Assembly (NCBI GenBank): GCA_019118445.1 | Contig: DWYY01000045.1 | Span: forward strand, 46,151-110,150 | Source of the DNA: Candidatus Eisenbergiella merdipullorum | GTDB taxonomy: Bacteria; Bacillota; Clostridia; Lachnospirales; Lachnospiraceae | Direction: 5' to 3' | Length of the DNA: 64,000 nt | In this document: positions 1-64,000 of the stretch, piece by piece | How positions within the stretch are numbered: position 1 is the first letter of the stretch | Layout of the letters: each line of letters opens with the position of its first letter | Notes under the pieces: model-generated | What the model was told of the DNA's origin: nothing | Seen by the model: the letters and a program-made list of their open reading frames with translations, nothing else | Databases searched by the model: none | Translations under genes and position numbers: made by a program

Positions 1-4
1 CCAT

Positions 5-1267
5 ATGGCAAAAAGATTACATGCCGCACAGAACATCGACAGCCCCTATGCGGGAGGGCTGAAGATCAGCCTCACCTCCAGCCTGGGCCAGATTCCCATA
101 GCAGGCGCGAACGTTACGATATCCATCACGGGGGAGCCGGGTTCGGTCGTGGAAACGCTGACCACGGACGACTCCGGCCAGACCCCTCTGGTGGAGCTCC
201 CTGCGCCGTCGCTGGAATACAGCATGGAGCCGTCCGAGGTAAGACCCTATTCCGAATACGACATCTCGGTGGAAGCTCCGGGGTATGAACCCGTGATCGT
301 TGAGGCTTCCGAAATCCTGCCGGACGTCACCTCCCTTCAGCCCATCTCCATGATCCCGGAGCTCGAGCCCGGACGGGAGGAAGACATTTTCATTCCGGAC
401 CATACGCTCTACGGAGACTATCCGCCCAAGATCCCGGAAGCCGAGATCAAGCCCATGGATGAGACCGGAGAGATCGTATTAAGCCGCGTGGTCATCCCGG
501 AGTACGTGGTCGTCCATGATGGCGTTCCTTCCGATCCCACGGCGCAGGACTACTACGTCCGTTATACGGACTACATCAAAAATGTGGTCTCATCCGAAAT
601 CTACGCCACCTGGCCGGAAAACACGATCTATGCCAACATTCTCGCCATCATGTCCTTCACCCTGAACCGGGTGTATACGGAATGGTACCGCAGCCAGGGA
701 TACAATTTCACCATCACTTCTTCCACGGCATACGACCAGAAATGGATCTACGGGCGGAATATCTATGAAAATATCAATCTGCTGGTGGACACTATCTTCG
801 CCAACTTCCTGTCCCGCCCCGGCGTGCGCCAGCCCATCCTCACCAGCTACTGCGACGGAAAACGGGTGAGCTGTTCGGGACTCAGTCAGTGGGGCTCCAA
901 ATTCCTGGGAGATGAAGGCTATAGCGCCATCGATATCATTCACTATTACTATGGAAGCGATATGTACATCAATACGGCAGAAGCCATCAGCGGCATTCCT
1001 TCTTCCTGGCCCGGTTATGACCTCACCATCGGTTCCACCGGACAGAAAGTCTATCAGCTCCAGGAACAGCTTAACCGCATCCGCCAGAACTATCCCGCGC
1101 TGCCCTACGTCAATCCGGACGGCATCTACGGCCAACGGACCGCCAATGCGGTACGCGCTTTTCAGCAGGTTTTCGACCTGCCCGCAACCGGGGTGACGGA
1201 TTATCCCACCTGGTATCAGATTTCCAGGATATACGTGGGAGTTTCCCGGATCGCGGAGCCGGACTGA
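5..1267 (+). CDS. SpoIID-like fold protein with C-terminal peptidoglycan-binding domain
   Basis: 420 aa ORF; SpoIID-like motif 'CSGLSQWGSKFLGDEGYSAIDIIHYYYGSDM', then a PG_binding_1-like 'IGSTGQKVYQLQEQLNRI...DGIYGQRTANAVRAFQQVFDLPATGVTD'. Confidence 0.75.
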   Translation: MAKRLHAAQNIDSPYAGGLKISLTSSLGQIPIAGANVTISITGEPGSVVETLTTDDSGQTPLVELPAPSLEYSMEPSEVRPYSEYDISVEAPGYEPVIVEASEILPDVTSLQPISMIPELEPGREEDIFIPDHTLYGDYPPKIPEAEIKPMDETGEIVLSRVVIPEYVVVHDGVPSDPTAQDYYVRYTDYIKNVVSSEIYATWPENTIYANILAIMSFTLNRVYTEWYRSQGYNFTITSSTAYDQKWIYGRNIYENINLLVDTIFANFLSRPGVRQPILTSYCDGKRVSCSGLSQWGSKFLGDEGYSAIDIIHYYYGSDMYINTAEAISGIPSSWPGYDLTIGSTGQKVYQLQEQLNRIRQNYPALPYVNPDGIYGQRTANAVRAFQQVFDLPATGVTDYPTWYQISRIYVGVSRIAEPD

Positions 1268-1294
1268 AACCGGCAGCCGGACAGAGCCGCTGGA

Positions 1295-1358
1295 CTCCGT
1301 GCGCCTGCGGCTCCGTGCGCCTGCGGCTCTGTGCGCCTGCGGCTCTGTGCGCCTGCGG
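1295..1358. repeat. 4 x 16 bp tandem repeat, unit CTCYGTGCGCCTGCGG
   Basis: Read directly: ctccgtgcgcctgcgg / ctccgtgcgcctgcgg / ctctgtgcgcctgcgg / ctctgtgcgcctgcgg. Confidence 0.9.
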
Positions 1359-1370
1359 CGCACTGCAAAG

Positions 1371-1409
1371 CAGCCCGGAAAGCGGACTTTTGTTCCACTT
1401 TCCGGGCTG
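1371..1409. terminator. terminator-like hairpin
   Basis: 12-bp perfect inverted repeat CAGCCCGGAAAG...CTTTCCGGGCTG between convergent genes. Confidence 0.65.
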
Positions 1410-1437
1410 TTTCATGCACTCCGGCTCTCCACTTATT

Positions 1438-1998
1438 TTATTTTTCGCAGCTTCTCATCGCCAGGATGGTTTCCGAGATCAGGTCGTCCAGGCTCCAGCC
1501 CAGCATTTCCGCGCCCTTCTCGATCACATCCCGGGAGCAGCCGGCCGCGAACCGTTTATCCTTGAACTTCTTCTTCACGGACTTCAGCTCCAGGTCCTGC
1601 ACGCTCTTGGAAGGACGGATCAGAGCTGCCGCCCAGATCAGGCCGCTCAGCTCATCCACGGCAAAGAGCACCTTTTCCATTTCCTTTTCCGGCTTCACAT
1701 CCGCCTTCGTCATTCCATAACCGTGGCTTGCCACCGCATGGATCAGGGATTCGTCCAGTCCTTCCTGCCGCATGATTTCCTGGGCCTTCACACAGTGCTC
1801 CTCCGGATACTTTTCAAAATCCAGATCGTGCAGAAGCCCTGCGACGCCCCAGAAATCCTCTTCATCCGCATAGCCCAGCTTCCTGGCGAAGTATCTCATG
1901 ATCCCTTCCACCGTCTCAGCATGCTGCAGATGGAACGCATCCTGATTGTATCTGGTCAGAAGCTCCCAGGCTTCCTCTCTGGTCGGTATTTTTCCCAT
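1438..1998 (-). CDS. HD domain-containing hydrolase
   Basis: 186 aa; 'VEGIMRYFARKLGYADEEDFWGVAGLLHDLDFEKYPEEH...HAVASHG' HD motif. Confidence 0.8.
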   Translation of the reverse strand: MGKIPTREEAWELLTRYNQDAFHLQHAETVEGIMRYFARKLGYADEEDFWGVAGLLHDLDFEKYPEEHCVKAQEIMRQEGLDESLIHAVASHGYGMTKADVKPEKEMEKVLFAVDELSGLIWAAALIRPSKSVQDLELKSVKKKFKDKRFAAGCSRDVIEKGAEMLGWSLDDLISETILAMRSCEK

Positions 1999-2009
1999 AA
2001 ATCTCTCCC

Positions 2010-4166
2010 TTACTTCGTCAGCACTTCCATGATCTCATTGGATCTGGTCACGAACCGGGTCATTGCCTCCGCGTCCAGCGGGCCGTTCTGCAGCTTTGCA
2101 AGATCGTAAAGCTGTTCGCAGATCAGCTTCTCGTTCGCGTTGTCCTTATCCTCCTTATGCTCAAGCACATATTTCACAAGAGGATGGTTCGCGTTCAGCA
2201 CCAGGGTCTCGCCCTCTCCGCCGAACATTCCCATATCCATGCCGTTCGCGGCGTACATCCGCATCATATCCTGCATCCTTCTGCTTTCCTCGGCGATGGT
2301 CAGGACAGAGGATACCTTATCATTTTTCAGCTTCTCCACCTTTACGGTGAGCTTGTCGTTTCCAAGTGCCTTGCGCACCAGCTTCTGCAGGGCTTCAGAC
2401 TGGGCGTCAAGCTCCTTCTGATCCTCTTCGGAGGTTTCCGTCTTGAAGGAATCGGTGATGTCCGCATCGATCCTGCGGAAGCGGATCCCCTCATTCTTCA
2501 TTTCGAGCTGGTTGATGAAAGGCTGATCGATCTGGTCAGGCAGCACCACCGCATCCATGCCTTCCTGTTTGAACATGTTCACGTACTGGCTCTGCTGTTT
2601 CAGATCCGTCACATAGTAAATGACCTTTTCCTTCTTCTCTTCCTTGTCCTTGGCCTCGGCCTTCTCGTCCGTCTTTGCGGCGTCTGCGGCATCCTCCGTC
2701 TTCGAAGCGTCCGAGGTTTCTTCCGACTTTTCGCCGTCTTTCCCGGAAGCGTCCTCTTTCTTTTCATCCGGATCGGACTTGCTCACCTCCAGGCAGTCAG
2801 GCAGGGTCTTATACTTGCCGTCCAGGTCCTTGAACAGGATGTAATCCGTCATCTTCTGGCAGAACTTGTCATCCTTCAGGCAGCCGTATTTCACGAACGG
2901 GCTGATATCATCCCAGTATTTCTCATATTCTTCCCTGTCGGTCTTGCACATGCCGGAAAGCTTGTCCGCCACCTTCTTGGTGATATAATCGGAGATCTTC
3001 TTCACAAAGCCGTCATTCTGCAGCGCGCTTCTGGAAACGTTCAGCGGCAGGTCCGGGCAGTCGATCACGCCCTTCAGGAGCATGAGGAACTCCGGAATGA
3101 CTTCCTTGATGTTGTCCGCGATGAAGACCTGATTGTTGTACAGCTTGATGGTCCCTTCGATGGACTCATACTCCATGTTGATCTTAGGGAAATACAGGAT
3201 GCCCTTCAGGTTAAACGGATAATCCATGTTCAGATGGATCCAGAACAGCGGCTCCTTGTAATCATGGAAAACCTTCCTGTAAAATTCAATATAGTCATCC
3301 CGCGTGCATTCGCTGGGATTCTTCGTCCACAGCGGATGGATATCGTTCATCAGCACAGGGCGCTTTTTGATCTTCAGCCTGACAGGTTCGGGCTTCTCCT
3401 CCGCCTTTTCGCCCTCTCCTGCTTCCTCGTCCTTCTTCTCTTTCTTGTCTTCCTTCTTCTCCGGCTGGATGGTCTCCAGGACCACATCCGTGTCCAGCTT
3501 CTCATCCTCGCTGATGATCTGCGTCTCAGGTGTGTTTTCCCTGGAAAGCCAGATCTCTACAGGCATAAAGGAGCAATATTTCTTAATTACCTCTTCCGCC
3601 TTGTATTCGTTGCAGAACTGCAGGCAGTCGTCATTCAGGAACAGAGTGATCTGCGTCCCCACCTGATCCCAAGTGCCGTCCGTCATGGAAAATTCCGTTC
3701 CTCCGTCGCACTCCCAGTGGACAGGCACCGCTCCTTCCTTATAGGAAAGAGTGTCGATGTACACCTCATCCGCCACCATGAATGCGGAATAGAATCCTAG
3801 TCCGAAATGACCGATGATCTGGTTGTCATCTGACTTATCCTTATACTTTTCAATGAAATCAGCCGCGCCGGAAAAAGCGATCTGGTTGATATACTCCTCC
3901 ACCTCATCCGCCGTCATGCCAAGGCCGTTATCAATAAACTTTAAGGTCTTCTCCTCCGGGTTCACGATCACCTGGATCTTTCCTTTATATCCTTCCGGAA
4001 GCGTATACTCTCCCATCACATCCAGCTTCTTCAGCTTGGTGATGGCATCGCAGCCATTGGAGATCAGCTCCCTGAAAAAAATATCGTGGTCCGAATACAG
4101 CCACTTCTTAATGATCGGAAAAATATTTTCGCTGTTAATGGACAGGCTTCCATGTCTCTCTGCCAT
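2010..4166 (-). CDS. htpG: molecular chaperone HtpG (Hsp90) with charged insertions
   Basis: 'FFRELISNGCDAITKL', 'FIDNGLGMTADEVEEYINQIAFSGA', 'IIGHFGLGFYSAFMVADEV' GHKL/Hsp90 motifs. Confidence 0.95.
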   Translation of the reverse strand: MAERHGSLSINSENIFPIIKKWLYSDHDIFFRELISNGCDAITKLKKLDVMGEYTLPEGYKGKIQVIVNPEEKTLKFIDNGLGMTADEVEEYINQIAFSGAADFIEKYKDKSDDNQIIGHFGLGFYSAFMVADEVYIDTLSYKEGAVPVHWECDGGTEFSMTDGTWDQVGTQITLFLNDDCLQFCNEYKAEEVIKKYCSFMPVEIWLSRENTPETQIISEDEKLDTDVVLETIQPEKKEDKKEKKDEEAGEGEKAEEKPEPVRLKIKKRPVLMNDIHPLWTKNPSECTRDDYIEFYRKVFHDYKEPLFWIHLNMDYPFNLKGILYFPKINMEYESIEGTIKLYNNQVFIADNIKEVIPEFLMLLKGVIDCPDLPLNVSRSALQNDGFVKKISDYITKKVADKLSGMCKTDREEYEKYWDDISPFVKYGCLKDDKFCQKMTDYILFKDLDGKYKTLPDCLEVSKSDPDEKKEDASGKDGEKSEETSDASKTEDAADAAKTDEKAEAKDKEEKKEKVIYYVTDLKQQSQYVNMFKQEGMDAVVLPDQIDQPFINQLEMKNEGIRFRRIDADITDSFKTETSEEDQKELDAQSEALQKLVRKALGNDKLTVKVEKLKNDKVSSVLTIAEESRRMQDMMRMYAANGMDMGMFGGEGETLVLNANHPLVKYVLEHKEDKDNANEKLICEQLYDLAKLQNGPLDAEAMTRFVTRSNEIMEVLTK

Positions 4167-4227
4167 ATCAATCACATTCCTTTCTCTCTTTATAAAAACA
4201 GCGTATACCCATTACGCTCTGATATTA

Positions 4228-4256
4228 AGTTTACTTCTGACGACAGGAAATGTCAA
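4228..4256 (-). promoter_or_regulatory. sigma-A type promoter for htpG
   Basis: On minus strand TTGACA (4251-4256), 17 bp spacer, TAAACT (4228-4233). Confidence 0.6.
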
Positions 4257-4263
4257 TAGAAAA

Positions 4264-4290
4264 TTAGCACTCATTTTAAATGAGTGCTAA
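4264..4290. promoter_or_regulatory. CIRCE element (HrcA operator)
   Basis: Perfect TTAGCACTC-N9-GAGTGCTAA between htpG and the 3' end of glgB. Confidence 0.95.
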
Positions 4291-4294
4291 TAAC

Positions 4295-6100
4295 TCATCT
4301 GTCTCTTTTCATCAGATACAATCCGCCAAACGCGGGAAGGTCCAGAAAGAGCGCTCCATCCCTGCTTGAGAGCAGCTTTCCCTTCTCCCCGGCAGCGGGC
4401 TGCGTCCCGCCGTAGATGTCCCAGTCGCTGGACAGACACAATTCAAAACAGCCCTCCTGTCCGTCCAGGATCAGCCGGAAATCCTTCTCCTCTTTTCCCG
4501 AAAAATGGAATACCGCCAGAAGCTCTTGTTTTCCGTCCGTGCGCAGGAAGGCGTAGGTACATGTTTTTTCCTCATGGCAGTCAACCCAGCGAAATCCCTT
4601 CCTGTCGTAATCCAGCAGCCAGAGGGCAGGCGTATCCAGATAGAGCCGGTTCAGCTCTTTGATAAACGCATGGAATCCGGCGTGCAGCGGAAATTCGAGC
4701 AGCTCCCAGTCCAGCTCCCTCTTTTCATCCCACTCCCGGAAATGTGCCAGCTCATTTCCCATGAAATTCAGCTTTTTCCCCGGATGAGCGTACATATACA
4801 TGTACAGCGCCCTTGCCTGCGGGAACTTCTTTTCATATTCCCCGTTCATCTTCTGGATGATAGTCGCTTTTCCATGCACCACTTCGTCGTGAGAAAGGGG
4901 AAGAAGATAATTCTCCTCATAAAAATACATCATGGAAAAGGTCAGCTTATGATACTCTCCCGTCCGGTATTCGGGGTCTGTGCGGAAATAATCCAGCGTG
5001 TCATTCATCCAGCCCATATCCCATTTGTAATCAAATCCCAGTCCGCCCGCATCAGCCCCCTTCGTCACGCCCGGAAAGCTGGTGGAGTCCTCCGCCGCCA
5101 GCAGGATGCCGGGATGGCGCTCCTTCAGGCCGCGGTTCATATATTGCAAAAATTCCACCGCATTCCGGTTCACGCCCCGCTCCGGCTGACCCTGCCAATA
5201 GATCATGTTGCTGATCGCATCCATGCGCAGCCCGTCAAAATGATATTCCTTCAGCCAGTAATCCGCGCAGGATTGCAGAAAACTTCTCACCTCCCCTCGG
5301 GAATGCATGAAATTCCTGCTCCCCCACTCGCTGTTTCCCACATCCGGGCTGGGGTATTCATACAGCGCCGTGCCGTCATAATCAGCCAGTGCGTAATCAT
5401 CCACCGCAAAATGTACAGGGACGAAATCCAGGATCAGCCCGATCCCGTTCTGATGGAACAGGTCCACCATCCGCTTCAGCTCATCCGCCGTCCCATAGCG
5501 CGAAGTGGGGCTGAAAAATCCGGTCTGCTGATATCCCCAGGATGCATCGCTGGGATGCTCCCCCAGAGGCATCAGTTCCACATAATTATAACCGCATTCC
5601 TTCAGATAGGGGATCAGAAGGTCCGCCAGCTCATCATAGCGGTACCAGTCCGTTTCCTCCTTTCCCTTCTTTTTCCAGGAGCCCGCATGTATCTCGTAAA
5701 TGTTTAAGGGTTCTTTCCTACAGTCACTGCGCCTTTTCATCCATCCCGCGTCGCGGAACCGATAAGCCGTCATATCCCGGATAAAGCTCGCGGTCTGCGG
5801 GCGCAGCTCCATACCTAAGCCGTATGGATCGCAGTGGTCCCGAAAGGTCCCGTCTTTTCTCCAGATCCGATATTTGTACATATCCCCCGTTCTCGCTTCC
5901 GGGATCACGCACTCCCAGAAATTCCCGTCATAGATCTTATTCATCGGTGTTTCCATCCAGCCGTTAAACGACCCGATGACGGAGATCCTGTCCGCCGCCG
6001 GAGCGAACGTGCGGAACACCGCTCCCGCCCTGCCCGGTCTGCATCCCAAATATTCATATGCGTCAAAAATTTTCCCGGTATAAAATCCGTACATATCCAT
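4295..6100 (-). CDS. glgB: 1,4-alpha-glucan branching enzyme (GH13)
   Basis: 'GYNYVELMPLGEHPSDASWGYQQTGFFSPTSRYGTADELK', 'DGLRMDAISNMIY', 'LLPLSHDEVVHGKATIIQKMNG'; start at MDMYGF chosen. Confidence 0.93.
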   Translation of the reverse strand: MDMYGFYTGKIFDAYEYLGCRPGRAGAVFRTFAPAADRISVIGSFNGWMETPMNKIYDGNFWECVIPEARTGDMYKYRIWRKDGTFRDHCDPYGLGMELRPQTASFIRDMTAYRFRDAGWMKRRSDCRKEPLNIYEIHAGSWKKKGKEETDWYRYDELADLLIPYLKECGYNYVELMPLGEHPSDASWGYQQTGFFSPTSRYGTADELKRMVDLFHQNGIGLILDFVPVHFAVDDYALADYDGTALYEYPSPDVGNSEWGSRNFMHSRGEVRSFLQSCADYWLKEYHFDGLRMDAISNMIYWQGQPERGVNRNAVEFLQYMNRGLKERHPGILLAAEDSTSFPGVTKGADAGGLGFDYKWDMGWMNDTLDYFRTDPEYRTGEYHKLTFSMMYFYEENYLLPLSHDEVVHGKATIIQKMNGEYEKKFPQARALYMYMYAHPGKKLNFMGNELAHFREWDEKRELDWELLEFPLHAGFHAFIKELNRLYLDTPALWLLDYDRKGFRWVDCHEEKTCTYAFLRTDGKQELLAVFHFSGKEEKDFRLILDGQEGCFELCLSSDWDIYGGTQPAAGEKGKLLSSRDGALFLDLPAFGGLYLMKRDR

Positions 6101-6288
6101 TGCCGTTTCCTCCCTGGCATATGCCGTTTTCTTTCTTGCATCGTTTATTTGACTGCCGTCGTTTAGCCTGTTAAAATGATTGTAGCCGTTCCATACCGGA
6201 CCTTCCACCGTCACTTTCCGGAAAAAGTTGTTTATTCAACGGCTTCCCAAAAATGTCGAAAAACGCCTGCGCGCGGGAAAGGAAAACC

Positions 6289-6843
6289 ATGGACCTTCGT
6301 GTACAGAGAACCAGAATGAATATCAGAAATGCCTTCATTGAGCTCCGCGCCCGCAAGCCCATTGAAAAGATCACAGTAAAAGAGCTGGCGGAAGCCGCCT
6401 TCATCAACAAGGCAACCTTCTACCAGCACTATGAAGATATTTATGATCTGTCGGAATCCATGGAAGACGAGCTGATCGACAACATCATCGGCTCCATCCC
6501 CCATCCCGATACGCTCCTCGACGATCCGGAGCAGGCTACGCTCGAGATATTCGCCGCATTTTCCAGCCAGACCAGACTGCTGGAAATCCTTTTTTCCGGC
6601 AGCCGCAGAAGCGTTCTGATCGAAAAGCTGGAAAACCGCATCCGGGAGCTGATCCTGCAACGATACCCCGATCATGAAGGAAATCCGGAAAAAGAGGTGC
6701 TGATCACCTTTCTCATCCAGGGTTCCTTTCATGCCTATCTGAAGCACGCCCGTACAGACAGCACCGGAAAAAGTCCGGCAGGCGGGCAGACGACGATCCG
6801 GCTCATCGCGGCCATGGTCAAACGCTTCCGGCCTTTTCCCTGA
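6289..6843 (+). CDS. TetR/AcrR family transcriptional regulator
   Basis: 'RTRMNIRNAFIELRARKPIEKITVKELAEAAFINKATFYQHYEDIYDL' TetR HTH. Confidence 0.88.
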   Translation: MDLRVQRTRMNIRNAFIELRARKPIEKITVKELAEAAFINKATFYQHYEDIYDLSESMEDELIDNIIGSIPHPDTLLDDPEQATLEIFAAFSSQTRLLEILFSGSRRSVLIEKLENRIRELILQRYPDHEGNPEKEVLITFLIQGSFHAYLKHARTDSTGKSPAGGQTTIRLIAAMVKRFRPFP

Positions 6844-6852
6844 CGTGCCGTG

Positions 6853-7941
6853 TCAGTCTGCAGACCGTTCTTCCGGATGAAAAAACTCCTGATAGACCAG
6901 GAAGAAATTATCCGTGTCCACATCTTCCTCCCGGTTCAGAGAAACGGTTTCCCACAGCGGCTCGTTCAGGTTCCGCGGCAGGGAGTCCACAAACGCATCA
7001 TACTCCTGGCCAAACACTTCATCTCTACGCTGTTCCGCGATCTTTTCCTTATTTCGGTCCGTCTCCTCCCGGTTAAAGGCGCTGATGCACTTGATGATCT
7101 CATAACCCTCAGAGGTCTCCACCACATCGCTGATCTCATCCGTCCCCAGATTAAACGCAGCCTCTTCAAAAGCCGGCTCCATTTCCCCTTTTCCGAAGGA
7201 AAGCGTGCTCTCCGTAGAGTCGCTGTATTTCTCGATCAGCGACTCAAAAGCTTCTCCCGAAACAGCTTCTTCGCGCACCCTGAGCGCCTTCTCATACAGG
7301 CGTTCCCTCTCCGCGTCGGAAAAAGGAGTCGTGGTCCCGTCCGCGTTATTCGTCACGGTACGGATCAGGATATGCTGTACCGTGATGGTGCGGGCCTCAT
7401 CGTCGCTGATCTCCGGATTGATATCTCCGATGATCTCCCGGTATACTTTGTCTGCAAGCGCATAATCCCGGTACATTCCCACGATCAGGTCGCAGGATGC
7501 ATCCATACTTTCTTTTTCCGCATCGTTTAAGGATCCATAATAGGCGTCCGCCGCTTCCTGCACGAGCGCTTCTTCTTTTTCCTCCAGCGTCACGCCTCTC
7601 CTGTCCGCGAGCAGCGTCATCGCCTTGATCTGGGACAGCTTCACCAGCACGTTTTCCTTCAACTGTCTTTCGAGCGCTTCCCCATCCCCCGCGGCATTCC
7701 AGATATCTGCCCCGTATACGGATTCATACAGGTTCTGCTCCGTGGTCAGATATACCTTCACCTCCGCCAGGCTGCAGGAGCTGTCCCCCAACCGGAACAC
7801 TTCATTCCGGTGAAAGCCCGTGGTCAGGACGACGTCCATTGTCCCGTCCGCCGCGCAGCCCGTCAGGGACGAAAACAGCAGGGCCGCCAGCAAAAGAGCC
7901 GCCGCCCTCAGGCTTTTCGTTTTTCCCTTTCGTCTCTCCAT
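6853..7941 (-). CDS. peptidylprolyl isomerase lipoprotein (PrsA/parvulin-like)
   Basis: Signal plus lipobox 'LTGCAAD'; parvulin-like 'ITVQHILIRT...AESLIEKYSDSTE' region. Confidence 0.78.
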   Translation of the reverse strand: MERRKGKTKSLRAAALLLAALLFSSLTGCAADGTMDVVLTTGFHRNEVFRLGDSSCSLAEVKVYLTTEQNLYESVYGADIWNAAGDGEALERQLKENVLVKLSQIKAMTLLADRRGVTLEEKEEALVQEAADAYYGSLNDAEKESMDASCDLIVGMYRDYALADKVYREIIGDINPEISDDEARTITVQHILIRTVTNNADGTTTPFSDAERERLYEKALRVREEAVSGEAFESLIEKYSDSTESTLSFGKGEMEPAFEEAAFNLGTDEISDVVETSEGYEIIKCISAFNREETDRNKEKIAEQRRDEVFGQEYDAFVDSLPRNLNEPLWETVSLNREEDVDTDNFFLVYQEFFHPEERSAD

Positions 7942-8006
7942 GTTTTTTGTTCTTCCTTAACCTCGCGTTTTTCTTATCGTATTTTCTTTCGTCCCGCTCT
8001 CGTCCG

Positions 8007-9428
8007 TCACGCCGTTTCGGTTCCGCCCGGGCAGAGCCTTGCCAGAATGCTCTCCGCGACACTCAGCCCGTTTGCCGACGCCTGCTGCAGCCCTCTGGTC
8101 ACACCTGCGCCGTCCCCGATGGCACGAAGCCCTCTGACGCTGGTCTCAAAATCCCTATCCACGACCACGCGGTTGGAATAGAACTTCACCTCCACGCCGT
8201 ACAGGAGCGTCTCATCGCTGGCGATGCCGGGCGTCACCTTGTCAAGCGCCCGGATCATTTCCTCGATATCCACCATGATGCGGTGCGGAAATACCAGCGA
8301 AAGATCGCCCGGCACCGCGTCCTTTAATGTGGGGATCAGGTTGTTGCGGCACAGACGTTCTTCCGTCGTTCTTCTTCCGCGCTTGAAATCACCATAGGTC
8401 TGCACCAGGATCTTTCCGCCGCAGAGCATGTTGGACAGCTCCGCGATCTTTCTCCCGTATTCGATGGGCGTGCTGAAGGGCCTGGTAAAATTCTTGGAGA
8501 CCAGCAGGGCGAAATTGGTGTTGTCGGTCTTATATTCCTGCGCCTTATAGGCGTGACCGTTCACCACGGCAAGCCCGCCGTCGTAGTATTCCGACGCCAC
8601 CTCTCCGGAAGGATTGGTGCAAAATGTGCGCACCTTGTCGTCAAACGTGGGAGTATAGAAGATCAGCTTTGCTTCATAAAGATTTTCATTCAGGAACTGC
8701 ATCACTTCATCCCGCACTTCCACACGGACGCCGATATCCACCGTCCCCGGTACGGTTTCGATCCCGATCTCATGGCACTTATCCTTGAACCAATCCGCGC
8801 CTTCACGTCCCACCGCGCAGACCACTTCGTCCGCGAGGAAGGTCTCTCCCGCGTCCGTCACCACGCCTTCGGCGCGGCCGTCCTTTACCAGGATCTGAGT
8901 CACCATGGTATTGAAGAGCATGGAAGCGCCTTCCCTTTCCAGATGTTTTTGAAGGCGGGCATATATCTTATAGCCTTCCTCCGTTCCCAGATGCCGGATC
9001 GGGCATTCCACCAGCTTCAGGTTCGCATTGATGGCCTTACGCCGTATTTTCCTGATCTCCTTTTCCTTATCGACGCCGTATACCTTCGTGTCCGCGCCGA
9101 ATTTCAGATAAATGGCGTCAGACTCCCCGATCAGCTCCTTCGTCCGCTCATAGCCCAGGATCTGCGGCAGATTACCGCCCACGTCCGGAGAAAGCGAAAG
9201 CTTCCCGTCAGAAAAAGCGCCCGCTCCCGCAAATCCTGTGGTAATGGCGCAGGGCTTGCAGCCCACGCACACGCCCGTCTTCCTCTTGGGGCAGACCCGC
9301 TTCTCGATGGGTTTCCCCTTTTCTATGATCAGGACCTTCAGGTCCTTCTTCTTCTCCAGCAGCCTGCAGGCGCAGAAAATGCCTCCCGGCCCTGCCCCGA
9401 TAATGATCACATCATACTTCTCAGCCAT
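8007..9428 (-). CDS. NAD(P)/FAD-dependent dehydrogenase
   Basis: 'DVIIIGAGPGGIFCACRLLEKKKDLKVLIIEKG' Rossmann motif; C-terminal 'GLRAIGDGAGVTRGLQQASANGLSVAESIL'. Confidence 0.85.
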   Translation of the reverse strand: MAEKYDVIIIGAGPGGIFCACRLLEKKKDLKVLIIEKGKPIEKRVCPKRKTGVCVGCKPCAITTGFAGAGAFSDGKLSLSPDVGGNLPQILGYERTKELIGESDAIYLKFGADTKVYGVDKEKEIRKIRRKAINANLKLVECPIRHLGTEEGYKIYARLQKHLEREGASMLFNTMVTQILVKDGRAEGVVTDAGETFLADEVVCAVGREGADWFKDKCHEIGIETVPGTVDIGVRVEVRDEVMQFLNENLYEAKLIFYTPTFDDKVRTFCTNPSGEVASEYYDGGLAVVNGHAYKAQEYKTDNTNFALLVSKNFTRPFSTPIEYGRKIAELSNMLCGGKILVQTYGDFKRGRRTTEERLCRNNLIPTLKDAVPGDLSLVFPHRIMVDIEEMIRALDKVTPGIASDETLLYGVEVKFYSNRVVVDRDFETSVRGLRAIGDGAGVTRGLQQASANGLSVAESILARLCPGGTETA

Positions 9429-9546
9429 ATTTCCTCATTTTCCGCCGCTTTCGCGGCATTGAAACACAATGACAGCCTGCCGGTGCGTTCCGGCATCCAC
9501 AACCTCCGCCATTATATCATACTTCCCGCGTCCCCGCCAGTGCAGC

Positions 9547-9618
9547 GTCTGTCGACGGACTTTTCTCGGTGTCTGACGATGGACTTTTCTCGGCGTCTGA
9601 CGATGGACTTTTCTCAAT
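9547..9618. repeat. 3 x 24 bp tandem repeat, unit GTCTGaCGAtGGACTTTTCTCGGY
   Basis: gtctgtcgacggacttttctcggt / gtctgacgatggacttttctcggc / gtctgacgatggacttttctcaat, read directly. Confidence 0.9.
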
Positions 9619-9643
9619 GGAAAGAAAACGGAAAGAAAAGAAA

Positions 9644-9689
9644 AACAGACAGAAGAACGCCCTTCTTTTTGGGCTTCCCCCTGTCTGTT
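9644..9689. terminator. terminator-like hairpin
   Basis: AACAGACAG...CTGTCTGTT inverted repeat with inner AAGAACGCCC/GGGCTT pairing; intergenic, downstream of ilvE promoter region side. Confidence 0.5.
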
Positions 9690-9766
9690 CCATATCGATT
9701 TCTCTTTTTCTTCGCTTTTCGTGATCCACCGGTTTTCCTGCCCTTACGGAATGGGCTGAAAATCTT

Positions 9767-10801
9767 TTAGAGGATCTTTCTCACCCATCCTTCCGGCCCT
9801 TCGATCCTGCCCATCTGAATGCCGGTCAGCGTATCATACAGCTTCTTGACCACAGGTCCCATTTCCTCCATTCCGCTGGGGAGACAGATTTCCTTTCCGT
9901 GATCCACGATCTTGCCTACCGGGCAGATCACCGCAGCAGTTCCGCACAGTCCGCATTCCGCGAAATCCTTCACCTCTTCCAGCTTCACGGGACGTTCTTC
10001 CACTTCCATTCCAAGGATGTCTCTTGCGACCACCACCAGGGAACGTCTTGTGATGGAAGGAAGGATGCTTGCAGACTTAGGGATCACGATCTTTCCGTCT
10101 TTATCCACAAACAGGAAATTCGCCCCTCCGGTCTCCTCCACGTAGGTCCTCGTCGCGGGATCCAGGAACATGTTCTCATCGAATCCGTTCGCATGCGCGG
10201 TCACGCCTGCATGCAGGCTCATCGCGTAATTCAGTCCGGCCTTGATATGGCCCGTCCCGTGCGGGGCAGCCCTGTCAAAGTCGCTGACGCAGATGGTGAT
10301 GGGCTTTGCGCCGCCCTTGAAATAAGGTCCCACAGGAGTGACAAACACGCGGAACTGATATTCCTCCGCCGGCTTCACGCCGATCACCGGAGAGCTTGCA
10401 AACATATAGGGACGGATGTAAAGCGTCGCCCCGCTTCCATAAGGAGGAACCCATGCAGCATTCGCCTTCACCACCTGGTCAATCGCATCCAGGAATCTCT
10501 CTTTAGGGAAAGGCGGCATCTCCAGCCTCTTTGCGCTGTCGATCATACGCTCCGCGTTCAGGTCAGGGCGGAAGGTAACGATGTGGCCTTCCTCCGTCGT
10601 ATACGCCTTCAGGCCCTCGAATACCTCCTGGCAGTACTGCAGGATTCCCGCGCATTCATTCAGCACCACATTTGCATCATCCGTCAGTTCGCCATCATCC
10701 CAGGCTCCGTTTTTATAATTGGAAACATAACGCTTATCCGTTACCATATAGGCGAATCCAAGATTGGCCCACTCGATGTTCTTCTTCTCCATCGTTCTCA
10801 C
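9767..10801 (-). CDS. ilvE: branched-chain amino acid aminotransferase
   Basis: 'LQYCQEVFEGLKAY', 'YVEETGGANFLFVDKDGKIVIPKSASILPSITRRSL', 'ECGLCGTAAVICPVG'. Confidence 0.93.
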   Translation of the reverse strand: MRTMEKKNIEWANLGFAYMVTDKRYVSNYKNGAWDDGELTDDANVVLNECAGILQYCQEVFEGLKAYTTEEGHIVTFRPDLNAERMIDSAKRLEMPPFPKERFLDAIDQVVKANAAWVPPYGSGATLYIRPYMFASSPVIGVKPAEEYQFRVFVTPVGPYFKGGAKPITICVSDFDRAAPHGTGHIKAGLNYAMSLHAGVTAHANGFDENMFLDPATRTYVEETGGANFLFVDKDGKIVIPKSASILPSITRRSLVVVARDILGMEVEERPVKLEEVKDFAECGLCGTAAVICPVGKIVDHGKEICLPSGMEEMGPVVKKLYDTLTGIQMGRIEGPEGWVRKIL

Positions 10802-10924
10802 TCCTCACTTTCCGTACTTTATTCTGATACTCTGTTAAACTTATTGATATCGAGTGTTATTATAGCACCATTTCTATCAGCGTCAAAGTTTTTTTTGAAA
10901 AGAATAACATGATATAAATCCTGG

Positions 10925-11866
10925 TCACAGCATTTTTCTCTTCCGCAGGATGCGGATCGCAATGACGCATATCAGAAGGATCACGATACAGATGATAGCA
11001 AATCCGAAGGGAGTATTGGCAAAAGGCATCCACCGTTCATCCACATTCATTCCGTAGATCCCGGAAATGATCGTCGGGATTGCCATAACGATCGTGATGG
11101 CAGCCAGGTATTTCATGGCCGTATTCAGGCGGTTGTCGCTGACGGAGCTGAGCAGCTCCCTGGTTCCCTTGATGATATCCCGGTAGATCTGCGTCATCTC
11201 GATCGCCTGCTGGTTTTCCACCACTACGTCCTCCAGAAGGTCCTGATCCTCCGGATACTTCTTGATCCGGTTGTAGCGCACAAGCCGTTCGAATACCACC
11301 TTGTTCGCCCGCAGGGAGGTGTCGAAATACACCAGGTTGGATTCCAGTTCGTGCAGGTCGATCAGATCCACATCCTCCGTGTCGTTTCCGATATGCTCTT
11401 CGATCGCCTTCCTCCTGCGGTCCACGATGCGCAGATAGGACTGATACAGAAGACAGGTACGCCAGAATATCTGGTAAATAAAACGCACCTGCTTTTTGGT
11501 GCTGAATTCCTTCACCAGATTTTCCGTAAAAGCCTTCAAAACCGGCGTTTCCTCCGCGCAGACCGTGATCAGTGTCTCATTTACCAGGATCAGGCCCAGC
11601 GGGATGGTGGTATAAGCCTCTCTTTTATGTCTGTATTCAATGGTGGGAATATCGAATAAGATCAGCGAATACTCGTTGCTCACATCCACACGCGAACTTT
11701 CCTCATCATCCAGCGCGGCCCTTACGTCCGCCGGATCGACCTCATATGTCTCCGCTACCAGACTGCACTCCTCCGCCGTAGGATCAGTGAGCGCCACCCA
11801 GATTCCCGGCTGAAATTCATCCACCTCATGGATGATGTTATGATCTGTCATATACCTCTTAATCAT
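10925..11866 (-). CDS. CorA family magnesium transporter
   Basis: C-terminal 'IPTIISGIYGMNVDERWMPFANTPFGFAIICIVILLICVIAI' with GMN motif. Confidence 0.92.
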   Translation of the reverse strand: MIKRYMTDHNIIHEVDEFQPGIWVALTDPTAEECSLVAETYEVDPADVRAALDDEESSRVDVSNEYSLILFDIPTIEYRHKREAYTTIPLGLILVNETLITVCAEETPVLKAFTENLVKEFSTKKQVRFIYQIFWRTCLLYQSYLRIVDRRRKAIEEHIGNDTEDVDLIDLHELESNLVYFDTSLRANKVVFERLVRYNRIKKYPEDQDLLEDVVVENQQAIEMTQIYRDIIKGTRELLSSVSDNRLNTAMKYLAAITIVMAIPTIISGIYGMNVDERWMPFANTPFGFAIICIVILLICVIAIRILRKRKML

Positions 11867-11930
11867 TGCGTTGTCCCCGCTTCATGCCTGCCTGCTGTGC
11901 TGTTTATAACTTTTCCGGACTTCCTGCCCT

Positions 11931-12422
11931 TTATGCTTTTCTCACGTATTTCAGAAAATGATAAGTGGTGTCAAAATAACTCATCTCGTCGCTGTCCGCG
12001 GCGATCTCCCAATCGCCGTCCGCATCCAGATCAGGGAAATAAGCGTCCGCGTCATAAGCCCTGTCGATCTTCGTCACATGGACAGTATCGCAGTACGGAA
12101 GGAGCTGCCGGTACACGCTCTCCCCGCCGATGACGTAAATATCCTCATCCGCGTATTTTTTCAGCTCGTCAAGAAGCTCTTCCACCGAATGGACCACAAC
12201 CGCTCCCTTCACCTGATAATCCGTATTTCTGGTCAGGACAATGTTTGTCCGACCCGACAGCGGCATGCCGCCCGGAAAGGTATCCATGGTCTTTCGTCCC
12301 AGCACCACGACCTTTCCGAGCGTTTCCCTGCGGAACATCTTGTGGTCCGCGGGAATGCGCACAAGAAGGTCTCCCTTACTGCCGATCGCCCAGTTTTCAT
12401 CCACAGCTACTATCATGTTCAT
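11931..12422 (-). CDS. folA: dihydrofolate reductase
   Basis: 'MNMIVAVDENWAIGSKGDLLVRIPADHKMFRRETLGKVVVLGRKTMDTFPGG...IYVIGGESVYRQLLPYCDTVHVTKI'. Confidence 0.95.
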   Translation of the reverse strand: MNMIVAVDENWAIGSKGDLLVRIPADHKMFRRETLGKVVVLGRKTMDTFPGGMPLSGRTNIVLTRNTDYQVKGAVVVHSVEELLDELKKYADEDIYVIGGESVYRQLLPYCDTVHVTKIDRAYDADAYFPDLDADGDWEIAADSDEMSYFDTTYHFLKYVRKA

Positions 12423-12443
12423 TTTCTTATCTTTCCTTCCTCG

Positions 12444-13295
12444 TCAGATCGCGATCGGGATATCCCTGATCTGCTCTCCCGTCACATAATCGTCCACCCG
12501 CACGTCGTTCCTGGTGAACCGGTAAAAATCCTTCACCTCCGGATTCAGCCAGAATTTCGGAGCCGGATAAGGCGTTCTTTTGATCAGTTCCTTTATGATC
12601 GGGATATGCCTGTCGTAGATATGCGCGTCAGCGATCACATGCACCAGCTCTCCCACATTCATATCGCACACCTGCGCGAGCATATGCACCAGCACCGCAT
12701 ACTGCACCACATTCCAGTTGTTCGCCGCGAGCACGTCCTGAGAACGCTGGTTTAAGATCGCGTTCAGCGTAAGCCTCCCTTCCCCTTTCTTCTGCGTCAC
12801 GTTAAAGGTCATGCTGTAGGCACAGGGATAGAGGTTCATCTCATGCAGGTCCTGATGCACATAAATATTGGTCAGGATGCGGCGGCTGAAAGGATTGTGC
12901 TTCAGATCATAGATCACCCGGTCCACCTGGTCCATCATCCCTTCTTTATACTGATGCTTCACACCAAGCTGATAGCCGTAGGCTTTTCCGATGGAACCGT
13001 CCGCATCCGCCCATTCGTCCCAGATATGGCTGTGCAGATCATGGATATTATTGGATTTTTTCTGCCAGATCCACAGCATCTCGTCGGTCGCGCTCTTTAA
13101 TGCCGTCCGCCTCAGCGTCAGGATGGGGAACTCTTTTGAAAGGTCATAGCGGTTCACCACTCCGAATTTCTTGATCGTATAAGCGGGCGTCCCGTCCGGC
13201 CACCTGGGCCTCACCTTCTCACCCTCCGTGCTCGTTCCGTTTTCCAGGATATCCTTACACATATTGATAAATATGATATCTGCCTGACTCATCAT
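12444..13295 (-). CDS. thyA: thymidylate synthase
   Basis: 'RRILTNIYVHQDLHEMNLYPCAYSMTFNVT', 'LNAILNQRSQDVLAANNWNVVQYAVLVHMLAQVCDMNVGELVHVIADAHIYDRHI'. Confidence 0.93.
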   Translation of the reverse strand: MMSQADIIFINMCKDILENGTSTEGEKVRPRWPDGTPAYTIKKFGVVNRYDLSKEFPILTLRRTALKSATDEMLWIWQKKSNNIHDLHSHIWDEWADADGSIGKAYGYQLGVKHQYKEGMMDQVDRVIYDLKHNPFSRRILTNIYVHQDLHEMNLYPCAYSMTFNVTQKKGEGRLTLNAILNQRSQDVLAANNWNVVQYAVLVHMLAQVCDMNVGELVHVIADAHIYDRHIPIIKELIKRTPYPAPKFWLNPEVKDFYRFTRNDVRVDDYVTGEQIRDIPIAI

Positions 13296-13320
13296 TACCT
13301 CCAGTTCATCGTGTACGGCA

Positions 13321-14928
13321 TCACACCTTCCATTTATCGCAGAGCGCATTGATCTGATCCGCGAATCTTGCCAGATCTTTGTTCGCCATTCCCTTCGCGC
13401 CGCGGATGACCGCGATGAGGCGCGCTCCCGCCGCCTCCAGCCTCGCGTAAACGCTGTTTTTCACTGCGGGCGCCTTCGCCGCCTTCTCCTTCAGCACAGG
13501 CCCCGCTTCATATTCATAGGCATCACTGATCAGATCGAACCTGGAACCGCTGTAGGGCGCGCAGGTCCGGTATCCATGCTCTCTGCTCAGCTCTTCCGCG
13601 AACGCGGTGCAGACGGAATCTTCCCCGTGCACGATAAAGACCCGGCGCGGCTTCTGCACAAAGCCGGACAGCCAGTCGATGAGGCCGTTCTTGTCGGCGT
13701 GTCCGCTCATTCCCTTAAATGCCACTATGGCTGCTTTCACATCCACCGTCTCCCCGAAAAGCTTCACTTCCTGTGCGCCCTCCAGGATCTTGCGCCCCAG
13801 GGTTCCCACGGACTGATAGCCCACAAAAAGGATGGTGCATTCCGGCCGCCAGATGTTGTGTTTCAGATGATGCCTGATCCTTCCCGCTTCACACATGCCG
13901 GAAGCGGAAATGATCACCTTGGGCGTATCGTCAAAATTGATGGCCTTCGACTCGTCGCTGGTAATGGAAAGCTTCAGTCCGGGAAAGGAAAGCGGATTGA
14001 TCCCCTGATTCACCAGTTCCATCGCTTCCTCGTCAAAACATTCGTACACATTGCGTTCAAAAACCTCTGTGGCGTCCACCGCCAGCGGGCTGTCCACATA
14101 AACCGGGAAATTCCCATGCCCCGTCACCAGATTTTCTTCTTTGATCTTCCGGATGATATACAGGACCTCCTGCGTCCTCCCCACCGCGAAAGAAGGGATC
14201 ACCACGTTTCCGCCCCGGTCAAAGGTTTCCTGGATCAGCCCGGCCAGGTCCTTCACATAGTCCGGCCGGCCGGTTTCGTGCAGCCGGTCTCCATAAGTGG
14301 ACTCCATGATGACATAGTCCGCCTGCGCCGTTTTCTGGGGATTACGGATCAGGGGCTGGTCGTGATTTCCTACATCCCCGGAAAAACACAGCTTTCTCTC
14401 GATCCCGTTTTCCTTCAGCCATACCTCGATGCTGGAAGAGCCGAGCAGATGTCCGATATCCGTGAAACGGATCCGGACCCCGTCACACACCTCGATCTCT
14501 TTTTGGTAATCACAGGGGACCAGCAGGGAAATGGTCCCTTCCGCATCCTCCATCGTATAGGGCGGCTCATAGACCTCCGAGCCCGCGTGCCGCTTCGCCT
14601 TCCTGCTTTTCCATTCCGCTTCCTGCTGCTGGATATGCGCGCAGTCGCGCAGCATGATATCACAGAGCTGGGCCGTCGCCCGCGTGGCGAAGATCTTTCC
14701 CCGAAAGCCCCTTGCATACAACTGCGGCAGCATGCCCGAATGGTCCACATGAGCATGCGTCAGGAACACATAGTCTATCTGCGCCTCCGGCACAGGAAGC
14801 GGGGCGTTTTCAAATGGATTGGCCCCCTGTTCCATGCCTTTATCCACCAGCATATGCACGCCTGCCGCTTCCAGATAATGACAGCTCCCCGTCACCTCAT
14901 GATCTGCTCCGATAAAAACAAGCTTCAT
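13321..14928 (-). CDS. beta-CASP MBL-fold RNA hydrolase / exonuclease-like
   Basis: 'VFLTHAHVDHSGMLPQLYARGFRGKIFAT', 'VIMESTYGDRLHE', 'VIISASGMCEAGRIRHHLK', 'GMSGHADKNGLIDWL'. Confidence 0.9.
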   Translation of the reverse strand: MKLVFIGADHEVTGSCHYLEAAGVHMLVDKGMEQGANPFENAPLPVPEAQIDYVFLTHAHVDHSGMLPQLYARGFRGKIFATRATAQLCDIMLRDCAHIQQQEAEWKSRKAKRHAGSEVYEPPYTMEDAEGTISLLVPCDYQKEIEVCDGVRIRFTDIGHLLGSSSIEVWLKENGIERKLCFSGDVGNHDQPLIRNPQKTAQADYVIMESTYGDRLHETGRPDYVKDLAGLIQETFDRGGNVVIPSFAVGRTQEVLYIIRKIKEENLVTGHGNFPVYVDSPLAVDATEVFERNVYECFDEEAMELVNQGINPLSFPGLKLSITSDESKAINFDDTPKVIISASGMCEAGRIRHHLKHNIWRPECTILFVGYQSVGTLGRKILEGAQEVKLFGETVDVKAAIVAFKGMSGHADKNGLIDWLSGFVQKPRRVFIVHGEDSVCTAFAEELSREHGYRTCAPYSGSRFDLISDAYEYEAGPVLKEKAAKAPAVKNSVYARLEAAGARLIAVIRGAKGMANKDLARFADQINALCDKWKV

Positions 14929-15030
14929 AATTCCCCTCCATTCCGGCTTACCTCCGCCCAACAAACCGCCGCTGCTCCACACCCAGTATAACATGGTATG
15001 ACCGCAGCGGCAAATTTATTTCTCTCCTCT

Positions 15031-16230
15031 TTATTCTTCCCCGTAGATCTCCTTTCTGATATAGGCGCGGTTCTGATCAAAATCCACCTGCAGCACGGCC
15101 ATTCCCCTTATGTTCGCGTTGGAATACGTGCCGTCTAACGGCAGGCTGTCCTGCACGAACTCATAGCTCAGCAGCTTTCCAGCCGACAGGGCGAGCCTCA
15201 TGCATTCCCCCTGCGTCAGATTGGTGGTCAGGTTCGGGAACAGGCCTTCTATCACCTCTCCCGGATTGGTCAGCACCGCGGCCGGAAGCTTGCGGAACAC
15301 GGCGGAAAGAACGTTCCTCTGTCTCTGGGTCCGTTCAAAGTCCGTGCCGATATACCGGTTCCTGCAGTACGCCAGCGCCTGCGCGCCGTTCAGATGAATG
15401 TTTCCCGAAAGCGACGTGTCCAGATAATCCGTATCGATCGGCATTCCCCTCAGCTCATTATATTCATTCAGATAAGCGTTCACCCACTGCACTTCTTCAT
15501 TGGACAGCTCCAGTTCCACGCCGCCCACCGCATCCACCAGATTGGCGAAAGCCTCAAAGTTCACCACTGCATAATGGGAAACCTCCGTACCGAAATTCTG
15601 GTTCACCGTCTCCATCAGAAGCTCCGGGCCGCCATAAGCAAAAGCCGCATTCAGCCGGTTCCCATCATGGCCCGGGATATCCACATACATATCCCTTAGA
15701 AGCGAAGTCATATGCACCGTTTTCGTTCGGTCGCTGATGGTGAGCAGGATCATCGCATCCGAACGACCTTCCGTCCCGGACGTCCTGGAATCGCTGCCGA
15801 TCAGCAGCAGAGATGTAACGCCGTCCTCCTTCAGCGGCCCGTCCGTCCCTTCAGCCGTCTCCTCCACGTTCATCTCGTTGTACACCACCCCGACGAGCAG
15901 ATACAGCCCGCCGAAAAAAATGACCAGAAGGATGAGAACGGCCGCTGCAAACTTCTTCAGCCCGGAACGTTTTTTCTTTCTTCCATTCCTGCCCGAAGGC
16001 TCTTTTTTCTTCCGGGATTCTCCTTCCGCCTCTTTCCAGGCTCTGCCTTCCGCTTTGTTCTCCGCATCCTCACAGGAGTCTTCTGTGTCCTCCCAGGCTG
16101 CGCCTTCCAGGGAGTCCTCGTCCTCCAAAGCCTCTTCGCCGCCTTTTCCGATCCCGTCTACCTCACGTTCCAGAAACTGCTCCAGTCCTTTCTGGATCTG
16201 TTCCATCTCATTTTCTGTCTTTTTTTCCAT
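15031..16230 (-). CDS. LytR-CpsA-Psr (LCP) family protein
   Basis: 'SLLLIGSDSRTSGTEGRSDAMILLTISDRTKTVHMTSLLRDMYVDIPGHDGNRLNAAFAYGG...YCRNRYIGTDFERTQRQRNVL'; acidic cytoplasmic N-terminus before one TM. Confidence 0.92.
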   Translation of the reverse strand: MEKKTENEMEQIQKGLEQFLEREVDGIGKGGEEALEDEDSLEGAAWEDTEDSCEDAENKAEGRAWKEAEGESRKKKEPSGRNGRKKKRSGLKKFAAAVLILLVIFFGGLYLLVGVVYNEMNVEETAEGTDGPLKEDGVTSLLLIGSDSRTSGTEGRSDAMILLTISDRTKTVHMTSLLRDMYVDIPGHDGNRLNAAFAYGGPELLMETVNQNFGTEVSHYAVVNFEAFANLVDAVGGVELELSNEEVQWVNAYLNEYNELRGMPIDTDYLDTSLSGNIHLNGAQALAYCRNRYIGTDFERTQRQRNVLSAVFRKLPAAVLTNPGEVIEGLFPNLTTNLTQGECMRLALSAGKLLSYEFVQDSLPLDGTYSNANIRGMAVLQVDFDQNRAYIRKEIYGEE

Positions 16231-16598
16231 ATCCTCATGCTCCTTTCCGGGAGCCGCTGTCCTCTTCCGGCTTCTGCCCCATTTTCTCCTGTCAAATGCC
16301 GTCCGGCCGTCCGCCTCAGGCCTTTGCGCTGCGCACATTGACTCAGGTTCCACCGCATCCGGTGCAGATTTCAATATGCCTCAGTATACCACAAATGGAT
16401 CAAAAAAAGGAATGCTTCAGAAATATTTAAGAAAGGATGTGACGGAAAACTGGGTAGAGCCGGATATCAGTGCGATATGTGACAAAAACAAAATCTCAGA
16501 GCGTGGGTGTACCGGCGCTTTCGACTGGATGATCGAGGATCCGGCAGAGCCCCGTTGATTTCTGTCTGACTTTTTTTGCATAACTTTTTTCGGACAAG

Positions 16599-16635
16599 AA
16601 ACAGCGGCTTTCAAGAATCACGAAAGCCGCTGTTT
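16599..16635. terminator. terminator-like hairpin downstream of tRNA-Gly
   Basis: 14-bp perfect inverted repeat AAACAGCGGCTTTC-N9-GAAAGCCGCTGTTT, with T-rich flanks. Confidence 0.8.
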
Positions 16636-16651
16636 TACTGGATTCTATAAG

Positions 16652-16724
16652 AGCGATAGACGGGGCTCGAACCCGCGGTCTCGACCTTGGCAAGGTCGCG
16701 CGTTACCAACTACGCCACTATCGC
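16652..16724 (-). tRNA. tRNA-Gly (anticodon GCC)
   Basis: Minus strand GCGATAGTGGCGTAGTTGGTAACGCGCGACCTTGCCAAGGTCGAGACCGCGGGTTCGAGCCCCGTCTATCGC; acceptor GCGATAG/CTATCGC, anticodon loop TTGCCAA, T-loop GTTCGAG. Confidence 0.95.
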
Positions 16725-16822
16725 ATTCATGTCTGCCCGCCGTCTTCCCGACGGGCAAGTATTACTATACATGAACTTTACATGATTGTCAACAGTTTTT
16801 TTCTCACGGCATGTTTTTCTGC

Positions 16823-18163
16823 TTACATGGACTGTCCGCACTTCACCCGATAGATCCGTGTCAGAGAATCGTTGATCCTGTCTTCATCGATCGTTCCGTT
16901 CTGGACGGCAGCGATCACTCCTTCATAAGCGGTAACAAAATCCTCCGGCATCAGGATCATGTCCGCACCGGCCTTCAGCGCCCTAATTGCCGCTTCATCC
17001 GCCGTATAATACTGAGAAATGGCCGACATGTTCATGGCATCTGTGATCACGATCCCGTTATATCCAAGCTGCCCTCTCAGGATTTCCGTGATGATCTTTT
17101 CATTCATGGAAGCCGGGACCTTGTCGCCATCCGTCAGGCCCGGGGCAGAAATATGCCCCACCATCACCATATCTGCCCCTGCTTCTATTCCCGCTGAAAA
17201 AGGGAGGAATTCCACCGTCTGCATCTGTTCCAGGGTCCTGTCCGTTTCCACCTGTCCATCATGAGAATCCCCTGCCGTATCCCCATGTCCCGGAAAATGC
17301 TTGAGACACGCGCTCACGCCGTTTTCCTCAAGGCCCTGCACCTCGGAAGCGACCATCTGCGAAACGACAGCGGGATCGTTTCCAAATGATCTGTCTCCGA
17401 TCACGGTATTATCGGGATTGGTCAGCACATCCGCCACCGGGGCAAAATCCAGATTGAACCCATATTCCTTCAGATACGCCCCGATTGCCGCGCCGGCCGC
17501 ATATGCCTCAGAAGCGTCCTGCGATGCGCCGATATCCGCCATGGGACCCACGTTTTCAAGTCCCAGGCCGTCTGCCACACGCGCGACACGCCCGCCTTCC
17601 TCATCCACGCCGAGGAACAGCGGATATTTGCTGTAAGAGACCGTATTTGCAAGCATTTCCTTCAATTGGGAAGCGGACTGGATATTTTGGGCAAAATAGA
17701 CCAGTCCTCCCACCGGATAACGCTCCAGCGCCTCTTTGGTGCTCTCCCCTGCCTGCACCGCCGTGCCGACTCCGGTAAGCTGTTCCGGTGTGATGATGAA
17801 CAATCCTGCTACCTTTTCTTCCAGGGTCATGGATCCCACGTAACTGCTGACCCTCTCCTCCAGTGTTTCCGCACTGGACGTTTCCTCCTGCCCGGCGGAT
17901 GGCTCCTGCTGCTGTCCGGCTTCCGTCTCAGGCGAAGCAGAGTCCTCGGTCTCTCCGCCCTGCTCCATCTGGCCCTGCCTATCTGTTCCTCCAGTTTCCT
18001 CCTGCACAGCGCCGGGATCACCACCTTCCCGCCCTTCGCCTGAAACAGAACGGACAGCGAAAATGCATCCAAAAACAATTCCTGCCAGGATCAGCGCGGC
18101 CAAGATATAGTCAATGATCTGATTCCTGCGCCTTCTTCGTCTTCTCATTTCCCTGCGGTTCAT
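16823..18163 (-). CDS. glycoside hydrolase family 3 (beta-N-acetylhexosaminidase, NagZ-like), membrane anchored
   Basis: 'FLGVDEEGGRVARVADGL', 'CLKHFPGHGDTAGDSHDG', 'GYNGIVITDAMNMSAI'; N-terminal TM plus Q/E-rich linker. Confidence 0.93.
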   Translation of the reverse strand: MNRREMRRRRRRRNQIIDYILAALILAGIVFGCIFAVRSVSGEGREGGDPGAVQEETGGTDRQGQMEQGGETEDSASPETEAGQQQEPSAGQEETSSAETLEERVSSYVGSMTLEEKVAGLFIITPEQLTGVGTAVQAGESTKEALERYPVGGLVYFAQNIQSASQLKEMLANTVSYSKYPLFLGVDEEGGRVARVADGLGLENVGPMADIGASQDASEAYAAGAAIGAYLKEYGFNLDFAPVADVLTNPDNTVIGDRSFGNDPAVVSQMVASEVQGLEENGVSACLKHFPGHGDTAGDSHDGQVETDRTLEQMQTVEFLPFSAGIEAGADMVMVGHISAPGLTDGDKVPASMNEKIITEILRGQLGYNGIVITDAMNMSAISQYYTADEAAIRALKAGADMILMPEDFVTAYEGVIAAVQNGTIDEDRINDSLTRIYRVKCGQSM

Positions 18164-18276
18164 ATCCTGTCCAACCTCCCTGCATCTGATTTCTGTCCGG
18201 TTCCCCACCGCAGCCAAGGCAGGCTTCCGGACGGACATCTGGTACATTCGTTACTGTCAGACTACCACAAAAGGAA

Positions 18277-18310
18277 GCGGGTATCAATCATTTTCATGTC
18301 TGATACCCGC
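18277..18310 (-). terminator. terminator-like hairpin of the ncRNA candidate
   Basis: 10-bp perfect inverted repeat GCGGGTATCA...TGATACCCGC followed on the minus strand by TTCCTTTTG. Confidence 0.65.
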
Positions 18311-18409
18311 TCCTAAACTATGCTATCCAATGGCCTATACCTCCATTTTCTCCTCTGCTCTTCTTTCCACTCCTTCTTTTCTTTTGTACTCATGTACCGC
18401 AACGGTTTT

Positions 18410-18449
18410 CATCTTCTGATGATCCATCGCATCTTCCGATGATCCTTCG
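18410..18449 (-). repeat. tandem 20-nt repeat inside the ncRNA candidate
   Basis: + strand CATCTTCTGATGATCCATCG then CATCTTCCGATGATCCTTCG; each folds into a 4-bp hairpin on the minus strand. Confidence 0.85.
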
Positions 18450-18968
18450 CCACTCAGATAAGTGTACTCGTTTCGCATTCGGTATTAGATTAGCATTGTT
18501 CCTTAAAGATTTTATTTTCACGTATCTGAAAGATTCTTTTCCTCTTTTCCGGATTCCTTTAAACTGAAAGCCCTATCTTCCGAAGTCCATCTATCATAAA
18601 TTTAGGTCTTTTGCTTTCAGGAATTCCTCCCCTCAGCCTGTCGATCTTGTTTTTTCCATGAAAAATGTCAACTTCTGTTTCTACTTCTAATGATAAAGAT
18701 CATTCTCGCTGCTTTCAGGGAATGTCCATTTTTAAAAGAATCTCAATTTACAGTTCCAAATTCCTTCAGATTTCTTCTTTCAATCTAAAGTCGTTCCTTC
18801 TGAAGATTCTCTTCCTCTTTCTGATCCGTCTTTAAGGCTTTTTCTATGAAATTGTTTTGTCCTGTTTCTTAAAAACATTCTGTTTTTAAGAAATAAAATT
18901 TACGTTTTCGGCGGTCCGTACCTCCTTCTTTCTTTTTTGTTTTTGCTCTTTTCTTTGTTTGTGACTTC

Positions 18969-18997
18969 ATTATATCCCCGCCTTTTTCGGTTGTCAA
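18969..18997 (-). promoter_or_regulatory. consensus sigma-A promoter of the ncRNA candidate
   Basis: Minus strand TTGACA (18992-18997), 17 bp spacer, TATAAT (18969-18974). Confidence 0.88.
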
Positions 18998-19154
18998 CAA
19001 GTTTTACGACATTTTTTCAATTTTTATATTGTTTTCTATATTTATATCTGTATGAATGTAATTTATATGTATTTTGTTATAAATACTTTGAATTTTCTGA
19101 CAATTATTCCGCTTCTCATCCCATTTTGGATGAAAAAGACTGCGTTTTCACGGA

Positions 19155-19183
19155 TTGACATACTCCGGTACAGATAATAAACT
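19155..19183 (+). promoter_or_regulatory. sigma-A type promoter for the LUD gene
   Basis: TTGACA (19155-19160), 17 bp spacer, TAAACT (19178-19183). Confidence 0.55.
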
Positions 19184-19231
19184 GAAATCAAAAGCAACCG
19201 CAGTGTCAGCATGAAGAAAGGGGAACCGGCT

Positions 19232-19867
19232 ATGACGAACAGACAGCTCGCATTTGAAAAAGCCGCCGAAGGCATCATTGAAAATCTGAAGAAAAGGAAT
19301 ATGGAAGGGTATTATTTCCGGGACAGCGCTTCCTGCGTGAAGGCTGTGCTCGACATGATCCCCGAAGGCAGCAGCATCTCCTGGGGAGGGAGCGCTTCCG
19401 TCACGGAAAGCGGCGTCATGGACGCCTTGAAAAGAGGAAATTATAAGCTGATCGACCGCACGATGGCGAAGACGCCGGAAGAAGGGCGCCAGCTCTATGG
19501 CCAGGCGGTGATGGCGGATTATTACCTCATGAGCACGAATGCCATGACCTACGATGGGGAACTCGTAAACATCGACGGGAACGGGAACCGGGTCGCCTGT
19601 CTGATCCACGGTCCCCGGTATGTCTTTCTGATCGTCGGCATGAACAAGCTGGCCTCTACTCTGGAAGGGGCGTTTGAACGGGCAAGGACCATGGCATGTC
19701 CGCCCAACGCGGTACGGCTGGATAAACAGACGCCCTGCGCGAAAACAGGAAGATGCCATGACTGCCTCGCCCCGGACAGTTTCTGCAACCAGATCGTCGT
19801 GACGAGAAGGAGCGGCCATGCCGGAAGGATCAAGGTCTTTCTCGTGGCGGAGGATCTAGGCTTCTGA
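19232..19867 (+). CDS. LUD (lactate utilisation) domain protein
   Basis: 'GYYFRDSASCVKAVLDMIPEGSSISWGGSASVTESGVMDALKRGNYKLIDR...MSTNAMTYDGELVNIDGNGNRVACLIHGP'. Confidence 0.9.
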   Translation: MTNRQLAFEKAAEGIIENLKKRNMEGYYFRDSASCVKAVLDMIPEGSSISWGGSASVTESGVMDALKRGNYKLIDRTMAKTPEEGRQLYGQAVMADYYLMSTNAMTYDGELVNIDGNGNRVACLIHGPRYVFLIVGMNKLASTLEGAFERARTMACPPNAVRLDKQTPCAKTGRCHDCLAPDSFCNQIVVTRRSGHAGRIKVFLVAEDLGF

Positions 19868-19871
19868 ATTT

Positions 19872-21191
19872 TTAAAGCTGGATCAGGACGAAAATATTGT
19901 AGATCGCACGGATTGCCGTTTCAAAGTCCTCGTTGCGCACGCCGATGATGATGTTCAGCTCGGAGGAACCCTGGTCGATCATCTTGACGTTGACGTTGGC
20001 ATGGGCGAGGGCCGAGAAAATGCGTCCGGCCGTTCCGCGTGTGGACTTCATGCCGCGTCCCACGACTGCGATCAGTGCCAGGTCGGATTCAATGTCGATG
20101 GTGTCCGGCTTGGCGAGGCGGTGGATGGCGGAAACCACTTTCTGTTCCTTATCCATGAATTCATCCTGATGGACAAATACGGTCATGGTGTCGATCCCGG
20201 AAGGCACGTGCTCAAAGGAGATGCCGCTGTCCTCAAACGCCTGAAGGACCTTGCGGCCGAATCCGACTTCGGAATTCATCATGTCTTTTTCAATATTGAC
20301 GGAGCAGAAGCCTTTTTTCCCGGCGATGCCGGTGATCACAAAACGGGATTTCTGGCAGGTGCTTTCCACGATCCAGGTTCCGTTGTCATCCGGCGAATTG
20401 GTGTTGCGGATATTGATCGGGATCCCTTCCTTCCTCACCGGGAAAATGGCATCCTCATGCAGGACAGTCGCGCCCATATAAGAAAGCTCCCGCAGCTCTT
20501 TATAAGTGATGGTATCGATCGCGACAGGATTGGGAATGATGCGGGGATCGGCTATCAGGAAGCCTGATACGTCGGTCCAGTTCTCATACACCTCCGCATG
20601 CACCGCTTTTGCGACGATGGAACCGGTGATATCGGAACCGCCCCGGGAAAAGGTTTTGATGCTGCCGTCCGGCATGGAGCCGTAGAAGCCCGGGATAACG
20701 GCTGCGTCCATGCTTTCCAGGCGCGCAGACATCACCTTATCCGTTTTATCCGCATCGAAGTTTCCTTTTTCATCAAAAAAAATGATATCGGCCGCGTCGA
20801 TGAAGGGGAACTGCAGGTATTCCGCCATGATGATCCCGTTCAGATATTCTCCTCTGGAAGCGGCATAATCCTTTCCCGCTCCCTTTTTCAGATTTTCCTC
20901 GATCGTCTGAAATTCCTCATCCAGGGACAGATCCAGGGACAGCCCCCGGATGATCTCGTCGTATCTGCTGCGGATGGCAGAAAGCTTGGCGCCAAAATCC
21001 TCTCCTTCCCCGGCGAGCGCCTGGCAGGCGTACAGCATGTCGGTCACCTTTTCGTCGTTCCGGTTTCTTTTGCCCGGCGCGGACGGTACCACAAAGCGCC
21101 TTTCCGGGTCCGCTTTGATGATGCTGCCCACCTTTCTGAACTGTTCCGCGCTCGCCAGGGAGCTTCCGCCGAATTTCACCACTTTTTTCAT
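19872..21191 (-). CDS. aspartate kinase
   Basis: 'MKKVVKFGGSSLASAEQFRKV', 'FSRGGSDITGSIVAKAVHAEVYENWTDVSGF', C-terminal ACT. Confidence 0.95.
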   Translation of the reverse strand: MKKVVKFGGSSLASAEQFRKVGSIIKADPERRFVVPSAPGKRNRNDEKVTDMLYACQALAGEGEDFGAKLSAIRSRYDEIIRGLSLDLSLDEEFQTIEENLKKGAGKDYAASRGEYLNGIIMAEYLQFPFIDAADIIFFDEKGNFDADKTDKVMSARLESMDAAVIPGFYGSMPDGSIKTFSRGGSDITGSIVAKAVHAEVYENWTDVSGFLIADPRIIPNPVAIDTITYKELRELSYMGATVLHEDAIFPVRKEGIPINIRNTNSPDDNGTWIVESTCQKSRFVITGIAGKKGFCSVNIEKDMMNSEVGFGRKVLQAFEDSGISFEHVPSGIDTMTVFVHQDEFMDKEQKVVSAIHRLAKPDTIDIESDLALIAVVGRGMKSTRGTAGRIFSALAHANVNVKMIDQGSSELNIIIGVRNEDFETAIRAIYNIFVLIQL

Positions 21192-21247
21192 AATGACAAT
21201 CTCCTCCTGCCGCTTCCTGTGCGCGGCTTTCTTTGGTTTTTCACATA

Positions 21248-22474
21248 TCAGAGCATGCGGCCAGGCTTTTTGAGGCCAAGGAAATGATCCATCAGCCGGT
21301 ACCCTTGCGGAATGAAATTCCCGCTCAGAATGGCTTCCGCTTCATTATAGCTCCAGTCGTTTTTCTGCGGGGTGGTGCTGTCGTAGATCAGATAGGGCAC
21401 GCTCTCCGCCGTGTGGGTGCGAAGCCTGATCGGCGTAGGGTGATCGGGAAGCACCATCAGCCTGTATTCCAGACCGCTGGCGTCAAGCCCTTTTGTAAGG
21501 GGACCGACCACTCTTTTGTCCAGATATTCGATGGCTTTCAGCTTCTTTTCCACGCTGCCCTGATGTCCCATCTCATCCGGTGCTTCGATATGGATATAGG
21601 CAAGATCATAACCGCCCCTGACGAGCGCGTCAAGCGCCGCCTGTGTTTTTCCTTCGTAATTGGTATCAAGGCCGCCGTTCGCGCCTTCCACCTCGGCCAC
21701 ATCCATCCCCGCTCCCACGGCGATCCCCTTTAACAGATCGACGGCGGAGATCATGATGCCCTTCTTTCCGGTCTTTTCATAAAAGGAAGGAAGGGACGGA
21801 CGGGTCCCTGCTCCCCAGAACCAGCAGCAGTTTGCCGCATTCAGGCCCTCTTTCCTGCGCTGCACGTTGATAGGATGGTCTTTCAGGATCTCATAGCTTC
21901 TGACCATCATCTCATAAAGATTTCTGTCGGAGGGGAGGTAAGGGCCGATCTCCCTTCCCAGCACGTCATGGGGCGCAGTCAGCTCTTCCACCTCACCGCC
22001 TTCCCAGATCAGGCAGTGGCGGTAGCTGGTCCCCACATAGAAATGATACGGCGGGCGCTCCAGCTCTTTCCTCACGGCGTTAAGGAGTACGGCGCAGTCC
22101 TGCGTCCCGATCTCTCCAGAGCTGTGATCCAGTATCCTCCTTTTGGCGAAGGGGATCCCTTCTTCCTCCGAAAGGGTGACGATATTGCACCGCAGGGCGA
22201 TATCCGTATCCTTCATGGGAACGCCGATACTCAGAGCTTCCAGCGGGGAACGGCCTGAATAATACTTTTTCGGATCATAGCCCATCACGGCCAGGTTTGC
22301 CGTATCAGACCCGGGCTTCATCCCTTCCGGGATGGTGCTGACCATGCCGATCTCCGATTTTGGGCTGAGCGCATCCAAGGCAGGCGTATCCGCATATGCC
22401 AGCGGCGTCCGACCGTTCAGCCTGGCGATCGGCTCATCCGCCATCCCGTCCCCAAGCACTACCACATATTTCAT
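21248..22474 (-). CDS. cofactor-independent phosphoglycerate mutase family (possible homoserine kinase analogue)
   Basis: 'MKYVVVLGDGMADEPIARLNGRTPLAYADTPALDALSPKSEIGMVSTIPEGMKPGSDTANLAVMGYDPKKYYSGRSPLEA'; lies between hom and aspartate kinase. Confidence 0.9.
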   Translation of the reverse strand: MKYVVVLGDGMADEPIARLNGRTPLAYADTPALDALSPKSEIGMVSTIPEGMKPGSDTANLAVMGYDPKKYYSGRSPLEALSIGVPMKDTDIALRCNIVTLSEEEGIPFAKRRILDHSSGEIGTQDCAVLLNAVRKELERPPYHFYVGTSYRHCLIWEGGEVEELTAPHDVLGREIGPYLPSDRNLYEMMVRSYEILKDHPINVQRRKEGLNAANCCWFWGAGTRPSLPSFYEKTGKKGIMISAVDLLKGIAVGAGMDVAEVEGANGGLDTNYEGKTQAALDALVRGGYDLAYIHIEAPDEMGHQGSVEKKLKAIEYLDKRVVGPLTKGLDASGLEYRLMVLPDHPTPIRLRTHTAESVPYLIYDSTTPQKNDWSYNEAEAILSGNFIPQGYRLMDHFLGLKKPGRML

Positions 22475-22522
22475 AATTCCTCCTCATCCACCCAGATGGC
22501 GCCGCCGCGGGGCGGCTCCGTC

Positions 22523-23731
22523 TCACATCTCCTCCATCCGTATCCGGCTGATGAAGCCATCCAGAGACGCGGACTTTTCGGCAAATTCTTTTTCCGTGAT
22601 CACAGGGGTCACGAAACCGAACTCTCCTTCCACTCCCGCATCGACCGCTTCCACTTCTCCGAACAGCTCCTTCGCGGCAGGCTCGCTGCCCTTACGGGCG
22701 CGGACAAAAAATCTCCTGGAAGCGCCGTCGATGCTGCACAGGGGAAGCTTTTCCTCATCCCACAAGCAGACGATGTGCTTCCTGCCGTGCTTCGCGCAGT
22801 CGATCACATCGGAAACGACGGCGCTGGCGGTGGGAAGCTTCCCCGCCCCGCGGCCATAGTACATAGAATTGCCCAAGGTATTGCCGCGGATGAAGATGGC
22901 ATTGAACACGTCGTTCACGCTGTGGAGAGGATTTTTCTCCCCGAGCATAAAAGGGGCCACCATGGCATAGTATTTTCCATCCACCTCTCTGACGCTGGCA
23001 AGGAGCTTGATGAACTGGTTCATTTTCTGCGCGTAAAGGAAGTCCTCATGAGTGATCTTCGTGATGCCTTCCGTATAGATTTCTTCATAGCGGACAGTCT
23101 TTCCCGTCATGAGGGACGCGAGGATGGCGATCTTGCGGCAGGCGTCGTAGCCCTCCACGTCCGCCTCAGGATTGCGTTCCGCATAGCCCTTTTCCTGGGC
23201 CTCCTTCAGGCTGGTCTCAAAATCGCTTCCCTCCTCCGCCATGCGGGTGAGGATGTAATTGGTGGTGCCGTTCAAGATCCCGTTTATCATCTCGATCCGT
23301 TCCGCAGTCAGCGCCGCGGTCAGGGGCCGGATGATGGGGATGCCGCCGCCCACGCTGGCTTCAAACAGATAGTTGCAGGAATTTTCCTTTGCCGTGCGGA
23401 TCAGCTCCGCCCCATGGTTCGCGACCAGCTCCTTATTGGAGGTGCAGACGCTCTTTCCCGCCTTCAGGGCCTGCATGGAATAGGTGAAAGCGGGTTCATT
23501 TCCTCCCATGGTCTCACAGATGACCGAAACCTCCGGATCCTGCAGGATGACGTTCACATCATGCACCACCCTGTCTTCGTAAGGATCACCCGGGAAATCC
23601 CTGAGATCCAGGATATATTTCACCCGTATCTTTTCCCCAGCGCGCTTATCTATCACATCTTTATTCTTTTCAATCACTTCTACGACACCGCTTCCTACCG
23701 TGCCGTATCCTAAAACTGCTATGCTGATCAT
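22523..23731 (-). CDS. hom: homoserine dehydrogenase
   Basis: 'ISIAVLGYGTVGSGVVEVIEKN', 'GILNGTTNYILTRMAEEGSDFETSLKEAQEKGYAERNPEADVEGYDACRKIAILAS'. Confidence 0.95.
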   Translation of the reverse strand: MISIAVLGYGTVGSGVVEVIEKNKDVIDKRAGEKIRVKYILDLRDFPGDPYEDRVVHDVNVILQDPEVSVICETMGGNEPAFTYSMQALKAGKSVCTSNKELVANHGAELIRTAKENSCNYLFEASVGGGIPIIRPLTAALTAERIEMINGILNGTTNYILTRMAEEGSDFETSLKEAQEKGYAERNPEADVEGYDACRKIAILASLMTGKTVRYEEIYTEGITKITHEDFLYAQKMNQFIKLLASVREVDGKYYAMVAPFMLGEKNPLHSVNDVFNAIFIRGNTLGNSMYYGRGAGKLPTASAVVSDVIDCAKHGRKHIVCLWDEEKLPLCSIDGASRRFFVRARKGSEPAAKELFGEVEAVDAGVEGEFGFVTPVITEKEFAEKSASLDGFISRIRMEEM

Positions 23732-23740
23732 GCTTTCCTC

Positions 23741-24190
23741 CTATTCTCTGGCAAGGATCTTTACGTTGCGGACGCCCTTCTTTTCCTCCATCGTATCCAG
23801 CATCCTCGATACATCCAGGGTATTGTCCAGCACTTGGACGCTGACGCTCAAAGATGCGACGCCGTTGATCGGGATACTCTGATGGATCGTAAGGATATTG
23901 GCCCCGAAATCCGCAATGACCTTCAACACGTCGGAAAGCAGGCCCGGCTCATCCTCGATGGACATGGAAAGGGTGATCGTCGTCCCCTTGGCGTTGTCAT
24001 GGAAGGGAAAAATATCGTCCTTGTACTTGTAAAAGGAGCTCCGGCTGATATCCACCTTTTCCACCGCGTCCTGTATGGTCGCCGCCTTTCCGGAATCCAG
24101 AAGCTTCTTCGCTTCTACCACCTTTAAAAGCACTTCCGGAACAGCTTTCTGTTTTACCACATAATACTCGCTTTTCTTCTGCATTTCCAT
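23741..24190 (-). CDS. ACT domain-containing protein (PheB/UPF0735 type)
   Basis: 149 aa; 'KDIFPFHDNAKGTTITLSMSIEDEPGLLSDVLKVIADFGANILTIHQSIPINGVASLSVSV'. Confidence 0.88.
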   Translation of the reverse strand: MEMQKKSEYYVVKQKAVPEVLLKVVEAKKLLDSGKAATIQDAVEKVDISRSSFYKYKDDIFPFHDNAKGTTITLSMSIEDEPGLLSDVLKVIADFGANILTIHQSIPINGVASLSVSVQVLDNTLDVSRMLDTMEEKKGVRNVKILARE

Positions 24191-24299
24191 TCATCCCGCG
24201 TTCGTGTCTCTACTGTGCGCACATTTGTGTGCCAACGAGGGATATTGTAGCATAGGGTCCTGAGGAAAGCAACCCAATAATTGGCGGATCATTGTATTT

Positions 24300-25145
24300 T
24301 TACAGATACAATGCATACAGAAGCTGACGCAGGAAGTACAGGATAAGCAGATGCAGCGGATAGAAGAGATAGAAAAAATAGCGGTGTCCCTTCCGCCTTC
24401 TTTTCCCGTTATAAAACAGGATCAGGAGAAAAGAAAGGAAAACGGTCATGTGGGACAGCACCGTCTCAAGGGAGGAAGAAACGCTGCGCCCGCCGGTCAG
24501 AAGCTCCAGAAATTCCGTGAGCAGAAACAGGCAGGGCGCATCGATCGCCAGAAGCAGCCGGTCACGCATCAGGAACCGGATCACGGCGATAAGCAGAACG
24601 CCCCTCCAGGAATAGTCCGTCTTCAGAAGCCAGGCGGCGGCCATTCCGGCCGCCGCGACGACAAGTATGCCCGCCGTTTCAGTTATGGCGCGAAGCGCCC
24701 CTCTCCGCCTTTCAAAAATCGCTCGGGCCCGGTCCGTCCCCCAGATCGTCAGAAGTCCGATGAGAAGGGTCCAGAACACATTCTGGCTGTCCGGGTTCAG
24801 GCTGCCGGAAAAGACCAGGTCAAAGGGGATTTCCGACAGAAGGGCAAAAAGCAAAAGACGGAGCGCATATTTTGCTCTGCTTCTCGTATGCAGATAACCT
24901 TCCACGAGAAGAAAGCAGAAAAGCGGAAAGGAGATCCGTCCGATGATGCGCAGGATGCTGTCCACATGATAGATTTTCCCATAGAGCGCCGCATCCGTCA
25001 CGCGCCCGTCGATCAGGATCCTTTCCAGGATCCCTGCACCGATATGGTCGATCAGCATGGTAACAAGGGCGACGGTTTTCAGGAAATCGGCGGAGATCCC
25101 GCCTTCCCGCGTCAGAGATAATGGATGATTCTGTTTCTGCTTCAT
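24300..25145 (-). CDS. TraX family membrane protein
   Basis: 'LKTVALVTMLIDHIGAGIL...LRIIGRISFPLFCFLLVEGYLHTRSRAKYALRLLLFALLSEIPFDL'. Confidence 0.88.
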   Translation of the reverse strand: MKQKQNHPLSLTREGGISADFLKTVALVTMLIDHIGAGILERILIDGRVTDAALYGKIYHVDSILRIIGRISFPLFCFLLVEGYLHTRSRAKYALRLLLFALLSEIPFDLVFSGSLNPDSQNVFWTLLIGLLTIWGTDRARAIFERRRGALRAITETAGILVVAAAGMAAAWLLKTDYSWRGVLLIAVIRFLMRDRLLLAIDAPCLFLLTEFLELLTGGRSVSSSLETVLSHMTVFLSFLLILFYNGKRRRKGHRYFFYLFYPLHLLILYFLRQLLYALYL

Positions 25146-25169
25146 TGTGTTTTCCTGTCTTTGTAAAGA

Positions 25170-26414
25170 TCAGACGGCTTCCAGCGGATATTTATCCGTC
25201 AGCTCCTTCACGATGGCGCGGGCGTCGGGGACCTTTTCCTCGCCGTCTTTGATCACCATGGCGATGGCTTCCGCGATCCTGTCCATATCCTGCGTGTTCA
25301 TCCCTCTGGTGGTAACGGCCGGCGTCCCGAGGCGGATGCCGCTGGTCACAAACGGAGATTTGGGATCGTTGGGGATGGTGTTCTTGTTGCAGGTGATGTT
25401 GGCCGCGTCAAGGAGCTTCTCCACCGCCTTTCCGGTCTGTCCCACATTGGTCAGATCGACCAGCATAAGATGATTGTCGGTTCCTCCTGATACGATGCGG
25501 ATGCCCCGATCCATCAGGCCATGGCAGAGAGCCTGGGCATTGTCGATCACATGCTGCTGGTAAACGCGGAAATCATCACTCAGTGCTTCCTTGAAGCAGA
25601 CCGCTTTGGCCGCGATCACATGCATGAGCGGGCCCCCCTGGATGCCGGGGAAGATCGCCTTGTTGAAATTCCACTTTTCCGCTGCCTCTTTGTTGCAGAG
25701 GATCATTCCACCTCTCGGTCCGCGCAGGGTCTTGTGGGTGGTGGTGGTCACCACGTCCGCATAAGGGATCGGGCTGGGATGAAGCCCGGCAGCCACCAGG
25801 CCGGCGATGTGGGCCATATCCACCATCAGGCAGGCGCCCACTTCGTCCGCGATCTCCCGGAAGGGCTTAAAATCAATGGTCCTCGCATAGGCGGAAGCGC
25901 CCGCGATGATCATTTTCGGGCGGCACTGCCTTGCGATCTCCTTCATCTTATCATAGTCCAGAAATCCCTCGTCGTTCACGCCGTAGGGAATCACCTTGAA
26001 ATATTTTCCGGACATATTCACCGGGCTTCCGTGGGTCAAATGGCCGCCATGGTCCAGATTCATTCCCATAATGGTGTCTCCTGGATCGAGCACAGCAAAC
26101 TGTACCGCCATGTTAGCCTGCGCGCCGGAATGGGGCTGGACATTGACATAATCGCAGCCAAACAGCTTCTTCGCCCGCTCAATGGCAAGATTCTCCACCT
26201 CATCCACATGATCACAGCCGCCGTAGTACCGCTTTCCCGGATATCCTTCCGCATACTTGTTGGTGAGCACGCTTCCCATCGCCGCCATGACGGCCTTGCT
26301 CACCCAGTTTTCGGAAGCGATCAGCTCGATGTGGCTGTTCTGCCTCTCCTGTTCATCCACGATCGCCTGCGCGATCTCCGGGTCCACCTTCCTCACTTCA
26401 TCCAGAGAATACAT
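25170..26414 (-). CDS. glyA: serine hydroxymethyltransferase
   Basis: '[47 protein letters not shown]', '[18 protein letters not shown]'. Confidence 0.97.
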
Positions 26415-26653
26415 CCTTACCTCCTAATCCGCCGCCGCAGGCGGCATTCATTTTTTCTAAAGTTCGACGCGTTACCGTGTGAAACTGCGCAGGATGATTA
26501 TAGCACAGTTTCCCCGGATTGAAAACAGGAATAAATCCGAAAGGGTTTCTTATACGATTCTTATACTTTTCTTAAAACTTGTTTTTCCTCTTTACCACGC
26601 TTTTCTGTTTTGCTAAAATACTGGCTTGAAGAGGCTTAACAGGGGGAATTTCC

Positions 26654-27637
26654 ATGTACCATTTTTTGGTGAATCCTTCTTCCTGCTCCGGGCGGGGCGG
26701 AAGATACTGGGAACGTGTAAAAAAAGAACTGGACGAAAGAAGCGTCCCCTATCAGGCGCATTTTTCCGAAAAAGCGGGAGACATGGCTCGGATGGCGTCC
26801 GAACTGACCCAAACAGGCGCAGGTGACAGGGATGAGGTGCATCTGGTCGTCCTCGGCGGGGACGGGACCGTAAACGAGACGCTCCAGGGCATCCGTGATT
26901 TTGACCGGACGCGCTTCAGCTATATTCCCACCGGTTCCAGCAACGATCTGGCACGGGATGTGGGGATCAGCCGCGATCCTGTCAAGGCGCTCTGCCAGCT
27001 TCTGGACGATGAAAAAGAGCGCCCGATGGATGTGGGCGTCCTGCATTATCACACGGCTTACGCGCCGCAGGGAAAAGGGCTGGAAAAGGTCAGCCGGCCG
27101 GACCGGCTTTTTGTAGTGAGCTGCGGGATAGGCTTCGACGCGGGCGTATGTCAGCAGGCCATGTCCTCCCGTTTTAAGGATGTCCTCAACAGGCTCGGCC
27201 TGGGCAAGCTCACTTACCTGGGGATCGCACTGAAAATGCTCATCACCTCCGGACGGGCGCAGGCAGTCCTTACGGCGGAAAACGATGCCGGAGAGAGGAC
27301 AGGTCCCGTTTCCATCCGGAAACTGATGTTTGCCGCCTGTATGTCGCACTGCTATGAGGGCGGCGGATTCCGTTTCTGCCCTGGTGCGGACGCCGCTGAC
27401 GGTATCCTGGACGTCTGTGCGGTGGGAAATGTCCCCAAATGGAAGGTGATCCTCGTGCTTCCCACCGCCTTCTGGGGCGGGCATTACCGCTACCGCGGGG
27501 TAGAGCATTATGAAGGAAGCCGTATCCGCATCCGCGCCTCACGGCCCTTGTGGGTACATACGGACGGAGAAGTGACCGCGCTTTCGGATGATATCACTGT
27601 AAGCTGCCTCCGCAGGCGGCTGAGGTTTTATTACTAA
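26654..27637 (+). CDS. diacylglycerol/lipid kinase family protein (YegS/DgkB-like)
   Basis: 'FLVNPSSCSGRGGRYWERVKKEL', 'LVVLGGDGTVNETLQGI', 'FSYIPTGSSNDLARDVGI'. Confidence 0.92.
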   Translation: MYHFLVNPSSCSGRGGRYWERVKKELDERSVPYQAHFSEKAGDMARMASELTQTGAGDRDEVHLVVLGGDGTVNETLQGIRDFDRTRFSYIPTGSSNDLARDVGISRDPVKALCQLLDDEKERPMDVGVLHYHTAYAPQGKGLEKVSRPDRLFVVSCGIGFDAGVCQQAMSSRFKDVLNRLGLGKLTYLGIALKMLITSGRAQAVLTAENDAGERTGPVSIRKLMFAACMSHCYEGGGFRFCPGADAADGILDVCAVGNVPKWKVILVLPTAFWGGHYRYRGVEHYEGSRIRIRASRPLWVHTDGEVTALSDDITVSCLRRRLRFYY

Positions 27638-27670
27638 GCTGTAATTTAATGGGAAAGAGGTATCTGCATC

Positions 27671-28399
27671 ATGAAGAAGGGGATCCTGCTTCAAAGAGGA
27701 AAATATGAACGGCGTACCAGCCGGCAGGGCGCTGTATATCGTCCGTCCGCCGGTTACCGGGAGCTCATTCCGTTTGCCCTGTATTTCATCCTCTATCTGC
27801 TCTGGTTTGGATGGCTGGAGGAAAGGCATGTGCGGAAATACCAGGTGATACATGTTTTCCTGGATGACTATATCCCTTTTTGTGAATGGTTCATCATCCC
27901 CTATCTGCTCTGGTTTTTGTATGTGCCTGCCGCCGTTCTGTACGCCGCATTCCGCAGCAGGGACGAGTATATCAGATCCGCGATGTTTCTCTGCACGGGG
28001 ATGACGGTGTTTCTTCTGGTATCCACCTTCTTTCCGAACATCCAGCATCTGCGGCCCGCGGTGATGCCGCGCGACAATGCGCTCACCCGCCTCGTGTCCC
28101 TTCTCGAGAGGATGGACACGCCCACAAACCTGTGGCCGAGCATCCATGTATACAATTCCATCGGTTCGCATATCGCCATCAGCCGCTGCCTGAGAGAAAA
28201 CAAGCGGACAGTCCGCGCCTGTTCCTTTGTCCTGTGCGTATCCATCATACTTTCGACCATGTTCTTAAAACAGCACTCCGTGTTTGACGTGGTCACCGCT
28301 TTTGTCCTCGCGGGGGCCATGTATGGCATACTCTATCGTCATGATCTGCCAGCCGTCATCAGACAGCGTGAAAAAAAGTCTTACGTGAGAAATTCATGA
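27671..28399 (+). CDS. PAP2-family membrane phosphatase-like protein
   Basis: 242 aa multi-TM; 'NLWPSIHVYNSIGSHIAISRCLRENK...FLKQHSVFDVVTAFVLAGAMYGILY' (PSxH...KQHxxxD). Confidence 0.8.
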   Translation: MKKGILLQRGKYERRTSRQGAVYRPSAGYRELIPFALYFILYLLWFGWLEERHVRKYQVIHVFLDDYIPFCEWFIIPYLLWFLYVPAAVLYAAFRSRDEYIRSAMFLCTGMTVFLLVSTFFPNIQHLRPAVMPRDNALTRLVSLLERMDTPTNLWPSIHVYNSIGSHIAISRCLRENKRTVRACSFVLCVSIILSTMFLKQHSVFDVVTAFVLAGAMYGILYRHDLPAVIRQREKKSYVRNS

Positions 28400-28411
28400 C
28401 CTTTCAAAGAA

Positions 28412-28463
28412 AAACGCCGGAAACTGACGCTGATCGAAATTCATCCCGTCGGTTCCGGCGTTT
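28412..28463. terminator. bidirectional terminator-like hairpin
   Basis: AAACGCCGGAA...TTCCGGCGTTT between convergent genes. Confidence 0.7.
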
Positions 28464-28468
28464 ATCGT

Positions 28469-29494
28469 TCAATTAAATTTGAAGAACCTCTGGCAGAGCT
28501 TATACCCCTCCACCGTCACTTTTCTACCGCTCTTGCCGGGCAGATTGGCACAGCTTCCCAGAAGGCCGTAACGCAGCTTAAAGAAGATCATCGCGTCCTT
28601 CTGTTTGATATATTTCCACAGCTCGTTTTTCTTCTCCAGATTTTCTTCTGTGCCGGAGCAGATGAGCATGATGGAGGACACTGTGGTGATGATATCCAGA
28701 TAATTGATCATATAGCTGCGCAGCTTTTTCTGGGAAGAAAGGAACTGCTTCTTGGACACCAGATAATCCACCATGAGCCTGTTCACGGTAAGCTGCTGGT
28801 CGATCCTGCCGATCATCACCTTTTCATTCACCGACTGGTCCGATCTGCCGATATAATATCTGTAAAAATTCACATCCAGATAGTACATATTCTTCACGTA
28901 GGGAAGAGGCTCGTAAACGAACAGATTGTCCACATAGAAGGTGTGTTCCGGCAGCTTCAGCCCGCAGTCGCGCAGGAGCTTTGTCCGGAAGATCACGGAA
29001 TGCATGAGGATATACTGGCCCTTGTGGAACCTGTGCACATCCTTCCAGGTGAAAACCTCATTTTCCGGGAGCACATGCCGGTAACGGATCACCTTCTTGC
29101 GCTTTTCCCCTTCCTTTTCATAGACATAATTAGCGATCAGCATGTCCAGGACTTCATCCCCGCCTGCAAACATCCGCAGCGTATCCAGGACCGTCTGATA
29201 TGCCGTATCCAGCACCCAGTCGTCGCTGTCCACCACCTTGAAGAAGAGACCGGAAGCGTTTTCAATCCCGGCATTCACGCCGGAACCGTGTCCGCCGTTT
29301 TCCTTGTGGATCGCTTTTACGATATCGGGATACTTTTCCACATACTCGTCCGCGATGCGGGCGGTCCCGTCCGTGGAGCCGTCATCCACGATGATGATCT
29401 CCACATCTTCCCCGCCGGGAAGCAGGGAATCGATGCATTTTCTCATGTATTTCTCAGAATTGTAGCAGGGTACCGTAATTGACAAAAGTTTCAT
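28469..29494 (-). CDS. glycosyltransferase family 2
   Basis: 'LLSITVPCYNSEKYMRKCIDSLLPGGEDVEIIIVDDGSTDGTARIADEYVEKYPDIVKAIHKENGGHGSGVNAG'. Confidence 0.93.
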   Translation of the reverse strand: MKLLSITVPCYNSEKYMRKCIDSLLPGGEDVEIIIVDDGSTDGTARIADEYVEKYPDIVKAIHKENGGHGSGVNAGIENASGLFFKVVDSDDWVLDTAYQTVLDTLRMFAGGDEVLDMLIANYVYEKEGEKRKKVIRYRHVLPENEVFTWKDVHRFHKGQYILMHSVIFRTKLLRDCGLKLPEHTFYVDNLFVYEPLPYVKNMYYLDVNFYRYYIGRSDQSVNEKVMIGRIDQQLTVNRLMVDYLVSKKQFLSSQKKLRSYMINYLDIITTVSSIMLICSGTEENLEKKNELWKYIKQKDAMIFFKLRYGLLGSCANLPGKSGRKVTVEGYKLCQRFFKFN

Positions 29495-29524
29495 TGGTAA
29501 GAATCTCCTGTTGCATTTTTTGAT

Positions 29525-31339
29525 CTACAGATTACTTTTCACATAGTCCAGATAAGCGGAGAAAGCAGAAGGGACCGGGATCGCGTCCAGGTCGGAACGG
29601 TCCGCGAAGATCAGCCCGTCCCAGCCTCCTTTGTATGGCTCCAGCTCATCCACCCACACGGCATAGCCGGTCATATGCCATTCCCTGTGGGTAAAGATAT
29701 GTTTTGCGGCGGGAAGCTTTTTGATGCGGATCGGGTTTAAGCCCTTCTCCTTCAGAAAAGCGATCACCTCCGCCTGTTTTCTTTTCCCTTCCAGGGCAGG
29801 GAGCTCATACATGCCGGCCAAAAGCCCGCCATCCGGCCTCTTGCGGAAGGCTGCCTTCTTTTCATCCAAGATGACGAGCACCGTTTTCTCATCAATGGCC
29901 CGCTTCTTTTTTGGCGTTTTCCTGGGAAAATCCAGCTCTCTTCCCAGTTCGTGCGCCATGCATGCTTCCGCCAGAGGACATTCCCCACAGCGCGGAGCGC
30001 CGTTCGGCAGGCAGACTAGAGCGCCGATCTCCATCATCGCCTGGTTAAAATCCCCGGGCCTGTCCGCCGGGATGACGGCCGCAAGAAGCGATTCCACGCT
30101 CTTTCTCACCGTCTGGTTTGTCATATCCCTGTCATCCATGCGGAACCGTGCCATCACGCGCAGCACGTTGCCGTCCACCGCCGGGACGGGCCGTCCGCAG
30201 GCGATGGAAGAAATGGCTCCGGCCGTGTAGGGGCCAATCCCCGGGAGGCTGAGAAGTTCCTGCACTTCCGCGGGCATCTTTCCCGCAAAGCGCTCCATGA
30301 TCTGGCAGGCAGCCTTTTTCAGGTTGCGCGCCCGGCTATAATAGCCCAGTCCCTCCCAGAGCTTGAGCAGACGTTCCTCCGGGACCGCGGCAAGAGAGGC
30401 AATATCCGGCAGTTCTTCCATAAAGCGTTCAAAATACGGCTTCACCGCTTCCACCCGCGTCTGCTGCAGCATGATCTCGGAAATCCAGACCCGGTAGGGC
30501 GTAGGGTTTCTGCGCCAAGGGAGCTGCCTTCTGTGTCCATCATACCACGGCAGCAGGCGGGGCGCAATAAGAGACGCGTTCCCCTTGTCCTTCCTGTCCG
30601 CGGGTCCATCTCCAGGCAGGAAAACCGGAATCTCGTAGGAAATGCGCATACCGTCCTTCTGCACCCTGCATCCCATAGCCATGATCCGCACGCCCACGTC
30701 CCGGGCGCGCAGGAGCACTTCGGCAAATTCAGGCTGGGTCTGCACATTGGGCATGAAACGGGAAATTCCTTCCATCTGCACCACAAAAAGAAGGACGGCT
30801 CCATATCCCTCCTTCTTCGCTTCCATCAGCCCTTCCACATGCTTCACCGCCCGCAGGGACGGCGCATCGGGGAAAAGGGCCACATTGTCCCGCTCCAGAT
30901 TCACGCCTTTTACCTCGACCCAGATTTCTTCCTCCCGTCCGCTCTCCCCAGGCGCATTTCCTTTCCGTGCGCCGCCGGGACGCGTGCGGACCCGGAAATC
31001 GAACCTCGATCTTCCTAAGGTGCACTCCGGACGCACTTCAGCAACATCCTGACAGAGGCCGCCGCTTTTCAGCCATTCCTCTGCAGCCTTATTTGGAGCC
31101 GCGCTGTCCATGTTGACAAGCCTGTCTCCCTTCTTCACCGTCACAAGGTCATAGGCTGTGCTCCGCGCGGGATTGCCGCTATGTTCCAGATAAACCAGCG
31201 CTCCTTCCTGCAGCAGCTCCCGGCATCTTCCCGTATTTTTCACATGAACCTTCTCACGCTTTCCGTCCATCCGGACGTATGCGATGAAGCGGTTCGGCCG
31301 CTCCAGGAATATCCCTTCGCGGATGTCGTTATACTTCAT
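29525..31339 (-). CDS. SfsA - MutY fusion (DNA/RNA nuclease SfsA domain + A/G-specific adenine glycosylase)
   Basis: N-terminal SfsA 'FLERPNRFIAYVRMDGKREKVHVKNTGRCRELLQEGALVYLEHS'; C-terminal MutY 'LPWRRNPTPYRVWISEIMLQQTRVEAVKPYFERFM...LLSLPGIGPYTAGAISSIACGRPVPAVDGNVLRV', Cys cluster and NUDIX-like tail, all in one 604-aa ORF. Confidence 0.9.
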   Translation of the reverse strand: MKYNDIREGIFLERPNRFIAYVRMDGKREKVHVKNTGRCRELLQEGALVYLEHSGNPARSTAYDLVTVKKGDRLVNMDSAAPNKAAEEWLKSGGLCQDVAEVRPECTLGRSRFDFRVRTRPGGARKGNAPGESGREEEIWVEVKGVNLERDNVALFPDAPSLRAVKHVEGLMEAKKEGYGAVLLFVVQMEGISRFMPNVQTQPEFAEVLLRARDVGVRIMAMGCRVQKDGMRISYEIPVFLPGDGPADRKDKGNASLIAPRLLPWYDGHRRQLPWRRNPTPYRVWISEIMLQQTRVEAVKPYFERFMEELPDIASLAAVPEERLLKLWEGLGYYSRARNLKKAACQIMERFAGKMPAEVQELLSLPGIGPYTAGAISSIACGRPVPAVDGNVLRVMARFRMDDRDMTNQTVRKSVESLLAAVIPADRPGDFNQAMMEIGALVCLPNGAPRCGECPLAEACMAHELGRELDFPRKTPKKKRAIDEKTVLVILDEKKAAFRKRPDGGLLAGMYELPALEGKRKQAEVIAFLKEKGLNPIRIKKLPAAKHIFTHREWHMTGYAVWVDELEPYKGGWDGLIFADRSDLDAIPVPSAFSAYLDYVKSNL

Positions 31340-31400
31340 ATCTTCTGCTTCCTGTCTTTTATGACTTTTAGTCTGTCCCGTCCGCAGCGTCCGCGGCTTA

Positions 31401-32027
31401 TCACCTCAGACGGTTGCATTCATATTTTTCCAGCATGAGAATGCAGTTTTTCAGTTCCTCATAGCGGTCCATGAGCTCTCCCGGTGCAAGGTCGATATCC
31501 AAAGAAACCGCCATCGTAGTAAGCATATCATCTGTCACCCGGTCCCGCATAGCCACAAAAATTTCCAGCTTTTCCTCATAGCTGCCCGCATCCAGGAAGG
31601 AAAGCAGCATGGGATCCAGCGCGGATCCGTCATTTTCCGCCGCGTTGGCATTTTCCGCAGATTCGGTATTTCCCCTGGCTTCGGCAGTTTCCACGGCTTC
31701 CTTATTCCCGGCTTCCATCTGCTCTGCCGGAGGGACCGGCAGGACAGCCGCATCCTGCTGCGCAAAGAGTGCCTGCGGGGAAGCCTGTCCTACGATCTGC
31801 GGAAGGAGGGTGAAACGGCATTCTGCCTGCGCGTCCGGATATTTTTCCCGGTCCAGCTTTTCCATAAATTCCGCAAGGGGTCTGGCAAAAACTTCAAAAT
31901 TTCCGTACAGGGCCTGATAGACGACCAGGCTTTCCCCCGTATCCGCATGCTTCGCCAGGGTGACCACCCGGTAAAGATCCCCCTTAAAATGCTGATATAT
32001 CTCATTTGGTTTTGGGATTCTGTCCAT
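31401..32027 (-). CDS. DUF1653 domain-containing protein
   Basis: 'RIPKPNEIYQHFKGDLYRVVTLAKHADTGESLVVYQALYGNFEVFARPLAEFMEKLD'. Confidence 0.85.
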   Translation of the reverse strand: MDRIPKPNEIYQHFKGDLYRVVTLAKHADTGESLVVYQALYGNFEVFARPLAEFMEKLDREKYPDAQAECRFTLLPQIVGQASPQALFAQQDAAVLPVPPAEQMEAGNKEAVETAEARGNTESAENANAAENDGSALDPMLLSFLDAGSYEEKLEIFVAMRDRVTDDMLTTMAVSLDIDLAPGELMDRYEELKNCILMLEKYECNRLR

Positions 32028-32080
32028 TCTTTCCTCTCATTCTGAAGCGTCCCCGCATCTTTCCGGACTTCATTCCGGCA

Positions 32081-32536
32081 CTATTTCAGCAGTTCCCCTA
32101 CAATGCGGTTAACCACAGCACCATCCGCACGGCCCTTCACCCTCGGCATCAGCTCCTTCATGATCTTTCCCTTGTCCTTTGCCGTGGGCTGTTCGATCCC
32201 AAGGTCCTTCAGCACTCCGTCGATCTCGGCGCGGATCTGCTCCTCTGTCATCTCTTCGGGAGCAAATTCTTTCAGGACAGCAAGGCGTTTCCGGCATTCT
32301 TCCTTAATATCCTCCCTGTCCGCAGGCGCGAGGTCCATGGTCTCCTGCGTCTGCTTGATCTCCTTTTTGACCACTTCGTTTTCTTCCGCCTCAGTCAGAT
32401 CGGAGCGCTTGTCAATTGCCTTGTTCTTCAAGGCCGCAAGCAGCATGGAAAGCGTGTCCTTGCGTTCCTTGTCCTTGTTTTTCATCGCGGCGACCATCTG
32501 CGCCCTTACTTCATCAATTTTACTCATGGCTGTCAT
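32081..32536 (-). CDS. GatB/YqeY domain-containing protein
   Basis: 'KNKDKERKDTLSMLLAALKNKAIDKRSDLTEAEENEVVKKEIKQTQETMDLA'. Confidence 0.9.
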   Translation of the reverse strand: MTAMSKIDEVRAQMVAAMKNKDKERKDTLSMLLAALKNKAIDKRSDLTEAEENEVVKKEIKQTQETMDLAPADREDIKEECRKRLAVLKEFAPEEMTEEQIRAEIDGVLKDLGIEQPTAKDKGKIMKELMPRVKGRADGAVVNRIVGELLK

Positions 32537-32563
32537 ATCCTTTCTTCTGATTTTTAACTGCTT

Positions 32564-33553
32564 TTATCTTCCGGTAACTCCGCTGTATTTGACAATGAGA
32601 AGCTCCACGCCAAGCCGATCGTTCATGCGTCCGTTCTTCACCGCCTCGTCCGTCTTCACGCACTCGGCCAGCGCTTCTTTCAGCACGTCCATCCCGAAGC
32701 GGGAAGCCTGATTCACGTATTTTGCGGCTATAAAGCCGTGCAGCCCTGTTTTTTCCCCAATCCTCCGGTTGTCATAGCCCTTCGCGCGAAGCTCCTTCAC
32801 CTGGACGAGCAGGCTGAACTGGCGGCCGATCAAAAACAGGATCCGCATGGGCGGCTCCTTTAAGGCCAGTAGATCATAATAGAGCTGCAGCGCCTCTCTC
32901 TGTTTCCCGGCCGCGACCGCTTCGATCATATCAAAGATCTTTCCCGCCATCTGCTGGGTGCAGACCGCATCGATATCGGCCTCCGTGATCGCATCCTTTT
33001 TGAGGGTATAACAGAACAGCTTTTCCAGCTCTCTGTCAATATTTTCCATGTCTGAGCCCGTTTTCTGCAGAAAATGATCCAGTCCAGTACGGGATATTCC
33101 TTTGTTTTCCTTTTTTATTCTGCCCAGGATCCAGCGTTTCAATGTGGTTTCATCCTGAGCAGAAAACTCCACCGCGCTCCCGATCTCCTTCACTGCTTTA
33201 AAAAGGCGGCTCCTTTTGTCCGCTTCTGCCTCCGTGAAGATGAAAAAGGTGGTAGGCGAAGGAGATTTCAGATAATCCGCCAGGGCTTCTCCGCCCTTTT
33301 TGAACCAGCCGCTGTCTTGGATGAGGATCACCCTGCGGTCCGCGAAAAACGGCATCGTCTCCGCCAGGTCGATGATCTGTGCGGGATTGATATCCTTTCC
33401 CTGAAAGGAAGAGAAATTCATGGTATCCCCTTCCTGCACCATGGCCGCCTTCAGCCTGTCGCGGTACTGGTTCTTCAGATAGGCTTCCTGGCCGTAAAGG
33501 AGATAAGCCTGACGGAACTGTCCTGTTTTGATATCTTCCAAAAGCTGCTTCAT
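32564..33553 (-). CDS. holA: DNA polymerase III subunit delta
   Basis: 'FRQAYLLYGQEAYLKNQYRDRLKAAM...AETMPFFADRRVILIQDSGWFKKGGEALADYLKSPSPTTFFIFTEAEADKRSRLFKAVKE'. Confidence 0.92.
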   Translation of the reverse strand: MKQLLEDIKTGQFRQAYLLYGQEAYLKNQYRDRLKAAMVQEGDTMNFSSFQGKDINPAQIIDLAETMPFFADRRVILIQDSGWFKKGGEALADYLKSPSPTTFFIFTEAEADKRSRLFKAVKEIGSAVEFSAQDETTLKRWILGRIKKENKGISRTGLDHFLQKTGSDMENIDRELEKLFCYTLKKDAITEADIDAVCTQQMAGKIFDMIEAVAAGKQREALQLYYDLLALKEPPMRILFLIGRQFSLLVQVKELRAKGYDNRRIGEKTGLHGFIAAKYVNQASRFGMDVLKEALAECVKTDEAVKNGRMNDRLGVELLIVKYSGVTGR

Positions 33554-33767
33554 GAACCGCTCCCTTCCATTCCCTCTTTTTTCTGTCCCGGAAGGCTTTC
33601 TGAGCTTCCGCCGCAGGAGGCAGGCGGACACTGACGCGGACTGCCTGCCGTATTCTATTGTACCATCAATTTGGGAAAATGGCGAGATGCATTTCACAGT
33701 TGAAAGAGAAGGAACTCCGGGACAGCAAGATCCATCTGACCCGCAAAGTCCCAGGAAACTGCAAAAA

Positions 33768-33821
33768 ATGCTCCCTTCCAGACAGCAGGCTTTTATTCAC
33801 CTGCCGCCTGAAAGGGAGCAT
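33768..33821. terminator. terminator-like hairpin 3' of the alpha-galactosidase operon
   Basis: ATGCTCCCTT...AAGGGAGCAT with inner GCAGG/CCTGC pairing. Confidence 0.65.
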
Positions 33822-33867
33822 ATCAATCTAAAATTTCAATGTGGCAGCTTCCACTGTCACCACTGTA

Positions 33868-35985
33868 TCATCCGACCTTTCGGAAGACCAGGACATGGCT
33901 CGCATAGTCACCGGCCATGGAAATGGAAACTCCCCAGTTCATCAGTGTTTCCCCTTCAAATATATTCCCGTCTTCATCCTCATATCTGCCATGCGGTTCC
34001 AAACCGCGCAAACGGAAAAGAGGCAGATATTGCCTGAAATGCAGGCCGTGCCCAAAGGCAAAGACCACAGCGCCTTTCCCTTCCCGATCCACATACTCCA
34101 GCACTGTGCATGGCCCCTCATAAGCGGATGCGATCCGGTAGACATAGCTGTTATTCATAAGCGGCCGCAGTTCACAGAAACGCCGCACCGCTTCCTTCAA
34201 CCGGATGAGCTCCTCTGAATCCGCAGTGAGCAGGTCGATCCCTATGCTCATGGAGCCGGTCATTCCCCAGTCGATACGATACTGTAAAGGCAGTGTTCTG
34301 CCGTTAATGCCATTCGGAGAAGGAGAGATGTTTCCTGCTCCGCCCGCTGTCTTAGGCGGGAAAAGAGTCGTAAAGCCTTCATGGATCAACATAAGGTCTA
34401 CGGGATCCGCATTATCGCTCCGGTTGATCCGATCGCAATACGGGACCATGCCGAAATCAGCCCGGCCACCGCCGCCGGCGCAATTCTCAAATAATATATG
34501 CGGAGCGACTTTATTCAGATGATCCCAGATCCTGTAAAGATTCTGAATAAACCGGATACGCAGTTCTCCGATTTCTTTGGATGAAGCCCCCGGCCAGCCC
34601 GTTTCACCAAAATACCGGTTCATATCCCATTTCAGATAATCCAACTCATATTCCGCCAGAAGACGATCCAGCATATCAATGGCGAATTGACAGACATCCT
34701 CCCTGGCAAGGTTCAAAACAAGCTGATTCCTTGAGAGCCAAGGCTTCCTGCCCTCATCATGCAATACCCAGTCCGGATGTGCACGGTACAGATTGCTGTC
34801 GGGATTCACCATTTCAGGCTCTACCCACAGGCCAAATTTCATTCCATGAGCATGGCACGCCTCGATCAAAGGCCTGAAGCCATGCGGGAATCTTTCTTCG
34901 TCAAGATACCAGTCTCCCAAGCCGCGGCGGTCGCAGTCACGTCCCTTCATCCAGCCGTCGTCCACGACGAACAGCTCTGCTCCGATATCCGCAGCCTGCT
35001 CTATCACCTTGAGGAGCGTCTCTTCATGCAAATCGAATTCAAAAGGATACCAGGAATTGTAGATAACAGGGCGAGGGCTGTACGCTTTTGAGCGGGGAAG
35101 CAGGAAATCATACTGCCAGTCATATAAAATGCGGCTCATTTCTCCGAATCCATGGCCGGTGTACCCAAAAGTAAGCCCCGGCGCCGTAAATGTTTCCTGC
35201 GGTTCCAACTCTACAAACGTATCATAGGTTCCAATTCCCCCGGTCACTCCGACCAGGCCGTCAGGATTCTGATATGCGATCAGTTCGAAATCACCGCTCC
35301 AGTGCAGCGCTCCAAAATAAACCTCTCCGGCCGTTTCTGTCGTTCTTCCCATCGGGTCAAGCGCAAAGAACGGGACCGACTGATGAGAAGCGCTCACGCC
35401 GCGGTGGCTTTCCAGCACCACCTGCGACTGAGTCAGCATAATCCTCTGTCGTTGATATTCCGCTCCCCATTTTCCGGCAAAATGAGTCAATCTATAGTGC
35501 AGATGGCCCGGAAGATGCAATGTCGCAGAACGGACGGTCTCAAGCACGACAGGAGCTTCCCCTTCATTACGGATCGTAACGCTCCGCGTGATCAGATCCA
35601 GATCCCCCCATCCCTGATAAAGAAGTTCCACACTGATCTTCATGATGTCATCTGACAGAACGATCGTCAATGCCCCGTCTGAAATGGAATAAGAGCGATA
35701 TCTTAAAACCGTATTCCGTACCCCATCAGGATAACGGATCGACAATGCCGGCGGATCGAAATCCCTCGGATCCTGGGCACGATATTCAGGGCGATATAAT
35801 TCTCCCCCATGGTCGCTGTAAGGAAAGTCCCTCCGGCTCGCTATGCCTGCGGGCGTTATATCCTTAACCGGCGCTCCCCAGTATAAATGAACCAGCCGTC
35901 CTTCTTCATCCACCTTCATCAGGTAACTCATCTTTGGCGTAGAAAGGGCGAACACCCCCCGCTCTTTCTGTACATAAATTTCCAT
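33868..35985 (-). CDS. alpha-galactosidase (GH36)
   Basis: 'VIYNSWYPFEFDLHEETLLKVIEQAADIGAELFVVDDGWMKGRDCDRRGLGDW', 'LDYLKWDMNRYF', 'ILFENCAGGGGRADFGMVPYCDRINRSDNADPVDLMLI'. Confidence 0.95.
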   Translation of the reverse strand: MEIYVQKERGVFALSTPKMSYLMKVDEEGRLVHLYWGAPVKDITPAGIASRRDFPYSDHGGELYRPEYRAQDPRDFDPPALSIRYPDGVRNTVLRYRSYSISDGALTIVLSDDIMKISVELLYQGWGDLDLITRSVTIRNEGEAPVVLETVRSATLHLPGHLHYRLTHFAGKWGAEYQRQRIMLTQSQVVLESHRGVSASHQSVPFFALDPMGRTTETAGEVYFGALHWSGDFELIAYQNPDGLVGVTGGIGTYDTFVELEPQETFTAPGLTFGYTGHGFGEMSRILYDWQYDFLLPRSKAYSPRPVIYNSWYPFEFDLHEETLLKVIEQAADIGAELFVVDDGWMKGRDCDRRGLGDWYLDEERFPHGFRPLIEACHAHGMKFGLWVEPEMVNPDSNLYRAHPDWVLHDEGRKPWLSRNQLVLNLAREDVCQFAIDMLDRLLAEYELDYLKWDMNRYFGETGWPGASSKEIGELRIRFIQNLYRIWDHLNKVAPHILFENCAGGGGRADFGMVPYCDRINRSDNADPVDLMLIHEGFTTLFPPKTAGGAGNISPSPNGINGRTLPLQYRIDWGMTGSMSIGIDLLTADSEELIRLKEAVRRFCELRPLMNNSYVYRIASAYEGPCTVLEYVDREGKGAVVFAFGHGLHFRQYLPLFRLRGLEPHGRYEDEDGNIFEGETLMNWGVSISMAGDYASHVLVFRKVG

Positions 35986-36001
35986 ACTATTCCCCCGGAT
36001 C

Positions 36002-37609
36002 TTATTGATTAATGGTCTCCCATGCAGTTTTTGCCTCATCAATGATATCCTGCAGGCCCTGACCTTTCAGCGTTTCATATTGAGCTTTAAACTCTTCCAT
36101 CGACATACGTCCGGCGATCACATTGGCCTGATTTTCCATCACCATAGGCAGGACATCTGCCCCATAACGGGTATATGCATCGGTGACCAACGTCGGTGCG
36201 CTTTGCTTAAAATAAGGTTCATTCAAAAAGAGCCCGTCATAGAAATTCTTTGTCAATTCATCCAGCTCTTCATATTCTTTCCCTGTCAAAAGAATCTGCA
36301 TGTAGTTATCCTCCAGCCAGAGGAAAGGAATCGGCTGAAAGATCAGGCCTGCGCCGCGTGCCTCTACGAAGGAATCCACATAAGGCTCCAGAAGTTTCGG
36401 CTTGCCGTCTACGATTTCATGATGGACCCCTTCCACCCCGTAATTCATCAGCTTAGCCCCTTCTTCGGAATACAGCCAGTCAAATAAACGAACGATATCT
36501 GCTGCCTTGTCTTCCGCTGCAACTGTGATAGATGTAACACCAAAGCCACTGATCCTACCCCTGGCAGAGATATACTGATCTCCATTGGGCCCGGTCGGAG
36601 GGGAGACACATAACATGGTGGCTTCCGGAATTGTCTCCCTGAGTACCTGGGATGAAAGCTTGGACTGTTCCGCCGCAGCCATCATGCTGAATCCCAGATT
36701 TGCATCTACTGCCTTATATTTTGCGGACATATCCCTGGTTGCAAATTCCTGATCAAGGAGCTTTTCCTCATACAGCTGCTGCATGGAGGTAAGGTACAGT
36801 TCATAATTCGGATGATCGAATACTAATCCATAGCTGCCATCAGGCATAACGCAGAAATAATTGTTTGAATCCGGCAGAATCCCGAAACTCGGCATCAATT
36901 GGAACTGATCTCCTGCAATGGGAATCTCATTGGAGGCATCTCCGTCACCATTCACGTCATTATCCCGTACCGCCCGCCACAGTTCCAGCCAGCCATCCCA
37001 ATCCGTAGGCACTTCCATATTCAACGCTTCCAGCCAGTCACTGCGGAGCATCCACGAACTGACAGGCGGAAAATCGAAGAGCTCGATCAGAGTATAGATA
37101 TGACCATCATTGACATTACGGATACGTGCATAGTCGTCCTGATTCAAAGAAGCCACGATATTGGGAGCATATTCTTCTGTGTAATATTCATCCAATGGAA
37201 GGATTGCTCCCTGATCGACCAGGTTGACTGTGTTCGCTCCAATAATCACATCAGGTAAATCTCCAGCACTGATGAGCGCGTTTACCTTGGTATCAAAATC
37301 CTCCTGAACGGCCCATTCGATATTGATCTTCGTATTCGTAAGCCTTTCAATCTCCGGGATCAGATTGGTATCCGCGGAATAAGGCGACCAGATCGGAGCG
37401 AGAACACTGAATTCGAACGTATCCTCAAATAGCGTGTCTGCTGCCTGCTGCTCTTCCTGCTCCACAGTGCTTTCCGCAGTAGACAGGACCGTTTCGTCCG
37501 GCTGGGTAGTTTCCGTTCCGTTCGTACTGTTGCCGCACGAAGTCAGACATAACGCAAAAAGCGTTGATGCGAGGAACAGTGAGATCGATCTTTTTTTCCC
37601 TTTTTTCAT
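36002..37609 (-). CDS. extracellular solute-binding lipoprotein (ABC transporter, LipO/LplA type)
   Basis: Signal plus lipobox 'ALCLTSCGNSTN'; 'TNTKINIEWAVQEDFDTKVNALISAGDLPDVIIG'. Confidence 0.92.
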   Translation of the reverse strand: MKKGKKRSISLFLASTLFALCLTSCGNSTNGTETTQPDETVLSTAESTVEQEEQQAADTLFEDTFEFSVLAPIWSPYSADTNLIPEIERLTNTKINIEWAVQEDFDTKVNALISAGDLPDVIIGANTVNLVDQGAILPLDEYYTEEYAPNIVASLNQDDYARIRNVNDGHIYTLIELFDFPPVSSWMLRSDWLEALNMEVPTDWDGWLELWRAVRDNDVNGDGDASNEIPIAGDQFQLMPSFGILPDSNNYFCVMPDGSYGLVFDHPNYELYLTSMQQLYEEKLLDQEFATRDMSAKYKAVDANLGFSMMAAAEQSKLSSQVLRETIPEATMLCVSPPTGPNGDQYISARGRISGFGVTSITVAAEDKAADIVRLFDWLYSEEGAKLMNYGVEGVHHEIVDGKPKLLEPYVDSFVEARGAGLIFQPIPFLWLEDNYMQILLTGKEYEELDELTKNFYDGLFLNEPYFKQSAPTLVTDAYTRYGADVLPMVMENQANVIAGRMSMEEFKAQYETLKGQGLQDIIDEAKTAWETINQ

Positions 37610-37644
37610 TACATTCCACTCCTTTTCATTTTTATTTTGTAAAA

Positions 37645-38520
37645 CTATCCCTTTACTGAACCGAGCATGATTCCATTCACAAAATATTTTTGCGCGAATG
37701 GATAGATCGCCAGGACAGGGATCATTGCCACAACGATAACAGCATGCTTGAGCTGTTCAGGCAGTGCGGTACGATTACCCTCCATCAGTTCCATCAGGGA
37801 ACTGGATTCGCTTGTAAGCACCATCTCTCTCAGAACCAGTTGTAATGTATACTTATTCACATTTCTTAAATACAGCAATGGATTCATATAATCATTCCAG
37901 TGTCCAACGAAGACCCACAAAGCGATCGTCGCCAGTCCGGCTTTTGCAAGAGGGATAACAATCCGAAACAGGATACAAAAGTCATTCGCTCCATCCACAC
38001 GGGCACTTTCTATCAATTCCTTAGGTATACTGGAAAAAAAGGTCCTCAGGATCAGAACATTATATGCTGTGATCAAGCTTGCCAAGATCAGTGAGGCTAA
38101 CGTATCAACCAGTTGAAGCTTGCTCATCACCAGAAAACTGGGAATCATGCCGCCGCTAAACCACATGGTCAGCATCACAAGTACATTAAATCCCTTCTTC
38201 CCCCAAAACTCTCCGAAGGCCAGAGGATAGGCCGCAAATGAAGTGAGCAGCAGGCTGAAAACACATCCGACGCAGGCCACAATGATGGTATTTCTGTAAG
38301 CAATAAGGATAGAACTTGTCTCAAAGATTTTTATATAGGAAGCAAAGCTGAAACCCACGGGAAAGATCCCTACCCTGCCGCCCATAATCGCAAATTCATC
38401 ACTCATAGAAATAGATATCAGGTTCATAAACGGAAGGATGATGCAGAGAGAAAATACAGTCAAAACGAGCAGTATTACAGCATCAAAAATTCTCTCCCCT
38501 ATTGATTTCTTTTTCCTCAT
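37645..38520 (-). CDS. carbohydrate ABC transporter permease (LplC-like)
   Basis: 'IPKELIESARVDGANDFCILFRIVIPLAKAGLATIALWVFVGHWNDYMNPLLYL' EAA loop. Confidence 0.93.
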   Translation of the reverse strand: MRKKKSIGERIFDAVILLVLTVFSLCIILPFMNLISISMSDEFAIMGGRVGIFPVGFSFASYIKIFETSSILIAYRNTIIVACVGCVFSLLLTSFAAYPLAFGEFWGKKGFNVLVMLTMWFSGGMIPSFLVMSKLQLVDTLASLILASLITAYNVLILRTFFSSIPKELIESARVDGANDFCILFRIVIPLAKAGLATIALWVFVGHWNDYMNPLLYLRNVNKYTLQLVLREMVLTSESSSLMELMEGNRTALPEQLKHAVIVVAMIPVLAIYPFAQKYFVNGIMLGSVKG

Positions 38521-38539
38521 TTTCTACATTCTCCCCCTC

Positions 38540-39484
38540 TCAAAAGATCGCTGTATCACCATCTGAAAGCTTCCGTGAAATGAAATTTGCCATCATTACA
38601 AGCAAAAGACTGACAACGGAATTAAATAACCCGACCGCAGTAGAGAAACTGTATTTTCCCTGCTCCATACCCATTTTATAAATGAAAGTCGGCAGCAGCT
38701 CGGAAACGGAAAGGTTCAGGTCATTCTGAAGCAGTAATACCTTTTCAAAATTAGCCCCTAACAGATCTCCTATCTTTAGGATCAACAAAATAACGATCGT
38801 CTGCTTTAAGCCAGGAAGCGTGATATGCCAGATCCTGCGGAAACGTCCAGCCCCATCCACTCTGGCCGCCTCATAAAGGGTAGTATCAATCCCCGTGAGC
38901 GCTGAAAGATATACCACGGAATTCCATCCTGTCGTCTGCCATATCCCCGAAATGACATTGATAGGCCGGAACATATCCGGATCTCCGAGAAAATAATAGG
39001 GTTCTTTTCCAAAGAGTCTGTATATCTCCCCCATCAGCCCCATGGAAGGTGAAAGAAAAGATGTCAGCATACTGATCAGCACCACAGTCGAAATGAAATA
39101 TGGCATATAAGTAATTGTCTGAAAAGCTTTCTTCAGCTTGGGATATGCTACCTCATTGAGCAGCAGAGCCAACAGGATAGAGGAAGGGAATACAAATAAG
39201 AGTGAAAGAAGATTCAGTGCCACCGTATTCCACACAGTACGTCCAAAATTCAGGCTCAGAATAAAATCGGTAAAATTCCTCAATCCAATAAATTCACTGC
39301 CCCGCAAACCTTTTAACGGTTTATAATCAAAAAAGGCAATAACAAGATATCCCATGGCCCAATATCGAAAGACCAGGAAAAAAACAACGACGGGCAGGAT
39401 CATCAGATAGATATACCGGTTCCGCCAGGCCTTTCTCTTCCACGTCTTCCACCTGGCTTGTGATTCGACTGTTCTCTGTTTCAT
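38540..39484 (-). CDS. sugar ABC transporter permease (LplB-like)
   Basis: 'LYEAARVDGAGRFRRIWHITLPGLKQTIVILLILKIGDLLGANFEKVLLLQN' EAA loop. Confidence 0.93.
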   Translation of the reverse strand: MKQRTVESQARWKTWKRKAWRNRYIYLMILPVVVFFLVFRYWAMGYLVIAFFDYKPLKGLRGSEFIGLRNFTDFILSLNFGRTVWNTVALNLLSLLFVFPSSILLALLLNEVAYPKLKKAFQTITYMPYFISTVVLISMLTSFLSPSMGLMGEIYRLFGKEPYYFLGDPDMFRPINVISGIWQTTGWNSVVYLSALTGIDTTLYEAARVDGAGRFRRIWHITLPGLKQTIVILLILKIGDLLGANFEKVLLLQNDLNLSVSELLPTFIYKMGMEQGKYSFSTAVGLFNSVVSLLLVMMANFISRKLSDGDTAIF

Positions 39485-42400
39485 AGCATTCCTCCTTGAC
39501 GATACAGCAGAGATGCATACAGATTTGTAGGATCATATTGCAGGCAGATGTCTGCATGCTTTTTCCATCTCTCATCTCCAGCAGCCCAATATGCCATGGA
39601 AAGCTGCCAGTGGCAGGCGGCTTTTTTCTGCTCTTCAGCAGGTTCTATATAGCTGATGAAGAATGGGGTCGCCTTAAAGAATCCGGGCACACGGGAATCG
39701 AGAGCTTTTTCATAAGCATGTATCTGTCCGCTCAGCAAACGGCGCGCTTCTGTATCTCTCCCCAACCGTTTACAGCACAAAGCCTGCCAGCAGGGCAGTT
39801 CCGCAAAATAGAAATTGGAAAAATACCCCCTTTCAATAGATGTCAGATCTTTCCATATCTCCCTGGCTGCTTCAAACTCTCCCAGCTTTTCTAAGCATAG
39901 CGCCTCAAAATAGCGATGTGGAGCCAAAAGGCCCTCATTCCACAGCGCAGCACCCAGATTCCCGGGAAATCTCTGCGCTCTGCGGAACCATCCCAAAGCC
40001 TCCGATACACGATCCTGTATCAGAATCTTTCTTCCGATATTATGACAGGCAAACATATACTGTTCTGCCACCGCATGTTCTCCGCCTTCACAGGGGATAA
40101 AGCGATGTTCTTCCATAAGGTCAAGGGCTTCTTCGGAACGGTCTGCCATATTCAGGGCTCTGACCCATTCGATCATGATATCATCACGTATCGATACCGG
40201 ATCCGTTTTCCTGAACCATTCCAGCACCGTTTCCGGAGCATATCCGTTCCGGAGGGCGACATATGCCGCTTCCCACAGGAGCTGCTCGCTGTGCGGATCT
40301 GCCAAACGGGCCTGTTCCAGAAGAACAGACGCTCTCTTTCGTCCGTCCTTATCAGTATGGCTGTAGGATACGACAGCCAGATCGCGCAGGAGTCCTGCGT
40401 CTTTCGGTCTTTTCTTTAAGGCTCTTTCCCAGAGGATCTCTGCTTCCTTATATTCTTTGTGGTGATATTTCATACAGGCCAGCAAGTCTTCCGGCTGCCC
40501 ATGTCCTATCTGATGGCCTATTACATATTGCAGAGCGTCCGCTTCGATCTTTCTTAATGGAAATGCGCTGCCGATTGGCAGGCCTTCCAGTTTCACTTCT
40601 TTTCTTCCCTGCAGATAAGCACATACGACAGCAGAAAGAATGGTCGGTTTCTCCAAATGCTCCAGCAGCCCGGCTGCCAGACTGCGATCTCCTTCCTCCA
40701 GCAAATCCTGTGCGATATCCAGAGCGGTGAGGCTGGGATCAGAACTTAAAGGGCGATAAAAATCCTTCCAGTCAATCTCCCCGAGTTCTGCCCACTGCAG
40801 GAGCAGACGCGCCAGATGATCCAGAGGATCCTGACGCAGAAGCGCTTTCACCGCTTTCGTATCTCCCTGCGCTCTGATCAGCAGACAGGCTGCGCGCGAA
40901 TTTCTTGGATCTGCCTGCAGGGCCTCTCTGGCCGCCCAGGCCATCTTTCCCATCCGTCCCATACGTCCATACAGACAGCCCAGCCTTGTCATTGCCCGGG
41001 ATCTGGCATCCTGATTCCATGCCGCTTTCTGATGCCAGTCCTCTGCTTTTTCCGGCTGTTCCAACGCTTCATATATCAGGCCCAGCAAATAAGGAAGTTC
41101 CCCGCTTTCCGGATTATTATTGCGCATAGTGACACTGTTCCATGCCCGTTCAGCGTAATCCTTTGCCTCCTGATAGCGCTGCTGCCCCAGACGAAGGCGT
41201 GCCAGCGCGATAAGGCTTGGAGCATGTCCCGGTTCCCGTCTCAGAGCCTCCTGCCAGTACATTTCCGGCCAGGCAACAGGATCCCGGTATTGTTCTACAT
41301 GTACGCCTGCCTGATAACATTCCCAGGCTGTCTTCAAGGAAGAAAGATCAGGATTATCCGGCAGGATCTCAGGAAGCGGCACAAAAGAGGCATCCGTTTT
41401 CCGATAATGCAGCAGTTCCTTTCCATTACAGTCTGACAAACGGATTTCTTTCGGTTCTTCTGCCATTGCTTCCGCCATGGATATGGTCCACGGCCTTCCG
41501 GGCAAGAGCGCCGGACAGTCCACACATTTTCCATCGATCTCCAGCTTTGCGCCCATCTGCTCTTTCGTAGTCTGCAGGCGGATGACCCGTCCTTCCACGG
41601 ACAGCGCAGCTTCCAGAGTAGCGCATACAGGCACCCCCAGCTCGCCGATCGGGTACCAGCTCTGGGAGAAGGTTTTCGTCTCATAAGCCTCCAGCCAGGC
41701 AAAATCGGGCTGATTGTTGGAATAACTGCCTGCCATTAGTTCTGCATATGGGCCGTCCGCATCTGTCAATGCCCGTTCCCAGTTTTCAGAAAGCTGGTTA
41801 TAGGCCCATGTAAATAACTTTTTTCCTGTAGAGGTGAATGGATCTGCCACATGCACCACGCCGCGCCCTTTTCCTTCATCATAACCGCCGAAAAAGGGTT
41901 CTTTTGTAGGCGCTGAAAAGAATGAGGTCGGCTGACGTGTTTCGGCATGATGATCGATATGTACTCCCTCTCCCAGCCGGATGCCATTATACGTCCCTGA
42001 CGCGATCGGATACGTGGTATTGTCCTTTCTGTAATGAAAATTCACGTAAGTAACATCCGGCGGAAAGAAAATACGGTATTTTTCGTTCACGGGAACAGCG
42101 GCATTTTCCCACCAAAGGAAAGAGTGACGCAGAGGAGTCCGATTATAAACCCTTATACGTGTCTCAAGCCGCGCGGCGTCCGGCTTCAGATGGATCCCCA
42201 CCATTCCTTTCATTCGATCCAGAGGATCATGTTCACTGAGCCATACAGTCCCGCCCCCATCCTCATCGCGTTCTATCTGCCAGTCAACCGGCAGGAATGT
42301 GGAAGGACGATGATGACATGGCCAGTTGAACTCACAGCCCCCTGAGATCCAGGAACCCAGCATACCGATCAAGGCAGGTTTAATGACATGCTGCCTGTAA

Positions 42401-42684
42401 AAGAAATCATAATCATTCACTTTATCATACGCCGAAAATATTCTTCCTCCCAACTGCGGGAGGATCTCCAGCCGGATATATTTATTTTCCAGACAGATGC
42501 ATGTATATTCCCTCTCCTCCGGTTCCCCCTTATTGATCGCGATGACAACACGATTCGGATATGGATCCCCGCTGGAGCGTTGGTGCACCCGGCTCTCCGC
42601 GAACATCGGGAGCTCTTCTGCCGCCGGTTCAACATAAGTAGGTAACTTTTTTGATGTGACAGTGATCTCTACAGCATTTCCCAT
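39481..42684 (-). CDS. DUF5107/TPR-repeat protein in sugar utilisation operon
   Basis: About 1067 aa; mutarotase-like N-terminus 'CICLENKYIRLEILPQLGGRIFSAYDKVNDYDFFYRQHVIKPALIGMLGSWISGGCEFNWPCHHRPSTFLPVD', then repeated TPR-like helices. Confidence 0.85.
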   Translation of the reverse strand: MGNAVEITVTSKKLPTYVEPAAEELPMFAESRVHQRSSGDPYPNRVVIAINKGEPEEREYTCICLENKYIRLEILPQLGGRIFSAYDKVNDYDFFYRQHVIKPALIGMLGSWISGGCEFNWPCHHRPSTFLPVDWQIERDEDGGGTVWLSEHDPLDRMKGMVGIHLKPDAARLETRIRVYNRTPLRHSFLWWENAAVPVNEKYRIFFPPDVTYVNFHYRKDNTTYPIASGTYNGIRLGEGVHIDHHAETRQPTSFFSAPTKEPFFGGYDEGKGRGVVHVADPFTSTGKKLFTWAYNQLSENWERALTDADGPYAELMAGSYSNNQPDFAWLEAYETKTFSQSWYPIGELGVPVCATLEAALSVEGRVIRLQTTKEQMGAKLEIDGKCVDCPALLPGRPWTISMAEAMAEEPKEIRLSDCNGKELLHYRKTDASFVPLPEILPDNPDLSSLKTAWECYQAGVHVEQYRDPVAWPEMYWQEALRREPGHAPSLIALARLRLGQQRYQEAKDYAERAWNSVTMRNNNPESGELPYLLGLIYEALEQPEKAEDWHQKAAWNQDARSRAMTRLGCLYGRMGRMGKMAWAAREALQADPRNSRAACLLIRAQGDTKAVKALLRQDPLDHLARLLLQWAELGEIDWKDFYRPLSSDPSLTALDIAQDLLEEGDRSLAAGLLEHLEKPTILSAVVCAYLQGRKEVKLEGLPIGSAFPLRKIEADALQYVIGHQIGHGQPEDLLACMKYHHKEYKEAEILWERALKKRPKDAGLLRDLAVVSYSHTDKDGRKRASVLLEQARLADPHSEQLLWEAAYVALRNGYAPETVLEWFRKTDPVSIRDDIMIEWVRALNMADRSEEALDLMEEHRFIPCEGGEHAVAEQYMFACHNIGRKILIQDRVSEALGWFRRAQRFPGNLGAALWNEGLLAPHRYFEALCLEKLGEFEAAREIWKDLTSIERGYFSNFYFAELPCWQALCCKRLGRDTEARRLLSGQIHAYEKALDSRVPGFFKATPFFISYIEPAEEQKKAACHWQLSMAYWAAGDERWKKHADICLQYDPTNLYASLLYRQGGML

Positions 42685-42840
42685 TTCTGTCTCCTTTATC
42701 CAATGACCTGAAAAAACGGAACGTAGCGGATATCTCACTATTTTTTTCAGACATCTGTCTTTTATGTATTTTAGGATATCATCTCTGTTTTTCGGACGCC
42801 AGTTAAAATCCCGCGGAATAATTCCGTCTATTTTTAAAAA

Positions 42841-42865
42841 AGACTGGCCCGTTCTGGGTCAGTCT
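42841..42865 (-). terminator. intrinsic terminator of the regulator gene
   Basis: Minus strand AGACTGACCC-AGAAC-GGGCCAGTCT followed by TTTTTTA. Confidence 0.75.
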
Positions 42866-42921
42866 CGATGTCGGACTCCTGTGCCGAAAAACGTATTCGT
42901 TTACTGTGGGATCTCTGCCTG

Positions 42922-44058
42922 TCAGGGCTTCATATCGATCGCATCCTGCAAAGCGTCAGGACGAAGATAATTTTCAAGCAGCCGAAAGAGCTGTGTGCGG
43001 TCCGGAAGGCTGTTGTGTGTCAGAAGACGATGCAGACGGTATCGGATCGTTGCATCACTGGCATCCAGTTGATCCGCAAGGCTCTCTATGGTCTTTCCGT
43101 TCCGAATCCCGAGGAGAATGCAAAGATCCAGGCGGTCTGCATCTGCAAGCAGTGTATCTAAGGAAAGGATGGACGTTGCTTCATTATCCGCATAAAAGTT
43201 CACATCCAAAGATATAGGATGATCAGGAACCTCCTTTACGGACTGTACCGGTCCGAAATATGCGGTAGAACCACGGATTGCTATCTGACAACGGACATGA
43301 ACCGTAACTGAAACAGCTCCGGTCTGACGCGCCAGATACGCAAAAATGTTCACGGCCTGTCGTCCAAGCTCATAATGATCCAGAGAAGCAGTAGTCAGGG
43401 AAGGAGCTGTCAGCTGAGAGATCATAGAGCTCCCGAAGCCCGCCAGATAAAGGTCTTCCGGCACGCGGATCCCCTCTGCGTGCAGACGGCGCAGAAGAGA
43501 GACTGCCACGATATCAGTAGAACAGATGACTGCATTATAAAAAGAGACATGCTTCCGGAAATGTTGAAAGCAGTTCTCCAGTGAAGCCAGATTGGGGTAG
43601 ATATCCTGTTTTCCGGCCTGTATGATCTCAGATTCCAAAAAACATTGCTGTTTGATAAGATCCGCAGAAGAATTCGGATTGATGCCGTACAGAGCTATCC
43701 GGGAACGTTCAGCCGCGCACAGATAAGATATCAGATCCTGCATGGCGGTATAATGATTCATAAGCACCATGCTCTGACCCGCAAAAGTTTCCTTCAGGCG
43801 GTAACTGACAACTACGGATTTTTTACCATTTAAAGCCAATGCGCGCACTGCCTTGGGAACCCAGGTGGCAGAGGTGCCGATCACGATACAGAATTCGTCT
43901 GAAAAATCACTCATGCCCTCTTTTTCATCAAGGAAATTGTCCAGGAAATACATTTTATATTTTTTGCGGGAACATTCCTGCCGTATTCCGGAGAGTGTTT
44001 CCAGGCACCAGGGACTGTTTATGTAATTTGGTTCTATAAGGATAGGAATCTTCAACAT
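42922..44058 (-). CDS. transcriptional regulator: LacI-type ligand-binding domain with C-terminal HTH-like region
   Basis: N-terminal PBP-like 'IPILIEPNYINSPWCLETLSGIRQECSRKKYKMYFLD...IAVSLLRRLHAEGIRVPEDLYLAGFGSSMISQLTAPSLTTASLDHYELGRQAVNI'; C-terminal 'LCILLGIRNGKTIESLADQLDASDATIRYRLHRLL'. Confidence 0.8.
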   Translation of the reverse strand: MLKIPILIEPNYINSPWCLETLSGIRQECSRKKYKMYFLDNFLDEKEGMSDFSDEFCIVIGTSATWVPKAVRALALNGKKSVVVSYRLKETFAGQSMVLMNHYTAMQDLISYLCAAERSRIALYGINPNSSADLIKQQCFLESEIIQAGKQDIYPNLASLENCFQHFRKHVSFYNAVICSTDIVAVSLLRRLHAEGIRVPEDLYLAGFGSSMISQLTAPSLTTASLDHYELGRQAVNIFAYLARQTGAVSVTVHVRCQIAIRGSTAYFGPVQSVKEVPDHPISLDVNFYADNEATSILSLDTLLADADRLDLCILLGIRNGKTIESLADQLDASDATIRYRLHRLLTHNSLPDRTQLFRLLENYLRPDALQDAIDMKP

Positions 44059-44092
44059 GATCTTTCTCCTTTCCCACTACATTTTAGTATAA

Positions 44093-44106
44093 CATTGCGA
44101 GCAATG
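44093..44106. promoter_or_regulatory. operator-like palindrome next to a -10-like element of the regulator gene
   Basis: CATTGC-GA-GCAATG, directly beside TATACT on the minus strand (44087-44092). Confidence 0.5.
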
Positions 44107-44148
44107 CAATTATGGATTTTAAATCATTCAGGTAAAAGAGCAAAAAAA

Positions 44149-44188
44149 GCTGCAGCATTTATGCCTTTTTAGTCATAGATGCTGCAGC
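44149..44188 (-). terminator. intrinsic terminator of the sigma/anti-sigma pair
   Basis: 10-bp stem GCTGCAGCAT/ATGCTGCAGC followed on the minus strand by TTTTTTTG. Confidence 0.8.
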
Positions 44189-44215
44189 CGATTTTTTGTT
44201 TTTTCTAACCTTCGC

Positions 44216-45010
44216 TTATTCTCCCATTGTCACCAGCTCTGCGGCCATCTCCGCCAGCTGTTCCGGCTCCATGGTCAGATCAAAGCCCAGAAGCTCGTAG
44301 CTCAATCCGTCCTTTTCAAATCTGCAGTTATAGCTGACCGTTTCCTCCACTTCATTGCTTCCGTAAGCGAATACCAGTCTGCCCTCCTGCTCTGCCTGAA
44401 TGTCTTCTTCCGTCATCTCATAATCGGCAGGAACGAACTTGTGTACCGTTCTGGTGACAGTCAGGCTGATGCCGCCTTTCTCGCCTTCCCAGACAGGCGT
44501 AACGCCGGGCACTCCAGCCGTTTCTCCCTCGTAGGCACGGCTTGGATAAATATAAGCCGTAACGTCCTGCGTACCGTCCGTATAGGTCAGATCGACTCCC
44601 TTATAGCTGGAAAGCACGTTTCCATCCTCATCGTAATCACTGCTGTCCACCGGAAGTGCGGAAACAAACCGGAAGCCGTTGGAGAATTCTTCCACGGAAG
44701 GAAATTCAAAGCCAACCGCCGCTTCCACTTCGGCAAGAGCGGAATAATCCTTTACCTGCTCATTCAGATAGGAATGGCTGGCCGAGGACGCAAGCCTTCC
44801 TGCCGCCGCCGCTGTCACGGAACCGATCAGGGCTATTGCTGCCGCCGCGAGGACCACCTTTTTTGCGCTGAATTTTTTCATGTGTCTGCTCCTTTCCGCA
44901 TCTTTGATGCGCCTGTCAAGCTCCGTTTTCATGTCTGCGGGAACGGGAATCCTTTCCGCTTCCTCACGGAACCATTCTGCTATTTTTCCATCTGCTTTTC
45001 TTTTTCTCAT
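44216..45010 (-). CDS. membrane protein, putative anti-sigma factor
   Basis: 264 aa, single TM after an N-terminal cytoplasmic segment; start overlaps the end of the upstream sigma factor gene. Confidence 0.6.
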   Translation of the reverse strand: MRKRKADGKIAEWFREEAERIPVPADMKTELDRRIKDAERSRHMKKFSAKKVVLAAAAIALIGSVTAAAAGRLASSASHSYLNEQVKDYSALAEVEAAVGFEFPSVEEFSNGFRFVSALPVDSSDYDEDGNVLSSYKGVDLTYTDGTQDVTAYIYPSRAYEGETAGVPGVTPVWEGEKGGISLTVTRTVHKFVPADYEMTEEDIQAEQEGRLVFAYGSNEVEETVSYNCRFEKDGLSYELLGFDLTMEPEQLAEMAAELVTMGE

Positions 45011-45645
45011 ATACCGCTCCTGTCCGGAATGTCATTCTTCCTCACTCTGGCTGTGATACTGCCGCCGTGTTTCTTTCCTGTGTCTTCGTCCGCAAGGCTC
45101 TTTTCCAGCTTTTTTCTCGCTGTATGCAGCCTCGATTTGACGGTTCCTTCCAGGCATCCGGTGATCCTTGCGATCTGCGCCGTGCTGAACTCGTTATAAT
45201 AATATAAAACCACGATGCTCCGGTGCTTCTCATCCAGATCTTTTACGGCTCTGCGTATCCTTTCCTGTTCCTCTTTTCCAAGCAGGCGCGATAGGCAGTC
45301 GCCCTCGTCCGCCCTGTCCGCGCGGACCGCGATGTCCTCGTCCGGGATCTCGCGCTTTCCTTTCCGTCCGCATTTCCAGGCAAGTCGGGTCAGGATCCGG
45401 TAAAACCAACTTTTAAAGCCTGCCGGCTGTTTCAGCTCCTTCGCATGCAGATATACCTGTACAAACGCATCCTGCACGATATCCTCCGCATCCATCCTGC
45501 TTCCCGTCAGAAAGACCGCCGTGCGGTAGGCCTGCACATGATAGAGCTCATAAATCCGGTCAAAAGCCTCGCGGCTCCCCATCTGCAGTTGTCTTATCAA
45601 TTCCTGTTCGTCCAAGGGCTTCTCCTTTTTGCTGCATGGCAGCAT
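45007..45645 (-). CDS. ECF-type RNA polymerase sigma factor
   Basis: 'FDRIYELYHVQAYRTAVFLTGSRMDAEDIVQDAFVQVYLHAKEL' sigma-2; 'EFSTAQIARITGCLEGTVKSRLHTARKKLEK' sigma-4. Confidence 0.93.
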   Translation of the reverse strand: MLPCSKKEKPLDEQELIRQLQMGSREAFDRIYELYHVQAYRTAVFLTGSRMDAEDIVQDAFVQVYLHAKELKQPAGFKSWFYRILTRLAWKCGRKGKREIPDEDIAVRADRADEGDCLSRLLGKEEQERIRRAVKDLDEKHRSIVVLYYYNEFSTAQIARITGCLEGTVKSRLHTARKKLEKSLADEDTGKKHGGSITARVRKNDIPDRSGI

Positions 45646-45816
45646 TTACCTTTTTCGGTGCACCTGTCTATAAGAGGCTGCCAGAAGGCGGATGGTTCAT
45701 TTTTATTTGTCTTTATCACAGGAAGAAAAATCTTGTCAAACCTTTTTTTTTCTATTACAATGAAAATGCAGCGGCATACGGGGGCCTTTTCGCACGGCGT
45801 GCGGAAAGGAGTAAAA

Positions 45817-46467
45817 ATGTCATATAGTTGCAGACGGATTCCGGTACTGGCTATGGTACTGGTATTTCTTTTATTATCCTGCGGCTGCGGCCGCGATGAG
45901 ATCATGGAACTGGAGCCTGCAGCGGCTTTTGGAGAAACACAGGCACAAAAGGACAGCGCGCAGATGGCAGAAGCATCGGAAGCCGCTTGGGAAACGGAAA
46001 CGCCTGCGGTGTGGGTGATACATATCTGCGGGGCAGTAAACCGTCCCGGCGTGTACACCTTTCCGGAAGGAAGCCGGGTATGCGACGCAGTGGATGCGGC
46101 AGGCGGACTGAGCGAAGAGGCTGCGGCAAACAGCCTGAATCAGGCGGCGCTGCTGTCTGATGGGCTGCAGATCGTTGTGCCAACGCAGGAGGAAGCCGAA
46201 GGGCTTTTGTCCGGTATTTTTTCTTCCGGTATCTACACGGCGGACGGTGCCGCAGGAACAGCACAGTCCTCCGATGGACTTGTAAACATCAACACGGCTT
46301 CTCTGGAAGAGCTGATGACCCTGCCCGGGATCGGGCAGACCAGGGCGGAGGCCATTCTCGCCTACCGTCAGGCACAGGGAGGCTTTCAGACGATCGAAGA
46401 TATCATGAAGGTGGACGGCATCAAGGAAGGCAGCTTTGCAAAGCTGAAGGAAAAGATCACCGTCTGA
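45817..46467 (+). CDS. comEA: ComEA family helix-hairpin-helix DNA-binding protein (putative lipoprotein)
   Basis: SLBB-like 'VIHICGAVNRPGVYTFPEGSRVCDAVDAAGG'; HhH 'LVNINTASLEELMTLPGIGQTRAEAILAYRQAQGGFQTIEDIMKVDGI'; lipobox-like 'LLLSCGCG'. Confidence 0.92.
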   Translation: MSYSCRRIPVLAMVLVFLLLSCGCGRDEIMELEPAAAFGETQAQKDSAQMAEASEAAWETETPAVWVIHICGAVNRPGVYTFPEGSRVCDAVDAAGGLSEEAAANSLNQAALLSDGLQIVVPTQEEAEGLLSGIFSSGIYTADGAAGTAQSSDGLVNINTASLEELMTLPGIGQTRAEAILAYRQAQGGFQTIEDIMKVDGIKEGSFAKLKEKITV

Positions 46468-46552
46468 CGCGGGATTTCTATTCTTGCGCGGAAGCGTGCT
46501 CAGAGCCTGCGCGCATGCCTCAGCGTAAAACGCTCCGGCAAGGGAGGTAAAT

Positions 46553-47242
46553 ATGGCAAAGAAAGTTCTGGTAGTAGATGATGAGAAACTGATCGTAAAA
46601 GGTATCCGGTTCAGTCTGGAACAGGAGGGCATGGAAGTTACCTGTGCCTATGACGGGGAGGAAGCCCTGGAGGCGGCCAGGAATACGGATTTTGACATCA
46701 TCCTGCTGGACATCATGCTGCCTAAGCTTACCGGGCTGGAGGTCTGCCAGCAGATCCGGGAATTTTCCAATGTGCCGATCATCATGCTGACGGCAAAGGA
46801 TAACGATATGGATAAGATCATGGGGCTGGAATACGGTGCCGACGATTATATCACGAAGCCTTTTAACATTCTGGAGGTTAAGGCGAGGATCAAGGCGATC
46901 ATGCGCAGGACCTCCGTCCGGGACAAGGAGCCTGCCAGCCCCAAGACCGTGGTGAGCGGCGACCTGAAGCTGGACTGCGACAGCAGACGGGTCTACATCG
47001 GGGGAAAAGAAGTGAACCTGACCGCCAGGGAATTTGACCTGCTGGAGCTCCTTGCTCTGAACCCCAATAAGGTCTACAGCCGGGAAAATCTGCTGAAACT
47101 GGTATGGGGAAACGATTATCCTGGCGATGTGCGCACGGTTGATGTGCATATCCGCAGGCTCAGGGAAAAGATCGAAGCCAACCCCAGCGAGCCGAAATAC
47201 GTGCATACCAAATGGGGAGTCGGCTACTTTTTCAGGAACTGA
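46553..47242 (+). CDS. OmpR/PhoB-family response regulator
   Basis: 'KVLVVDDEKLIVKGIRFSLEQEGMEVTCAYDGEEALEAARNTDFDIILLDIMLP', winged-helix C-terminus 'DVRTVDVHIRRLREKIE'. Confidence 0.96.
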   Translation: MAKKVLVVDDEKLIVKGIRFSLEQEGMEVTCAYDGEEALEAARNTDFDIILLDIMLPKLTGLEVCQQIREFSNVPIIMLTAKDNDMDKIMGLEYGADDYITKPFNILEVKARIKAIMRRTSVRDKEPASPKTVVSGDLKLDCDSRRVYIGGKEVNLTAREFDLLELLALNPNKVYSRENLLKLVWGNDYPGDVRTVDVHIRRLREKIEANPSEPKYVHTKWGVGYFFRN

Positions 47243-47260
47243 CGGGCGGGAAGGATCAGG

Positions 47261-48757
47261 ATGGGAAAAAATATGCATGACAGGCTGAATGCGCTGCTTA
47301 CGAAAATACCCGCTCTCAGGAGCGTAAAGGTCTATATCTTTCTGCTGCTTCTCGCGATGGGGATCCTCCCCAGCTTCGTGATGCGCTACGGCATTCTCCA
47401 GAGCTATGAAAATCGGGCGGTATCCCTGCGCATTTCTGATACGCAGGCACAGTTCACGATCATAGCCAATCACCTTCTGGCAAACAACTATCTGCAGGAT
47501 ACCTCCAACGCGGCGATCAACGCGGAGCTGGAGCAGATATCCACTCTCTATGATGGGCGTGTGCTCATCATCAACAACAGCTTCCATGTGGTAAAGGATA
47601 CCTATGGCATCAGTGAAGGGAAAACCATCATTTCCGCGGAAGTGATCCGCTGTTTCAAAGGAGAAAATACAACGAATTATGAGCGTAAGGGCGGATATAT
47701 CGAAATGACGATCCCGATCATGGATTCCGTATCGAGCGCGAATACTTCCACGGATACGGCGCAGGCTTCCCCCGCGGCCGTACAGGGAGTGCTTCTTGCG
47801 AGCGTTTCCACAGAAAGCATCCGGACGACGATAGAGATCATGAAGCGGAGTGCGCTGATCATTGAGATCGTGATGATCATCTGTATCTTCGGCATCTCGG
47901 TGGGACTTTCCTCTATCCTGATCCGTCCCTTCAACCGGGTGACGCAGGCCATCAACGAAGTGAAGGACGGATTTACGGACGAGCCGATCAGCGTAAAAGA
48001 TTACCGGGAGACCGAACAGATCGTGGACGCATTCAATCAGCTTTTGAACCAGATGAAGGTCATCGACGATTCCAGGCAGGAATTTGTCGCCAACGTATCC
48101 CATGAGCTGAAAACCCCCCTTACCTCCATGAAAGTGCTGGCGGATTCCCTGATGCAGATGGGAAATGCGCCGATCGAGCTGTACCAGGAATTCATGCAGG
48201 ACATTGCAGCAGAGATCGAGCGGGAGAACAAGATCATCAACGATCTCCTCTCCCTGGTAAAAATGGATAAGACCGCGGCGCAGCTTTCCATTGAAACGGT
48301 GGACATCAATGAGCTGATCGAACTGGTGCTCAAACGCCTGCGCCCCATTGCCAGAACGAGGGATGTGGAAGTGGTATTCGAGAGCATCCGCCCGGTAACC
48401 GCAGAGGTGGACGAGGTAAAGATCACACAGGCTTTCACCAATCTGGTGGAGAACGCCATCAAATACAATAAGGAACACGGGTGGGTGAAGGTGCTTCTGG
48501 ATGCGGACCATCAGTTCTTCACTGTGGAGATCTCAGATTCTGGGATCGGCATTCCGGAGGCGGATTACGATCACATTTTTGAACGCTTCTACCGGGTGGA
48601 CAAATCCCATTCCCGGGAGATCGGCGGAACAGGGCTCGGTCTTGCGATCACGAGGAACGCCATCCTGCTGCACCGCGGCTCCATCAAGGTAAACAGCGTG
48701 GAGGGCGAAGGCACCTGCTTCACGGTGAAAATACCGCTCACCTATGTCAAACAGTAA
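47261..48757 (+). CDS. sensor histidine kinase
   Basis: HAMP region; 'EFVANVSHELKTPLTSMKVLADSL' H-box; 'EIGGTGLGLAITRNAILLHRGSI' G2 box. Confidence 0.96.
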   Translation: MGKNMHDRLNALLTKIPALRSVKVYIFLLLLAMGILPSFVMRYGILQSYENRAVSLRISDTQAQFTIIANHLLANNYLQDTSNAAINAELEQISTLYDGRVLIINNSFHVVKDTYGISEGKTIISAEVIRCFKGENTTNYERKGGYIEMTIPIMDSVSSANTSTDTAQASPAAVQGVLLASVSTESIRTTIEIMKRSALIIEIVMIICIFGISVGLSSILIRPFNRVTQAINEVKDGFTDEPISVKDYRETEQIVDAFNQLLNQMKVIDDSRQEFVANVSHELKTPLTSMKVLADSLMQMGNAPIELYQEFMQDIAAEIERENKIINDLLSLVKMDKTAAQLSIETVDINELIELVLKRLRPIARTRDVEVVFESIRPVTAEVDEVKITQAFTNLVENAIKYNKEHGWVKVLLDADHQFFTVEISDSGIGIPEADYDHIFERFYRVDKSHSREIGGTGLGLAITRNAILLHRGSIKVNSVEGEGTCFTVKIPLTYVKQ

Positions 48758-48770
48758 AACAGGAGAATTT

Positions 48771-49757
48771 ATGTTCAAAGTATGCAGGAAATGGAAAAAT
48801 ATGGCTTTCCCGGCATTTTTCCCCGCATTCCTTTTATTCCTGTGCGCATCTTTTTGCGGCTGTGGGAAGGAACCGGATGCAGAAGACGGAAGAGCATTTG
48901 AAATCTACTATCTGAACAAAGAAGAAACCGCGATTTCTTCCGAGACCATATATCTGGAGGAAGAAATGACGCAGGAGGAACAGATCGGTGCGCTCCTGTC
49001 CGCCCTGCAGGCAGCGCCGGAGGACGTATCGCTGAAGGCGACCGTCGGGAGCGCTTTTCAGATCAACCGCTACCGGGTGGATGAAAGCCAGCTCGACGTG
49101 GATGTGGATGAATCCTACCGGAAGCTGTCCGCCACAACGGAAGTGCTGGTCCGTGCCGCACTTGTGCGGACGCTCGTTCAGGCAGACGGGATCAATCATG
49201 TCCTGATGACGGTCGGCGGACAGAGCCTGACGGACAACTCCGGCGCTGCAGTGGGGCCGATGACGGCAGATACTTTCATAGATAATGCGGGCGACGCGAT
49301 CAACCCTTATGAATTGGTGACGTTGAAGCTTTATTTTTCCAACAAAACTGGAGACAGGCTGGTGGAAACCACCAGGACGCTGGAATACAACAGCAACATT
49401 TCTGTGGAACGTCTGGTCGTGGACTGTCTGGTAAATGGCCCCGACACGGATCAGGCGTTTCCTACCATCAATCCGGACACGCGGGTGCTCGGCGTAACGA
49501 CTCGGGACGGGATCTGCTATGTCAATTTTGACGAGACCTTCCTGACCCAGATTTATAACGTTACCCCTGATGTGGTCATTTATTCCATCGCCAATTCCCT
49601 TGCGGAGCTCACCAACGTGAACAAGGTGCAGATTTCCATAGACGGGCGGACGGACCTGATCTTCCGCGAAACCTTTAATCTGGCAAACCTGTATGAAAGA
49701 AATCTAGAGCTCGTCGGTGATGCGCCGGAGGAAACGACAGAGGAGGTGACGCAGTGA
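48771..49757 (+). CDS. GerMN domain lipoprotein
   Basis: Lipobox-like 'CASFCGCG'; two GerMN-like units, e.g. 'LVNGPDTDQAFPTINPDTRVLGVTTRDGICYVNFDETFL'; RBS caggag upstream. Confidence 0.85.
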   Translation: MFKVCRKWKNMAFPAFFPAFLLFLCASFCGCGKEPDAEDGRAFEIYYLNKEETAISSETIYLEEEMTQEEQIGALLSALQAAPEDVSLKATVGSAFQINRYRVDESQLDVDVDESYRKLSATTEVLVRAALVRTLVQADGINHVLMTVGGQSLTDNSGAAVGPMTADTFIDNAGDAINPYELVTLKLYFSNKTGDRLVETTRTLEYNSNISVERLVVDCLVNGPDTDQAFPTINPDTRVLGVTTRDGICYVNFDETFLTQIYNVTPDVVIYSIANSLAELTNVNKVQISIDGRTDLIFRETFNLANLYERNLELVGDAPEETTEEVTQ

Positions 49758-52042
49758 GAAGACCGCTTGTCGCAGCGTCCCTCGCCTTTGTGGCGGCGGT
49801 CCGGCTGGCCACTCTCCTGCGGCCGCTGCCCGTTCCGGAACCCGACCGGGCGGACGGGCAGCGGGCCGTATACACAGGAACGGTGTCGGACATCATCTGC
49901 TATACGGACACCGGAACCGGAGAACCGGTCAGGCTCGTTTATCTTGAGGACGCAATATCAGATCCTTCCCGTTCGGGACATTCTTCTTTTCAGATCATCT
50001 GCCGGCTTACAGAAGCTTCTTATCTTCCCAGGATCGGAAGCCTGATCCGATGCGAAGGTGAGGTAAGCCATTTCCGCGAAGCATCCAATCCCGGAGAATT
50101 CAATGCAAAAGAATACTACAACAGACAGGGCTATGCCTTTACATTGAGGGATGCCGACGTCACAGGCTCCGGCAGGGACTATTCCCCCTACCGCCAGGCG
50201 CTCTGGCAGCTCAAAGACCATATGGGGCGCGCCCTTGGGGCTCTTCTTTCCCCCAAAGACGCTTCCGTGATGAAGGCCATGCTCCTGGGCGAAAAAAAAG
50301 GAATGGACCAGGAGGTCAAATCGCTGTATCAGGCAGCGGGGATCTCCCACGTTGTAGCGATCAGCGGCCTTCATATTTCTCTCCTCGGCACGGGCGTGTA
50401 TAACCTTCTCTCCCGCTTTTTGGGGAAACGGTTTTCCTGTGCCGTATCTGCCTTTTTTCTGATGTCCTTTCTCTTCATGACAGGCTTTTGTGCATCTTCC
50501 CTGCGGGCCGGGATCATGTTCGCCCTTTCTCTTACCGCCCGGCTTCTGGGGCGGACCTATGATACAGCGACGGCCCTTGCGGCTGCCGCAGCCCTTCTGC
50601 TCATGGAAAATCCCGCATGGATCGATGATACCGGCTTTCTGCTTTCTTTCACGGCAGCGCTTTCCGCCTCCATCGTCGTTCCCGCGTTTTCGGAAATGGA
50701 CGGTCTGAAGGACTGGAGCCTGAAGCGCGTAAGCGGCGGAAACGGAAAGAGATACCAATACCGGCAGGGATGGCTCCGCAGGGTCTTCCTGAACCTGCGC
50801 TCCGGTTTCCGCGGAAGCTTCTGCGTCAGCATGGTCACTCTTCCGCTGGTGCTCTCCTCCTTCTATGAATGGAACGTGCTTTCCATCGCCGTCAATCTTG
50901 TGGTCATCCCTCTCATGGGCGTTCTTCTCGGCGGCTGCATTCTTCTGGCCGTTTCCGGAAGCCTGCTTCTCCTTTTCGGAGAAAAATGGATGTTCCTGCT
51001 CGCCCCTGCAGCATTTCCTGTCAAAGCCATTCTTTTTCTGTATGAATCCCTGTGCCGGATCGGCTCGGCAGGCGGGATCGGCCTGTTCCGTCCCGGCGCG
51101 CCAGCACTCTGGCAGATCCTTCTTTTCTATGCCGGTCTTCTGCTTCTCCTTCTCCTGTCAAAACGCCTTCCCAGGATCGCAGGCTACGCGGTGTGTGTGT
51201 TTTTGTGCATGATCTTTGTCATCGGAAAGCCTGGCGGGACACAGGTCACCATGCTGGACGTCGGTCAGGGGGACTGTATCTATATCCGTTCCCAAAGCGG
51301 CAGACATTATCTTTTCGATGGAGGAAGCAGTTCAAAGCCGCAGACAGGGACCTGGCAGGTGATCCCGTATTTAAAGCATCAGGGAGTGGACCGGCTGGAG
51401 CTGATCTTTATCAGCCATTGCGATTCTGACCATATCAGCGCTGTAAAGGAAATCCTGGAATGGGCCGGAAAAGGAAATCTCCATATCGGCGGCCTGGTGA
51501 TCTCCGCTTCCGGGCCGGAGGATGAGATGCGCGCTTCTCTGCTTGAGAGCGCAGAAAAAAATGGCGTCCCCATCTACCGGATGGAAGCCGGTAATGAGAT
51601 ACGCCGAGGCAATACCCTTTTTCAGGCAATATATCCTCTTTCGGGTAAAACCCTTTCCGATAGGAATACCGCGTCCCTGGTCCTGCGTTTTTCCGAGTAT
51701 ACGCATGGCCGAGAATCCTTCTCCATGCTTCTGACCGGGGATGTGGAAGCGTCCGGGGAAAAACAGATCCTGGATGCTTATCCAGACCTCTCAGGTGGCT
51801 GCACCATTCTGAAAACCGCGCATCACGGCTCCGATACTTCCACCACACAGGAATTTCTGGACGCCGCTTCTCCGAAGGCCGCCCTGATCTCCTGCGGACG
51901 GGACAATTCCTACGGCCACCCCCACGAAGAGGTGCTTTCCCGCTTCCGGGACGCAGGCATCCCTGTTTTCATAACCGCGGAATGCGGGGCCATCACCGTC
52001 CGTGAAAAGGACGGGACCGTGACCGTTCAAACCTTCCTCTGA
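49754..52042 (+). CDS. comEC: DNA internalisation competence protein ComEC/Rec2
   Basis: 'LYQAAGISHVVAISGLHISLLGTGVYNLLSR' competence domain; MBL domain 'MLDVGQGDCIYIRSQSGRHYLFDGG...FISHCDSDHI'; GTG start overlapping the previous stop. Confidence 0.95.
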   Translation: MRRPLVAASLAFVAAVRLATLLRPLPVPEPDRADGQRAVYTGTVSDIICYTDTGTGEPVRLVYLEDAISDPSRSGHSSFQIICRLTEASYLPRIGSLIRCEGEVSHFREASNPGEFNAKEYYNRQGYAFTLRDADVTGSGRDYSPYRQALWQLKDHMGRALGALLSPKDASVMKAMLLGEKKGMDQEVKSLYQAAGISHVVAISGLHISLLGTGVYNLLSRFLGKRFSCAVSAFFLMSFLFMTGFCASSLRAGIMFALSLTARLLGRTYDTATALAAAAALLLMENPAWIDDTGFLLSFTAALSASIVVPAFSEMDGLKDWSLKRVSGGNGKRYQYRQGWLRRVFLNLRSGFRGSFCVSMVTLPLVLSSFYEWNVLSIAVNLVVIPLMGVLLGGCILLAVSGSLLLLFGEKWMFLLAPAAFPVKAILFLYESLCRIGSAGGIGLFRPGAPALWQILLFYAGLLLLLLLSKRLPRIAGYAVCVFLCMIFVIGKPGGTQVTMLDVGQGDCIYIRSQSGRHYLFDGGSSSKPQTGTWQVIPYLKHQGVDRLELIFISHCDSDHISAVKEILEWAGKGNLHIGGLVISASGPEDEMRASLLESAEKNGVPIYRMEAGNEIRRGNTLFQAIYPLSGKTLSDRNTASLVLRFSEYTHGRESFSMLLTGDVEASGEKQILDAYPDLSGGCTILKTAHHGSDTSTTQEFLDAASPKAALISCGRDNSYGHPHEEVLSRFRDAGIPVFITAECGAITVREKDGTVTVQTFL

Positions 52043-52888
52043 TCAGACCGCAATGATGATCCCGCCGTCATTCGCGTACATGCTGCTGATGCCCGCTGTG
52101 TCCAGGATCAGAGAGCTGGCGAAAGCCGCTTTTTCCAGGATCATGTCCCTGACCCACTCCGCCTTCTCCCGGTTATTGCAGTGGGAGATCATCAGGCACT
52201 TGTCCTGTGGGTCTTTGATCTCATCCACAACAAGCCCCGCCATCCGGATCAGGGCCTTCTTCAGTCCCACGGCCTGTCCGCGCTGGAAGATAGTCCCCTC
52301 AGGCGTGCCACCCATGACCGGCTTGATGTTCAGTGTAGAGGCGACCAGAGCCTTCACTCCCGTAAGCCTTCCGTTCTTTCTCAAGGTATCCAGATTGTTC
52401 AGGACAAAATAGGTGTTCATTTCATCCCGGAATGCCTCCAGCTTTTGTGCGATCTCTTCAAAGGGCAGCCCTTTTTCCTCAAGCTGCATGGCCTTCAGTG
52501 CGATCTGCGTCTCGCCGCAGGAAGCGGACCTGGAGTCGATCACATGGATCTTCTTCGCATCCTTCCCATACTTTTCTTCAAACAGATTCTTCCCGAGGAC
52601 CGCGCTGTTATAGCTGCCGCTCAGATTGGAGGAAAGGGTTATTACATAAATGTGCTCCGCCGCTTCCTCATAACTCGCCAGATACCGCTGCGGAGAAGGG
52701 CAGGAGGATCTGGGACAAATAGGACATTCCGCAACCTTCCTCAGAAATTCCTTCTGGTCAAAATTTTCGTCATCCATGATCCTCCAGTCCCCCACCTCAA
52801 GGCCCAAGGGCACTCTTTCAAAACGGCTGTCTGCCTTCAACTCCTCCGGCAGCTCACAGCAGCTATCCACAACAATTTTATAGCTCAT
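52043..52888 (-). CDS. DegV family fatty-acid-binding protein
   Basis: 'YKIVVDSCCELPEELK', 'VITLSSNLSGSYNSAVLGKNLFEEKYG', 'IHVIDSRSASCGETQIALKAMQL'. Confidence 0.93.
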   Translation of the reverse strand: MSYKIVVDSCCELPEELKADSRFERVPLGLEVGDWRIMDDENFDQKEFLRKVAECPICPRSSCPSPQRYLASYEEAAEHIYVITLSSNLSGSYNSAVLGKNLFEEKYGKDAKKIHVIDSRSASCGETQIALKAMQLEEKGLPFEEIAQKLEAFRDEMNTYFVLNNLDTLRKNGRLTGVKALVASTLNIKPVMGGTPEGTIFQRGQAVGLKKALIRMAGLVVDEIKDPQDKCLMISHCNNREKAEWVRDMILEKAAFASSLILDTAGISSMYANDGGIIIAV

Positions 52889-53099
52889 GATATCCTCCGA
52901 TTTTCGCCACTTGAATATGTGGTTTTCATTACCACATATAATAACACCGATGTTTATACCTTGTAAAGATTATTTCTAAAAGAAATCATTGCGCTTTCTA
53001 TAGCCATTCACTTGCATATCGTGTAAAATAAAAGAGCCGGGCTGCCGCAGGAAACGCGGCAGAAAACGGCACAAGGATTTCAAAAAGAGGGAGAACGCC

Positions 53100-53603
53100 A
53101 TGATCGCACTTAAAATAAAAGACGTAAAGCATTTTATGGGACGGCTTCTCGGAACAGATTTTCTGGATTCCTTTCTCCTGGAAGAAGCCGTGGTCGCCAC
53201 CTACAACACGTTTACCATAGACGGCCGGATGAACCGGGAATTTTTTTCACGGGAAGAATGGGAGGAGCCTTCCATACGTCCTTATGACTTTTCTTCCTGG
53301 GAATCCATGCGTCCCATCCTGTTTGAGCTGATACGCGGGAAAAAGACGCCCGTCAGCTTCCGGTTCATCCTGCATCTCATGCCGCAGTATATCGCCGGCA
53401 TCTTAAAGCCCCAGGAAACCGCCGTCACACCGGACCAGGTCAGGGCCCTCGTCCTCACCTGCAGATATGAAAATGGTGCGCTGACCCTGCTGACCGGCAC
53501 CTCCCTTCAAACGTTCCTTCCGGATAAAAGCGCGGATGTGCTCTGGGACCGAGCGGTCCGGGCCTTCCTTGACAAAAAAGAGGTGGATTATGAAGAACTG
53601 TGA
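53100..53603 (+). CDS. DUF5721 family protein
   Basis: 'MIALKIKDVKHFMGRLLGTDFLDSFLLEEAVVATYNTFTIDGRMNREFF'. Confidence 0.75.
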   Translation: MIALKIKDVKHFMGRLLGTDFLDSFLLEEAVVATYNTFTIDGRMNREFFSREEWEEPSIRPYDFSSWESMRPILFELIRGKKTPVSFRFILHLMPQYIAGILKPQETAVTPDQVRALVLTCRYENGALTLLTGTSLQTFLPDKSADVLWDRAVRAFLDKKEVDYEEL

Positions 53604-54522
53604 GAAGAGAAACGGCGTTTCCTCAGACGGGATGGAAAACAGCCAGATTCCCTGTCTTACTCTGACGGAGGAGGAAGACGGTTCGGGCTTCCAGCACCAT
53701 TTTTCCGTCCGGGAGACCTATCCCCTTCACACACATACTTTTTATGAATTCTTTCTCATCAGCAAGGGCAGGGGGATCCATCGGATCAACGGAAGTTCCA
53801 CGCTGCTTTCGGAAGGCTCCTTCGTCCTCATCCGCCCTTCCGACCGGCACGGTTATGATTTCCTGAATCAGTATGACCTGGAGCTGATCAATGTTTCCTT
53901 CCTGCCTTCCATCTTTGAAAGCCTTTGCCGTCTGTTCGACTGTCCGCCCTCCCTTTTTACCGGGCCAAATCTCTGTCCGCAGATCCAGCTTCAGGAACCT
54001 CTTCTGAGCGATATACGCGGAAAAATGCTGCAGTTCGAACGCTTTTCTGCAAAAAAAGAGTGCCAAGGAAGCGAAAAAAGGCAGTACCTTCTCTCGGTAC
54101 TGCCCTGGTTTCTTTATCCGTTCCTGCGTGTTCTGTCCCAGGAAAAGGGGGAACCCTCTGATAAAGTCCCCCATCCCCTTCCGGGCTGGCTGTCCGGACT
54201 GCTCCGGCAGATGGAACGGCCGGAAAATTATACCGCTGGTCTGCCGCGCCTGATCGAGCTTGCAAACCTGTCTCAGGAATACCTCACCCGTTCCTTCCGC
54301 CGATATCTGCATATGACGCCAACAGAATTCATCAATCTGCGCCGGATGGAGCTGGCAGCCTCCCTGCTTCTGGAAGGGAAAATGGAGATCATTGAAATCT
54401 CGCAGGAGTGCGGCTTTCACAATCTGGGATATTTTTACCGCGTCTTCCAAAAACAGTATGGCTGTGCGCCGGGAGAATTCAAACGGCAGGCTTCCTTTTC
54501 CCCTTCCCGGTCAGCCCTCTGA
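53590..54522 (+). CDS. AraC family transcriptional regulator
   Basis: Cupin 'HTHTFYEFFLISKGRGIHRING'; AraC HTH 'LANLSQEYLTRSFRRYLHMTPTEFINLRRMELAASLLLEGKMEIIEISQECGFHNLGYFYRVFQKQYGCAPGEFKR'. Confidence 0.93.
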   Translation: MKNCEKRNGVSSDGMENSQIPCLTLTEEEDGSGFQHHFSVRETYPLHTHTFYEFFLISKGRGIHRINGSSTLLSEGSFVLIRPSDRHGYDFLNQYDLELINVSFLPSIFESLCRLFDCPPSLFTGPNLCPQIQLQEPLLSDIRGKMLQFERFSAKKECQGSEKRQYLLSVLPWFLYPFLRVLSQEKGEPSDKVPHPLPGWLSGLLRQMERPENYTAGLPRLIELANLSQEYLTRSFRRYLHMTPTEFINLRRMELAASLLLEGKMEIIEISQECGFHNLGYFYRVFQKQYGCAPGEFKRQASFSPSRSAL

Positions 54523-54537
54523 AAAAAGGACATCTTC

Positions 54538-57060
54538 TCAGCGGATGTTGTAAACGCTCCTGATCTGCAGGCCTTCCGGGCTTCCCTTCAGGATTTTCAC
54601 CCTTCTCGTCCCCGCATCCATATCAAAGTAGTTGTCGGATAAGAGCATATCATCCGCTGCGTTCCGGATTTCTACGCCTCTCGCATAGGCGGAGGCGTCC
54701 ACCACCAGCTCGTCTCCCTCCGCACGGACGGTCAGCTCAGGATCTGCAAAATGATACTGCTTGGGCGCGCAGAAGATCACGCAGCCTCCGGAAACAGGCT
54801 CTGCTCCGTCCGCTTCATAACAGGCATAGCTCACATGATCCTCGTACAGTCCGGCATCCATGCAGTCCTGCCTGTCCAGCCAGAGAGAAGAAAGGGCGGG
54901 CACGGTGACGGTTTCCTCCCCTCCCCGCAGGATTTCGGATCGGCTGTTTCTGAGGGACCAGACCACCTTCAGCTTCTTTTCCTCCATGGTCTCGTTGGCC
55001 ACGCAAAGCTGCACCGACTTTTTCACCTCATAGGGCTGGGCATTGGGGTTGGTATCCTGAGTTAATATCCCTTCCTCCGCGCAGGAAAGCATCACCGGTG
55101 CGAAGAACCGCTTCGCATAATAATGCAGCGCCTTCCATCTTCCGCAGTAGTCAATAGAGGACCAGCTTGCCACAGGCCAGCAATCGTTCAGCTGCCAGAT
55201 CACCGCTCCCATGCACCTCCCCCGGTTCCTGCGGAAATGCTCCACACCGTAACGGATCGCTTCGGCCTGCAGGAGCTGAGAAGCATAGAGCGTGACGTCA
55301 AAATCCGTGGGATACAGAAAGGTCTGCTCCATATAGTTCATGATCTTCCCGTTAGCGGAAGAATTTCTCTGATGCTTCTCCATCACATAGGAGAAAATAT
55401 TCCGATCCTCCGGCTCCGTAAAGGTCTCTACCGTTTTCAGCGCCGGGAAGGACTGGAAGCCGAATTCCGACACATAGCGGAAATAGAATTTCCGGTATTC
55501 GGTGATAGGCTTGTTGCCATGCCACACATCCCAGTAATGGACGTCTCCCCGGTTCTCCGCATTCGGCTCGTCAAACGCGCCGCCGGAGGAAGGGCTGGCA
55601 GGCCAGTAAAAGGTGTTGGGATCATATTTTTTAAGCACCTTGGGAAGGATGTATTCATACATCTTCACATAGTCGCTTTTTTCTTTGGGCCTTCTGATCC
55701 ATCCATCCCCCTGCGCCACAAACTGTTCCATTTCATTGTTGCCGCACCAGAGGCCAAGGGAAGCGTGATGACGGATGCGTTTGATATTATCGATGAATTC
55801 CGCAGTGATGCTCTGTTCAAATTCCTCCGTCAGATCGTAAACCGCGCAGGCAAACATAAAATCCTCCCACACAATGAGCCCCAGTTCATCGCAGGCATCC
55901 CAGAAGGCATCATAGGGATAGTTTCCACCGCCCCAGACGCGGATGCAGTTATAATTTGCATTTTTTGCCTGAAGCAGCAGGTCGAAGGTTCTCTCCGGTG
56001 TCACCCGCGAGAGGATGTTGTCCTCCGGAATATAATCCGCGCCCATGGCAAAAATCCGCACGCCGTTCACCTCATGGGCAAAGGACTCTCCGTATTCGTC
56101 CTTCTCTATGCGCATGGTCATGGTACGCAGACCGATCCGCTTCTCCCACACATCCAGCACCTCATCCCCGCACAGAAGCTCCACCCGCACCTGATAAAGT
56201 GGTTGTGCTCCGAAGCCGTTCGGCCACCACAGAAGCGGCGCGTCAATGGTCAGGGAATCTTCCGGCGCTTCTTTTCCGCCCGCGGGATGGACATATTCCC
56301 AACTGCGTCCCTCTTTCCCGTTTCCCGGCTCCGTCACACGCACGCGCCAGGAAGGCCCGGCCAGCTTCTTCTCATCCGCTCCAAATGAAACGACTCGTTC
56401 CTCCTTCGTTTTATCCACGTCTACCCGGAAAGAAAGCGTCACTTTCCCCGGCTCATGGTGCTGAGTGATATATACGCCGTCCAACCTCGCCGGTCCGATG
56501 CCGAGAAGGGACACCTCCCGCCAAATTCCCGCATCGGGCAGGCGGGGCCCCCAGTCCCAGCCAAACATGCAGTGCGCTTTTCGCAGATAAGGGAAACCAC
56601 GCATCGCATCCGTGCTGCCCTCAATGGGCCTCTTCTCATAGGCTTCCTCAATAAACCGTGTGGGGGAATGCAGCATCACCTTCAGTTCGTTGTTCTCCGG
56701 CTTCAGAAGCTCTCTTACGGGAAATTCCCATATGCGGTGCATATTGTCCGCTGATCCCACCTTAACTCCATTTAAGAAAATATCCGCCAGCGTATCGATC
56801 CCGTCAAAATGTAGAAGCGTCCGTTCACACTCCAGAAGCCCTTCCGACACCGCAAAATGCGTCTCATAAGTGAAATCATTCTCCATGACCTTCAGCGCTT
56901 TCAGCTCGTTATCCCGATAATAGGGATCCTCCAGCTTCCCGTTTGTCAGAAGATCCTGGTACACGCTTCCCGGCACCACCGCGGGAAGACGTGCTCCTTC
57001 CCCTTCCTGATACATGCTCCACTGCAGCCCCTCGCTGCTGTTCAGCTTTTGGATCAGCAT
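54538..57060 (-). CDS. glycoside hydrolase family 2, beta-mannosidase-like
   Basis: 'YETHFAVSEGLLECERTLLHFDGIDTLADIFLNGVKVGSADNMHR', 'NYNCIRVWGGGNYPYDAFWDACDELGLIVWEDFMFACAVYD', 'LGLWCGNNEMEQF'. Confidence 0.93.
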   Translation of the reverse strand: MLIQKLNSSEGLQWSMYQEGEGARLPAVVPGSVYQDLLTNGKLEDPYYRDNELKALKVMENDFTYETHFAVSEGLLECERTLLHFDGIDTLADIFLNGVKVGSADNMHRIWEFPVRELLKPENNELKVMLHSPTRFIEEAYEKRPIEGSTDAMRGFPYLRKAHCMFGWDWGPRLPDAGIWREVSLLGIGPARLDGVYITQHHEPGKVTLSFRVDVDKTKEERVVSFGADEKKLAGPSWRVRVTEPGNGKEGRSWEYVHPAGGKEAPEDSLTIDAPLLWWPNGFGAQPLYQVRVELLCGDEVLDVWEKRIGLRTMTMRIEKDEYGESFAHEVNGVRIFAMGADYIPEDNILSRVTPERTFDLLLQAKNANYNCIRVWGGGNYPYDAFWDACDELGLIVWEDFMFACAVYDLTEEFEQSITAEFIDNIKRIRHHASLGLWCGNNEMEQFVAQGDGWIRRPKEKSDYVKMYEYILPKVLKKYDPNTFYWPASPSSGGAFDEPNAENRGDVHYWDVWHGNKPITEYRKFYFRYVSEFGFQSFPALKTVETFTEPEDRNIFSYVMEKHQRNSSANGKIMNYMEQTFLYPTDFDVTLYASQLLQAEAIRYGVEHFRRNRGRCMGAVIWQLNDCWPVASWSSIDYCGRWKALHYYAKRFFAPVMLSCAEEGILTQDTNPNAQPYEVKKSVQLCVANETMEEKKLKVVWSLRNSRSEILRGGEETVTVPALSSLWLDRQDCMDAGLYEDHVSYACYEADGAEPVSGGCVIFCAPKQYHFADPELTVRAEGDELVVDASAYARGVEIRNAADDMLLSDNYFDMDAGTRRVKILKGSPEGLQIRSVYNIR

Positions 57061-57322
57061 ATTGATATCCCTTCCTTTCTTCCTCCGGGCAGCGTTTCCA
57101 TCGCCTCGAAAAAGACGCGCGCCCTCCTTTGTCCTGCTTTTAAAATAGCACTTCCGGATTGAAGTTTCTTCCGTTTCCTTGACGGATTTTTCTACTATAT
57201 TGACTTGTAAAAATCCGTGCATAATTTTCCCGTTATCCTGCCATACTGATCCTGTATATGAAATTTTCCGTGTTTTGCCGCACCTGCGGCGAAATGAGGA
57301 AGGGAAGCAATTGGAGGAAAAT

Positions 57323-57679
57323 ATGGATTATGTGAACGCGTTCTGGATCGGCGGGCTGATCTGCGCCCTGGTCCAGATCCTGATGGAAAAGACAAAACTG
57401 ATGCCCGGCCGGATCATGGTGCTTCTGGTCTGCACCGGCGCCGTGCTGGGAGCGCTTGGCATCTATGAACCGTTTTTGGAGTATGCGGGGGCGGGCGCCA
57501 GTGTACCGCTCCTCGGTTTCGGGAACACCCTCTTCCAGGGCGTGAAGAAAGCGGTGGACGAAACGGGCATCCTCGGCCTGTTCTCAGGCGGATTCAAAGC
57601 AGGGGCCATAGGATGCTCGGCTGCCCTCATCTTCGGCTATCTCGCTTCTCTGATCTTTAATCCTAAGATGAAGAAATAG
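57323..57679 (+). CDS. SpoVAE-like stage V sporulation protein
   Basis: 118 aa, 3-4 TM; 'AFWIGGLICALVQILMEKTKLMPGRIMVLLVCTGAVLGALGIYEPFLEYAGAGASVPLLGFGNTLFQGVKKAVDETGILGLFSGGFKAGAIG'. Confidence 0.88.
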   Translation: MDYVNAFWIGGLICALVQILMEKTKLMPGRIMVLLVCTGAVLGALGIYEPFLEYAGAGASVPLLGFGNTLFQGVKKAVDETGILGLFSGGFKAGAIGCSAALIFGYLASLIFNPKMKK

Positions 57680-58925
57680 CGGACGCCTCAGCAAGAACGG
57701 CCCCGCCGTTATAGCCAGGACCACAGTCATACAGGATCCCGTCGTAATATTCCAGAAGGAGCTGCACCACCCGGCCGTAGCTTTTCATACCGTCGGAAAC
57801 GCCGTTGACAACAAGGGTCGTTTCCGTAAACTGGTTGGAGGCCGCTTTTACCACAGCGGTCTCCACGACCGCATTTTCTTCCACTTTTTCCCAGGCTTCT
57901 TTGGTGAGGAAGATATCGTCGCCATAAACGCTTTCTGCAATCGAAAGACAGTCAAATGCCTGTTTGCCAGACGCGCTCTTATACTCCTTTTCCACATAGC
58001 TGAGCACGCTCAGATACCCGCTGTAGCGGTAGAACGGATCATCCGAATTGATGCAGGCCAGAAAACCGATGAAATTCGCATCATCCTCATAGATAAATCC
58101 CTTCAGGTGGGCAAGTTCATGACAGAGTGTGGCGGGCACGTTGACAATATACATGCTGGTGTTGTAATTCGCCTCCATGGAGAAGGGGAAATAATAGCCC
58201 ATCATGTACTGCTGGCTCAGGAAATCCGAGGCTGTGATCCCCTTGGCCTGCGGATAATAACCGGAAAGCAGCTCATATTCTCCGCCAAGCCTCTGCATCG
58301 CCGCGATGGCTTCGCCCTTCATGTCTCCTTCGTAGACCAGAAAACCGTCCCCGTCCCTCTCCAGCTGCCGCGTCAGCTCGTTAAGCTGGCTCACAATGTG
58401 ATTCCTCACCAGGATCAGTTCTCTGTCCGTATAGGTTCTCTGCGCTTTCTGCGCCATATAGGTTTCATCAAATTCAGAGGCGTGATATAGAATGAAGCAG
58501 TTATAGGTCATGATCATGAAGACCGCAAGGAAGCCCCAGGCATACGCCCTTAAAAACGCGGAAATGAGCAGCTTTCCTCTTCCTTTCCGCACAAAGATGC
58601 GCGCCAGGCCCAGCAGAATGGCTGCGGCCGTGAATACAACGGCCAAAACGATCAAAACCTCCCCGACCGAGAAGGGAAAGACCGACATCAGCCTTCCGTA
58701 AGCGTTGACGGAAAGCGGGAACAGATGCTTCACATGCCAGTCACAGAATGCCTGGCTGTTCCACGCGGTCACGTTCACCGCTGCCGTCAGAAGAAGTAAA
58801 GCTGCCCATATTTTTTTCTCATGCGATCCCCCGATTCTTAAATCTTTAAAACCCCTGTTACGATTCTCCTGTTTCTTTCTATTTATAACTATACCCTTAG
58901 GGGGACGAGAAAACAACCGAATCAC
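57663..58925 (-). CDS. DUF3810 domain-containing membrane protein
   Basis: Multi-TM N-terminus; Zn-peptidase-like 'ATLCHELAHLKGFIYEDDANFIGFLAC'. Start uncertain. Confidence 0.82.
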   Translation of the reverse strand: MIRLFSRPPKGIVINRKKQENRNRGFKDLRIGGSHEKKIWAALLLLTAAVNVTAWNSQAFCDWHVKHLFPLSVNAYGRLMSVFPFSVGEVLIVLAVVFTAAAILLGLARIFVRKGRGKLLISAFLRAYAWGFLAVFMIMTYNCFILYHASEFDETYMAQKAQRTYTDRELILVRNHIVSQLNELTRQLERDGDGFLVYEGDMKGEAIAAMQRLGGEYELLSGYYPQAKGITASDFLSQQYMMGYYFPFSMEANYNTSMYIVNVPATLCHELAHLKGFIYEDDANFIGFLACINSDDPFYRYSGYLSVLSYVEKEYKSASGKQAFDCLSIAESVYGDDIFLTKEAWEKVEENAVVETAVVKAASNQFTETTLVVNGVSDGMKSYGRVVQLLLEYYDGILYDCGPGYNGGAVLAEASAISSS

Positions 58926-58954
58926 AGAAAAGCTAGAAACTGTTCACACCACAT

Positions 58955-59476
58955 TTACATTTTCGACATAGTTTGAGACAGTTCTGCCGCGAGCTCCGCC
59001 ACGATCGTGCGGATGCTCTTTCCGTCACATTCCTGGATCAGATCCGCATACTTTTCATAAAGGGGGACCCTTTCCTCATATAAATCCCGGAGAGTCTGCC
59101 CCTCCTTTAAGGCGACGCCACGCTGCTTCAGGTCGCCCAGCCTGTTTTCAATCTCTGGATAAGAAAGCCTGAGATAGACCACCACACCCGTCCGCTTCAG
59201 GTGGTCCATGGCCTGACGGCCATAGATCACGCTTCCTCCTGTAGCGATGACGCTGCCGGTTGCGTCAAGGCTTTTGTTAATCTCATTTTCCACATCAAGG
59301 AAACCCTGAAGCCCTCTTTCCGTAATGAGCTCATGAAGAAGTTTTCCCGTTTTTTCCTGAATGACCAGATCGGAATCCAGGAAACGGCGGCCCATATGCT
59401 TGGCCAGCACGACTCCAACCGTGCTTTTCCCCGCTCCCGGCATTCCGATCAGGACGATATTCTCATTCCTGCGCAT
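58955..59476 (-). CDS. aroK: shikimate kinase
   Basis: 'ENIVLIGMPGAGKSTVGVVLAKHMGRRFLDSDLVIQEKTGKLLHELITERGLQGF...VIATGGSVIY'. Confidence 0.92.
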   Translation of the reverse strand: MRRNENIVLIGMPGAGKSTVGVVLAKHMGRRFLDSDLVIQEKTGKLLHELITERGLQGFLDVENEINKSLDATGSVIATGGSVIYGRQAMDHLKRTGVVVYLRLSYPEIENRLGDLKQRGVALKEGQTLRDLYEERVPLYEKYADLIQECDGKSIRTIVAELAAELSQTMSKM

Positions 59477-59496
59477 ACCCAGATTCCCGCGGATGC

Positions 59497-59877
59497 CTAA
59501 TCTTCCAGCAGGGCGATCACTTCCACCTCGCACAGGACGTTCTTAGGAAGCGCTTTTACCGCCACACAGCTTCTTGCGGGCTTTTCGGTGAAATATTTTT
59601 CATAAACGCCATTGAATGCCGCGAAATCCGCCATATCCGCAAGGAAGCAGGTGGTCTTTACCACTTTGTCATAGCTGGTTCCGGCCGCTTCCAGGATGGC
59701 GCCCACGTTTTTCATCGCCTGCTCGGCCTGCGCCTCGATCCCTTCCGCCTCAACTTCTCCGCTCGCCGGGTTGATCGGAACCTGTCCGGAAGCAAAAAGG
59801 AAATTTCCGGCCGCGATCGCCTGGGAATAGGGTCCGATCGCCGCAGGGGCTTTATCTGTCGCAATCTTCTTTAACAT
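59497..59877 (-). CDS. RidA family protein
   Basis: 'APAAIGPYSQAIAAGNFLFASGQVPINPASGEV...RSCVAVKALPKNVLCEVEVIA'. Confidence 0.95.
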   Translation of the reverse strand: MLKKIATDKAPAAIGPYSQAIAAGNFLFASGQVPINPASGEVEAEGIEAQAEQAMKNVGAILEAAGTSYDKVVKTTCFLADMADFAAFNGVYEKYFTEKPARSCVAVKALPKNVLCEVEVIALLED

Positions 59878-59987
59878 CTTTCGTTCCTCCTGTCTTTAGA
59901 AAAAATCATCATCGGTCCCTTAGGGGCCTGTCTTATCTTATCATCGTTTCCGACTTCAAACAAGAGCCGTTTCCACAAAGAAGTATT

Positions 59988-60692
59988 TCAAAAGAGAAGC
60001 GCATTCCCCTCGTTATCCATGAAAATAAATTCACTGTTCCTGTCAAACCGTTCGAACAGCCCCGCCAGCCGGCCGGCCGTTTCATATGGATCCAGGTCTG
60101 CGTTTTCTCCTCCCATGTCCGTCCGCATCCAGCCGGGATGGACCGCGATCACACGGATCCCGCGGGGTCTCAGATAGTTGTCCAGAAGCTTCGTACCCAT
60201 GTTCATGGCGGCTTTCGACATGCAATAGTCAAATTCCTTCACCCTCTGCGCCGTCCCGATGCTTCCGCTTTCCGAAGAAATATTGGCGATCAGCCCATCT
60301 CCGTTTTCAGGGATCAGCTCCAGGAAAGCCTTCACTACCCTGAGAGGACCCACGGCGTTCACCTCATAAACCTCCGCGCAGTCGTCCAGATCCGTCTTTT
60401 CCAGAGGTTCAAAAGAGGATGCGGAATGGATTCCCGCATTGTTGATGATCAGTTCCACCCGGTCTGCATACTGTCCTGCCTTCTTTGCCGCTTCTTCCAC
60501 GGAAGCCGTATCCGTCACATCCAAAGGCAGGCAGAAAAGCCTGTCCGGATAGTCCTTTTTCAGTTCCTCCAGGTTCTTCCCGCTTCTTGCACCTGCAAGC
60601 ACCCGCCATCCGCCTTCCAGATATTTTCTGGCAAAGCAAAGGCCCAGGCCGCGCGACGCTCCGGTGATCAGAACTGTTTTTCTTTCGTCCAT
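59988..60692 (-). CDS. SDR family oxidoreductase
   Basis: 'KTVLITGASRGLGLCFARKYLEGGWRVLAGAR', 'NNAGIHSASS', 'YCMSKAAMNM'. Confidence 0.92.
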   Translation of the reverse strand: MDERKTVLITGASRGLGLCFARKYLEGGWRVLAGARSGKNLEELKKDYPDRLFCLPLDVTDTASVEEAAKKAGQYADRVELIINNAGIHSASSFEPLEKTDLDDCAEVYEVNAVGPLRVVKAFLELIPENGDGLIANISSESGSIGTAQRVKEFDYCMSKAAMNMGTKLLDNYLRPRGIRVIAVHPGWMRTDMGGENADLDPYETAGRLAGLFERFDRNSEFIFMDNEGNALLF

Positions 60693-60702
60693 GCAACCCC
60701 TC

Positions 60703-60933
60703 CTACTCTTCAAAAGCCACCGTCACATAGAACCCCCTCTCATTTTCCACGATAGCGGTCACGTCCCCCTCCCTGGCAAGCAGGCGCTCCCGGAATGGGA
60801 AATTGGCCGACATGGCAAGCGATGGGTCTATGGTATAATAATAATTACTGGGAAGCAGCCCTTCTGTCACTGTCACGTGATCTCCTTCTTTCAGAAGTCC
60901 GGGCCGTTCCATTTTAAATTCCATAGTTCTCAT
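60703..60933 (-). CDS. small uncharacterised protein
   Basis: 76 aa ORF, tightly spaced ahead of the SDR gene on the same strand, AAGGAAGACC Shine-Dalgarno-like. Confidence 0.65.
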   Translation of the reverse strand: MRTMEFKMERPGLLKEGDHVTVTEGLLPSNYYYTIDPSLAMSANFPFRERLLAREGDVTAIVENERGFYVTVAFEE

Positions 60934-61036
60934 GGTCTTCCTTTCTGCCGCAGGAGGCGGTGATCATTTCTGGCACGAAACGTCCATTCGTGCCGATCCC
61001 TTCTGGAGAAAACAGGGAAAACACCTCCCCGCAGAT

Positions 61037-62122
61037 TTATTGTAATGAATCCGTTCCAGAACCGCAAGTCTTTTTCTGCTGCAGGCTCTCCAGCACCAGG
61101 CAGTGACAGATTCCCGGAACGGCCTTCCCTTCATTGAAGCTGGTTTTGGAAAGAAGCGCTCCCGTGGGAGCGAACAGGACGCGCTTCCAGACGCCTTCCT
61201 CCAGCATCCTCAGGATATAGGCGGACAGGACTACCGCAGAGCAGCCGCATCCGGACCCGCCTGCATGGGTATCCTGTTCCTCGGCGTCATAAATCTCAAT
61301 GCCGCAGTCCATGTGTCTTCCGGAAATGTCGATCCCGTCTTTTTCCAGAAGGTCTAAAAGCACGGTCTGGCCTACTTTTCCCAGGTCACCCGTGATGATC
61401 TTATCATAATCCACCGGCCGCCTTCCGAAATCCTTCAGGTGCTGCCCGATGGTGGATGCCGCCGCAGGCGCCATACAGGCTCCCATGTTCATGCTGTCCT
61501 TCAGGCCGAAATCCACGATCTTCCCCGGCGTCATTCCGGTGATCGCCGCGCGGGCAGGACGTTTCCCGCAGTCCGCCTCCCGGGCCAGAAGAAAGGCTCC
61601 GCTTCCCGTCACCGTCCAGGTAGCGGACAGCGGCCTTTGGTTTCCATATCCCAGTGGAAAGCGAAATTCTTTTTCCGCACTGGCAAAATGGCTGGAGGTC
61701 ACGCAGGCAGCCTTTTCGGCAAAGCCCCCGGCAATGATGAGAGAAGCCAGCATGAGGGAAAGCCCGCAGGTGGAACAGGCCCCGTACAGGCCGAACAGCG
61801 GCCTGTCAAACTGTTCCAGCCCAAAGCTTGTGGCGATCTCCTGCCCCAGCAGATCTCCGGCGAACAAAAACCTCGCATCTTCCTTCTTCCATCCCGCTTT
61901 CTGTATCGCGCATGTGAGCGCCTCCCGCTGCAGACAGCTCTCCGCTTCCTCCCAGCTCTTACAGCCGAACATATCATCCTCCCCCACCAGATCAAACAGG
62001 TTCCCCAACGGGCCTTCCCCTTCCTTTTTCCCCACCACAGACGCGCTCTCTACCAGATAGACCGGGTCGTTTGGCGCGATGCTCTGTTTTCCCAAGATCG
62101 GATTTCTTTCTTCTTTCTGCAT
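61037..62122 (-). CDS. spoVAD: stage V sporulation protein AD (thiolase fold)
   Basis: 'VYLVESASVVGKKEGEGPLGNLFD', 'FGLYGACSTCGLSLMLASLIIAGGFAEKAACVTSSHFASAEKEFRFPLGYGNQRPLSATWTVTGSGAFLLA'. Confidence 0.93.
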   Translation of the reverse strand: MQKEERNPILGKQSIAPNDPVYLVESASVVGKKEGEGPLGNLFDLVGEDDMFGCKSWEEAESCLQREALTCAIQKAGWKKEDARFLFAGDLLGQEIATSFGLEQFDRPLFGLYGACSTCGLSLMLASLIIAGGFAEKAACVTSSHFASAEKEFRFPLGYGNQRPLSATWTVTGSGAFLLAREADCGKRPARAAITGMTPGKIVDFGLKDSMNMGACMAPAAASTIGQHLKDFGRRPVDYDKIITGDLGKVGQTVLLDLLEKDGIDISGRHMDCGIEIYDAEEQDTHAGGSGCGCSAVVLSAYILRMLEEGVWKRVLFAPTGALLSKTSFNEGKAVPGICHCLVLESLQQKKTCGSGTDSLQ

Positions 62123-62322
62123 CTTTACCTCCATGCCTAAGCGTTTTACGCCGAGGCCGCTCATTTTTTTCTTAGTATCCGGATTTTTGCCGGAAACTAT
62201 TCAAAAAAAGCCGGCACGGATTTCAGGTGCCAATTTCCGGCATCTGTGATAGAATGGAGAAAACACCAGAAGATCCGGCAGGAGCCGGTCACATTCCTGT
62301 CAGGTCGGAAAGAAGGCACGTG

Positions 62323-63774
62323 ATGGATGATAACAAAACCATGATCCAATATTTTGAATGGTACCTCCCCGAAGACGCCGGGCACTGGAAGCGTGCCACC
62401 GCAGATGCAGCACATCTGAAGGAAGCCGGTTTTTCCCATGTATGGCTGCCTCCGGCCTGCAAGGGCGCGCAGGGAAAAGCGGATGTGGGATACGGGACAT
62501 ACGACCTCTATGACCTGGGGGAATTCGACCAGAAGGGCAGCGTTCCCACCAAATACGGTACGAAGGACGAGTATCTGGAAGCGATCCATGCGCTGCAGGA
62601 AGCCGGGCTCTGCGTGCTTGCGGATATCGTCCTGGACCATAAGATGGGGGCGGACGGCTGTGAGACCGTGCTCGCGGAAGAATGCGAGGAAAACAATCGG
62701 AACCAGGAGGAGGGACCGGCTCAGGAAATATCCGCCTGGACAAGCTTCCGTTTTCCCGGAAGGGGCGGAAAATATTCCGATTTCCAGTGGAACCACACCC
62801 ACTTCGACGGCGTGGACTGGGATGACCGCAGGAAAAAGCATGAAATCTTTCAGTTTGCGGGGAAAAAATGGGATTCCGAGGTGGATCAGGAAAACGGGAA
62901 TTATGATTATCTGATGGGAGCTGATCTGGACATGAACAATCCGGAGGTCATCGCAGAGCTGGACCGGTGGGGAGAATGGTACGTGAACATGACAGGCGTG
63001 GACGGTTTCCGGCTGGATGCGGTCAAACACATCCGCTTCACTTTTTTCACCCACTGGCTCATGCAGCTCCGCAGAAAAACGGGAAAAAGTCTTCCCGCTG
63101 TGGGAGAATACTGGAGCCCGAACGTGAATTCCCTCGTCCACTATCTGGACGAGTCCGGGCTGGTCATGCAGCTTTTTGACGTGCCGCTGCATTTCCATTT
63201 TGTCCAGGCTTCTTCCAGCAACGGCTGCTTCGATATGCGCAAGATCTTCGAGGGTACCCTGACCGCCGAACGTCCTGACCGGGCGGTGACCTTCGTAGAC
63301 AACCACGATACCCAGCCGGGCCAGGCGCTTTCCTCGTGGGTCATGGGATGGTTCAAGCCGCTTGCCTATGCGCTGATCCTCCTGCGCCGGGAAGGGATTC
63401 CCTGCGTCTTCTACGGAGATTATTACGGCATTCCCCACGATCATATCGACCGCATCGGTGCCCAGCTCGATACCCTTCTGCAGCTGCGGAAAGAGGCCGC
63501 ATGCGGAGAACAGATCGACTATTTTGACGACTATAATATCATCGGCTGGACACGGCTCGGAGAAGAGGACCGTCCCGGTTCCGGCTGCGCCGTCATCCTG
63601 ACGGACGGTCCCGGCGGGAGCAAGACCATGTGCATGGGCGCCCTCTTTGCCGGCCGCACCTTCCGGGACGCTCTGGGGAACCAGAAACAGACGGTCGTGC
63701 TGGATGAAAGCGGGAGCGCCGCCTTCCCGGTGGGCGGCGGCTCCGTTTCCGTGTGGGTCCCGGAGGACCGGTAA
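62323..63774 (+). CDS. cytoplasmic alpha-amylase (GH13)
   Basis: 'MIQYFEWYLPEDAGHWKRATADAAHLKEAGFSHVWLPPACKGAQGKADVGYGTYDLYDLGEFDQKGSVPTKYGTKDEY', 'DGFRLDAVKHI', 'FVDNHDTQPGQALSSWV'. Confidence 0.95.
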   Translation: MDDNKTMIQYFEWYLPEDAGHWKRATADAAHLKEAGFSHVWLPPACKGAQGKADVGYGTYDLYDLGEFDQKGSVPTKYGTKDEYLEAIHALQEAGLCVLADIVLDHKMGADGCETVLAEECEENNRNQEEGPAQEISAWTSFRFPGRGGKYSDFQWNHTHFDGVDWDDRRKKHEIFQFAGKKWDSEVDQENGNYDYLMGADLDMNNPEVIAELDRWGEWYVNMTGVDGFRLDAVKHIRFTFFTHWLMQLRRKTGKSLPAVGEYWSPNVNSLVHYLDESGLVMQLFDVPLHFHFVQASSSNGCFDMRKIFEGTLTAERPDRAVTFVDNHDTQPGQALSSWVMGWFKPLAYALILLRREGIPCVFYGDYYGIPHDHIDRIGAQLDTLLQLRKEAACGEQIDYFDDYNIIGWTRLGEEDRPGSGCAVILTDGPGGSKTMCMGALFAGRTFRDALGNQKQTVVLDESGSAAFPVGGGSVSVWVPEDR

Positions 63775-63838
63775 GCGCAGCTTTTCAGCCTGACGCCGGT
63801 CATGCAAAAACATGGGGAAGATTTGAGGGTGTCCCAAA

Positions 63839-63951
63839 AGTCACGAAGTGACTGAAAGGACATCCGACTATAAATAAATATCCACCCGCATAGCGGGTGG
63901 TTTTTCTTTTTCGGGCATAGCCCTAATACCTCTAGCTACGCACAAGTGCGT
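63839..63951. repeat. cluster of four tight hairpins (possible mobile-element end, truncated by window edge)
   Basis: AGTCAC-GAA-GTGACT (63839-63853), CCACCCGC-ATA-GCGGGTGG (63882-63900), GGGC-ATA-GCCC (63913-63923), ACGCAC-AA-GTGCGT (63938-63951). Confidence 0.6.
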
Positions 63952-64000
63952 CTTTTATTGGCCTGCCAGCCACGCGTGGGATTACTTGCTACCCGTAAAC

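Follow-up and report, generated by a model that had tools for sequence, protein, structure and literature searches.

The gap at 18.2-19.0 kb of the window, by which we mean the whole 64,000-nt stretch of DNA analysed here, is a conserved RNA gene of about 700 nt, a predicted transcription unit with its own promoter and terminator. Because the RNA carries repeated look-alikes of a ribosome-binding site, together with a mini-gene of five codons whose stop codon abuts the base of the terminator, we lean towards the view that it probably works by engaging ribosomes. The RNA family to which it belongs has no match in Rfam and is previously uncatalogued, although it may be present as an unnamed candidate in the supplements of surveys. 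To our knowledge, no described class fits an RNA gene made of ribosome-binding-site look-alikes, in which CCR stands in for the start codon and a mini-ORF is locked to the terminator.

The gap is bounded on one side by a GH3 gene on the minus strand (probable start at about 18163) and on the other by a LUD gene on the plus strand (from 19211), and its GC content is about 0.35 compared with about 0.55 in the flanking genes. The perfect minus-strand promoter reported in a first-pass annotation was confirmed in the sequence and is invariant in the genus: the -35 box, TTGACA (18992-18997), is unchanged in 12 of 12 genus homologues, and a 17-nt spacer separates it from a -10 box, TATAAT (18969-18974), which the genus alignment also supports and which places the predicted start at about 18962. 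Taken from promoter to hairpin, the predicted RNA covers 18265-18962 on the minus strand and is kept over its full length in the genus. Of 78 parsed relatives, 71 likewise have a promoter match ahead of the RNA. Directly 3' of the predicted start, a 5' tail reading CATAAACAAA or CACAAACAAA is conserved in many lineages (about 18948-18962 in the window).

No protein gene was found in the gap, given that its internal ORFs reach 56 aa at most and that the genus alignment contains frame-breaking indels throughout, yet has 5', central and 3' blocks that are nearly invariant. The earlier description of the gap as free of ORFs therefore holds for protein genes but not for translation signals, which are present in the form of a five-codon ORF (18313-18330) preceded by a good SD. 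A degraded gene or an IS element, which that annotation had named as findings that would speak against its reading, was not found either; what the gap holds is a conserved RNA with promoter and terminator. A mobile element was also considered, but the single viral match was judged from its sequence to be a false positive.

A DNA search of 61 genomes found the RNA, whole or in pieces, in 11 of the 12 other genus genomes, with 71-86% identity in the main matches, and short blocks of it in four other genera, which is conservation far beyond chance. Its own genome, that of Candidatus Eisenbergiella merdipullorum, contains one copy. We surveyed the family more widely by scanning a 25-base pattern from the 5' block over one genome per GTDB species. 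This returned at least 119 stretches, a set biased toward RNAs holding the type-A form of the element described below, since the seed pattern is itself type A; nearly all come from Lachnospiraceae or from broadly named Clostridia/Eubacteriales, as judged by title and sequence, and the exceptions among the matches listed amount to a handful of chance hits in Chlamydiae, Bacteroidetes and similar groups. With one mismatch allowed, the pattern occurs in 54 of 299 Lachnospiraceae genomes, against about a dozen chance matches for the reversed control. Among the matches listed, the family thus appears so far to be almost confined to Lachnospiraceae, a group that ranks with the most common bacteria of the human gut. 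Many genera of this group carry it, including Blautia, Anaerobutyricum, Eisenbergiella and Sellimonas. The relatives range from 195 to 938 nt (median 380), and at their most minimal they measure about 200 nt. Two copies were seen in a single genome in CAJTDK01 (L076 and L098, which differ in their terminal mini-ORFs, MIEKSE and MDSEVH) and in G319 (C41 and C122).

Each RNA consists of one to about eight copies of one element, in which a strong SD run is followed, at a fixed spacing, by a start-codon slot. Across 253 aligned copies the consensus is an SD-rich purine run, AGGTA, YRG and NCC, with the slot at a fixed distance. The slot is occupied by CCA, CCG or CCC in 158 of these copies and by ATG in 45, TTG in 37 and GTG in 6 (88 together), with other triplets in the remaining 7. 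Where the slot holds CCR (type A), an in-frame stop follows three codons later in 142 of 156 cases, whilst 33 copies from Blautia and its kin (type B) read AUG-NNN-NNN-UAA, with a variable third codon. Copies are commonly 50-70 nt apart in many relatives, and strict core copies number seven in Blautia wexlerae (L088), seven in A. hallii (L046) and eight in L132. The type-A element of the window, which is found in more than 100 loci, lies at 18899-18933 on the minus strand and comprises the SD run AAAGAAGGAGGU, ACGGACCG, a CCG slot (18909-18911) and AAA ACG TAA (TAA at 18900-18902). Type A never has an A at position 4, where type B and terminal elements often do, so that different constraints act on the element types. 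At position 7, an A occurs in 97% of type-A copies versus about 42% of type-B and terminal copies, and this A fits a local hairpin into which the type-A SD is able to fold (GG-A-GGU/ACC-A-CC) and which may add to the function of the element.

When computed against the 3' end of a genus 16S rRNA, anti-SD pairing energies were -13.1 kcal/mol for type A, -8.6 for type B and -11.6 for terminal elements, compared with -7.4, -5.1 and -6.7 kcal/mol for the respective same-base shuffles and -1.9 for random 13-mers; the PWM of the element scan contains AGGT, so that part of this energy is built in by selection, which is not true of the excess energy or of the slot and ORF rules. Conservation of type A, expressed as information content, rises at about -20 and fades after about +14 of the slot, a span similar in size to the stretch of mRNA covered by an initiating ribosome (the 30S/70S footprint). 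The possibility that type A is the end of an upstream ORF was considered and set aside, as an in-frame start upstream is not clearly enriched (26% versus 22% and 17%). There is no clear base-pair covariation inside the element across the family, and an outer stem enclosing it has little support in type A (t about -2) and none in type B. Comparison of native with swapped pairing energies does support, across the family, a hairpin that follows the element (t = -5.1); in the window, the 13-bp perfect stem picked out at first pass is indeed present just after the type-A element (18865-18893, minus strand), and related hairpins occur in several congeners.

The last element of the RNAs has a true start codon (TTG, ATG or GTG), five to eight codons and a stop (TAA, TAG or TGA), with MDSIV, MDSVV, MDTEH, MDNEQ, MDEIV, METEQ, MEIIEHF and others as the resulting peptides. 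In the window this terminal element (18313-18346, minus strand) comprises the SD GGAGGU and the mini-ORF TTG GAT AGC ATA GTT TAG (18313-18330; M D S I V stop), and the same layout is seen in the sequences of the genus alignment and in parsed relatives. One nucleotide after the stop codon lies the base of a terminator-like hairpin, GAGCGGGUAUCA...UGAUACCCGCUU (18276-18311, minus strand), with 16-nt arms that are 88% paired and a 4-nt loop. Of the hairpin and U-rich tract described earlier for the 3' end, the hairpin stands, but the U tract that follows it, CUUCCUUUUGUGG, is weak. Among the 70 RNAs whose terminator could be parsed, 68 have the mini-ORF stop between -4 and +2 nt of the hairpin base; the two exceptions are one stop at -8 and one mis-parsed stem. 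These copies are related by descent and so do not represent independent events. With a looser hairpin definition, 87% are in frame versus 12% and 1% in the other frames. The stronger argument is that the length of the ORF shifts by whole codons while the distance between stop and hairpin stays fixed. In addition, an unrelated mini-ORF occupies the same place in a second lineage (L042, L051, L076, L093 and others), with its stop at the hairpin and with peptides such as MIEGSE, MIEGFE, MIEESK, MIEVSK and similar. At the sequence level, the anatomy of the terminal ORF is strongly coding-like.

Several observations point to ribosome engagement: the anti-SD energy, the slot rule, conservation over a footprint-sized span, the locking of stop to hairpin, the mini-ORF of the second lineage, the AUG-NNN-NNN-UAA copies of Blautia and the stand-alone context discussed below. 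Whilst the conservation, the element, its slot rule and the ORF-hairpin lock are features of the sequences themselves, the binding of 30S subunits by the start-less elements is something we infer by analogy, and transcription of the unit, initiation at the terminal element and a role in the cell are likewise deduced. The start-less elements would bind 30S subunits without initiating, as is held for the STAB-SD of cry3A, while at the terminal element a ribosome would initiate, synthesise a very small peptide and come to rest against the hairpin. The bound RNA would thereby be protected and would hold or sample ribosomes, serving as a decoy for free 30S subunits or as a gauge of them, in loose analogy to 6S RNA and RNA polymerase. 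The further step, that arrays of start-less mimics capture or sense 30S subunits and control translation through ribosome sequestration or sensing, is one that we put forward tentatively, as a possibility that falls well short of being probable. The choice of CCR and the UAA nine bases on are not accounted for by simple 30S capture, which needs neither. If the RNA does hold or gauge ribosomes, it would represent an RNA-only control of translation capacity and a ribosome counterpart of 6S RNA; even otherwise, this is a sharply testable RNA family with named, cultured hosts.

Of the systems already described, the RNA would seem to work most like STAB-SD and minigenes, laid out as a sponge-like array. 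Lambda bar is a minigene of the relevant kind, a very short ORF with an SD that engages ribosomes. Other very short ORFs with SDs engaging ribosomes include those of the axe-txe leader and ycbK (PMC8708949), but leader minigenes act in cis on a gene, whereas here the units are arranged in tandem within an RNA gene that has its own terminator. The STAB-SD of cry3A mRNA from Bacillus thuringiensis is a start-less SD complementary to the 3' end of 16S rRNA, and is thought to bind 30S subunits without initiating (PMC4113751). A strong SD without a start codon at the proper spacing is likewise what the 158 type-A elements present (mean -13.1 kcal/mol). STAB-SD is, however, a single stabiliser in an mRNA leader, whereas one to several copies occur here in a stand-alone RNA, at a fixed spacing to a CCR slot and UAA and with the addition of a terminal ORF. 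6S RNA would be an analogue only if the RNA holds ribosomes in the way that 6S RNA holds RNA polymerase; it has another target and shares neither sequence nor structure, and so the comparison is an analogy only.

An array of this type might instead serve to bind a protein, as CsrB and RsmZ do. The element would then be bound by a translational repressor whose usual targets are ribosome-binding sites, which it covers; the RNA would titrate that repressor, and the likeness to an SD would be mimicry of the target mRNAs. We regard this as unlikely, albeit the alternative that survives best. The repeated copies, the variable linkers and length, the hairpins between copies and the strong constraint on primary sequence without clear covariation in the element would all fit, and CsrB and RsmZ similarly have repeated SD-like sites between hairpins with variable length and copy number. 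The element here is longer, however, and its last copy has a start codon and an ORF, the locking of which to the hairpin would be left unexplained. CsrA was considered as the partner and rejected: it scores above the cut-off in 6 of 18 RNA-bearing genomes and is absent from many that are at least 95% complete. The genome of the RNA described here is among the six (G000, contig C32:762-917, E 9e-22). Across 15 genomes, no gene was found to begin with the full element, bar one possible match (L155), and the search of these genomes for an mRNA regulon sharing the element gave the copies in the RNAs and near-control noise.

Another alternative is a cis-acting attenuator, in which a ribosome translating the terminal mini-ORF would mask the base of the terminator and so allow transcription to continue into the downstream gene, here GH3. 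The stop codon fixed at the hairpin base, with a short ORF beside the terminator, fits such a role, as does the weak U tract in the GH3 group, and by eye the stretch from the RNA to GH3 in the window shows no obvious promoter. Of 100 loci, 82 have the next ORF on the same strand; the next gene is GH3 at 34 loci and encodes a polysaccharide deacetylase-like protein at 17. Many other genes occur, however, and the next ORF is on the opposite strand in 18 loci; some of these 18 are spurious ORF calls, but about nine look genuine, with the next gene convergent (L052, L061, L111, L116, L123, L129, L144, L042 and L106). The regulated gene of a leader-peptide attenuator would always lie downstream on the same strand, which is not the case here. 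Several GH3 loci also have, by eye, their own promoter-like TTATGATA stretch after the RNA, and the array of start-less elements would be left unexplained, all of which makes attenuation, in our estimation, a rather poor prospect. Given that the neighbours differ and are sometimes convergent, we take the RNA to stand alone; across the loci compared, the common denominator is an independent RNA gene, for which a cis role is possible in some lineages. A promoter-like stretch, GTGGTAAAATG or GTGGAAATTA ... GGTTATGATA or AGTTATGATA, recurs before GH3 (L035, L037, L044, L053, L059, L062 and L064) and may be that of a particular sigma factor. On the upstream side of the RNA in Blautia loci, L088 among them, lie a divergently oriented enolase gene and, farther out, an RNase R-like gene, both being recognised from their protein sequence.

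It is also conceivable, though quite improbable, that the SD elements are mere stabilisers of the RNA against RNase J, in the manner of STAB-SD, and that the function lies elsewhere in trans, for example in base-pairing with mRNA or in a structural centre. Stabilisation of cry3A mRNA through 30S binding at a start-less SD has been reported (PMC4113751), and the genus version of the RNA does have a long structured centre with some compensatory pairs. The minimal relatives of about 200 nt (L098 and L036), however, are little beyond an element and the terminal element, which indicates that no other domain is universal, and conservation reaches well beyond an SD.

Membership of a known large RNA family (ROOL, GOLLD, OLE, raiA or HEARO), for which the size of about 700 nt and the host phylum might speak, can be set aside as exceedingly improbable, because neither the window, at gathering and permissive thresholds, nor 16 relatives at gathering gave an RNA-family match in Rfam and because most relatives are about half that size. 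Eight loci searched at E up to 0.1 likewise gave nothing besides a tRNA, and the sole Rfam matches in the flanks are a tRNA and a TPP riboswitch. The initial suggestion of a ROOL-like RNA is unsupported by these results; like ROOL, GOLLD and OLE, this is a long non-coding RNA of Firmicutes or their phages, but its anatomy is different, and where ROOL has about 600 nt and a constant multi-branched fold, the present family has a linear conserved core. The tRNA-Gly about 1.5 kb away, which had been noted as a further likeness, is real but not a constant neighbour, a tRNA being present in 2 of 16 relatives scanned with flanks. The portions of the literature that we consulted contain no description of this RNA, which may have a candidate number in the supplementary tables of large surveys, such as that of the human microbiome (PMC8040213).

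The first-pass view of a large ornate structured RNA is borne out in part, in that 16 of 102 predicted pairs show compensatory change in the genus alignment, but the core of the family is the linear repeated element. The pairing of CTGAAAGC with GCTTTCAG (18564-18571/18613-18620) that it had proposed is present in the window but is not conserved in the genus alignment. For a central block, GGAACAAUGCU (18492-18502, minus strand), RNAalifold predicts pairing with AGCAUAGUUU in the mini-ORF region (columns 643-652 with 824-833); this block is almost invariant, so that the pairing is not proven by covariation, and it is not general in the family. Within the genus, pairing is possible between the 5' UCACAAA and a UUUGUGG that lies beyond the hairpin, and a 5'-3' closing helix was on that account considered as a family feature and rejected, not being general across the family. 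Two further central blocks, GAGTACACTTACTTGAGTGACGAAG and GTACATGAGTAC, are not evident in the minimal relatives; they are conserved in the genus (18380-18480 of the window, minus strand), where they may form small hairpins.
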